Of a stretch of DNA of 40,302 bases, positions 1 to 40,302 are shown in pieces. Positions within the stretch are counted from its first letter, which is position 1; each line of letters begins with the position of its first letter. The stretch is taken from positions 1 to 40,302 of the forward strand of contig JALOQZ010000005.1 in the NCBI GenBank assembly GCA_025459245.1, in the 5' to 3' direction. This DNA comes from Pirellula sp. (lineage in GTDB: Bacteria > Planctomycetota > Planctomycetia > Pirellulales > Pirellulaceae). Below the pieces are notes generated by a model. The model saw nothing but the letters and a program-made list of their open reading frames with translations. It was not told where the DNA came from and searched no databases. A program made the translations under genes and the position numbers.

Positions 1-1503
1 GGCGTTCGCGTACTGACCGTCATCCCGATACTCGGTTTGAAGCCTGGAAATCTCACTCTTCAAAGCTTCAAATAGCTCTTTGTTTTCCGGAGACAGTTTT
101 TCGACCCCTTCGAACATCAGATTGTTTTGTTCTTCGGGATCCGCTTTCAGATCGTACAGCTCGTAGAGATCTTTATTCCAGTAGTAGATCAGCTTGTGCG
201 ACTCGGTTCTCACACCGTAGTGAGCTTGTGTGTTGTGGTGTCCGGGAGAGTGATAGTAGCGGTAGTAAACACTCTTTCTCCACTTGGCGGGTGTTTCTCC
301 CTGCAACAAAGGTTTGAAGGAGACTCCTTGCATGAAGTCGGGAATGGGAATGCCAGCTAGATCCAGTAGCGTCGGCGCGATGTCGATATTGGCGACCATT
401 GCCGATGGTTCCACTCCCGCTCGAATGCCAGGCCCGGCAGCTAGCAGAGGAGTGCGAAGCCCAGGTTCGTACATGAATCGCTTGTCGTACAACCCAAGCT
501 CTCCGAGATACCAGCCGTTGTCCGCTGTGTAGATAACGATGGTGTTCTTCTCCAAATCGTTCGCCTTCAAGTATTCCATTACTTGGCCGACGGAATCATC
601 CACCCCCTGCACGCAAGCCAAATAGTCTTGCATGTAGCGTTGGTACTTCCAACGTACTAAATCTTTTCCTTCCAGAATCTTTCCGTTCACCTCGAGCTGC
701 ATTGGCTTTTCGTTCAGCCAAGCATTGCGCTGTTGTTGCGTGAGTTCCTCGGGAGGGACTAGCTTGAGGTCTCTTCGGGTGAGATCCTTGGCAACCGTTT
801 GCTCGTTTTCAGGAAGTGCAGCGGGGCGAGTTTTGTAGTCGTCAAATAGGGTCTTCGGCTCTGCGAACTGCTTCGACGCAAATAACGCCTTGTTCTTTTC
901 GTCCGGGTCCCAAGCGCGGTGGGGAGCTTTGTGATGAAGCATCAAAAAGAATGGCTTGTCTTTGGGGCGATTTTCTAAGAACTCAATTCCCAGCTCCGTC
1001 GTAACTTCGGTGCAATGACCTGCAATCGTCACGCGGCCTTGGGGTGTAATGAAAGCGGGGTCAACATAGGAACCTTGGCCGGGCAAAACGATCCAACGGT
1101 CAAACCCAGTAGGGTTGGAGCCCAAGTGCCATTTCCCAATCATCCCTGTGTGATACCCGTTCTTCTGCAAGTGCTTCGCCACGTGATCCCGTGAGCCATC
1201 GAAGCGATTGAAGACGGGGACACCGTTGAGGTGCGAGTATTGCCCAGTGAGCAACGTCGCGCGACTCGGAGTGCAAATGGAGTTGGTGACGTAGGACTCT
1301 AAAAACTTTGCCCCCTTGGACGCGAGCTTATCCAAGTGAGGTGTTTGATTCACGTTTGAACCATAAGCACTGATCGCCGCTCGAGCGTGATCATCCGAAA
1401 AGATGAACAGAATGTTCGGTCGGTCTGCCAGTGAGTTTGGGGCGAAGGCCAGAACACCTGTAGCAACCAGCAACCATACGCACATTCGCTGAATATCGAA
1501 CAT
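1..1503 (-). CDS. Secreted sulfatase, C-terminus cut by window edge
   Basis: Type I formylglycine sulfatase that hydrolyses sulfate esters, probably of sulfated polysaccharides, outside the cytoplasm. The reading frame is open from the ATG at 1503 to the window edge (501 codons). The N-terminus has a hydrophobic signal peptide (about residues 8-25). The mature part begins RPNILFIFSDDH, the metal-binding Asp pair of the family. CTPSR is the C-x-P-S-R sulfatase signature whose Cys becomes formylglycine, and GMIGKWHLG is the second family signature. The last visible residues include YELYDLKADPEEQNNL, the usual C-terminal block, so only a few dozen residues are probably missing. It lies 89 bases downstream of kup on the same strand. 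Sulfatases are greatly expanded in planctomycetes; the substrate cannot be read from the sequence. Confidence 0.95.
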   Translation of the reverse strand, partial: MFDIQRMCVWLLVATGVLAFAPNSLADRPNILFIFSDDHARAAISAYGSNVNQTPHLDKLASKGAKFLESYVTNSICTPSRATLLTGQYSHLNGVPVFNRFDGSRDHVAKHLQKNGYHTGMIGKWHLGSNPTGFDRWIVLPGQGSYVDPAFITPQGRVTIAGHCTEVTTELGIEFLENRPKDKPFFLMLHHKAPHRAWDPDEKNKALFASKQFAEPKTLFDDYKTRPAALPENEQTVAKDLTRRDLKLVPPEELTQQQRNAWLNEKPMQLEVNGKILEGKDLVRWKYQRYMQDYLACVQGVDDSVGQVMEYLKANDLEKNTIVIYTADNGWYLGELGLYDKRFMYEPGLRTPLLAAGPGIRAGVEPSAMVANIDIAPTLLDLAGIPIPDFMQGVSFKPLLQGETPAKWRKSVYYRYYHSPGHHNTQAHYGVRTESHKLIYYWNKDLYELYDLKADPEEQNNLMFEGVEKLSPENKELFEALKSEISRLQTEYRDDGQYANA

Positions 1504-1592
1504 TGCAAACCTCGTGAGCGAAATAAAATTCTGCTCGGGCTATTGGGGGATCGTCGGAGAGCGGCTACGTATTGTGACTGGGGCTTGATTGC

Positions 1593-3899
1593 CTAGCAAG
1601 TAGCCTGCGCCTCTTCGCTTACTTCCAATTCCGGCAATCGGATACGAACTCCACTCTTCCCAAAGACGATGGGAATCAATTCCTTCGAAATGCCGGCATC
1701 GTACGTAAGACCGTAGTACTTGTGCGCAGGAGCCGACAAACGAAGAACAAGGCGTAACATGTGAACGCGGAGAGCTTGCCACCACGGCAAATCGGGCTGG
1801 CTGATGATCTCCTCCTCTCCTACTTCGATAATCCATCTTTCCGCCGAGATATCGATCAATCCGCGCCTTCGCAGATCCTTTAACGCGCCGCGAATATCCG
1901 TTTGCTCCATGTAACCATAGGTCACGTTCACGGCGTAGATGTCGTTGCCGAGCTTGATGACTTCGTAGCGACGCGCATCGTCGTAAGTCGCATTGGAAAT
2001 CTGATTGATGTGAAAAAGAGTGATATTCGAAGGAAGAACGCCATACTTCTTCAAGAACACTCGAAGGGTGACTGGCGTATAGTCGTCCAGCGTTCGAATT
2101 GGCTGCGAGCAGAGAAAGACTGCCGCGCGGTCGCTTTCTACCAGCCGGCGACGCCCCTGGATCAGCATTCGAGCAAGCGGCAAGTTTTCATTGATCGCAA
2201 ATTGAATTTCATCCACTTTTTCACGAAGCATGACCAACCAATCAATCTTCTTCCCTTCTCGAAAACCGAAGTCGTAAAAAGCGCGAGCCATCTGCTTTCG
2301 GCCCCACTGCCAAGTCAACATAATGACGACGAGCACTGCCGCGATCGTGATTGGGAAATAGCCACCACTTGCAATCTTGGTCAAATTGCTGCAGAAGAAG
2401 AGCAAGTCGACTGCCAAGATGGGACCGCACACCAAGTAAACTAACCACAGCTTCCAGTTCCACCGGTAATACGCGACATATCCGAACGTGATCGTTGTGA
2501 TACCCATCGTCGCAGTGACCGCAATCCCGTACGCGGACGCCAGGTTACCCGCAGTCCGGAACATTAACGTGGCTATCACGCAGCCTGTGAACAACGCCCA
2601 ATTGACGGACGGGATATAGACCTGCCCCTCTGCTTCATGACTCGTGTAGCGAACCAATTGACGCGGTGCGAACCCAAGTGCAATGGCTTGTTTAACAATG
2701 GAGAACATGCCGGTAATGAGAGCTTGCGATGCGATGAATGCAGCGCATGCAGCGACTATAAGATCGAACCCATAGAAAAAGTTATTGAGTCCCACCATCC
2801 CATCGAAATGCGGGGTGAGAGCAAAATAGGTGTTGCAACGGGAAGGCACTCCCTTCTCAAGCAGATAACCGACTTGTCCGGCGTAATTGATTAAAAGACA
2901 CGGCAGAACAATCGAATACCAAGCCATCATAACCGGACGTCGACCGGAGTTTTCAGGGGACACACTCATCCCCTCGGAGCACTCTTTATCGGTTCTACGC
3001 ATGAAGTGCCCGATGTCGGCATACTTGGCCTCACCCCCCGTGATCGCCAGTACCACCACGCCAAAAATGGCGAACATCCCCAACGTTGGGAAACTGGTCA
3101 CAAAGTCAAACGCATACATCGGGTTGATCGCTTGGAAGACCTCCGGGTTTCGAAAAATCCACGGAATCCCTTTGAGTGCAATCCAAGGAAACCAAACCAT
3201 GAGCATGAACCAGCCAAAGAAACCGCCAACTTTGCTAGTTCCTCTCCACTGCGGTTTGAAAAGAACAAACAAGCTCACCAATGTTGCGAGTACAGCCCAC
3301 TGCTCCCCGAGCGGTTCATAAGCGCCGAGCAAACTGATAGCAGGAGTAATGACACCATCGGCTGCGAGCATCCCTGCTGCAGTAACCACCAAAAATCCGA
3401 TCGCACTCAGACCAAAAATCTTGCCCGTGTAACCTTTGAGGAGCCCCCAAAGTGCGAAATCCCCTCCCTCACCTCGGTTATCCGCTCGCATGATGAGCAA
3501 GTCGTATTTGATGGTCAAAAACACCAAGGCCCAAAAGACCAAACTCAAACTGCCCAACGCTTCGTTGTCGCTAACAAGGCCAGTTCCGCCGGCCGCGATC
3601 ATTCCCGAGAGTTCCTCCGCTGGCAAATGGTGATTCTTCAGCTTGATCGTCTCTCGCGTCAATTCCATGACGCAGTACAAAACGCTTGTTCCGATATCAC
3701 CATAGACCGTTCCGGCCGCTTCCCGAATCCTGGTCCATAACGAAGACGCATGCGGATGGCTTAACACTGACTCACAGCGCGGCTCCACCTCAGAGATGCG
3801 ATTCGTCGCATCGTCTGATGCGTCCGATTTCAAATTGGAAGCGTCCGCAGGAGTTCCGGAATGGGATGATTCCGGAATTGCATCGTCGGTTTGGTCCAC
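1593..3899 (-). CDS. kup: Kup-type potassium uptake permease
   Basis: Low-affinity K+ (probably K+/H+ symport) transporter of the KUP/HAK/KT family in the inner membrane, 768 residues. The family core begins near residue 55 with GTVYGDIGTSVLY. Multiple hydrophobic helices follow, including the conserved EGGDFALWGLL and GQVYIPSVNWALF stretches. A hydrophilic C-terminal domain of about 200 residues ends the protein. The common family signature is GDIGTSPLY; here Val replaces Pro, which is unusual. The start is GTG at 3899 without a clear Shine-Dalgarno; the first 50 residues are Ser/Asp/Glu-rich and not conserved, so the true start could be elsewhere in that region. A structured 450-base gap precedes the gene and may hold its leader. 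Confidence 0.95.
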   Translation of the reverse strand: MDQTDDAIPESSHSGTPADASNLKSDASDDATNRISEVEPRCESVLSHPHASSLWTRIREAAGTVYGDIGTSVLYCVMELTRETIKLKNHHLPAEELSGMIAAGGTGLVSDNEALGSLSLVFWALVFLTIKYDLLIMRADNRGEGGDFALWGLLKGYTGKIFGLSAIGFLVVTAAGMLAADGVITPAISLLGAYEPLGEQWAVLATLVSLFVLFKPQWRGTSKVGGFFGWFMLMVWFPWIALKGIPWIFRNPEVFQAINPMYAFDFVTSFPTLGMFAIFGVVVLAITGGEAKYADIGHFMRRTDKECSEGMSVSPENSGRRPVMMAWYSIVLPCLLINYAGQVGYLLEKGVPSRCNTYFALTPHFDGMVGLNNFFYGFDLIVAACAAFIASQALITGMFSIVKQAIALGFAPRQLVRYTSHEAEGQVYIPSVNWALFTGCVIATLMFRTAGNLASAYGIAVTATMGITTITFGYVAYYRWNWKLWLVYLVCGPILAVDLLFFCSNLTKIASGGYFPITIAAVLVVIMLTWQWGRKQMARAFYDFGFREGKKIDWLVMLREKVDEIQFAINENLPLARMLIQGRRRLVESDRAAVFLCSQPIRTLDDYTPVTLRVFLKKYGVLPSNITLFHINQISNATYDDARRYEVIKLGNDIYAVNVTYGYMEQTDIRGALKDLRRRGLIDISAERWIIEVGEEEIISQPDLPWWQALRVHMLRLVLRLSAPAHKYYGLTYDAGISKELIPIVFGKSGVRIRLPELEVSEEAQATC

Positions 3900-4352
3900 G
3901 TCGATTGATCCGAGAAGGAAAGCAGGTTCAAGCTAATTCGCGACCCGCAGAGTCCCTTATCATGAGACCGCAGTCAACTAATGCAAGCCCTTGTCGGTGG
4001 ATGGCCCTCTCGCTTGCCCAAACGGACCTTGCAGCGGTCCATCACATAAGCGAACATGAGGGGGCGAAATTTTTTTAAAATTCCTGGCCCTGGTTCTTGC
4101 CTAAATCCGAAAAAGAGTAATGCTTTGTATGTCGCGAGTCGACGACATGTCGTAGTGAGCTCAGCGATAAGGGCTGGCTATCTGCCGCCCATCCCAAAGA
4201 ATAACGAAACTTGCCCCACTCAGCGAAAGATCGGATTTCGGGCGTGACCGATCTCAGTTGGGTGGGGCTTTTTCTTTTGTAAGGCATTCAATGGTGCCTG
4301 ACAAACTCGGCGCAGGCCAATTAAGAGGCCTGATTTCAACGGAAGGCAAGTC
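3900..4352. other. Structured intergenic region upstream of kup
   Basis: This 453-base gap lies between the end of the FtsK-like gene and the start of kup, both on minus. No convincing protein is encoded. It contains several hairpins: GGACC/GGTCC at 4024-4040, ATGTCG/CGACAT at 4129-4148, a bulged GGGC/GCCC stem at 4171-4190, and a 19-base-pair hairpin at 4213-4268. It also has an A/T run at 4067-4082. The region could be a plus-strand small RNA ending at the 4213-4278 terminator, or the 5' leader of kup read on minus. I could not match it to a known RNA family. Confidence 0.45.
4213..4278 (+). terminator. Long hairpin followed by T-tract (plus strand)
   Basis: The outer stem is 4213-4224 with 4257-4268 (12 pairs, two of them G-T). 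After a small internal loop (GAA/CA), an inner 7-pair stem joins 4228-4234 to 4248-4254. TTTTTCTTTT follows at 4269-4278. In the plus direction this is a strong intrinsic terminator shape. No plus-strand protein gene ends here, so the terminated transcript would be non-coding or antisense to the kup leader. In the minus direction the hairpin lacks a following T-run. Confidence 0.6.
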
Positions 4353-7300
4353 TCAACGGAATGCTGGCAGCGTTTTCCAAGCAAAGGGACGAAACTTGCA
4401 AGGCTTTCCGTCCATCTCATCTTGAATCAAGGCGACGTGCGGTTCCAACTTGTTAGCGACATTCGAGTCGATGAGCTGGTTTGAATCGTTAGCGCTCATT
4501 TGCATTAGCACGCGTAATTCCAGATCGCGCATCGATTGCCTCGATAGCCACCTTCCCAACGTAGACGCGGAATCGGCCCAAAGCCACATGTGCATTCCGA
4601 CCGTTGGGCCATCTTTCAAAAGCTCGCTGAGGATCGCATCGGGTTGCGGTGATGTTTCGCCACCACCATAAGCGAACTCGTCCCCTTTCCTTAGTTCTCG
4701 AAATCGAGAAATGTTCGGAATGCAGATAAGCTGGACAGGATGCTTTGTGTCGCTCGATTGGAGTCTCCGATCGAGCTCTTCCTTGCACGTCCTAAAAAAA
4801 GGTTCAATGTCTCGCGGTGCAATGACATGAGCCCCCACAAAACCGGCGCAGCGGTCGATGACGGAGGCTAAGGAGACGTCCTCTGATCTCGCTCCATTGA
4901 GCACATAAACGTTGGGGATTTCAGTTTTCGAAGTGTTTCGAGCAAGCCACTGAATGCCTTGTATGGTTCCAGCCAAGATACTGGCGGCCACTCCTTCATC
5001 CGGACCAACCACGGCGATGTTTCGTCCCGCATTGCGTTGAATCCAATGAACGATGGGGGGATCGATGGAAACACTATCCCCCAAAATCATTGGGAAGCTA
5101 CCGTCGTCCTTCCTGGCTGTTTGTTGAAGCAACCGCTCCAGAACTTGGTCATCCCATACCGCTGGTTTATGGCCTTCAAAGACGATGCACCGCCCCATCG
5201 GATTGGTGGTCGCATCATGGGGGATGGGGGCAGAGGGAATCTGATGTAGAAAATGCAACTGCGTTTCTTTGTCGATGTAAGCGACCTGAAAACCTTGATT
5301 GCTCTCGATCCTGCCGCCCGCCTCGTTGTAAATCGCTTGTCCGGAAAAGCGAAGTCTCTCTGCAGCGGTATTGTCTTCTCCCAAGATAAGCATCGCGTCC
5401 GAACTATCGCATTGCAGCGCGATGCGAACCGCCATTTGTGCCAAGGTCGTTCTCGGAAGGGAATAGGCACCCCCGAGCGTTTGTGATGCAAGCACTAAAT
5501 GGATCCCGAAGGAACGCCCCTGGCGAACGATTCGATCCATCAACATCGAGGCCTGTTGCGAGATTTTGTCGTCTTCTACAAACAGCTCTTGAAATTCGTC
5601 GATGACGATCAGAACGCGCGGCATCCGGACTTCTGGATGCTTTTTCTCAAGGCTCGGTAGATCCTGTACACCTCGACTGCGAAACGCTTCGCCTCGGGCG
5701 TGCATAATACGATCGATATACTCTAAAGTGCTAACACCAAACTCACGCTTGCTCTCGATACCGATAATATCCGCGTGAGGAACTTTCGCTTCCGAGTAAA
5801 CCTGAAACTCAACCCCCTTCTTGAAGTCGAGCAACACCAAACGCAACTCCTCCGGAGAATACTTCAATGCCGCACTGGTAATCATGGTATGCAGAAGCGA
5901 CGACTTGCCTGACCCCGTCTTCCCTGCAATCAAAACATGCTGTGCGGTCCCAAACCCGAGCTTCATCAATTGCGTCCGACCCGATGCCGCGACACCAAGC
6001 GGAATCGCAAGAGAATCGGCCGAGGAGGATACTTGGCGTTCTTCGGTTGGTACCGCAATCGAATCAAATGGCACGATGAGGCGTCCAAGCTGCGAGACAT
6101 GCTCTAGCTGGTGACGCATGATTGTCTTGATTTGCTCACTGTTGGGAGGAACTGCTAATTGGACCGGAGCATGCCTGAGATCATCTTGCATCCATCTCAC
6201 GCGCTCCTTCCCGTCGACGATATCCAAGTCCAGGTGCAAACCAAACTCTTCCAGCTTCTTAGGGTCTGCAAATGATGGCCACACGTGCGATTTCGAAAGT
6301 CGGAGGATCACACCCACTCCGCACCGTCCACCCGCAGCCAGGATTGAACAAAGCGATTGCCACGAGCTGTCATCCAACCCGAAAGGAAACTGATCCCAAA
6401 CGATCAAGCGATATGGCAGCGCCATCGGACCCGCGGTGAGATTGTATTCGTAAAGGTTTGCATGCTTGTCTCGCAAGCTCTGCTGGATGATGTCTTCGCA
6501 TGATCTAGCAATACTCGCTAACCGATCTGCAATATGCAACGGTTGAGTCCAAACGCGGTCACCCACCAAACCGGGATCGACATCGGCTAGGGCCATCAAC
6601 CAAGAGACTTTCTTACCAAGCCCTTGTGGGTCGATGACTGTCATTCGCATGGCTCCGGCAGGGAGCGAAGTAATCGCACGCAGAAGGAGATTGCTGATCA
6701 AGCCGTCGGTCGAGCTCTCATTTTCCGGGGAGGCATGAAGGATGATCGCACCGTGCGACAGAAGATCGAAAGCAACTGGCCACTCGGCTCCTTTCGATCG
6801 GAGATCTGGACTGCAGGCGGCTGCGGCGTCCGCGAGACCATCCTGCACCGGACTAGAGCCGATGCGCCAGATCAAACTCTGCGGATCTCGAGGCCAATCG
6901 CCTCGTTCGAAGCACTCGGAATTCCAATCCGGCTGGGACTCATGGAAAAACAGATTGACTCGATCCATCCAATCCGCGACGTGCTCCGCACCCTTTTTCC
7001 ATCGGTGGGCATAGCGAAGCTGCGATTGGAGAAACTGACTCTGCAATGCCTTCAACTCACCATCACGACCCGAGTGATGCGATGCGCTCTCTTGCCGAAA
7101 ACGTTCTTCCATGGATGAGAGAATCGGTTCCCACTTATGGTCGCTGGCCTCCATCTGACTTTTTCGACCATGAACCAAATCCCAGCGTCTCTTTTGCTGG
7201 CTCGTCCGAACTTGCTCGGTGTCTCGCTCCAACTTTCGCTGAAGATTTTCGCGGCTGGCTCGATACTCCGATTCGACTCTCTCCAACGTCGCGGCATGAT

Positions 7301-8339
7301 CGGCAGCCGATTTCTGAAGATCATTCTGGTAGTTTTGATCGGCTAGCTTCGAACCTTGCGCAAGCCATTCGCGAACCTCGGCTTGAAGCCCCTCTAACTC
7401 AGGTGCAAACCTTTGTAAGGCCCTGCCGAGAAGAGGGCGGGCCATGTAATGCAATATCGCAGTCAAGACGAGCGATCCGACTGTCGCCAGCAGAATGACA
7501 AACAAGATTGGAACACCAAACCACCAACAAACTGCTGCTCCTGCAATGCTCAAAATGGGACCCAGCGCTTGCAGTCCCAAAAAAGTCATGCCCTTCGTCT
7601 TTGCAAAGCTTCGGACTCGATTTAGCGCGTCCGACAAATTTCGCTTCCGTTCTTCGACTGTCTTCGCCAATCGCTGCAAGTCATGGGTGCGCTCGATCTC
7701 TTCAAGCGTATTTGGCGGGATGGAAACGCCCGTCTCGCCCATGACTTTGCCGGTCTTTAGGAGCATCCATTCGTTCAGTTCAGCAAGCGCGCTTGACCAG
7801 TATCGGCGTTCGTTCTCCAGCTTGGTTCGTATGCTCTCTCGCAAATGCAACGCGGAAGCCTTGGCTTGCTCAAGCGTCTTATGCGCTTTTGCTATCTCGT
7901 CCTCGCGACGCTTTTTGAGAGCTTGTTTGTCTGCAACGAAACTCTCCTTCAATTTCTCAACAGCACGCTTCTCGTGCTCTACTGAGGTGAGGAACTCGCG
8001 TTCGGAATACTCGATGGAGCGATCTCTCTCCAAATCCCAATCTTCAAGCGCGCGGTGCTTCTGGTCGGACTGACTAGCAAGTAGCTGCACCTCCTGTTCG
8101 GCGAATCGTTGCAGCAAAGTTTGCCGACTTTGTTCGAGCTGCTCCGTGTCATTCGACCACGATCGCTGCAGGAGATCGACTCGCTTTCGCAGCCCCCGGT
8201 AGGCCCGCAACTGCGAATTGAAAAAGCGTCCATCGGACCGTGACTGAAGCAAAGGAGGCCGAGTCATGGTGGGCAACCTGTCTAGCGTTGGTGAAAAGAA
8301 TGCACTCAGGCGGCGCGGCTGCTGGGGCACGATCGCCAT
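4353..8339 (-). CDS. Coiled-coil, membrane-anchored FtsK/EssC-like ATPase
   Basis: A 1328-residue protein with an FtsK/SpoIIIE ATPase domain. The order seen is: a long charged coiled coil (about 45-220), two adjacent hydrophobic helices (about 250-300), a second coiled coil (about 320-440), then three ATPase-like segments. The first (about 500-700) has a family-like strand MRMTVIDPQG but no P-loop. The second has Walker A GKTGSGKSS near residue 800, the FtsK-typical LRLVLLDFKKG, and Walker B VLIVIDEFQE near 907. The third (about 1100-1300) has a degenerate P-loop position (VVGPDEGVAAS). One active ATPase among degenerate copies recalls EssC/EccC of type VII secretion, but the coiled-coil N-terminus differs and no WXG100 partner is in the window. 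It is not a normal cell-division FtsK, as there is no four-helix N-terminus or gamma domain. An alternative ATG lies at 8267. Function unknown; DNA or protein translocation is inferred. Confidence 0.85.
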   Translation of the reverse strand: MAIVPQQPRRLSAFFSPTLDRLPTMTRPPLLQSRSDGRFFNSQLRAYRGLRKRVDLLQRSWSNDTEQLEQSRQTLLQRFAEQEVQLLASQSDQKHRALEDWDLERDRSIEYSEREFLTSVEHEKRAVEKLKESFVADKQALKKRREDEIAKAHKTLEQAKASALHLRESIRTKLENERRYWSSALAELNEWMLLKTGKVMGETGVSIPPNTLEEIERTHDLQRLAKTVEERKRNLSDALNRVRSFAKTKGMTFLGLQALGPILSIAGAAVCWWFGVPILFVILLATVGSLVLTAILHYMARPLLGRALQRFAPELEGLQAEVREWLAQGSKLADQNYQNDLQKSAADHAATLERVESEYRASRENLQRKLERDTEQVRTSQQKRRWDLVHGRKSQMEASDHKWEPILSSMEERFRQESASHHSGRDGELKALQSQFLQSQLRYAHRWKKGAEHVADWMDRVNLFFHESQPDWNSECFERGDWPRDPQSLIWRIGSSPVQDGLADAAAACSPDLRSKGAEWPVAFDLLSHGAIILHASPENESSTDGLISNLLLRAITSLPAGAMRMTVIDPQGLGKKVSWLMALADVDPGLVGDRVWTQPLHIADRLASIARSCEDIIQQSLRDKHANLYEYNLTAGPMALPYRLIVWDQFPFGLDDSSWQSLCSILAAGGRCGVGVILRLSKSHVWPSFADPKKLEEFGLHLDLDIVDGKERVRWMQDDLRHAPVQLAVPPNSEQIKTIMRHQLEHVSQLGRLIVPFDSIAVPTEERQVSSSADSLAIPLGVAASGRTQLMKLGFGTAQHVLIAGKTGSGKSSLLHTMITSAALKYSPEELRLVLLDFKKGVEFQVYSEAKVPHADIIGIESKREFGVSTLEYIDRIMHARGEAFRSRGVQDLPSLEKKHPEVRMPRVLIVIDEFQELFVEDDKISQQASMLMDRIVRQGRSFGIHLVLASQTLGGAYSLPRTTLAQMAVRIALQCDSSDAMLILGEDNTAAERLRFSGQAIYNEAGGRIESNQGFQVAYIDKETQLHFLHQIPSAPIPHDATTNPMGRCIVFEGHKPAVWDDQVLERLLQQTARKDDGSFPMILGDSVSIDPPIVHWIQRNAGRNIAVVGPDEGVAASILAGTIQGIQWLARNTSKTEIPNVYVLNGARSEDVSLASVIDRCAGFVGAHVIAPRDIEPFFRTCKEELDRRLQSSDTKHPVQLICIPNISRFRELRKGDEFAYGGGETSPQPDAILSELLKDGPTVGMHMWLWADSASTLGRWLSRQSMRDLELRVLMQMSANDSNQLIDSNVANKLEPHVALIQDEMDGKPCKFRPFAWKTLPAFR

Positions 8340-8420
8340 GATACTGCTGGCAACTAATTATAGCACCCGATACTGCCTCGTGCAGAAGAACCGTCCGTGG
8401 CGTTTCCCTATTGGAAGGGG

Positions 8421-8486
8421 CGATCCGAAAAACATCGAAAACCGCGGCTAGCGATAGAACGGATAATGGTTTTCGGACAGACTCTA
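8421..8486 (+). repeat. Palindromic intergenic repeat, copy A
   Basis: Imperfect inverted repeat: ATCCGAAAAAC near 8422 and GTTTTCGGA near 8469 flank the core ACCGCGGCTAGCG. It shares the core with copies at 14711, 14761, 31000 and 35589. It lies about 24 bases past the stop codon of the Uma2 gene (8510, minus). The core has diverged (GATAGAACGGATAATGG instead of the commoner GCCAGAGCGGCTAATGG). Confidence 0.75.
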
Positions 8487-8509
8487 GGCAGCGTCCAATC
8501 AGATGTGAC

Positions 8510-9043
8510 CTACCAGATGCACGTCAAGTCAACGTGGGTGTAGGGAGGAACTGTCATCACAATTTCATCGAAGCATTCTTTCTCTCGATAACAATCACCT
8601 ATCAAGACCAACTGCAGCACACTTCGTTTGTCAGGATGAACGATCCAATACTCCGGTACTGCAAACCGTTCGTAGAGCTGTCGCTTAATATGCAAATCGT
8701 ATTTTTCATTGGAAGGTGAAAGGATCTCGATCACCAAATCTGGTACCCCCTTAATCCTGGATGTAGTCAAAATCGAGCGACGCGCTGAGGAAACGAAGAC
8801 CAAGTCCGGTTGGATAATGTCATGCGAACCCAATTGAACATCAACCGGTGCATTCAAAACCACACCATTTCCAGCCATTTCGATCTTGGTCATTAATTGG
8901 TGCAATAGATGCCGAGAAACATGCTGGTGATGTAGATTGGGTGCTGGATTCACGAAATGCTCTCCATCAATGATTTCATGACGAAGCCCATCCGCAGGAA
9001 TGGTGATGTAGTCCTCGTATGTCAGAGAGATTCTGGTGGACAT
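8510..9043 (-). CDS. Uma2 family (DUF820) endonuclease-like protein
   Basis: 177 residues. It belongs to the Uma2/DUF820 family, whose fold is that of PD-(D/E)XK nucleases; members are abundant in cyanobacteria and planctomycetes and their cellular role is not settled. Visible family landmarks are LTYEDYITIP with RHEIIDGE near the N-terminus, DIIQPDLVFVS in the middle, and PDLVIEILSPSNEKYDLHIK followed by YERFAVPEYWIV, which carries the putative catalytic Asp, Glu and Lys. The length is typical. The start lies 15 bases after the stop of the PSD1 cytochrome gene, so it is probably read through from it. A repeat copy follows the stop. DNA cleavage by this copy is inferred only. Confidence 0.9.
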   Translation of the reverse strand: MSTRISLTYEDYITIPADGLRHEIIDGEHFVNPAPNLHHQHVSRHLLHQLMTKIEMAGNGVVLNAPVDVQLGSHDIIQPDLVFVSSARRSILTTSRIKGVPDLVIEILSPSNEKYDLHIKRQLYERFAVPEYWIVHPDKRSVLQLVLIGDCYREKECFDEIVMTVPPYTHVDLTCIW

Positions 9044-9058
9044 GATTCGGTTTGACCT

Positions 9059-11998
9059 TCAGTCAAGATAACGAAAATCGATGCTTGCGATGAGGAACAA
9101 TGCCAGCTTTTCCCAATCGTCCGGTTGATTATTCGAAACCAAACCTGCAGCCCAGTCGAGTTCGGCGGGGGAGGCGGATCGCGATACGATCCAATGAAAC
9201 AAAACCTGGATCTGGTCTTCTCGCGTCATTGCACCCTCTTTCGAACGACTCGACAGGGCGTGGATCTGTCCCGCAATTCGCTTGGCTGACTCCTGAGTAA
9301 ATGGGCTGTTGAGTATCGCCAATGCCTGAGGTGCCACGGTGCTTACGTACCGTTCTCCCGATGAATAGCTAGGGTTTGGGCCATCGAATTCCGTGAAGAG
9401 AACCGGCAACGCGTTGCGAAACCAAGGCCCGTAAACAGTGCGATAACGATCGCTATGCTGAAACCCGTAATCCTCCTTCACTTTGTTGCTGCTGTTCATC
9501 GAATTCACTGCGGACTGATCAAGCCTTCCGCTCAGTCCAAGCAAAGAATCTCGAATCGATTCGCCCGATAGCCGCTTCATTTTTCGACGCACGAATAGCT
9601 TGTTGTCCGGATCGATCTCGCGCTGCTCAGGGAGCTCCAACACCTGCCGTCGATAAGCATCGGATAACAGTATCTCGCGGACCAGCCATTTCGTTGACCA
9701 GTCATGCTCCATGAATTGCGTTGTTAGCCAATCGAGAAGCTTTCTGTGCTCCGTCGACTCACCCGTCGTTCCAAAATTATCAACGGAGGGAACAAGCCCT
9801 TCCCCCAGCAACCAATACCACACGCGATTCACATACACACGAGCGGTCAATGGATTGTTAGGAGAGGAGATCCAAGCGGCTAATTCCAAGCGCCCGTTGC
9901 TGTTACCCGGGATCGCAGGTGCATCGGAAACCTGAACGCATCGCAAAAAGCCCCTTGGAACAACATTCCCGAGTGTGTGAACAGACCCGCGAATGTGGAT
10001 CGGAATGTCCTGCGGGGACGGCAAAGGGAAGAGCCCCATGGTCATGGGACGCTGAGCCAACAACGAGGAAGCTTCCTTCGACATCGATTCCAACTGCGAG
10101 ATTTCCGTCTTGATCTCCCCTAGCTCTTGGTCGGTCAAAGAAAGTGCTGTTACCCCTGCGGTTGCAGTTTTTACATCAAGGAATTGAACGGCATCGATGA
10201 CCACATGACCATCCGCTCCCTCGTTGGAAATGGTGACCGACGCCTTTCCTCCCAGCTCAAACGTAAATCGACCCAGGGAATGCCAAAGACCATCGATCGA
10301 AGGGGGCATTCTTTGATTCACCAAAAGCACATCTTCACCATTGGCGCTTAGGATTCGCACCTTTGTTTTCGTGGAACGGTTAGCGCTCGGCGAATATGCG
10401 ATTCGCAACTCATATTCACCCGGGATGAATTCACCCGGTTCAAAAACGATCGATTTTACTTCGTTCTTTGCATTCTCGTCGTGCACGTATCCTTTACCGA
10501 CAAAAGGCTTCACGAATTCTGAATCGCTCCACCGACCGGTCTTCTTCGCTTCGCGATCATCGATCACCAATCCTGGCAACTGTTCGGGATTCACAACACT
10601 CCTCTTTTGGGAGGGAGTTGATAGTTTCGACTTCAAACTCTCAAGTTGCTTCTTCCATCGCGACAAGTCTTTCTCCGCTCGGTCGAACTCAGCTTCCTCC
10701 TCTGGTGTTAAAGGCAATGGCCGCCGAACCCACTTGGAAACATTGTCGTGTTCGATCCCCTTCGATGATTTCAAGATTCCGGCTAATGCGTAGTAGTCGC
10801 TTGTTGGAATGGGATCGAATTTGTGGTCATGGCACCGAGCGCAGCCTAAGGTTTGTCCAAGGAACGCTCTGCCGATGACTTCTATCTGCTCGTCGATGAA
10901 GTCCATCTCGAGTTGCTTCTTGTCTTGCTCCTCCATATTGGTGTCGCCTAACGCAAGCATCGTCGTCGCAATCCACTGTTGTTGCTTTTGGATGAGATTC
11001 TCTGAGTCCATGAGATCTCCTGCGATTTGCTCGCGGACGAAGCGATCAAAGGGTTTATCGGCATTGAACGAATCGATCAAGTATTGTCGGTAGCGCCAAG
11101 CGTCTTCAAAAACGAGACCTCGCAATGTTAGCGACTCGGAAAAGCGAACGACGTCCATCCAATGACGAGCGAAATGCTCCCCAAATCGCGGAGATGCCAA
11201 CAGCTCATCGATTTGCTGTCGATACGCTTCCTCACCCTCTCCTCGGTCGGACGCCAATGGAGTACCACTGGAACGCAACGAAGTCCAACGTCGCTCATCC
11301 TCGAGAGGTAAGTCTGCCAAAGGTCGAAGCCCCGATAGGTCAATATGCAACCGGCGCAACAAGACATTAGGGGACGCAATGCCGGAGGTGGGCAAGTCAT
11401 GCACACGATGCGTCTCGGCCAACAACGCATCCACAGACGATGAGGCTTCGTGCTCCGGAAGAGCGACATCCCTCTCAATCGGTCGGTAGGCCCAGTGGGA
11501 TGCCGCCTGGTCGAGAGGCAAACCCATCTGCTTCTTTTTTGATGCCGACAAAGGGAGCCGCGGATCATAAGCGCCGCTTAGAACCCAGCGACGAAGGATC
11601 TGTTGCTCCACGTCCGAGAGTTTTCCCTCGGGTGGCATCCGAAGCTTGGGGTTTCTGTAAGCGATCGCCTCCAAAAACAAACTCGATTCAAGATCGGTCG
11701 GAAGAATCGCCGGACCGGAGTCTCCGCCCTTCGACCAATCCGATTTGGAATCCAGACTCAATCCACCATTCACTTCGGTCTCATGGGAATGGCAGTCGAG
11801 ACACTTCTCAATCAGAAGCGGCCGGACTTTCGATTCGAAGAACTCACTGGCGTCGGCGTCTATCTTCGAAAGAGAATTGTTAGTCTCGCTCGCCGATTCT
11901 TGTCCACTCGCATTGACTGGAAATGCAAAAAGAAGAGTCGCAAGAACCATACACGCATGGGCTCGCAGCCTCAGAAACGAATGGGAGGAATCGTTCAT
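9059..11998 (-). CDS. PSD1-type cytochrome protein (PSCyt1, DUF1549, DUF1553)
   Basis: 979-residue exported protein of a family typical of planctomycetes and verrucomicrobia. A signal peptide (about 10-31) ends at VNASG. The PSCyt1 haem-binding domain has CLDCH at 66-70 and RMPPEGKLS, followed by the DUF1549 domain with a second CxxCH (CARCHDHKFDP, near 385). A middle segment (about 470-620) resembles a golvesin C-terminal-like module, with VIDDREAKKTGRW and HVVIDAVQFLD. The C-terminal DUF1553 domain includes NPLTARVYVNRVW and SVDNFGTTGE. Such proteins are thought to work in periplasmic redox or polysaccharide metabolism, but no reaction is proven. The usual partner, a DUF1501 gene directly downstream, is absent; a Uma2 gene is there instead. 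The gene starts 9 bases after the Gly-rich lipoprotein gene, suggesting one transcript. Confidence 0.93.
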   Translation of the reverse strand: MNDSSHSFLRLRAHACMVLATLLFAFPVNASGQESASETNNSLSKIDADASEFFESKVRPLLIEKCLDCHSHETEVNGGLSLDSKSDWSKGGDSGPAILPTDLESSLFLEAIAYRNPKLRMPPEGKLSDVEQQILRRWVLSGAYDPRLPLSASKKKQMGLPLDQAASHWAYRPIERDVALPEHEASSSVDALLAETHRVHDLPTSGIASPNVLLRRLHIDLSGLRPLADLPLEDERRWTSLRSSGTPLASDRGEGEEAYRQQIDELLASPRFGEHFARHWMDVVRFSESLTLRGLVFEDAWRYRQYLIDSFNADKPFDRFVREQIAGDLMDSENLIQKQQQWIATTMLALGDTNMEEQDKKQLEMDFIDEQIEVIGRAFLGQTLGCARCHDHKFDPIPTSDYYALAGILKSSKGIEHDNVSKWVRRPLPLTPEEEAEFDRAEKDLSRWKKQLESLKSKLSTPSQKRSVVNPEQLPGLVIDDREAKKTGRWSDSEFVKPFVGKGYVHDENAKNEVKSIVFEPGEFIPGEYELRIAYSPSANRSTKTKVRILSANGEDVLLVNQRMPPSIDGLWHSLGRFTFELGGKASVTISNEGADGHVVIDAVQFLDVKTATAGVTALSLTDQELGEIKTEISQLESMSKEASSLLAQRPMTMGLFPLPSPQDIPIHIRGSVHTLGNVVPRGFLRCVQVSDAPAIPGNSNGRLELAAWISSPNNPLTARVYVNRVWYWLLGEGLVPSVDNFGTTGESTEHRKLLDWLTTQFMEHDWSTKWLVREILLSDAYRRQVLELPEQREIDPDNKLFVRRKMKRLSGESIRDSLLGLSGRLDQSAVNSMNSSNKVKEDYGFQHSDRYRTVYGPWFRNALPVLFTEFDGPNPSYSSGERYVSTVAPQALAILNSPFTQESAKRIAGQIHALSSRSKEGAMTREDQIQVLFHWIVSRSASPAELDWAAGLVSNNQPDDWEKLALFLIASIDFRYLD

Positions 11999-12007
11999 GG
12001 CAATGAT

Positions 12008-13981
12008 TTACTTTAGGAGCGACTCAACAGCGTCCGCTTTTTCGCTTCGCTTACTCGAAAACAATCGAGGGGCCTCAGAACCTGCGATCGTTTCAAAGTA
12101 CTCGCGACGCTGCGACTCATCGATGAACCCTTTTTGGTAGTAGAAATTCACTTCGCCAAGTTTTCCTAGCTGCGAAATTTTGGAATCGGCAAGCAGCTTG
12201 GGCATGCGCGATTTCACTACGGCATCTTGGGTCATTCGATCCGGAATAGGTTGAACCGAGACCAGCTCCGCCATCTTTTTCGCTACCGACTCTGCCGCGC
12301 TCTCAACCCCATCATCCTCTTTCTTTGAGCGGGCGCGTGCGACCGTCACGTTGACAAGCGACTTTGAGGATGCGATCACCTTGGATTCCTTGATATCTTC
12401 GGCGACGTTGAGAACTTTGATTCTGGATGTGTTGTTCACTATTCCTGTCCGACGATTAAGTACGATTTCTACGTCAAAGATGACGAGGGCGTCGTACCCA
12501 CCTTCGGCCGCCGCGGCAAGCAATCCAGCTTGGTCATCTGATCCGATGTAGTCGATGCAAGGACCCAGCGGTGTTACACCGCCTGGGAGCTCAAAATCCT
12601 CGGCGACCCATTGCGGTGGGGGTGCGGGCATATTGCGTCCGGTCGGCATCTGGCCTCCAAAGCCCGCCTCCCCTCCAAAGCCACTTTGCCCTCCAAAACC
12701 AATCGGTGCACCGGGGCCGAAGCCGGGTCCTGACTCTGGCTCTTGCCCGAAGCCTGATTGCGATGGCCCTTCAGAAGAACCGGAGAATCCACTGAGTCCA
12801 CCTGCCACACCGCCTACCGCGGGACCTCCGCCTTGCTGAAATCGAAATGGAAGAATCGCGCCCGACTGATTTCCACCTCCTGATTGACCAGAACTGCTAT
12901 CCTCACCAAACCCTCCTCCGATTCCGGGTTCGCCAAAATTCCCACCCTCGGGAGAGCCAAACGAGCCGGGCATACTGCCGTTGCCGCCGGGACGACGCGG
13001 TTTCCCTTTGTAGCTATTTTCGCTGAAAGCGACTGTCCATTTGCCTTCGGAGTGGTAGGGGCCCAAGGCCTTGAGGAAGCTGCTAGCAAGCTCTCCGGCC
13101 GCATCGGTGAGAGGTTTTGCTCCGGCAGCCAAACTTGGGCTAGCAGCTCCGCCAGCCCCAGCAGCTCCAAATCCTGAACCGGACTCCATGCCTGAACCAC
13201 TGCCTCCCTCTATGCCAATAGCTCCCGGTACCCCCCCTCCTTGGCTACCTCCACCTCCTCCACCGCCGCTCATGATCGATTGAAGATCCGTTCCAATTGG
13301 TTTCAAGCTCGTAGCGTTGCTCGGATTGTCGAGTATCAATCCTACAGCAATCTTGATCCCCAAAACGGGCCGCTTGCTCGCATTGGACCAACGATAGAAA
13401 TCCGAGATTTTCATCGACTCCGCATCATCCGAGAGAAGGGAATGAGCGCTCAATAAATCAAAGGCTCTCTCGGTATTTCCTGCTTCGAATGCAAGCACCG
13501 ATCTTTCTCGGTGGCTAAGTTTTTTGGGGGCGCGCTGCGAAGGGCCTCCCATCAATCGAGATAGCATTCCCGCTTGAGAGCCAAAAATTCCGGGCGCCAT
13601 GCCACCTCCTGCTGAATTGCTCGGATAGGCGTTTCCGCTGCCTCCATCAGGATTGTAACCCCCGTCAGGATTGTAACCTTGTTCTCCTCCGTAGGCCGAT
13701 CCACTATTGAAAGCGTTTTCTTCCCCGCCTGGAGCGAGACCTGCAGACTGCACGCCCGACGAACCGCTACTCGAGTCGCTCGAAGGCTCGCTACCGTATC
13801 CAGATCCCGCGCTGGAGCTGCTCCCTGTTTCAGAAGAGCTGCCACCCGACGAGCTTGTGCCAGCTGCGGCGGGGCCCGCTGTCGTTCCACCCGAAGGAGC
13901 TGGAGGCGTTGGATTGCCACCGCAACCTGATGACAACAATCCCAAACCAAACGTTGCGATCCAAGCCCATGAGCGATTCAT
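12008..13981 (-). CDS. Gly/Ser-rich lipoprotein of unknown function
   Basis: 657 residues. The N-terminus is a lipoprotein signal with lipobox LSSGC (Cys at residue 20). A very long Gly/Ser/Pro-rich segment follows (about 21-150 and again about 235-460) with short repeats such as GYNPDGG twice in tandem. Between them is a more ordered stretch (about 155-230: KLSHRERSVLAFEAGNTERAFDLLS). The C-terminal 190 residues are non-repetitive and predicted globular (starting near WVAEDFELPGG, with YDALVIFDVEIVLNRRTG). I do not recognise either ordered region. Probably anchored in a membrane and facing the periplasm. It is the first gene of a tight run with the PSD1 cytochrome gene and Uma2, and is divergent from the YCII gene. 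A role together with the cytochrome protein is a guess from position. Confidence 0.85.
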   Translation of the reverse strand: MNRSWAWIATFGLGLLSSGCGGNPTPPAPSGGTTAGPAAAGTSSSGGSSSETGSSSSAGSGYGSEPSSDSSSGSSGVQSAGLAPGGEENAFNSGSAYGGEQGYNPDGGYNPDGGSGNAYPSNSAGGGMAPGIFGSQAGMLSRLMGGPSQRAPKKLSHRERSVLAFEAGNTERAFDLLSAHSLLSDDAESMKISDFYRWSNASKRPVLGIKIAVGLILDNPSNATSLKPIGTDLQSIMSGGGGGGGSQGGGVPGAIGIEGGSGSGMESGSGFGAAGAGGAASPSLAAGAKPLTDAAGELASSFLKALGPYHSEGKWTVAFSENSYKGKPRRPGGNGSMPGSFGSPEGGNFGEPGIGGGFGEDSSSGQSGGGNQSGAILPFRFQQGGGPAVGGVAGGLSGFSGSSEGPSQSGFGQEPESGPGFGPGAPIGFGGQSGFGGEAGFGGQMPTGRNMPAPPPQWVAEDFELPGGVTPLGPCIDYIGSDDQAGLLAAAAEGGYDALVIFDVEIVLNRRTGIVNNTSRIKVLNVAEDIKESKVIASSKSLVNVTVARARSKKEDDGVESAAESVAKKMAELVSVQPIPDRMTQDAVVKSRMPKLLADSKISQLGKLGEVNFYYQKGFIDESQRREYFETIAGSEAPRLFSSKRSEKADAVESLLK

Positions 13982-14256
13982 GGCGTCTACTCCCGTAATT
14001 TACTAACAACCATCCCGCAGCAAACGACCATTATCGGTTGCAGCAAACCAAATGTCTACTAGACGGAAGAGGCTTCAGCCACAGTCTTTCGCTGATTCTA
14101 TTGCGCACACTTCGCCGGTGTCGTTTTCCAAGATGCCAAAAACCCTTTGAAGAAAATCTGAAATCCTTTTGTCGATTTCATGCCCGCTGGATCGATCATT
14201 ATCACAGGTCTCAGGAATTCCCCTCGTTGTCTTTTCACTTTCAGAAGGAACATGAA

Positions 14257-14688
14257 ATGCGCGTCGCTGTCCTAGTAAAAGCCTCGCCCGAATCCGAAGC
14301 GGGTCTGATGCCCGACGAGAAAACGCTCGCCGCGATGACTGCCTACAACGAAGCGCTTATGGCTGCAGGCATTTTAGTCAGCGGCGATGGGCTCCACCCC
14401 AGCTCAAGAGGATTTCGAGTTCGATTCTCAGGAGACCAGCGAACAGTGGTCGACGGCCCCTTCGCTGAAACCAAAGAACTGGTCGCAGGATTTTGGATTT
14501 GGGAAGTCGAATCGATGGAGCAAGCAATCGAGTGGGCCAAGAAGTGCCCCAATCCCATGCCCTCCGATTCCGAACTCGAAATTCGCAAGATCTTTGAAGC
14601 AGCCGACTTCGGGCCTGAGTTCACTCCAGACCTTCAAGCCCGTGAAGACTCTCTACGGGCCCAACTTGAGACGCGCGACCAACATTAA
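14257..14688 (+). CDS. YCII-related DGPF-domain protein
   Basis: 143-residue protein of the YciI-like/DGPF family (alpha-beta barrel related to dimeric ferredoxin-like folds). The defining motif is seen as VVDGPFAETKELVAGFWIW near residues 65-85, followed by a conserved EAIEWAKKCP-type helix. I chose the ATG at 14257 because AGAAGGAA lies just upstream at Shine-Dalgarno distance and the family begins with M-R-hydrophobic-K; the frame is open further upstream to 14038 but that part has no family similarity. DGPF proteins often neighbour ECF42-type sigma factors, but none is present here. The biochemical function is unknown. It converges on metH, with two repeat copies between the stop codons. 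Confidence 0.9.
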   Translation: MRVAVLVKASPESEAGLMPDEKTLAAMTAYNEALMAAGILVSGDGLHPSSRGFRVRFSGDQRTVVDGPFAETKELVAGFWIWEVESMEQAIEWAKKCPNPMPSDSELEIRKIFEAADFGPEFTPDLQAREDSLRAQLETRDQH

Positions 14689-14710
14689 GAGCCGAACGAA
14701 ATTTCATGGG

Positions 14711-14745
14711 AACCGCGGCTAGCGCCAAAGCGGCTAATAGTTTAT
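14711..14745 (+). repeat. Palindromic intergenic repeat, copy B (tandem)
   Basis: The 35-base core starts AACCGCGGCTAGCGCC and ends GCGGCTAATAGTTTAT. It lies exactly 50 bases before copy C, so the two form a tandem pair between the convergent YCII and metH genes. Unlike copies D and E, the outer arms (GCCTATCCGAAAAC) are missing. Confidence 0.7.
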
Positions 14746-14760
14746 GGGTAAACGATTAGG

Positions 14761-14795
14761 AACCGCGGCTAGCGCCTAAGCAGCTAGCGGTTTAT
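14761..14795 (+). repeat. Palindromic intergenic repeat, copy C (tandem)
   Basis: The 35-base core starts AACCGCGGCTAGCGCC and ends GCAGCTAGCGGTTTAT. It repeats copy B with a 50-base period and ends 9 bases from the metH stop codon. AACCGC at its start pairs with GCGGTT near its end, so this copy can fold by itself. Confidence 0.7.
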
Positions 14796-14804
14796 GTGGC
14801 CGCC

Positions 14805-17800
14805 CTAAGCTGTTTCGTAGCCAAGGTTCGGTGCAAGCCATCGTTCGACTTCTCGCAATGACGCCCCCTTTCGCCTCGCGTAGTCGACAACTTGATCCTG
14901 CGTCAACCGATCGACGGCGAAGTAACGCGACTCTGGATGTCCGAAGTAAAAGCCACTCACGCTCGCCGCAGGCCACATAGCAAACGACTCTGTGAGCTTG
15001 ACTCCAACTTGGTTCGGTGCATCGAGAAGTTCGAAGAGGATCTTCTTTTCAGTGTGGTCAGGGCAAGCCGGGTAGCCTGGAGCGGGACGGATGCCTCGGT
15101 ACTCTTCGTCGATTAACTGCTCGTTGGTCAAATTCTCCTCTTTGCCGAATCCCCAATCTTGACGAGCTCTCGCGTGGAGCAACTCAGCGAACGCTTCGGC
15201 AAGTCGGTCGGCAATCGCCTTTACCATGATCGAGTTGTAGTCGTCGTGCTTGGCGGCAAAGGCCTGAGCAAGCTCTTCGGCATTGTGCCCGGCTGTCACG
15301 ACGAACGCACCCAGATAATCTTCGCGACCTGAGTCGACCGGTGCGATGTAGTCGGCAAGCGAACGGAAATCATTTTGTCCCTTGCGCTCCCACTGCTGCC
15401 GCAAGAAGTGAAAGCGGGTCTTTTCGTGCTTGCGACTCTCGTCCGTATAAAGGATCACATCATCGCCATCCGATGCCGCCGGCCAGAAACCATAAACCGC
15501 GTGAGCTTGAAGGGATTTCTTGGCAATGACGTCGCGGAGCATCTGCTGGGCGTCGTCGAACAGCTTCTTGGCTTCCCCGCCGACATATTCATCTTGAAAG
15601 ATTTTGGGGTACTTTCCTTTGAGCTCCCAAGCCATAAAGAATGGCGACCAGTCGATATACTGGGCAATCTCTGAAAGAGGATAATCTCGCAGTACCTTCT
15701 CGCCCAGGAACGCAGGACGATCGATTCGAACTGCTTTCCAGTCGGTTTGGAATTTGCGTGCCTTCGCTTCCGCATAAGGCAAGAGCTTGACTTGACGGTT
15801 CTCGTAACTCGCACGCAACTCCGCTTGAAGCTTGAGATTGTCGCCTACGAACGCATCTTTCTTGGAACCGCCACACAAACTTTCGACGACCCCTACACTT
15901 CGGGATGCGTCCAAAACGTGTACCACGGGTTCGTCGTAGTAGGGGGCGATCTTTACCGCAGTGTGCTTTGCTGATGTCGTGGCACCACCAATCAAGAGGG
16001 GTATCTTCAACCCCTGCCTCTTCATCTCCTTCGCAACGTGTGTCATCTCATCCAAGCTAGGTGTGATCAAACCCGAGAGCCCGATGACGTCGACGGAATT
16101 CCTTACCGCCTCCTCAATGATCTTCTCTGCCGAACACATCACTCCCAAGTCAATCACTTGATAGTTGTTGCATCCGAGCACGACGCCGACGATATTCTTT
16201 CCAATATCGTGAACATCTCCCTTCACCGTAGCCATCAATACTTTGCCTCGGAAGGATTGTTCCGAAAGACCAGCATCACGCTTCTCTTTCTCCATGAACG
16301 GCTGCAGATACCCGACAGCCTTTTTCATCACGCGAGCGCTCTTCACGACTTGGGGAAGAAACATCTTCCCTGCACCGAAGAGATCACCGACGATGCTCAT
16401 CCCGCTCATCAATGGTCCTTCGATCACTTGCAAGCAACGATCGAATTGCTGGCGCGCTTCTTCGGTATCCTCCTCAATGAATTTGTCGATTCCCTGGATC
16501 AACGCATACTGCAGTCGCTCGACAACCGGCTTGGCTCTCCATTCCAGATTTTCGCCCGCAGCCTTCTTGCCGCCTGAGCCTTTGACGGTCTCAGCGAAAG
16601 CCAATAGCCGCTCGGTCGCATCGGACCGACGATTGAGCAAAACGTCTTCTACGCGTTCGAGCAAATCTTTTGGGATGTCTTCATAAACAGCTAGCTGCCC
16701 CGCATTCACAATCCCCATATCCATCCCCGCTTGGATGGCGTGATAAAGGAACGCGGAATGCATCGCCTCGCGTACCACTTCGTTTCCACGGAAGGAGAAG
16801 GAGATGTTGCTGACACCTCCCGAGATCTTCGCACCAGGACATTCACGCTTGATGATACGGCAAGCTTCAATGAAGTTGACCGCGTAGTTGTCGTGCTCTT
16901 CGATCCCCGTGGCCACGGTGAGAATGTTTGGGTCAAAGATGATGTCCTGCGGAGGGAACTGCACTTCTTTGACCAACAAATCGTAAGCTCGCTTGCAAAT
17001 CCGAGCTTTCTCCGAGGTCTCGGTCGCTTGCCCCTTTTCATCGAAAGCCATCACGACCGCTGCCGCCCCGTATTGACGAATCAAGCGGGCTCGCCGAAGA
17101 AACTCCTCTTCGCCATCCTTCAAGCTGATACTGTTGACGATCGCCTTCCCCTGGACGTTCTGAAGCCCAGCCTCGAGAACCTCCCACTTGGATGAGTCGA
17201 TCATCACAGGGACGCTGGCCGCGACGGAGTCGCCTGCGATCAATCTCAAATACCTTGTCATCGCTTCGACGCCGTCGAGCAACGCGTCATCCATATTGAT
17301 ATCGATGATAACCGCGCCGTTTTCTACCTGTTGGCGCGCTACCTCGACAGCTTCATCGAATTGATTGTTGCGAATCAACTTCGCGAATGCCTTCGAGCCT
17401 GTGACGTTGGTCCGCTCTCCCACCATCGTGAATTGCGTTTCGGGCCGGAGTGTGCATGCTTGTTGCCCCGACAATCGAGTCCAAACAATCGGTTCTTGAT
17501 CCTGTCGCGGTTTCTTATGGCCAACCCGATTTGCGATCTCTCGGATGTGGGCGGGCGAGGACCCGCAACAGCCGCCGACAATGTTCAGCCATCCGTTGTC
17601 AACGAAGTCCTCGATATAGTCAGCCATCTTGACTGGCGTTAGGTCGTATTCCCCCATCGCGTTGGGCAACCCTGCGTTCGGATGGCAAGAGATCGGAATA
17701 TTCGAAACCTTTGCCAGTTCCTCGATATGAGGACGCATCACGTCGGGACCCAACGCGCAGTTCATCCCGACCGAAAGCATCGGAAAGTGACTGATCGCAT

Positions 17801-18509
17801 TCCAGAATCCCTCGACCGTCTGGCCGCTGACGAAGGTTCTACCACCATTGCTGAAGGTCGCGCTGACCATCACGGGCACAACACGTCCCGTCTCCCGGAA
17901 ATACTCGCTGATGGCGAACAAGCATGTTTTCAGGTTGAGCGTGTCGATCGCTGTCTCCGGCAACAATAAATCGACCCCGGCCTCCACCAAATGCCGAACT
18001 TGCTCTTTGTAGCTCTCAACCATCTCGTGATAGGTCACATCCCGATTGGCCGCGTCATCCACCTTGGTGCTGATAGCAAGCTGCTTCGTGGTGGGACCGA
18101 TACTGCCAGCTACAAATCGACGTCGCGAAGGATCGACCTTCATCATCCGATCCGCCGCTTTTCGAGCGCAGTCGACCGCCGCGTAGTTCAAATCCCGAAC
18201 AAGCTCTAGAGGTAAATCAAATTCGATCATCCCGATGGGACTCGCTCCAAACGAGTTCGTCTCCACGATGTCGGCACCCGCCTCGAAATAGGCGTAGTGA
18301 ATGTTGGATATGTCGTCCGGCCGGGTCAGGTTCAGAATGTCGGAAAAACGTGCCAAATCCTTATGATGGCCGGCAAATCTCTTTCCGCGAACCGCCGCTT
18401 CGTCCAGCTTCAATTGCTGGATCATCGTCCCCATGGCACCATCGAGAATATGGATGCGATCGCGAATTAGGCTTGGAAGAATCTGAGCAGGATTTTCAGA
18501 ACGAAGCAT
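14805..18509 (-). CDS. metH: Cobalamin-dependent methionine synthase
   Basis: Transfers a methyl group from 5-methyltetrahydrofolate through cobalamin to homocysteine, giving methionine (cytoplasm). At 1234 residues it is full length (E. coli MetH is about 1227). Domains in order are: homocysteine-binding barrel with zinc-ligand Cys motifs GMNCALGPD and [10 protein letters not shown] (about residue 320); pterin-binding barrel (about 350-620, beginning [16 protein letters not shown]); cobalamin cap and Rossmann domain with the cobalt-ligand His in GDVHDIGKN (about residue 765); and a C-terminal S-adenosylmethionine reactivation domain with [18 protein letters not shown]. All key residues that I can place are intact. 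No cobalamin, SAM or SAH riboswitch is apparent in the 116-base upstream gap. Transcribed alone as far as can be seen. Confidence 0.98.
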
Positions 18510-18625
18510 TGGAAGGGTTAGACCATCAAGGGATCGAGGGAGCCGTTATGCAAACCACAATTTTAGTGGAAACCTATTGCATTGATATCCCCAACCCGTG
18601 AAGGAGCCTTGGCAATCACTCAATT

Positions 18626-20860
18626 CTATAGCATTCCAAGCCACTTTCGGCCGATCCAGAAGGTCGTGAGCATCCCGATAAAGACGGTCATAACGATTGG
18701 ATGAGCCCACAACTGCCATCGCTTCGTTACCAAGGGCGGGTCGGGAACTCTCAAAATGAGGTCTCCTAACTCCGAGATTCGACCGGCCGGAATCGATTCC
18801 CCGCCCGTTACCCTCGATAACTCCTGAAGCACCTTGGGCTTGGCAGCCAAGCCTATCCGCTCCTCCGTGCTCCCTTGCACGAAAAACTCTGCCTCCAACG
18901 TTTTGGTTGATTCTGTCGTCGCGATCGAGACTCGGTGTTTGCCGGACTCCCGGATATCGTAACTCCCCTCAAACAATCCCCAGCTATCGGTCCCAGCGCT
19001 CTGCATCGGGAGAACAGTCAGTTGCCCCGAAGGTGTCTCGATCCTTGCCGTAACGGTTCCTTGAGTTAAAGGCTCCCCTGAGTCGCTCATGACGTTTGCC
19101 TTCAACATCAACCGCTGCCCCAACGATGGTGTGTCAGGGCTGTAGTAAAAACGAATGTTCTCACCCTTGGCCATGTTGCGCTGGTAAGCCATCCACCGAA
19201 CCACCTGCCCCCAAAAACGATAGTGGTATTTGTCTTCCACACCGCGACGCCACCTCCATGCTCCATCGGTTCCCATGTAGAGAACTTTGCCAGCTCCAAA
19301 GGTCTTTGTGACTATCAACGGAATCCGCCCATACTCATTCGCTGTCTCTTGATGCACCGCCAACGTCTCGGTTCCCGCCTTCGATCTTAATACAGGGGCA
19401 TACCACTGAAAGCCGGGCAAACCGGACCAAACCTGCAAGTTATCTTCATCGGTATCGGAAAGCTTGGTCAACAAGCTGCGTCGCCCGGATTCCGTGAGCT
19501 CAAAATGCATCGAGCCCTTCGCCCCAACACCCTTGGGATTGGTTTGATCCAACACGACCGGAATCAATGGATCCAACGGAGAGTCCAACAATGACCGCTG
19601 ATGCCCCATACTGCCAGGGAGAAAGACGAGACCCGTCGCTTGAAACTCGACCAAACCCCGCAACTGCTGGCATTGCTCTTCCGTCAGCTGCTTCTCTGCT
19701 ATCCCGATATCTCCGAGAAACACGACATCGAACTGAGACAACTCCTCGGGATCCGAGGGGAATTCGCTGATGTAATCGCGATTCCCCCCACCCGGTTTCT
19801 CAAGCAAAGGGTGAAGCAACAGGCAGGCGACCTCGACACCAGGATCGCGAGACAACGCATTCCGCAAATATCGATACTCCCAACGTGGGGATGTCTCTAC
19901 GATCAATACTCGCAGCTTCTCTTGTCGGATCGAGATAGGGGCTGCGATGCTATTGTTCTCTCGAAGACTTTCTTCGGGATGCGGCGGCACGATGACTTTG
20001 ATCGTGTAGTCTCCAGGTTCTTTCGGTGTCCACGAAATCGATTCCGTGGTCCGCGACATAGGGCGCAGCCGTACCTCCTTTATCTCTTTGTCCCCATTGC
20101 TGAACTCTACCGTCACCTGCGCGACATGATCTCTCGACAGCGCAGACTCGATGGTGAACGGAATTCGAAGAGATTTTCCAGCGACCCCAAACGTAGGTGC
20201 GTCCAAACTGATCGCCTCCAAGTCAGGTAGCCGGGTCTCGGAACCAATCGGTACCGTGAAGAGCGGAATCCCTTTCGATCGAAATCTCGATGCCAACTCA
20301 ACGGGAGGCTTGCCTCGATTCCAGTCGCCATCGGAAGCCAGCACGACCGCTTGCACCCCTCGGTCTTTGTTCAGCACAGATTCCAAGGCATCGTAAAGAT
20401 TGGTTCCACCGCTCGGGCCAACTGAAGCGGAATCACCTTTGTCGGTGAGGAGCGGGAAGCCCTCGATAGCGACCTCAAAACGATCGGAGACGCGAGCCCA
20501 GTATGCATCGGATTCCAACTGTTTCGCTACAGACTCGCGACTCTGAAAGGGCTCGCTGGCGATGTCTGCAGACGGAATATCTCGTGTCTCCATACTTCGC
20601 GATCGATCGATCAGCACCACCAAATTCGGCTTCTCAGAAGGCCGATATTCCGTGGTCCATTCCGGTTGCTGCAGCAAAAACAACAACCCCGCTATGGTCG
20701 CGAATCTCAGCATCTCCAAAAACAAAACCCCAGTCCGAAATTGACTTCTTCGCCAATTCCAATAGCCCAACGCGACTGCAATCGCGAGCGAAAGGAATGT
20801 AGCAGCAATCATCAGGCTGCTGCTGGAAACGGTGAGGTAAGAATGAGGGGTTGGATCCAT
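18626..20860 (-). CDS. Membrane von Willebrand A / glutamine-amidotransferase-like protein
   Basis: 744-residue membrane protein. There are two N-terminal helices (about 15-35 and 46-63), then a vWA domain with an intact metal-ion-dependent adhesion site: DRSRS (about 86), the Thr in SGGTNLYDALE, and Asp in LASDGDWNRG. Next is an Ig-like/CARDB-like stretch, a class I glutamine-amidotransferase-like fold (about 315-560, with LRVLIVETSPRWEYRYLRNAL) lacking an obvious catalytic Cys, another beta-rich segment, and a final helix near the C-terminus (PIVMTVFIGMLTTFWIG). In planctomycetes such proteins usually sit in clusters with MoxR ATPase and DUF58 genes, which are missing here. Likely role: periplasmic protein-interaction or chaperone-like function (inferred). 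Confidence 0.88.
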   Translation of the reverse strand: MDPTPHSYLTVSSSSLMIAATFLSLAIAVALGYWNWRRSQFRTGVLFLEMLRFATIAGLLFLLQQPEWTTEYRPSEKPNLVVLIDRSRSMETRDIPSADIASEPFQSRESVAKQLESDAYWARVSDRFEVAIEGFPLLTDKGDSASVGPSGGTNLYDALESVLNKDRGVQAVVLASDGDWNRGKPPVELASRFRSKGIPLFTVPIGSETRLPDLEAISLDAPTFGVAGKSLRIPFTIESALSRDHVAQVTVEFSNGDKEIKEVRLRPMSRTTESISWTPKEPGDYTIKVIVPPHPEESLRENNSIAAPISIRQEKLRVLIVETSPRWEYRYLRNALSRDPGVEVACLLLHPLLEKPGGGNRDYISEFPSDPEELSQFDVVFLGDIGIAEKQLTEEQCQQLRGLVEFQATGLVFLPGSMGHQRSLLDSPLDPLIPVVLDQTNPKGVGAKGSMHFELTESGRRSLLTKLSDTDEDNLQVWSGLPGFQWYAPVLRSKAGTETLAVHQETANEYGRIPLIVTKTFGAGKVLYMGTDGAWRWRRGVEDKYHYRFWGQVVRWMAYQRNMAKGENIRFYYSPDTPSLGQRLMLKANVMSDSGEPLTQGTVTARIETPSGQLTVLPMQSAGTDSWGLFEGSYDIRESGKHRVSIATTESTKTLEAEFFVQGSTEERIGLAAKPKVLQELSRVTGGESIPAGRISELGDLILRVPDPPLVTKRWQLWAHPIVMTVFIGMLTTFWIGRKWLGML

Positions 20861-20985
20861 GCTCCCCAGTGTACTCGGAAGTGCTCACGAAGGAAAAAGG
20901 GGAGCAGTTAGTGATCAGAAAACAGAGAAACAAGCCCCTTCTTCAGAGGCTCCGCTGTAGAATCTTTCACGGAAATTCACAGTCA

Positions 20986-21099
20986 ATGGAGCAGAAGAAA
21001 GCCATGAGCAGCGGTATCAGTCTGAGTCTAATCTTTGCCCTCGGTGCAGTGGCGATTTGCGTCTTCGTTGTTATTCTCGCAGCTACTCGGAAATCTTGA
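20986..21099 (+). CDS. Possible 37-residue membrane peptide
   Basis: Short ORF beginning MEQKKAMSSG, then one clear hydrophobic helix (ISLSLIFALGAVAICVFVVI) and a basic end ATRKS. It is divergent from the vWA gene and overlaps the 3' end of the opposing lipoprotein gene by 17 bases. A second ATG at 21004 is possible. The charged-helix-charged pattern supports a real small membrane protein, but there is no strong ribosome binding site and no homology I can name. Confidence 0.4.
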   Translation: MEQKKAMSSGISLSLIFALGAVAICVFVVILAATRKS

Positions 21100-21589
21100 T
21101 CCCGGTTGCTTCGATCGTAAAGAAATTCAACTCGGCGTCGTAGCTACCGATCCCTTTCACGACAATGTGCTGCCCCTTTTTCAATCCCAGTAGTCGATCT
21201 GCCGGGCGAGCAAAGGGTTGTCCATCCTTTTCAAGCAGCCTTACCACGACTGTCGGGGCTTTGGCTTCTCTCGCGCGGCAAAAGGGACAGTTATCGGCAT
21301 CATGCTTTTCGTCCCCAGCATGCTCACCTTCCGGAATCTCCGAGACTAAGAACTCGGATTGATTGGGATCAAAAGTGTCTCCCTTGCCCGAGCCAATTTT
21401 GGCTTTCATAACAAGTGGCTGCCCTTGAGGGGCCGCTTCGATCGCTTGCTCAATCGTGAGAGCCGTAGGCGATAAATCCTCTGTCAGCAGAAGGGACTTC
21501 GCTTTCTCGGATAATGGATCCGACGAAGGACCACACCCGACATAAAGGACGACACCCAATACGGTGAACCCTAAAATCTTTCTCAGCAT
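21083..21589 (-). CDS. Small lipoprotein with CxxC motif
   Basis: 168 residues from the ATG at 21589, chosen because GGAGAGGG precedes it at good spacing and the signal begins MLRKILGF; an in-frame ATG 21 bases upstream is less likely. The lipobox is YVGC (Cys at residue 19 of the chosen start). The mature part is a predicted beta-rich domain ending KKGQHIVVKGIGSYDAELNFF, reminiscent of an OB-like fold, with a metal- or redox-capable DADNCPFCRARE near the middle. I do not recognise a named family. It follows the next lipoprotein gene by 87 bases on the same strand and may share its transcript. Confidence 0.8.
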   Translation of the reverse strand: MLRKILGFTVLGVVLYVGCGPSSDPLSEKAKSLLLTEDLSPTALTIEQAIEAAPQGQPLVMKAKIGSGKGDTFDPNQSEFLVSEIPEGEHAGDEKHDADNCPFCRAREAKAPTVVVRLLEKDGQPFARPADRLLGLKKGQHIVVKGIGSYDAELNFFTIEATGIKISE

Positions 21590-21676
21590 GACACCCTCTC
21601 CGCTCTTCAATAGGCCTGAGATACGTTCTCACGATCGAACACTTTTGGTGACCACCCTCGCTTGCAGCGGTCTAGC

Positions 21677-22099
21677 TTACTTGGGCAACGAATCCCCCAA
21701 GCCCTTGAGCTCGGCCAAGCCACCTTCTAGGCCTTCCTTTACGTCTTCGAACTTGACTTCTTTCGCATCATGAAGCGACTCATCGATTTTGAGCATGACA
21801 TCAAAAAGCGATTTTGCTGCTTTCTCAAGTGCCTCTTGCTTGGCTGCGTCCATGGATGCCGCCTTGGCCATGACTGGCAGATCTTCCAAATAATGTCCGA
21901 TGTCGTGCAATTCATCGTGGGCGGAATCGATTTCCCCTTTTTCGATGGCGTCTCGGATCTTCTGGGCCGCCGCGACTGTCTTGTCGTAGGTTTCCTTTAA
22001 CGACACTGTTGGCTTTGGTCCACTCTCCACCGGCTTCGATTCGCAACCTGCGAACCCAGCCAACGCAAAAGCCAATGCCAACATTCCGAAAAATCTCAT
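21677..22099 (-). CDS. Small helical lipoprotein
   Basis: 140 residues. The lipoprotein signal has lipobox FAGC (Cys at residue 19). The mature part is rich in Ala, Lys, Glu and Asp and almost entirely helical in character, with His residues in a short run (DSAHDELHDIGHYLEDLP). No family recognised. The His/Asp/Glu spacing might suit metal binding or a four-helix bundle, but this is only an impression. Located between the Trm112-like gene and the CxxC lipoprotein gene, all on minus. Confidence 0.8.
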   Translation of the reverse strand: MRFFGMLALAFALAGFAGCESKPVESGPKPTVSLKETYDKTVAAAQKIRDAIEKGEIDSAHDELHDIGHYLEDLPVMAKAASMDAAKQEALEKAAKSLFDVMLKIDESLHDAKEVKFEDVKEGLEGGLAELKGLGDSLPK

Positions 22100-22249
22100 A
22101 GCAAAAATCCTAATGGTTCAGTGCCTAAAAACCGAGTCGATGAGTCAAGCTTGAAATATACCACAATCAGTCGTTATTGCGCCTGCAAATGCGATTCGAG
22201 TGTATTCGCAGAGGCTTCGCGCTCGGTTCAAACGACTCGGTTCAATCGG

Positions 22250-22537
22250 CTACTGGCGCTCTGCCGCAGACGAAATAGTGCTGGCAAGCGACGGCGGAAT
22301 GGAAATCGCGTCTTCCGCGAGTAAATCTGCAACCTCGCCACGCAAGGGATAGAACCACTGCTTGCTAGCATTGACTAGGCCTTGCGGTGGAATGTCGGAA
22401 ATAGTACCACCCACTTTCGTCTTGATGCGTCCCGATTCCGCAAGCCGCTGGATTTCCGCCACCCATGCAGGTGCGGCAGCCTCCAACGGCTCTCGGGATA
22501 TCGGACAGCGAAGCAGGGGAAGGAGCCACTCGGTCAT
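22250..22537 (-). CDS. Trm112-like zinc-ribbon family protein
   Basis: 95 residues from the ATG at 22537, chosen because Trm112/UPF0434 proteins begin within a few residues of the L-L-x-x-L-x-C-P motif, seen here as WLLPLLRCPISREPL. The C-terminal half has WFYPLRGEVADLLAEDAI, the expected partner strand and the helix with the conserved I-P-x-L-L-type ending. Only one Cys is kept, so zinc binding is doubtful. In eukaryotes and archaea Trm112 activates methyltransferases; the bacterial role is less clear. The open frame extends upstream to 22636, but that part would overlap the divergent gene. Its ATG is separated from the divergent ATG by a single base. Confidence 0.8.
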   Translation of the reverse strand: MTEWLLPLLRCPISREPLEAAAPAWVAEIQRLAESGRIKTKVGGTISDIPPQGLVNASKQWFYPLRGEVADLLAEDAISIPPSLASTISSAAERQ

Positions 22538-22538
22538 A

Positions 22539-23879
22539 ATGCAAAACCTATCCATCGTTCGATTCGAATTCGCCACCAAGTTCGGCCGCGCGATCGCCTC
22601 CGCCTGCTCCCTTGTCTTTGCGTGCAGTTTGATCACTGTACAAGGAATCCCACTACAAGCTTCGCCCTGGCAAACCGCGGCTCCGGCGCCGGGTGGTTCA
22701 GCCCCGCAGGCAACTCAAAATTCCGACGGTTTTGCGAAACCCCAGCTGAGCTCCACCTTTACCGACGCACGCACCGGCCAACTCTACGGAAGATACATCA
22801 TCTACGAAACGGTGCCAGTCGTCGCCTACCAACATCAGGAAGTCACCGAACAACAATGGGTCCCCGAATGGGTCACCGAAGAGAAGTTAATGGCTCAGAC
22901 GAATTACATCCCCGTCGTTACCTATCAGCTCCAATTGCAAACGGAGCGATCGATGAACCCCTTTGCTCAACCTAAACAATACTGGCAATACGTTCCCGTC
23001 GTTCAATACCAACCCAACTTCACTCAAGTCAAACAGCCGGTCACCTACCAAAAATACGTTCAGAAAGAAGTCAAGAAATCCATTCCTGTGCTCGTATCCC
23101 AATCGCAACCACGTCCCAAGTTTGTGGATATGCCCTTGCAAGGAAACGGAACGCTCGCTCCAGGCTCAAGCCAAATTGCTGGCAGTGCTTCGGTGCAACA
23201 GCCTGTTCCAACTAGACCCCTCGATTATCCTATGTACCCCTCCTCGGCTATCGTTGCCGTTCCTCCCGCTGCCTACTATCCATCCCCGAATGCTACTCCG
23301 GGAAGCGCGACAGCTGGAAGCGCACTTGCTGCCTATCCAGCCTACAACCCACAATTCAGCGGCTGGAGCGCGACCAACCCTTACCTGCTCGCTCGACAAA
23401 ATACATCGTCAACGCCCCCCCGGAATGTCAACAATCCCGCAGCCAATGGCGGAATGCCCCCTGGCAGTTACTACGCATCCGCAGGGACGATGCCCACCAA
23501 CGTCACGCCAACACTTGCCGCTAGACCGACCTTCCAGTGGCCGCAACTGATGACGCGAACCGGATCGATCTTCCAAGGAGGATTTCTCAAATCGAACCCA
23601 TCCACCTCCAGCTACGGAACGGCCAGTTCGGGCACTGCCTATTTAGCCTCCAATCCGCTTGGGATGACTAACCCGATGCCCATGGGGGGCGGTTCCATCC
23701 TGCCGCTCAACAACTCTTACAACAACACCTTTAACTCCGCAGGCAATTCCGGGGCACGTTTCATCCCCCGCGCCGATGGCTCTACCTTGAACGGGAATGC
23801 CGGCGGTTGGTCCATGGTTCCAGTCAATAACTATCGCGACCCAAGCCAATCCGGAATCCCAGCCTCTGTCCTGAGGTAA
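22539..23879 (+). CDS. Secreted repeat protein, PVVxYQ type, unknown function
   Basis: 446 residues from the ATG at 22539, picked because a signal peptide follows (AIASACSLVFACSLIT, ending before PLQASPWQ). The next 150 residues hold three related units with the pattern aromatic-x-P-V-V-x-Y-Q: VPVVAYQHQEV, IPVVTYQLQLQ and VPVVQYQPNFT, rich in Tyr, Gln and Val. The remaining 280 residues are Pro/Ser/Ala/Asn-rich, low complexity and probably disordered. I cannot name the family. Likely exported, perhaps an envelope or surface component. The frame stays open upstream to 22362, but that stretch is antisense to the Trm112-like gene. Converges on trpC with a 36-base gap and no clear terminator. Confidence 0.8.
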   Translation: MQNLSIVRFEFATKFGRAIASACSLVFACSLITVQGIPLQASPWQTAAPAPGGSAPQATQNSDGFAKPQLSSTFTDARTGQLYGRYIIYETVPVVAYQHQEVTEQQWVPEWVTEEKLMAQTNYIPVVTYQLQLQTERSMNPFAQPKQYWQYVPVVQYQPNFTQVKQPVTYQKYVQKEVKKSIPVLVSQSQPRPKFVDMPLQGNGTLAPGSSQIAGSASVQQPVPTRPLDYPMYPSSAIVAVPPAAYYPSPNATPGSATAGSALAAYPAYNPQFSGWSATNPYLLARQNTSSTPPRNVNNPAANGGMPPGSYYASAGTMPTNVTPTLAARPTFQWPQLMTRTGSIFQGGFLKSNPSTSSYGTASSGTAYLASNPLGMTNPMPMGGGSILPLNNSYNNTFNSAGNSGARFIPRADGSTLNGNAGGWSMVPVNNYRDPSQSGIPASVLR

Positions 23880-23915
23880 AGAAGCGATCGCTGAGATGCT
23901 TTTACTGCGATGAGT

Positions 23916-24716
23916 CTACTGCGAAAGGAAGCGGTCGTAATCGAGCAAATTGATAACGGCTTGTCGGACATCCTCTTGACGCATCAGCGACTCGCCGACA
24001 AGCATCGCGTCGATCTTTGCATCCGCCAGCTTCTTTACATCAGCGGCCGTAAAAATGCCACTTTCGGCTACCACGCTGATGTGGCTCGGCATCTCTTTCT
24101 TCAATCGAATGACATGCTCAAGCTCTACGGCGAATGTATGCAGGTCCCTGTTGTTGACCCCGACTAAAAGTGTGCCGGTATCTAAAACTCGCTGCAAATT
24201 GTCGGGAGCATAAAGCTCGATGAGGGGGGTCATACCAAGCTCACGGATGAGATCGTAAAACTCCTTTAGCTGTTCACCATCCAAACATTCAGCAATCAGG
24301 AGGACCGCATCGGCTCCCGCCACTCTCGCCTCATAAATCTGGTACTCGTCAAGGATGAAATCCTTTCGAAGCACCGGGATAGCAACTGCGTCGCGAATCG
24401 ACGTCAAATAGTCCAATCGCCCTTGAAAAAATGGCTCGTCGGTTAGAACGCTAATCGCGGCCGCCCCTCCGGCCTCATACTCGAGCGCTATTTGGACTGG
24501 CTCAAACAAAGGACGAATCATCCCCTTCGATGGACTCGCCTTTTTCACCTCGGCGATGAGGCGTACTCGTTCATGACCACGCAGTGCACCTAAGAAGTCC
24601 CTGGGAGGGGATGCGTGCTGGGCCGCTTCGCGCAAAGAAGGTAAGTCGCGTTGCTTTTTGGCATACGCGATTTCTTCTAGCTTTTTTGCGACAATCCTGT
24701 CTAAGACAGTGGCCAT
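23916..24716 (-). CDS. trpC: Indole-3-glycerol phosphate synthase
   Basis: Converts carboxyphenylamino-deoxyribulose phosphate to indole-3-glycerol phosphate in tryptophan synthesis. The 266-residue monofunctional enzyme has a complete TIM barrel: AEVKKASPSKG (phosphate and catalytic Lys), SVLTDEPFFQG, PVLRKDFILDEYQIYEA (catalytic Lys), LIAECLD, VGVNNRDLHTF and VAESGIFTAADV. The start at 24716 has AAGGA upstream. It follows the Dabb gene by 33 bases on the same strand; no other trp genes are present, so the pathway is scattered in this genome. High confidence. Confidence 0.98.
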   Translation of the reverse strand: MATVLDRIVAKKLEEIAYAKKQRDLPSLREAAQHASPPRDFLGALRGHERVRLIAEVKKASPSKGMIRPLFEPVQIALEYEAGGAAAISVLTDEPFFQGRLDYLTSIRDAVAIPVLRKDFILDEYQIYEARVAGADAVLLIAECLDGEQLKEFYDLIRELGMTPLIELYAPDNLQRVLDTGTLLVGVNNRDLHTFAVELEHVIRLKKEMPSHISVVAESGIFTAADVKKLADAKIDAMLVGESLMRQEDVRQAVINLLDYDRFLSQ

Positions 24717-24749
24717 ATCATGAATCCTTGATCTTCAACGGATAGGCAA

Positions 24750-25058
24750 TTAAGCGATATCGGAATCGAACACGCGCACTTGCTTCCAGTTTGGCTTCTG
24801 CTCGTTGATGAACTGCAAATGCCTCTCCGCTACTTGGTATTGATCGTGCGCCTCTCGAGATTCAAACACAACGTTCAAAGCGACTTGATATCCGTGATCA
24901 TTCACCGGCCTTGCCAGCTCTTTGTTCAGCGTTCCGACTGAAAAGTAAACGACCCCAGGATGGCCATCCAAATACTTCTTGCAAGCATCGACAAGCTGTC
25001 GAACGTTGGCATCGGTCGGATCGTTCAACGTGAAGTAAACCATATGTGCTAATTGCAT
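24750..25058 (-). CDS. Dabb (stress-responsive alpha/beta barrel) domain protein
   Basis: 102 residues covering a single Dabb domain (ferredoxin-like dimeric barrel). Family landmarks are the N-terminal hydrophobic strand with His (LAHMVYFTL), the VYFSVGTLNKELARPVNDHGYQVALNVVFES segment, and HDQYQVAERHLQFINE toward the C-terminus. Family members act as small dimeric proteins, in some cases as aromatic polyketide cyclases or stress proteins; the ligand here is unknown. It lies between lysC (153-base gap) and trpC (33-base gap), so it is probably co-transcribed with trpC. Confidence 0.9.
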   Translation of the reverse strand: MQLAHMVYFTLNDPTDANVRQLVDACKKYLDGHPGVVYFSVGTLNKELARPVNDHGYQVALNVVFESREAHDQYQVAERHLQFINEQKPNWKQVRVFDSDIA

Positions 25059-25174
25059 GAATTATCCAATCGGTCTGAAGGTGTTTTTGGTTTATATGGA
25101 ACTCGCGACAAACATCCAGCCAGCGAATCCCCAAATTTTGGCGGCTGCGAGGCAATAACCCCGGTTTGCACTTA

Positions 25175-25204
25175 CTGATTTCTGTCGTTCTGATTTCTGT
25201 CGTC
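25175..25204. repeat. Short tandem duplication before lysC stop
   Basis: Two adjacent 15-base units (CTGATTTCTGTCGTT and CTGATTTCTGTCGTC), 14 of 15 identical, 8 bases beyond the lysC stop codon. Probably a local slippage duplication. Confidence 0.8.
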
Positions 25205-25211
25205 GTCGGAA

Positions 25212-26990
25212 TTACACCAACGAACTTTCAAATGTTTGCTGCAAGCAGGCCAATCCCTTTTCGCCATCCTTGCCCGCAATCACGACGTTGACTCGTAACT
25301 CGCTAGTGTTGATCATCAACACATTGATATTTGCATCTGCCAAGGCTTTGAACATTGCGATAGCAACACTCGTGTGGCTGCGCAGTCCAATTCCGCTGAC
25401 GGAAAGCTTCGCGATATCTTTTGAGCCTCCCACCTTGCGGAACTTATAGTCCATCGCCTTAAGGACCTGCAAACAAAGATCCATTTGCTCCTCAGGCACA
25501 GTGAAGCTGATACTTGTCTCGCCTTGGAATCCATCGCAACTTTGCACAATCATGTCGACAAAGACCCCGGCCTTGGCGACTTCTTTGAAGACGGTCTCAG
25601 CCAAACCAGGTGTATCGGGCACTCCGAGCAAGGTCACTCGGGCTTGATCGCCAACGAGCGAGATGTCCAGCAATGTGAGTTGCTCCATGTTCGAATTGCG
25701 GAGTCTCTCGACAATCTCGCTGGCGCTCAATTCGCTCTGCTGCTTCTTTCCAATCTCCCAAACCTTGGCATCCTCCGGCTTCAAATGCAGCGCGAACGCT
25801 GAATGGACCGCTCGCAATGCCGCTTGAGCCTCCGCTCGCTTGACCAAGACGCTAATCTTGATTTCGCTGGTGGTGATCATCTGGATGTTGATTCCTGCCT
25901 CAGCCAGGGACTCAAACATCTTCTGAGCAACCCCCGTCTGCTTGGACATTCCAATTCCGACGACAGAAATCTTCGCGACGGAGTCATCGTGTGTCACACC
26001 GCCCGCTCCAACCAGCTTCGCCGCTTCATTGACCGCGCGAAGCGCATCCTTCAACTCAGCGTTAGGAACTGTGAAGGAAATATCCGCCAGAGATTCCTGA
26101 CCGATATTCTGAACGATCATATCGACGGTGATCTTGCGATCAGCGAGCCGCTTGAAGATTTCGAAACTGGTTCCCGGTTGATCCGGAACCCCTTGAATGG
26201 TGATCCTTGCCTCGTCCTTGGTGAGCGCCGCTCCGCAAACCGGGACCGTGTTCGATTCCGGTTCTGCAACGATCATGGAACCGGGAGCATCCGAAAAACT
26301 GCTTCGGACGCGAATCGGTACGTCAAATTTCTTCGCGAACTCGATCGAACGATTGTGCATAACCCCTGCTCCGAGACTTGCTAGCTCGAGCATCTCGTCA
26401 TAGCTGATCTGCCCCATTTGCCTCGCTTCAGGGAGCAAACGAGGATCTGTGGTGTAGACACCGTCCACGTCGGTGTAGATCTCGCAAGCGTCCGCCTTGA
26501 GGACAGCCGCCAAAGAAACGGCGGTTGTATCGCTTCCCCCACGCCCTAGCGTGGTGATGTTGAAATCATCGTCGATCCCCTGAAAACCGGCCGCAATCAC
26601 GATGTTGCCGTCGTCGAGAAGCTTGCGAATCCGCTCGGTTGAAATCGTCTTGATCCGAGCTTTCGTAAATGAGTTGTCCGTTCGAATTCCCATCTGCGCC
26701 CCCGTGAGCGAGACCGCTTTATGACCAAAACGCTGTACCGCCATGGCCATCAATGCCACGCTCACTTGCTCGCCGGTACTCAAAAGCATGTCCATCTCGC
26801 GGGCCGAGGGCTCTTCGTTCACCTCCTTGGCCAAATCGATGAGGTGATCGGTGTTGTGCCCCATCGCGCTAACGACCACCACGACTTGGTTCCCCTCTTG
26901 CTGCGCTCGAATCGCTTTCCGAGCGGCCGCCAATATCTTTTCGGGGGTTGCTACGCTGGTTCCACCAAACTTCTGAACAATGAGTGGCAT
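25212..26990 (-). CDS. lysC: Aspartate kinase with four ACT domains
   Basis: Phosphorylates aspartate, the first step toward lysine, threonine, methionine and isoleucine. From the ATG at 26990 the protein has 592 residues and begins MPLIVQKFGGTSV, the canonical kinase start; an in-frame ATG at 27047 would add 19 residues without family similarity. The kinase domain (about 1-250) includes GRGGSDTTAVSLAAVL and TDVDGVYTTDPR. The regulatory half (about 265-592) contains two consecutive ACT-domain pairs, visible as the repeats GVPDQPGTSFEIFKRLAD / GVPDTPGLAETVFKEVAK and VVGIGMSKQTGVAQKMFESL / VSGIGLRSHTSVAIAMFKAL. A doubled regulatory region is known from cyanobacterial aspartate kinases and suggests feedback by lysine and/or threonine. 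No lysine riboswitch is visible upstream. Confidence 0.97.
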   Translation of the reverse strand: MPLIVQKFGGTSVATPEKILAAARKAIRAQQEGNQVVVVVSAMGHNTDHLIDLAKEVNEEPSAREMDMLLSTGEQVSVALMAMAVQRFGHKAVSLTGAQMGIRTDNSFTKARIKTISTERIRKLLDDGNIVIAAGFQGIDDDFNITTLGRGGSDTTAVSLAAVLKADACEIYTDVDGVYTTDPRLLPEARQMGQISYDEMLELASLGAGVMHNRSIEFAKKFDVPIRVRSSFSDAPGSMIVAEPESNTVPVCGAALTKDEARITIQGVPDQPGTSFEIFKRLADRKITVDMIVQNIGQESLADISFTVPNAELKDALRAVNEAAKLVGAGGVTHDDSVAKISVVGIGMSKQTGVAQKMFESLAEAGINIQMITTSEIKISVLVKRAEAQAALRAVHSAFALHLKPEDAKVWEIGKKQQSELSASEIVERLRNSNMEQLTLLDISLVGDQARVTLLGVPDTPGLAETVFKEVAKAGVFVDMIVQSCDGFQGETSISFTVPEEQMDLCLQVLKAMDYKFRKVGGSKDIAKLSVSGIGLRSHTSVAIAMFKALADANINVLMINTSELRVNVVIAGKDGEKGLACLQQTFESSLV

Positions 26991-27187
26991 GGTCGTTAGG
27001 AGAGATACTTTCGCGTCGTCGACAAACTGCCGGTGCGTCAAGCTCATACTGCAGTCGCAAATGAAGCTAAACTAATGCACTCGGAACATCGAGCGCTGCA
27101 CCTAAAAAAGCAGTGGTAAGAGTTTTATCGGAAAGGGGCGTTCCGTCCAGTCGAGGCAGGAAATCGGGGAGGTTTGCGATTCGGAAT

Positions 27188-28549
27188 TTAAGAGTTATCC
27201 CCGTTTTTGGGCTCGATCATGGCCTCCTCCGCTCCGGTGATCAATCGCGCTGTTCGGTTTCGAGTCACATAATTCCAAAACCATTGGAAGAGAACAAGCA
27301 CCCGATTTTCAAACCGGGCCAAGTAGAGCACATGGATAAAAAGCCATGCGAGCCAAGCCAGCTTGCCTGTGAGTCGCATGTTTCCCGACTCGACAATCGC
27401 ATGGGATCGCCCGATCGTCGCCATGTTCCCTTTGTCCCAATACTCAAAGGGACCCGTCGTCCGACCCGCGATTAAGGCTGCGATCCGTTTGCCGACATAG
27501 ACTCCCTGTTGCATTGCCACCGGTGCAACACCCGGTAACGATTTTCCGTCAGGAGTCGTGAAGTTTGCCAAATCGCCGATAACGAAAATGTTGGAATGAC
27601 CTGCAAGCGAACAATCCGATTGAACAGCAACGCGACCGCCCCGATCAAGCGATTCCGCCATTCCCAATCTCTCGGCAAGTTTGCGACCAAGCGGCGACGC
27701 TTTCACTCCCGCTGCCCAAATGACGGTCTCGGTGGGAATCGCCTGCGGATTGCCTTGATGCAGCACCACGACATGGTCATGCAGAATTTCCGCAAGCCGC
27801 GTTTCGTTCATGACTTCCACCCCCAAACTGACCAGATCTGCACCCGCTCGCTTGGATAAACTTTCGTGATAACGATCGAGAACCAATTTACTGTTCTCTA
27901 CCAAAATCACCCGTGCGTCGCGTGGGTCGATCGCCCTGAAATCGTATCGCATCGTTTGCCTTGCCAACTCTGCAATTGAACCTGCCATTTCAACGCCAGT
28001 TGGCCCCCCTCCCACGATGACAAATGTCAGCAACCGACGTATCTCCTCCCGATCGGTACTCTTTTCCGCTCGCTCAAACGCAGACAAAACCCTGCGCCGA
28101 ATCACCGTCGCATCTTCGATGGTCTTTAATCCAGGAGCCATGCGTTCCCACTCAGCATCCCGACCAAAGTAGTGATGGGTCGAGCCCGTCCCTAACACCA
28201 AATAGTCGTAGCCGAGCGATGTGCCGTCCTCCAAAAGTACCAATTGCTCTTCGGGCCGAAAGTCAACAACCGTCCCCATGAGGACTTGCACATTCTTCTG
28301 AGATCGAAAAATACTGCGAAGCGGCGCGGCGATGTTGGCAGGAGAGAGACCACCCGTGGCCACTTGGTAGAGAAGTGGTTGGAACAAGTGAAAGTTGCGT
28401 TTATCGATCAGCTGGATCGAGCCCTTCGCCCGCCTCAACTGCTTGGCGCACATCATTCCCGCGAATCCACCCCCGATAATGACGATCCGCGGTGTTCCCT
28501 TCGATCCGCTCGGTCCACCGGTATCCTGTTGCTTTTGTGAGGCCTGCAT
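27188..28549 (-). CDS. ndh: Type II NADH dehydrogenase (NDH-2)
   Basis: Single-subunit, non-proton-pumping NADH:quinone oxidoreductase on the cytoplasmic face of the membrane, 453 residues. The FAD-binding dinucleotide fold is near the N-terminus (IVIIGGGFAGMMCAKQL, about 24-40), followed by FHLFQPLLYQVATGGLSP, typical of the NDH-2 active site. The NADH-binding fold is FVIVGGGPTGVEMAGSIAEL. The FAD-contact motif is IFVIGDLANF, then VAPVAMQQGVYVGK. The C-terminal hydrophobic amphipathic segment (LAWLAWLFIHVLYLARF) is the usual membrane anchor. It sits between the cupin gene and lysC, with gaps of about 90 and 200 bases, so it probably has its own promoter. Confidence 0.95.
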   Translation of the reverse strand: MQASQKQQDTGGPSGSKGTPRIVIIGGGFAGMMCAKQLRRAKGSIQLIDKRNFHLFQPLLYQVATGGLSPANIAAPLRSIFRSQKNVQVLMGTVVDFRPEEQLVLLEDGTSLGYDYLVLGTGSTHHYFGRDAEWERMAPGLKTIEDATVIRRRVLSAFERAEKSTDREEIRRLLTFVIVGGGPTGVEMAGSIAELARQTMRYDFRAIDPRDARVILVENSKLVLDRYHESLSKRAGADLVSLGVEVMNETRLAEILHDHVVVLHQGNPQAIPTETVIWAAGVKASPLGRKLAERLGMAESLDRGGRVAVQSDCSLAGHSNIFVIGDLANFTTPDGKSLPGVAPVAMQQGVYVGKRIAALIAGRTTGPFEYWDKGNMATIGRSHAIVESGNMRLTGKLAWLAWLFIHVLYLARFENRVLVLFQWFWNYVTRNRTARLITGAEEAMIEPKNGDNS

Positions 28550-28640
28550 CCTTGGTTTTCAGTTTCCAGCAATCGCTAAAGAGTTAATGGAACAGCATTG
28601 ATCGAACAGCCTGGATTAAACAGCGAGACTTTATGATTCC

Positions 28641-29018
28641 CTAATGGGTCTTGGAGACCAGCACGGTATCGTCATGCTCGTAACCGGGCGCGCAGCAGCA
28701 AAGAAGCTTGAGGTCTTCGTCTTGGTCGTTCGTGATCCAATGGATCGTACCTGGCGGAATGGGGATCGCATCACCTTGACGAACCCGGAAAACCTCACCG
28801 CCGCAGTGCATCATCCCCTCGCCTTGAGTCAAAAAATAAATCTCCTCCGTCTTGGGATGGTAATGCGCGTCGGTGGTCGCCCCCGGCGGAATGGTCGCCT
28901 CTGCCAAGCTTTGATGGCGAATGGCCGAATTCCGATGAGCCAATATCTCACGGATTATAGACCCGTCCTTGGTCACAAAAGGTTCGCAGTCGGCCAGGGA
29001 GACAAACAAAGGTTTCAT
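28641..29018 (-). CDS. Single-domain cupin protein
   Basis: 125 residues forming one cupin barrel. Cupin motif 1 is DAHYHPKTEEIYFLTQGEG, giving the His-His-Glu metal ligands; motif 2 is PGTIHWITN with the fourth ligand His. A CCC run near the C-terminus (LKLLCCCAPGYEHDD) is unusual but falls on the expected final strand. Small cupins of this type are mannose-isomerase-like or dioxygenase-like proteins; no substrate can be assigned. Divergent from cimA, with start codons 262 bases apart, and a TATAAT box on the minus strand at 29072-29067 probably drives it. Confidence 0.92.
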   Translation of the reverse strand: MKPLFVSLADCEPFVTKDGSIIREILAHRNSAIRHQSLAEATIPPGATTDAHYHPKTEEIYFLTQGEGMMHCGGEVFRVRQGDAIPIPPGTIHWITNDQDEDLKLLCCCAPGYEHDDTVLVSKTH

Positions 29019-29066
29019 GGGTTTTGCATTGAAGAAAGGGGGGCATTCCGGAGAATCGATCCCCCG

Positions 29067-29074
29067 ATTATACT
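29067..29074. promoter_or_regulatory. Overlapping divergent -10 elements (cupin and cimA leader)
   Basis: ATTATACT reads TATACT on plus (29069-29074) and TATAAT on minus (29072-29067). The plus element would start RNA near 29081, just before the cimA leader ORF; the minus element would start the cupin mRNA. The -35 regions are poor on both strands (TTCCGG at 29046 for plus). Divergent initiation from symmetric -10 boxes is known in bacteria; use here is inferred. Confidence 0.45.
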
Positions 29075-29085
29075 TTTTCGACCAG

Positions 29086-29172
29086 ATGGACGACTACCAA
29101 CAAACTGTATTCAACCTCATGTCCTTTACGAACGTTGCCACAGCGAGCATTACGATTCCCGGGCCCTTCTAG
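29086..29172 (+). CDS. Candidate leader peptide of cimA attenuator
   Basis: A 28-residue ORF ending in ASITIPGPF-stop, with a second in-frame ATG at 29119 that gives a 17-residue version. The Ile codons ATT at 29149 and 29155 are seven and five codons before the stop, interleaved with Thr. The TAG stop (29170-29172) overlaps the first bases of the strand that forms the antiterminator. No Shine-Dalgarno is visible; if RNA starts near 29081 the first ATG would be almost leaderless. The peptide itself need have no function: its translation would sense charged tRNA-Ile (inferred). Confidence 0.4.
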   Translation: MDDYQQTVFNLMSFTNVATASITIPGPF

Positions 29173-29248
29173 GCTTCGGGGTGCGAGACTGTTTGGAACT
29201 TCAGCACACATACCAACCCCTGAGGCCTCAAGGCATCAGGGGTTTTTT
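29157..29248 (+). promoter_or_regulatory. Candidate ribosome-mediated attenuator upstream of cimA
   Basis: Four strands can form three exclusive hairpins. 1:2 pairs 29157-29165 with 29172-29181 (9 pairs, three of them G-T, one bulge). 2:3, the antiterminator, pairs 29171-29182 with 29216-29228 (12 pairs, one bulged T). 3:4 is the terminator at 29215-29244. A ribosome at the leader stop would cover strand 2 and let the terminator form; a ribosome stalled at the Ile codons would cover strand 1 and free strand 2 to pair with 3, allowing read-through into cimA. The pairings are read from the sequence; the regulation is inferred from the trp/ilv paradigm. Confidence 0.55.
29215..29248 (+). terminator. 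Intrinsic terminator 32 bases before cimA
   Basis: AACCCCTGA (29215-29223) pairs perfectly with TCAGGGGTT (29236-29244). A G/A mismatch is followed by an inner GCC/GGC stem with a TCAA loop, and T-tract 29243-29248 follows. It lies directly upstream of cimA on the same strand, so it must be either a conditional attenuator or the end of a short independent RNA. Confidence 0.85.
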
Positions 29249-29280
29249 GTTTCCGATTTTATCGCCACACCATCACCATC

Positions 29281-30852
29281 ATGACCAAACGAGCTGTTCA
29301 TATCTACGACACCACCCTGCGTGATGGTACTCAAGGCGAGGGTGTCAGCCTCTCTCTCCAAGACAAGCTCAATATCGCAGAACGCTTGGCCGAGTTCGGG
29401 ATCGACATGATCGAAGGGGGCTATCCTCTTTCGAACGAAAAAGACGCAATGTTCTTCCGCAGGGTAAAGCAACTGAATCTGGGAAACAGCTTGGTCTCTG
29501 CATTTGGTATGACGCGACGTCGAGGTTTGGCTGCCTCGGACGATCCCGGCATGAAAGCACTGGTCGCAGCCGAAACTCCTGTCATTACCGTCGTGGGAAA
29601 GTCTTGGGACTTTCATGCCACCGAAGTGCTCGGAGTTTCGCTCCAAGAGAACTTGGACATGATCGGGGAAAGCGTCGAGTTCCTGGGACGCTATTCCCAA
29701 GTCGTGTACGATGCAGAACATTTTTTCGATGGCTACAAAGCAAATCGTGACTACGCGCTCCAGGCGGTCTCGGCCGCTGCCAAAGCGGGGGCGAAGTGGA
29801 TCGTCTTTTGCGACACAAACGGCGGAACCTTGCCAGAAGAAATCTCGGCTATCGTCGCCGATGCACGTGCCGTCCTCTCTCCGCTCGGTGTTCAGCTTGG
29901 CATTCACTGTCACAACGACGGCGATCTCGCGACGGCCAACTCGCTGGCCGCAATCGATGCAGGGTGCGATCAAGTCCAAGGGACGATCAACGGCATTGGC
30001 GAACGATGCGGAAACGCTGACTTGGTGACCATCATGGCAAACTTGCAGTACAAAAAGACAGGTTACAGTGTGCTGGGCGGTCGACCTCTCGATCACCTCA
30101 CGGAACTCTCCCGTTACGTCTACGAGACAGCCAATTTGCAACTTCGCAGCGGTCAGCCTTTCGTTGGTCGAAGCGCTTTCGCTCACAAAGGAGGCATGCA
30201 CGTCCATGCCGTTAACAAGTTCGCGCATACCTACGAACATATGGATCCGACCAAGATCGGAAACGAACGCCGCATTCTTGTCAGCGAACTGTCCGGCCGT
30301 TCCAACATCGCCGCTTTGATGCAAGATTCCGGTTTGCCTGCAGACCGGGCCGCACAAGACAAGATCTTGGCCGAGATCGTTTCGAAAGAGAATCAAGGCT
30401 ACCAATTCGAGGCAGCAGAGGGTTCTTTTGAACTGCTGGTAAAGAAATGCACCGGTTCCTATCAGTCGCACTTTGAAACCATCAAATACCAAGTGCTCGC
30501 CGGCGACATCCAAGCTCAAACGGCCGAGGCCTACGCCGAAGCGATCTTGAAAGTGCAAGTTCAAGGGACGGTGCGCGTCGAGGCGGCTGAAGGTCATGGG
30601 CCAGTCAACGCCATGGATGCCGCTCTTCGAAAGGCACTTCTTCCTTTCTATCCACAGCTCGACACGATGCGTCTGGTGGACTTCAAAGTTCGCGTTGTTA
30701 ACGGCGAAGCGGGTACGGCCGCTCGTATCCGCGTCAATATCGAGAGTACGGATGATCAAAAGACATGGCGAACGATCGGCGTTAGTGAGAACATCATCGA
30801 AGCAAGCTGGCAAGCGCTAGTCGACGCGTTTGAATGCAAACTAAATCGCTAG
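29281..30852 (+). CDS. cimA: Citramalate synthase
   Basis: Condenses pyruvate and acetyl-CoA to (R)-citramalate, the threonine-independent route to 2-oxobutyrate and isoleucine. 523 residues. The catalytic barrel begins IYDTTLRDGTQGEGVSLSL (Arg-Asp of the DRE-TIM family) and contains GIHCHNDGDLATANS (metal-binding His pair) and INGIGERCGNADL. The connecting region has FAHKGGMHVHAV. The C-terminal allosteric domain (about 390-523) includes VRVEAAEGHGPVNAMDAALRK, as in LeuA/CimA regulatory domains. The TQGEGVSLS form and the overall length fit the CimA branch rather than 2-isopropylmalate or homocitrate synthase. A terminator-containing leader precedes it, suggesting control by amino-acid supply. 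The start has no Shine-Dalgarno. No other isoleucine genes are adjacent. Confidence 0.93.
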   Translation: MTKRAVHIYDTTLRDGTQGEGVSLSLQDKLNIAERLAEFGIDMIEGGYPLSNEKDAMFFRRVKQLNLGNSLVSAFGMTRRRGLAASDDPGMKALVAAETPVITVVGKSWDFHATEVLGVSLQENLDMIGESVEFLGRYSQVVYDAEHFFDGYKANRDYALQAVSAAAKAGAKWIVFCDTNGGTLPEEISAIVADARAVLSPLGVQLGIHCHNDGDLATANSLAAIDAGCDQVQGTINGIGERCGNADLVTIMANLQYKKTGYSVLGGRPLDHLTELSRYVYETANLQLRSGQPFVGRSAFAHKGGMHVHAVNKFAHTYEHMDPTKIGNERRILVSELSGRSNIAALMQDSGLPADRAAQDKILAEIVSKENQGYQFEAAEGSFELLVKKCTGSYQSHFETIKYQVLAGDIQAQTAEAYAEAILKVQVQGTVRVEAAEGHGPVNAMDAALRKALLPFYPQLDTMRLVDFKVRVVNGEAGTAARIRVNIESTDDQKTWRTIGVSENIIEASWQALVDAFECKLNR

Positions 30853-30905
30853 ACTCGCACGATGGTCAGCACGGGCATCGCGTGGCCTAAGTCGGTAGGT
30901 CCGCC

Positions 30906-30971
30906 GTACGCCTGCCGGCTGACTGTTAAACTAAGTGGAGAACTCGTTTAACAGTCAGCCGACAGGCGTAC
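30906..30971. repeat. Large perfect-like palindrome between cimA and msrA
   Basis: The 26-base arms 30906-30931 and 30946-30971 are inverted copies with one mismatch, separated by 14 bases. Each arm runs from GTACGCCTG outward to GTTAAAC at the loop. It could form a 25-pair hairpin in RNA from either strand and lies between the convergent cimA and msrA genes, where it may end or protect both transcripts. It has no long T-tract. It might also be a non-autonomous mobile repeat. Confidence 0.85.
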
Positions 30972-30999
30972 TCAGCCTCACATTTCACAGACACTTAGA

Positions 31000-31065
31000 A
31001 GCCTATCCGAAAACGATCGAAAACCGCGGCTAGCGCCAGAGCGGCTAATGGTTTTCGGATAGGCT
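31000..31065 (+). repeat. Palindromic intergenic repeat, copy D (complete)
   Basis: The best copy of the family: outer arms 31000-31014 and 31051-31065 (AGCCTATCCGAAAAC and its exact complement) enclose the core ACCGCGGCTAGCGCC and GCGGCTAATGG. GCGGCTA occurs twice inside. It ends 13 bases from the msrA stop codon. Confidence 0.85.
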
Positions 31066-31078
31066 CTTAGTTGTAACG

Positions 31079-31807
31079 CTACTCTTTAGCGGCTTTGTTC
31101 TTTTTGTTGCTCACCGAGAACTCTTTGAAGAGCCGCTCGAACTTGACCACCTTGCTCGCCACGACGTTTTGGCAGTAAGGGTTGTTTTTGTTCAAGTTGA
31201 AATAGTTTTGATGGTAGTCTTCAGCAGGATAGAAAACATCGAGCGGTGTCACCTCGGTTACGATCGGTTGATTGTAGACCTTCTCCTCGGTGATCTTTTT
31301 GATAACGGCATCCGCTGCGTCCCGCTGCTCGTCCGAAGTGTAAAAAACGGCCGATCTGTACTGAGTTCCAACATCCGCTCCTTGGCGATTCAACGTAGTA
31401 GGATCGTGGGTCTTGAAGAAGATGACAAGAATCTGCTCGCGCGACACAATCTCAGGATCGAAGGTCACCGCGACGACTTCAGCATGTCCAGTCAATCCTG
31501 TGCAGACTTCTTTGTAGGTCGGGTTTTTCTTTGCGCCACCTGTGTACCCCGAAACGACTTTGGTGACTCCATGAACTCGCTGGAACACGGCCTCTACACA
31601 CCAAAAACAACCTCCCCCAACCGTCAGCGTTTCCAATTTCTTTTCCCCCTGGTTTTCGTTTGCGGATGGAGTCTCGTTCGCAGGCTTCTTGGACGATTTG
31701 CTTGCCGTTTTTGACGTTTGAAAAGGTGAAGCTATCAGAACTCCGCTTAGCAAAGCGAAAAACGCAAAGACCGGGGCCACTCGACAGATCGGTTTGCAAT
31801 GCAACAT
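31079..31807 (-). CDS. msrA: Exported peptide methionine sulfoxide reductase A
   Basis: Reduces methionine-S-sulfoxide in proteins. 242 residues. The MsrA domain starts near residue 60 with TVGGGCFWCVEAVFQRVHGV (catalytic Cys in GCFWC), then VVSGYTGG, the GHAEVVAVTFDP block, THDPTTLNRQGADVGTQYRS and PAEDYHQNYF. A late Cys (NNPYCQNVV) could act in recycling. An N-terminal hydrophobic stretch (about 9-27: VAPVFAFFALLSGVLIA) and a Ser/Lys-rich linker indicate export or membrane anchoring, so it probably repairs envelope proteins. No msrB is fused or adjacent. Convergent with cimA; repeats lie just past its stop. Confidence 0.95.
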   Translation of the reverse strand: MLHCKPICRVAPVFAFFALLSGVLIASPFQTSKTASKSSKKPANETPSANENQGEKKLETLTVGGGCFWCVEAVFQRVHGVTKVVSGYTGGAKKNPTYKEVCTGLTGHAEVVAVTFDPEIVSREQILVIFFKTHDPTTLNRQGADVGTQYRSAVFYTSDEQRDAADAVIKKITEEKVYNQPIVTEVTPLDVFYPAEDYHQNYFNLNKNNPYCQNVVASKVVKFERLFKEFSVSNKKNKAAKE

Positions 31808-31910
31808 GGGTAGGTCCTTTATGGATGGATTGGAAGGGGCTCCTCCATTCTAGCATGGGCTTCAACTCCGACCACCGAGTCCACTAACTCGTCCTCCGCC
31901 GGGCCCTTCC

Positions 31911-32561
31911 TCAGCGAGGGTGCCCCATGGCCGCATCGAACGCAGATCGAACGCGCGATCTCAAATCCTCGATCGATCCATCGTTGGCTAGGATGCGGTC
32001 TGCAAGCTCCCTCTTCTTTTCGATGGACATCTGCGATTTTTCGCGATTTTCAAGCTCTTCCGGTGTCCAGTTCCGCCGAGCTGCGTTTTGTTCGCGCAGC
32101 GATTGAGGGGTGTCGACAAACCAAACTTCGTCGCATCGTCGATCCCAACCTCGTTCGTACAGAAGCGGAATATCCAGTGCGAGCATACCGCTCTGGCTTT
32201 GGGTCTGCCATCGGTCGATGTGCTCTTCCAATCTTTGCCGAATCCGCGGTTGAACAATCTCCTCAAGTTGCCTGCGTCGACTCTGATGCAGCTCTGATTC
32301 GCCAAACACCAATGCGGCCACCTTGGCTCGGTTTACCCGATCTAGCTCTTCGTGCCCGATAGGGGGGGGGAGGATAACTTCGTCGCCAAAAGCCTCTCTA
32401 ATCTTCTCGACAACAGCGGGCTCCTCCAGAACGTCATGCGCCACTTTATCGGCGTTTACAATTGCAGCTCCCAAGTCATGTAGCATATCGGTGACCAAGC
32501 TCTTGCCACTGGCGATCCCGCCGATAATTCCGACGATTCGTTTTTGTTTCTGTTGTTCCAT
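31911..32561 (-). CDS. coaE: Dephospho-CoA kinase
   Basis: Last step of coenzyme A synthesis: ATP-dependent phosphorylation of dephospho-CoA. 216 residues from the ATG at 32561, chosen because the family begins right before the P-loop (RIVGIIGGIASGKS); an upstream in-frame start would overlap polA. Other landmarks are NADKVAHDVL, the LALDIPLLYERGWD substrate-lid motif and VWFVDTPQSLREQNAARRN. It starts 20 bases after the polA stop, so polA-coaE is likely an operon. A run of nine G (plus strand 32362-32370) encodes the Pro run in EVILPPPIG and could be prone to slippage. Confidence 0.95.
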   Translation of the reverse strand: MEQQKQKRIVGIIGGIASGKSLVTDMLHDLGAAIVNADKVAHDVLEEPAVVEKIREAFGDEVILPPPIGHEELDRVNRAKVAALVFGESELHQSRRRQLEEIVQPRIRQRLEEHIDRWQTQSQSGMLALDIPLLYERGWDRRCDEVWFVDTPQSLREQNAARRNWTPEELENREKSQMSIEKKRELADRILANDGSIEDLRSRVRSAFDAAMGHPR

Positions 32562-32581
32562 ATCGGTGCCCCAACCGCCCG

Positions 32582-35521
32582 TTAGACCGGCTCGCAATCG
32601 GCCCAATTTCGCCCGATCTTCACATCGACCTTCAAAGGAACCCGAAGAGGCATCACCGATACCATTGTCTTTCGGACCAATTCCGCAAGACGATCGAGAT
32701 AGTCATCGCGGCAATCGAAAATCAACTCGTCGTGGATCTGCAAGATCATCTTGGCTGGCCAGTCTAGCACTTCAAGCTGCTTATGGATCTCGATCATCGC
32801 AAGCTTGATCATATCTGCCGCACTGCCTTGAATGACCGTGTTGATCGCCATTCTCTCCGGTTCAAGCAGTTGTTTTTTCTTCGCGTCGGGTAGGCTTGGA
32901 AAATCTCGCAATCCTTTCAAGTACCTTTTTCGTCCGGACATAGTTGTCACAAAGCCATCCTGACGGCACTGAACCAGCGTGGCGTTGATAAAACCTCGAA
33001 CCGATGGATACCGTTCGAAGTAGCGATCGATAAATTCGCTCGCGGCCCCTCGGTCTATACCAAGTGATTTGGCCAAACCAAACGGACTCTGGCCGTAGAG
33101 AATTCCAAAGTTCACCGCCTTGGCCGAACGTCTCATCTCCGATGTGACTTGATCCATCGGTACTCCGTGAACTTCCGATGCTACTCGTGCGTGAATGTCT
33201 TCATTCTCGACAAAGGCATTCATCATGCTTGCATCTTGCGAGAAATGGGCCAGTACGCGTAATTCGATCTGCGAGTAGTCCGCGGCTAAGAGGGACCAGC
33301 CCTGCTCTCTTGCCAAAAACGCTGAGCGGATCGAACGTCCCTCTGCGGTTCTCACGGGGATATTTTGGAGATTCGGTTCAACGCTGCTCAAACGACCCGT
33401 GGCGGCAATATCCTGCCGGAAGGAGGTATGAAGCCGTCCAGTCCGACCAGAGACGAGTTTAGGCAACGCGTCGACATACGTGTTCTTCAGCTTGGTGAAT
33501 TGACGGTATTCGAGAATTTTGGCAGGCAAGGGGTGCTCTGATGCTAATTCCTCCAGCACTTCCGCATCGGTGCTTGGTCCGGTTTTCGTTCTCTTCACAA
33601 CGCGCAGCTGCAAGCGATCGAAAAGAATACCTGCCAATTGCTTGGGGCTGTCTGGGTTGAACGATTCGCCTGCGATTTGCATGATTTCATCGAATAGCTG
33701 CAGCAATCTCGACTCGAACTGAGAGCTTAACTCCATCAATCGCTCGGTCGAAATGCGAATCCCTTCGTATTCCATTGCCGCCAGCACTTGGACAAGTGGC
33801 AGTTCAAGCTGCTCCATGACCGAGAGCAAAGACTCGCCCTTAAGACGGTCTTTCATCGGCTCATAGAGTTGAAAGGGGACGTCCACATCTTCGCAGGCAT
33901 AGCGGGACACCTTAGCAACTGGTACTTGGTCCATGGTGATCTGGTTCTTGCCTGTACCGATCAGATCGGTGATCGGAATATTGACATGGCCCAACCATCG
34001 TTTGGCCAACTCATCCAAGTCGTGATTTCGACCCCCTGCATCGAGCAAGTAGTCGGCGACCATGGTGTCGAAAACCATGTTCGCGATCGGCATGCCGTGG
34101 GAACGCAGAACCACAGCATCGTACTTGATGTTCTGCCCTAAAAAGGCTCGCTTCGGATCAGCAAACCAAGGAGCCAATATCGATCGGGCATCTTCCAAAG
34201 ATAGGACGGTCTCGCCTGCTGGCCCACGCACGGGAATGTAAGCCGCTTTCCCCGCTCCCCAGCAAAGACTGATTCCGACCAAGTCGGCATCGCGCGCTCG
34301 GGTCGATGTTGTTTCCGTATCGACGGCCAAGAGAGGAGTCGATCCGATCTCCTCCAGGAGTTGCTCCAATCCTTGCTTGGTCTCGACCGTTCGATACGCT
34401 TCGCTCGAAAGGGAAGGGGAGGGCTCGCTTTCCACAGCCGTTTGAGTCGCTAACGAAAGATAAACCTCAGCGATTCTCCGCATGCCTAAATCCTGAAACA
34501 TTTGCGAGGCTGCTTCCCGATCGAAGCTTCCCGGACGCATTTGGGACCAGGGTAGTGGGATTTCGCAATCGACCTTCAATCGGACAAGCTCTCGGCTCAA
34601 CAACGCGTCAGCACGATGTTTGCGCAAGTTCTCTTTCTTCTTTTCCCCTGCCACTTGGTCGATGTTTTCGAGGATCGAATCGAGATCGCCAAATTGTTCC
34701 AGCAATTGCTGGGCCGCTTTCGGACCGATCATCGGAACCCCTGGAACATTGTCCACGGAGTCCCCGACCAACGACTGGAAATCAACGACTTGCTCAGGCC
34801 GGATACCCCATGTCGCTAACAGCTCCGGTGCACCGAATAGTTCATTTTTGCGAAGGTTCAACATCTGTACGCGATCGTTGATCAACTGTCGACAATCTTT
34901 ATCGCTGGTGACCAGGAGTACCCTTGCACCGCGATCCGAGGCTTGCTTTGCCAAGGTGGCGAGGATATCGTCCGCTTCAAATCCAGGTAGAGATACCAGC
35001 GGAATGGAGAGTGTTTCCAAGCAGCGATGGATCATTCCAAGCTGATCGCGCAGTGCGTCCGGCATCGGCTCTCGATGAGCCTTGTACTGGTCGTACAGTT
35101 CATTACGAAATGTGACTTCGGATGCGTCAAAGGCGCAGACCATAAACTCTGGCTTCCATTGCTGCAGCAGATTCGCGATATCTCGCAAGAACCCCTGCAC
35201 AGCTCCGACCTCTTGACCATGAGGGTTGGTCATCGACGGGAGCGCGTGGAAGACTTGATAGATGAGAGAGTGGGAATCGATCAGGACAACGATATCGCCG
35301 TCTTGAGGATAGTCGTGCAACGCCCGCGGTGCCGTCGGTATCGACTCCGAAACGGTTTCCGAGATGGAGGCTTCACAGTTACCTGCATCAGCTGTTTGCG
35401 ACTCACTCTTCATCGATTCCGCGGGAGTGGCGAGTGGGGCAGCGATTTCTTGGGCCAAATCTGGCTCCAATGCGTCGAAACCTAGGAGCATCGGTTGGTT
35501 TTTAGATCCTTTTTTGGCCAT
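32582..35521 (-). CDS. polA: DNA polymerase I
   Basis: Replicative repair and primer-removal polymerase, 979 residues. A non-conserved N-terminal extension of about 74 residues is followed by the 5'-3' exonuclease/flap domain (VVLIDSHSLIYQVFHALP, FEADDILATLA, TSDKDCRQLI, GDSVDNVPGVPMIGPKAA). The 3'-5' exonuclease domain seems active: LAVDTETTS (Asp-x-Glu), NIKYDAVVL and YACEDVDV motifs are present. The polymerase domain has motif A LAADYSQIELRVLAHFS, O-helix RRSAKAVNFGILYGQS and motif C ILQIHDELIFD. All three activities therefore look intact. The length exceeds E. coli PolA (928) mostly through the N-terminal tail. It probably heads the operon with coaE. Repeat E lies between it and the zinc-ribbon genes upstream. 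Confidence 0.98.
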   Translation of the reverse strand: MAKKGSKNQPMLLGFDALEPDLAQEIAAPLATPAESMKSESQTADAGNCEASISETVSESIPTAPRALHDYPQDGDIVVLIDSHSLIYQVFHALPSMTNPHGQEVGAVQGFLRDIANLLQQWKPEFMVCAFDASEVTFRNELYDQYKAHREPMPDALRDQLGMIHRCLETLSIPLVSLPGFEADDILATLAKQASDRGARVLLVTSDKDCRQLINDRVQMLNLRKNELFGAPELLATWGIRPEQVVDFQSLVGDSVDNVPGVPMIGPKAAQQLLEQFGDLDSILENIDQVAGEKKKENLRKHRADALLSRELVRLKVDCEIPLPWSQMRPGSFDREAASQMFQDLGMRRIAEVYLSLATQTAVESEPSPSLSSEAYRTVETKQGLEQLLEEIGSTPLLAVDTETTSTRARDADLVGISLCWGAGKAAYIPVRGPAGETVLSLEDARSILAPWFADPKRAFLGQNIKYDAVVLRSHGMPIANMVFDTMVADYLLDAGGRNHDLDELAKRWLGHVNIPITDLIGTGKNQITMDQVPVAKVSRYACEDVDVPFQLYEPMKDRLKGESLLSVMEQLELPLVQVLAAMEYEGIRISTERLMELSSQFESRLLQLFDEIMQIAGESFNPDSPKQLAGILFDRLQLRVVKRTKTGPSTDAEVLEELASEHPLPAKILEYRQFTKLKNTYVDALPKLVSGRTGRLHTSFRQDIAATGRLSSVEPNLQNIPVRTAEGRSIRSAFLAREQGWSLLAADYSQIELRVLAHFSQDASMMNAFVENEDIHARVASEVHGVPMDQVTSEMRRSAKAVNFGILYGQSPFGLAKSLGIDRGAASEFIDRYFERYPSVRGFINATLVQCRQDGFVTTMSGRKRYLKGLRDFPSLPDAKKKQLLEPERMAINTVIQGSAADMIKLAMIEIHKQLEVLDWPAKMILQIHDELIFDCRDDYLDRLAELVRKTMVSVMPLRVPLKVDVKIGRNWADCEPV

Positions 35522-35588
35522 GCTTGAATGGATAGAGCTGTGTTGGAGGATATTGCCGATTGGAGAATGGAGATTGTTTATTGACTAA

Positions 35589-35657
35589 GAGCCTATCCGA
35601 AAACCATTAGCCGCATTGGGCGCTAGCCGCGGTTTTCGACGGCTTTCGGATTGGCTC
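35589..35657 (-). repeat. Palindromic intergenic repeat, copy E (inverted)
   Basis: Same family as copy D but in reverse orientation: the core reads AACCATTAGCCGC then GCGCTAGCCGCGGTTTT on plus. Outer arms GAGCCTATCCGAAAACC (35590) and GGCTTTCGGATTGGCTC (35641) pair with two mismatches. It ends 9 bases past the stop of the second zinc-ribbon gene and about 70 bases upstream of polA. Confidence 0.8.
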
Positions 35658-35665
35658 TAAGCTGC

Positions 35666-36667
35666 TTACAAGTGATGGGAAGCGATCGAGCCGATCGCGA
35701 CAATTGCGATCACCAAAAGGATTGCCGCGAAAATCAAAACAATGACAAGAGCAAGTTTGGCGTTGGAAAAAGGAGCAATGCCGTACACTTCGCGAGTTTG
35801 GCCGTTCACCAAGACTCGGAACGGCTTTTCTTTGTAGTGATATGCCATGATCCAGACGGGAAGTAAGGCAGGTAGGCTCGACATGGACTGAACTCGATTG
35901 TTGACGTGAATGTTCCGAGTCGATCCGGAGATCCTCGCTCGGACTTCGTCGGCGACGATCCGGTCGATCGTGGATCGCGCCATCGCACGCGCATCTCTCT
36001 TCGTCACCCGAAACTCTTCTACGATCGCGTGCACCAAATCGATCTTGTCCGGAGACACACCCGCGGAAAGATCGAATGGAGCAATCTCTTGAACCTCCAT
36101 CGGCGTCAAAATCCCGCTGGCACCCACGAGGATGGAATCGTACCGGCGTTGGGATGTTCCCGAGACGGGGCGCCAATTGCCCCTCGCACCCGCCGGGACA
36201 TTGGAAGTGTCGGCCGTCCAAGCTGTCTCCACATTCGCTGAGAAGACCCAAAAGGGGACGTAAACAGCAGTGACTTTGCTGATGACTGAGGCCTCTGCCG
36301 CATCGTTTGGTCGCCAGAAACCACTGCGAAGCCATTCGCGAATCATTGATTCCACTTGCGATTGGTCGATTTGAAATGGAACGACCACATGCGGCTTCAA
36401 GGTCTTCGCATTCGGACGCGAATGCATCGATTCACTGCCGCAGAAGGGACATCGCAACTGGCGAGCCGATGGATCGTAACTCATCGATGCACCACATTGC
36501 GAGCACTGGAAACTCAAAACTTCTGTGGTGGACCTCGTACCTCGATCTGCGGCAATCCCTGTTCCAACACTATCAACCCCCGTGGGGTTTTCCGTGCCGC
36601 AATTGCAACAGAAAAGATCTTCCTCGTCCAAAAAGCTTCGGCAGACCAAGCATCTTGATTCAATCAT
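35666..36667 (-). CDS. Zinc-ribbon membrane protein, paralog 2
   Basis: 333 residues from the ATG at 36667 (a TTG one codon earlier is possible). Two N-terminal zinc ribbons: CLVC...CCNCG, and FQCSQCG...LRCPFCGS. A central domain (about 95-280) shares the pattern of its neighbour: PHVVVPFQI, YVPFWVFS, YDSILVGASG, PFDLSAGVSP. The shared tail has RVLVNGQTREVYGIAPFSNAKL followed by one C-terminal hydrophobic helix. Its start overlaps the upstream stop as TGATG, implying translational coupling. No function known to me; the ribbon-plus-helix layout suggests a membrane-tethered, metal-binding protein, perhaps facing the cytoplasm. Confidence 0.85.
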   Translation of the reverse strand: MIESRCLVCRSFLDEEDLFCCNCGTENPTGVDSVGTGIAADRGTRSTTEVLSFQCSQCGASMSYDPSARQLRCPFCGSESMHSRPNAKTLKPHVVVPFQIDQSQVESMIREWLRSGFWRPNDAAEASVISKVTAVYVPFWVFSANVETAWTADTSNVPAGARGNWRPVSGTSQRRYDSILVGASGILTPMEVQEIAPFDLSAGVSPDKIDLVHAIVEEFRVTKRDARAMARSTIDRIVADEVRARISGSTRNIHVNNRVQSMSSLPALLPVWIMAYHYKEKPFRVLVNGQTREVYGIAPFSNAKLALVIVLIFAAILLVIAIVAIGSIASHHL

Positions 36668-37845
36668 CAATCACCAATCCTTGGGTGAGTGAAAAGAACC
36701 ACGAGCAGGATCAGCACGAGAATCAAAATTGCACCAGCGATTATTGCAGCCGTTATGCGTTTCTTTGACCAAGGCTTCTCACCAACCATCTTTCCTGTTT
36801 GGCCGTTGACCAAGAATCGATACACCTGATCGCGGTAACGATAGGTCAAAATATGAACAGGGAGCAGAACCAAATCGGTTCCCCCTACGTCGAGCTCGGT
36901 CGATACGACTAGACCCTGGTAGGTATCTCCGGGAAGAAAACTAGCGATGCCCCGTTTTTCTCTTTCGCGAAACTCAACCGTCGTCGTTGCAAGGGCTTCT
37001 TCTTTCGAAACAGAATACTCCTCGACCATCCAGCCGGCCAAGTAATGAGGTCGGTAACGCATCATATGCGTCAGCTGATAAGGTTGAATCTTCAGCGCCT
37101 CCGCATGGGGCAGGCCCTTGGAAGCCGAAACCATATAACCAGAGTAGTATTTTCTGTATTCGCCCGACAGCGGCCACCATTCTGTCTCGCGGACTTGGCG
37201 CGTCCGAGTCTCCCACTGACCTTTCGAGTTCTTTACGCGATAGGTTTCCGTTCTATACCAATACTCTCCGATCTGCGCTTGCCAACGGCTGTCGGCGATC
37301 ATCGAAAAGTGCCAGAAAGGAAGATACACACCTTGTTGTTTATCCGTGAAGGCTCGTGCCTTCAAGTCACCCGGGCGAAACCAACTATTCTTGCCGAGCC
37401 ATTCAAAGAAGAGTTCAAGAGCCTTTTCACGGGTGATTGCAAATCCGATGACAAACTCTGGCTGAATTGTTCGGCGTTTCTCGGTCGGTAGTTCGACGAC
37501 GTACGTTGAATCACAAAAAGGACATCTCAGGCTGTTTCCCCCTCGCGGCACATCGACATCCGCACCGCAGTTGTCGCAATGGAAGCTCGTTCCTTCCGAA
37601 TCGGGCGGGGACTCAAGTTCTGTTGCTGACGGATCTTGGACGCTCAAGGTCTTCGATCGCTGGGAGAGATCAGCAGAGGCTTGATCGAATGGAATGCCGC
37701 AAGCAGTACAAAATCGTGCACCTGGCTGCCGAGGGGAACCGCAGGCAGAGCAAGGTAGTTCCGTATCGGGTCGGTTAATCTCCCAATCCTGATCGTTTTC
37801 GGGGGAGATCACGGGAGGGAGGATCGGTGATTCATCGACTCGCAC
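36667..37845 (-). CDS. Zinc-ribbon membrane protein, paralog 1
   Basis: 392 residues. Two zinc ribbons: CSACGSPRQPGARFCTACG (about 32-50) and FHCDNCGADVD...LRCPFCDS (about 88-111). A central domain of about 230 residues includes PEFVIGFAITREKALELFF, GVYLPFWHFSM, KYYSGYMVSASKGLP and YLAGWMVEEYSVSKEEA. The C-terminus has RFLVNGQTGKMVGEKPWSKKR and a hydrophobic helix (IIAGAILILVLILLVVLF). It is clearly homologous to the gene that follows with a one-base stop/start overlap. An extra segment around residues 170-210 (ETYRVKNSKGQWETRTRQV) is absent in the neighbour. Proteins of this kind are sometimes auto-annotated as helicase or TFIIB-like from the ribbons alone; there is no helicase motif. Function unknown. 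Confidence 0.85.
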   Translation of the reverse strand: MRVDESPILPPVISPENDQDWEINRPDTELPCSACGSPRQPGARFCTACGIPFDQASADLSQRSKTLSVQDPSATELESPPDSEGTSFHCDNCGADVDVPRGGNSLRCPFCDSTYVVELPTEKRRTIQPEFVIGFAITREKALELFFEWLGKNSWFRPGDLKARAFTDKQQGVYLPFWHFSMIADSRWQAQIGEYWYRTETYRVKNSKGQWETRTRQVRETEWWPLSGEYRKYYSGYMVSASKGLPHAEALKIQPYQLTHMMRYRPHYLAGWMVEEYSVSKEEALATTTVEFREREKRGIASFLPGDTYQGLVVSTELDVGGTDLVLLPVHILTYRYRDQVYRFLVNGQTGKMVGEKPWSKKRITAAIIAGAILILVLILLVVLFTHPRIGD

Positions 37846-38070
37846 GGCGAGGCCCTAAAGCTAGCGATCAGAAAAACGCTCATTTGAATGGTTGGCCGAC
37901 GTTTTCGCAACGACCGTCCATCGTTGCCATCGGCGGCATTATCCCACCAATCATTCCAATCGGACTGCCTGCGGTCTTTCCCAGCAGTGAAATAGTTCGA
38001 TTTTGCCTACACGGCCTGGGAAAAACCTACCGTTCATTGGTGCTTTGTTCCCCTAGCAATTCGATCCAAT

Positions 38071-38664
38071 ATGGCAATCAAAAAAGACAAAGCGGAGAAC
38101 GCAAAACAAGTCAAAGACGCGCACGGTGAGAAAGAGAAAGATGCCGGAGGCTCCAAAGGTGGAGGCCTTGTGGGCAAACTCTTGCTGGCTGCCTTCGTCA
38201 GCGCGGTCATCATCACCGAGACCTTTGTCTTCTTTTTCCTGGTGCCTTCGGGCGAGGAAGTGGCGGCATTGGCCGAGCATCGCTTGATTACCATTGCGCA
38301 AGAAATCGACGCAAAAGAGAAAGAGCACGAAGCGGAAGAAGATCACATCATAGAATTCGATCTCGGCACATTCAGCATCTCCTTTATCCCTCCTGGGGCG
38401 GATATGAATTACCGAGTCGAATTTCGACTTTACGGGGAATTGCATGCCAAGGATGTCGAGCATTTGCAAGCAATCTTCGATGAGCGACAAGGAAGATTCC
38501 GAAATCGTATGCTCCTAGAGATTCGCAACGCCTCCCTTCAAGAGCTGGAAGAAAACCAACTGGGGTTGATTCGACGCCGTCTTTTGGCGACAAGTACAGA
38601 GTTATTCGGCGAAGCGATTTTGTTGAGTGTCGGATTTCACGATTACCAAGTCATCGAAGATTAG
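38071..38664 (+). CDS. fliL: Flagellar basal-body-associated protein FliL
   Basis: 197 residues. A Lys/Glu-rich cytoplasmic N-terminus (1-33) leads to one transmembrane helix (about 35-60, LLLAAFVSAVIITETFVFFFLV) and a periplasmic domain. The last 70 residues match the FliL pattern: a strand YRVEFRLYGEL, then RNRMLLEIRNASLQELEENQLGLIRRRLL and a terminal strand SVGFHDYQVIED. FliL surrounds the stator and supports motor torque. The overall divergence is large, so the name rests on this pattern plus fliN and fliO directly downstream. Divergent from the zinc-ribbon genes; no clear sigma-28 or sigma-54 promoter was found in the 225-base gap. Confidence 0.75.
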   Translation: MAIKKDKAENAKQVKDAHGEKEKDAGGSKGGGLVGKLLLAAFVSAVIITETFVFFFLVPSGEEVAALAEHRLITIAQEIDAKEKEHEAEEDHIIEFDLGTFSISFIPPGADMNYRVEFRLYGELHAKDVEHLQAIFDERQGRFRNRMLLEIRNASLQELEENQLGLIRRRLLATSTELFGEAILLSVGFHDYQVIED

Positions 38665-38754
38665 GTAAAACGTGTATCAATCCGGGGTCCTTGCTCGATT
38701 TTGGGAAGGGCCGTGCCCGGTTTTGTTGGTGTTCCGAGAATCAAGGATGGTTCC

Positions 38755-39171
38755 ATGTCAGATGCCACTGCCTCATCTACCAATGCTGAGCGTTCCGCCA
38801 GCCAAGCGGAAACAATCCTCGAGCAGGCCGAAGCAGCCCTCCGCGACGTCGAAGAGTCACTCCGCGCTCCGAACGTTAAGAAATACGATCTGGAAGAACT
38901 GATCGGCTCGGATGGCCCCCCTGAAAAGGTTTCCATCGATCTCCTGCGCGATGTGCAGTTGGAGCTAAAGATCGAATTGGGGCGAACGCGCATGAGCCTC
39001 GACGAAATATTGCAATTGCGCAAAGGATCTGTGATCACGTTGGATAAGCTGGCGGGTGACCCGGTCGATATCTTCGTCAATGGCAGACTCGTTGCCCGCG
39101 GCGAAGTCTTGGTCTTGAACGACAATTTCTGCGTTCGGGTCGCTGAATTGGTAGGTAGCGATGCAATCTAA
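38755..39171 (+). CDS. fliN: Flagellar motor switch protein FliN
   Basis: 138 residues from the ATG at 38755, chosen because AAGGATGG precedes it; the open frame continues upstream to 38701 without family similarity. An Ala/Glu-rich N-terminal helix region (1-60) precedes the C-terminal SpoA (surface presentation of antigens) domain: [31 protein letters not shown], then [34 protein letters not shown]. This is the C-ring component that binds the switch complex and export apparatus. The length is normal for FliN. It overlaps fliO by 11 bases and follows fliL by 90. Confidence 0.95.
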
Positions 39172-40009
39172 GTTTCGCCATCAGCAACGCAACTCCTGCA
39201 GGAATATCTTCCCGCAACCCTGGCGTTTGATCTGCTGCTTGTTTGTTTGCACATTCGCGACATCAGTAGCGATGGCGCAAACGGACACTCGCGGCTATGG
39301 CGACCCGTCGCTTGTCCAGCCGAGAGGAATGACCGTGCAAGGTGCTCGAACGGGCGCAGAACAACCCGCTGCACCGTTCCATGCAAACGGTTTGCCACCT
39401 GCCACCACAGCCAATGCAGCTTGGCAAACACCTCACCCCACTCCGTTGCCTCCGCGTTCAGCAGCTGAGTTGCCTGGCGACCAGGGGGTTCAAGCTGCTT
39501 CGTACACAGCTCCAGCTTCGATTGCTCCGACGACGTCACCGTCCGGTTCGGCAGCTGCTTCCGTCATGGGTTCGACGGCCGTGAAGTCCGGTAGCATTGC
39601 TTTAAAGGCGCCTAAGTCGCCGAAGGAAGGGGAAGTCGAACGTCCCAGCAGTTCGCTTGGCACCATTTTCTCGGTCCTATTTTCTCTCGGAATTGTTTTG
39701 AGCCTTTTCCTGGGGCTTGCGTGGCTTTACCGCAAATCGCAGCCGCAGGGGACCGCAAGGCTTCCGACGGAGCTTGTTCAAATCCTCGGCCGGACGAACG
39801 TAGCGCCCCGGCAATCGATGATGGTCGTCCGTTTCGGGAGCAAGCTTTTATTGGTGAGCCAGCAGCCGGGACAGACAGAGACTTTGGCGGAAATCTCCGA
39901 TCCGGCAGAAGTCGATCGACTCGCAGGTATCTGTGAATCTAGGTCGGCGCATTCTGCGACTCAAAGCTTTTCCAATGTGCTGCTGCAGGTGGCGCGAGTC
40001 ACGAAGTAG
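39161..40009 (+). CDS. fliO: FliO-like flagellar export accessory protein
   Basis: 282 residues. An N-terminal signal peptide (about 21-39, ending AMAQT) leads to a Pro/Ala/Thr-rich periplasmic region (40-160), one transmembrane helix (about 168-190, [23 protein letters not shown]) and a cytoplasmic domain with [29 protein letters not shown], the FliO/MopB core. FliO helps assemble FliP in the export gate. It is longer than enterobacterial FliO (about 120), mainly through the low-complexity periplasmic arm. Its start overlaps fliN by 11 bases. fliP, which usually follows, is not here: the next gene is on the opposite strand. Confidence 0.88.
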
Positions 40010-40034
40010 ATTTACCTTCACTCGATACAACCGA

Positions 40035-40053
40035 CGCGTTGAAAACCAACGCG
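40035..40053. terminator. Short hairpin between convergent genes
   Basis: CGCGTTG (40035-40041) and CAACGCG (40047-40053) form a perfect 7-pair stem with loop AAAAC, between the end of fliO and the opposing gene. No T-tract follows on either strand, so termination is uncertain. Confidence 0.35.
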
Positions 40054-40104
40054 CTAGAGCAGGTGAGTTGAAAAGTGAATCAGCAGCTTTTCGATCCTCG
40101 GTTC

Positions 40105-40302
40105 TTAGCGATCCGGGCTAGACTTCATCTGAAACTTGGGCTCAATCCCACTCTCAGAACTTGCTCCCCCCGCCGAGGGAAGATAATTTCCTCCGAAGCA
40201 CATGGGGCTAAACTGCTCGTGAATAGGGTTGTCCACATAATGGGGTGCCCAGCCAGTCGCGTCCTCAAAGAATCGAATGCATCGAATCTGTCGATCATCG
40301 CA
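40105..40302 (-). CDS. C-terminal part of an unidentified protein
   Basis: A frame open from the window edge to TAA at 40105 gives 65 residues ending KFQMKSSPDR. The visible part contains RQIRCIRFFEDATGW, HYVDNPIHEQFSPMCFGGNYLP and a Ser/Gly-rich tail. The aromatic/Pro-rich, non-repetitive composition and its position convergent to fliO argue that it is coding. I do not recognise a family; the start lies beyond the window. Confidence 0.6.
   Translation of the reverse strand, partial: CDDRQIRCIRFFEDATGWAPHYVDNPIHEQFSPMCFGGNYLPSAGGASSESGIEPKFQMKSSPDR

Follow-up and report, generated by a model that had tools for sequence, protein, structure and literature searches.

An isoleucine-codon leader conserved upstream of citramalate synthase in Pirellulaceae is probably a transcription attenuator

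How might a planctomycete match the production of citramalate synthase, which feeds isoleucine synthesis, to the supply of that amino acid? The question is raised by a locus in the window (the whole stretch of 40,302 nucleotides of Pirellula sp. DNA that we analysed, from a draft genome of 424 contigs that is 82% complete), for which a sequence-only reading had proposed attenuation of the trp/ilv type, in which a short leader open reading frame (ORF) carrying Ile codons precedes mutually exclusive RNA helices upstream of cimA. Our analysis supports this proposal through the enrichment of Ile codons, the co-evolution of helix 2:3, the presence of a terminator in 104/119 upstream regions of the family and the spacing of the elements, and we place the probability that the cimA leader is a ribosome-mediated transcription attenuator responding to isoleucine shortage at roughly 0.88. 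Its basis is observed in the anatomy of the leader, its conservation, the cross-genus co-evolution of helix 2:3, the amino-acid specificity and the spacing; a real and widely conserved Ile-codon leader stands before cimA.

The gene itself had been called correctly and encodes citramalate synthase (Table 1), with isopropylmalate synthase models scoring far under their own cut-offs. Its upstream neighbour is a divergent cupin gene, and on its downstream side lies a convergent gene for methionine sulfoxide reductase. Two long inverted repeats occupy the interval between the convergent genes, at 30906–30971 and 30991–31074, with 26-nt arms that are 96% complementary and 27-nt arms that are 81% complementary, respectively.

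Table 1 Features of the cimA leader and gene in the window.
Feature	Position	Strand	Evidence or remark
-10-like hexamer TATACT of presumed leader promoter	29069..29074	+	sequence; GGATTATACT-like sequence also in G001; presumed
Leader ORF, conserved start	29119..29172	+	17 codons MSFTNVATASITIPGPF plus TAG; upstream in-frame ATG 29086 would give 28 codons
Regulatory codons ATT ACG ATT (Ile Thr Ile)	29149..29157	+	Ile-Ile-Ile in 17/22 relatives
Strand 1; helix 1:2 of 8 pairs with one bulge	29158..29165	+	minimum-energy structure; core pairs 97% kept in genus; z -1.2 in window alone
Strand 2, overlaps stop codon	29171..29182	+	pairs with strand 1 or strand 3
Strand 3	29216..29228	+	antiterminator with strand 2, terminator with strand 4
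Strand 4 and T-tract of intrinsic terminator	29232..29248	+	z -3.9; terminator in 104/119 family regions
cimA, citramalate synthase, 523 aa	29281..30852	+	TIGR00977 657.3 bits, cut-off 450

The leader ORF in the window ends in AGC ATT ACG ATT CCC GGG CCC TTC TAG, up to 29172 (I-T-I-P-G-P-F-TAG). As the sequence-only reading had noticed, its two Ile codons (ATT at 29149–29151 and 29155–29157) stand 7 and 5 codons ahead of the stop, and the stop codon (TAG, 29170–29172) overlaps the start of strand 2 (29171–29182). The competing helices 1:2, 2:3 and 3:4 were likewise found, with 8 pairs and one bulge in the first and, as counted before, 12 pairs and one bulge in the second (-21.1 kcal/mol). The third is an intrinsic terminator, whose stem of nine outer pairs, already described together with its T-tract, continues past one G/A mismatch into three inner pairs; the T-tract (29243–29248) ends 33 nt upstream of cimA. 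A simple hairpin scan, which allowed loops of 3–8 nt only, missed this terminator. Comparison with 200 dinucleotide shuffles per segment gave z -3.9 for the terminator (1/200 shuffles as good), -2.1 for the 2:3 segment (2/200), -1.2 for the 1:2 segment (21/200) and -1.65 for the leader as a whole (13/200). Taken alone, the window therefore holds a terminator that is clearly above chance and a helix 2:3 that is weakly so; helix 1:2 and the ORF are not. When the window was searched with Rfam covariance models, no family reached its threshold (best sub-threshold score 23.3 bits, where 56.1 is the gathering score), which speaks against a T-box or known riboswitch.

Among the 27 genomes searched from the same genus, 26 carry cimA and one, G023, has only a distant homologue; 25 of the upstream regions were read. 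The leader accompanies 23 of the 26 cimA genes, 22 of them as full leaders that were read and one by a model match alone (G004, whose cimA begins at the end of one contig, the model matching a leader at the end of another with 84.4 bits). No such leader precedes cimA in G005 and G011. A third genome, G025 (L013), keeps the terminator and a TATAAT-like site upstream of cimA without the Ile codons, the leader ORF and strand 2, and is perhaps a natural deletion of the leader.

In the 22 aligned same-genus leaders, the three key codons read Ile-Ile-Ile in 17, Ile-Thr-Ile in two (the window and its nearest relative) and Ile-Met-Ile, Val-Ile-Ile or Ile-Ile-Ser in one each. They are followed by CCC (Pro) in 21/22, and the stop is TAG in all 22, at a spacing from CCC of 9 nt in 21 and 6 nt in one. 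The Ile codons before the stop are thus conserved in orthologues, and the earlier remark that the leader has no run of adjacent regulatory codons holds for the window and its closest relative but not for the element, in which such a run is the usual form. An in-frame start 17–20 codons upstream of the stop is shared by all 22 (ATG in 20, TTG in two), so that the likely start in the window is 29119 rather than ATG 29086, which had been proposed with the same stop at 29170–29172. The 28-codon ORF from 29086 (MDDYQQTVFNLMSFTNVATASITIPGPF, then the stop) was set aside as the main product and may be a longer form.

Within the genus, the stretch from strand 2 to strand 3 differs between leaders in both length and sequence, while the Ile codons and the stop are kept, and the core pairs of helix 1:2 are 97% kept. 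Covariation in the stems, which had been suggested as a check on the proposed switch, did not exceed shuffles among these leaders; because the stems are nearly invariant, the comparison is uninformative at this distance, and we therefore turned to a swap test across genera.

The wider survey covered the Pirellulaceae, where 181/241 genomes gave a cimA match (E up to 1e-120). A covariance model of the leader, R1, matched in 58/241 family genomes and 20/68 genera; its seven other-genus loci with located context all lie upstream of cimA, and a further match, in G044, lies upstream of leuA. Since the reach of this model was limited, upstream regions were fetched and scanned directly. The 119 regions comprise 25/26 of the genus, 93/155 from other genera, which were hand-picked with three large genera thinned, and G174, added for its model match. 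Counting as terminator-like any hairpin below -8 kcal/mol with a T-run behind it, we found one upstream of cimA in 104 of the 119, spread over 37 genera. The 15 regions without one fall in g45 (six, where cimA seems, by eye, to follow close behind another gene), the window's genus, g23, g37 and g59 (two each) and g28 (one).

To score leader ORFs, we required a start codon and a stop 10–100 nt before the hairpin, took the last 14 codons of the best ORF per leader and compared genus-weighted means with dinucleotide shuffles treated by the same rule. Ile averages 2.81 codons in the family leaders against 0.60 in shuffles (z 19.4) and Val 2.11 against 0.78 (z 10.1); Ala (z 4.7) and Gly (z 4.5) come next, and every amino acid other than Ile and Val stays below z 5. 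At least three Ile codons are present in 70 of the 103 usable leaders, where 3.7 would be expected, and 26/37 genera have at least one such leader, 11/37 having none. The window leader, with two Ile codons, falls below this count; in many other genera Val codons stand alongside the Ile codons. The leader Ile codons are ATT in 195/255 cases, and 31 cimA genes use ATC in 665/870, the two genome sets being not wholly identical.

In the swap test, we took the best duplex that the region upstream in each leader can form with its own strand 3 and set it against those formed with strand 3 from other genera. The own 2:3 pairing was stronger than the swapped pairing in 33/37 genera, and after removal of row and column effects it was stronger by a mean of 2.8 kcal/mol, in 32/37 genera, a value reached in 0/20,000 permutations. 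The five exceptions are g10, g23, g38, g61 and the window's own genus, g1 (+1.0 kcal/mol), where nearly invariant stems keep the test from being positive. Compared with shuffled upstream regions, helix 2:3 has a mean z of -1.9, with 46/103 leaders below -2. Position 1 of strand 3 is engaged in G:C in 14 genera and C:G in 10, and position 9 in G:C in 21 and C:G in 11, counts that are illustrative in that partners were chosen by pairing. The 2:3 pairing thus co-evolves across genera. Helix 1:2 was favoured in its own pairing in 21/35 genera (9/20,000 permutations); it is the least supported part of the element, with weak support across genera, and is not general.

Across 72 leaders with at least three Ile codons, from 27 genera and with outliers present, the distance from the end of the last Ile codon to strand 2 has a median of 11 nt (interquartile range 8–13), and the stop codon starts a median of 4 nt inside strand 2 (interquartile range -2 to 6). 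A ribosome covers about 12–14 nt beyond its A site, and a ribosome stalled on the Ile codons would therefore leave strand 2 free, while one at the stop would cover it. Transcription start, ORF translation, stalling and isoleucine-dependent termination, all four of which we infer from sequence, would then combine into a switch. RNA polymerase would start shortly before the leader ORF; with charged tRNA-Ile in ample supply, the ribosome would pass the Ile codons, reach the TAG at strand 2 and cover that strand, so that strand 3 would pair with strand 4 and transcription would end before cimA. Under isoleucine shortage, the ribosome would stall at those codons, some 11 nt short of strand 2; strand 1 would then be covered and strand 2 free for strand 3, so that the terminator could not form and cimA would be transcribed. 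Where present, helix 1:2 would set termination as the default in the case of an untranslated leader ORF.

The sequence-only reading had pointed out that the leader ORF lacks a Shine-Dalgarno sequence, and we too saw none in the window. Initiation at or near the 5' end may be the cause, since in several relatives the leader ATG coincides with the start of transcription predicted from promoter-like sites. In the window, the TATACT at 29069–29074 has no good -35 element at the usual spacing, and a simple promoter scan listed no promoter at the leader. Among leaders with at least three Ile codons and an ATG start, a promoter-like site (at least 8 of 12 positions matching, within 110 nt before the ATG) was found in 52, with an exact TTGACA in 37/52; the predicted transcription start falls -1 to 2 nt from the ATG in 10/52 and -6 to 12 nt from it in 11/52, all of these being raw counts without a shuffled control. 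Predicted starts in the narrower interval belong to G172, G106, G177, G002, G007, G008, G013, G017, G163 and G091. Some of the leader ORFs may accordingly be leaderless.

Amino-acid specificity was examined at other biosynthetic genes. Upstream of leuA, a terminator is present in 9 of 11 genomes, and six of those nine have at least four Leu codons among the last 14; Leu is enriched (z 5.9) and no leuA leader holds more than one Ile. Leu-rich leader ORFs followed by a terminator were seen in L350, L351, L352, L354, L355 and L357 (for example MINISLLLPLLLCFRRL, then the stop), and also in two leuA leaders of the Gemmata family, L385 and L386. The latter two have in common a longer peptide, LLLxxRLLGPPRGRSSRFDP, which is perhaps caused by RNA pairing. 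Upstream of trpE, no Trp-rich leader was found in the best 12 of 23 matches, 7 of the 12 being without a terminator, and upstream of ilvB no comparable leader was found in the three genomes with an ilvB match (four searched). The leader codons follow the product of the downstream gene, in line with the earlier statement that the codons sensed at cimA match the end product of its route.

These results bear on whether the hairpin might simply be a terminator, ending an upstream transcript or a small RNA next to a chance ORF, with cimA expressed from another promoter or by constant read-through. The window alone would allow this, with one strong terminator among otherwise modest signals, as would G025, which retains a terminator after loss of the leader ORF and strand 2; it is nevertheless improbable, as the upstream gene in the window is divergent and neither an Ile enrichment of z 19 nor the Leu enrichment at leuA nor the cross-genus co-evolution of helix 2:3 would be expected from it. 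A leader ORF that is translated and sensed by other means, whether nascent-peptide arrest, control of access to the start of cimA or termination by Rho, would fit the lack of generality of helix 1:2, the longer peptide shared by the two Gemmata-family leuA leaders and the similar ORF-only leaders described for Actinobacteria (PMC1262725). Such sensing seems more improbable still, given that an intrinsic terminator is present in the great majority of the family regions (104/119) and that the switch between 2:3 and 3:4 is the best supported pairing. Least credible is an RNA that senses isoleucine or tRNA-Ile directly, as a riboswitch or T-box, or that binds a regulatory protein, with the ORF incidental: Ile T-boxes exist in other phyla, yet the window has no Rfam match at gathering score, and the Ile codons and the stop are kept, whereas the spacer separating strand 2 from strand 3 is variable in both length and sequence.

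Ribosome-mediated attenuation at cimA, the preferred reading, would extend beyond the Pirellulaceae. In other families of the order, 40/113 matching genomes, chosen for spread over families, were examined and 27 gave usable leaders with a terminator; Ile is enriched at z 18.8, with at least three Ile codons in 19/27 leaders against 0.5 expected. In the phylum outside the order, 40/67 matching genomes, chosen in the same way, gave 14 usable leaders, with Ile at z 11.7 and at least three Ile codons in 12/14 against 1.7 expected. Two Gimesia contigs (L174, L183) have cimA leaders with Ile-Ile-Ile-Ile. Of the 40 genomes from outside the order, a terminator lies upstream of cimA in 7/7 of family f21 and in 9/33 of the rest, and because of this lower share beyond f21 the element is patchy outside the class. 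In the Gemmata family, cimA is present in 50/61 genomes, of which 30 were read, 20 with and 10 without a terminator; the leaders are enriched in Val (z 9.0) and Ile (z 7.3), with at least three Ile codons in 6/20 against 1.0 expected. One of them, in Gemmata sp. IIL30 (contig L203), reads VAIIATVVVITTG up to the stop and continues with CTTCGGGGT, which can pair exactly with ACCCCGAAG of its terminator. In a similar arrangement, cimA is preceded by an Ile-rich ORF and a terminator in L216, L218 and L224, contigs titled Deltaproteobacteria or Desulfobacteria.

The enterobacterial ilvGMEDA, thrABC, leuABCD and trp operons are controlled by leader-peptide attenuators with codons for the end product. 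The cimA leader resembles them in its ORF with codons of the end product, its stop at strand 2, its exclusive 2:3 and 3:4 helices and its intrinsic terminator, and differs from them in the gene, which serves the citramalate route to isoleucine, in its occurrence in Planctomycetota, in that no Shine-Dalgarno was seen in the window and in that helix 1:2 is not general. The leuA leaders of the same phylum have the same build, an end-product-rich ORF followed by a terminator, with Leu instead of Ile and Val codons. Similarly built are the ilvB leaders of Corynebacterium, Mycobacterium and Streptomyces, in which a short ORF holding branched-chain codons stands ahead of a terminator, and which differ in preceding ilvB; for a look-alike ilvB leader of S. 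coelicolor, the same source reports codon changes without effect (PMC1262725). A survey of short leader genes describes a distance peak in Planctomycetes, and the accessible portion of its text names no amino-acid attenuators there (PMC4833913). Among the matches listed in our literature search, no paper appeared to treat such a system, whether at cimA or in a planctomycete, in agreement with the sequence-only reading. The mechanism is of a known kind, and by the literature searched its use at cimA and its occurrence in this phylum would be new.

Ribosome-mediated attenuation needs a ribosome close behind RNA polymerase. How close the two are is disputed in planctomycetes: transcription and translation have been reported to be physically separated in Gemmata (Gottshall 2014, as cited in PMC6212462), and the compartment reading of the planctomycete cell has been called outdated by others (PMC6554331). 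If the leaders do work as attenuators, ribosomes would stay close behind RNA polymerase in these cells, within the roughly 100–200 nt of a leader, against strict separation, a reading that we hold with moderate confidence. If the attenuator reading is true, cimA would be switched on when isoleucine is short, and the conserved attenuators would make transcription-translation coupling in planctomycetes genetically testable, by setting changes in the leader codons against termination.
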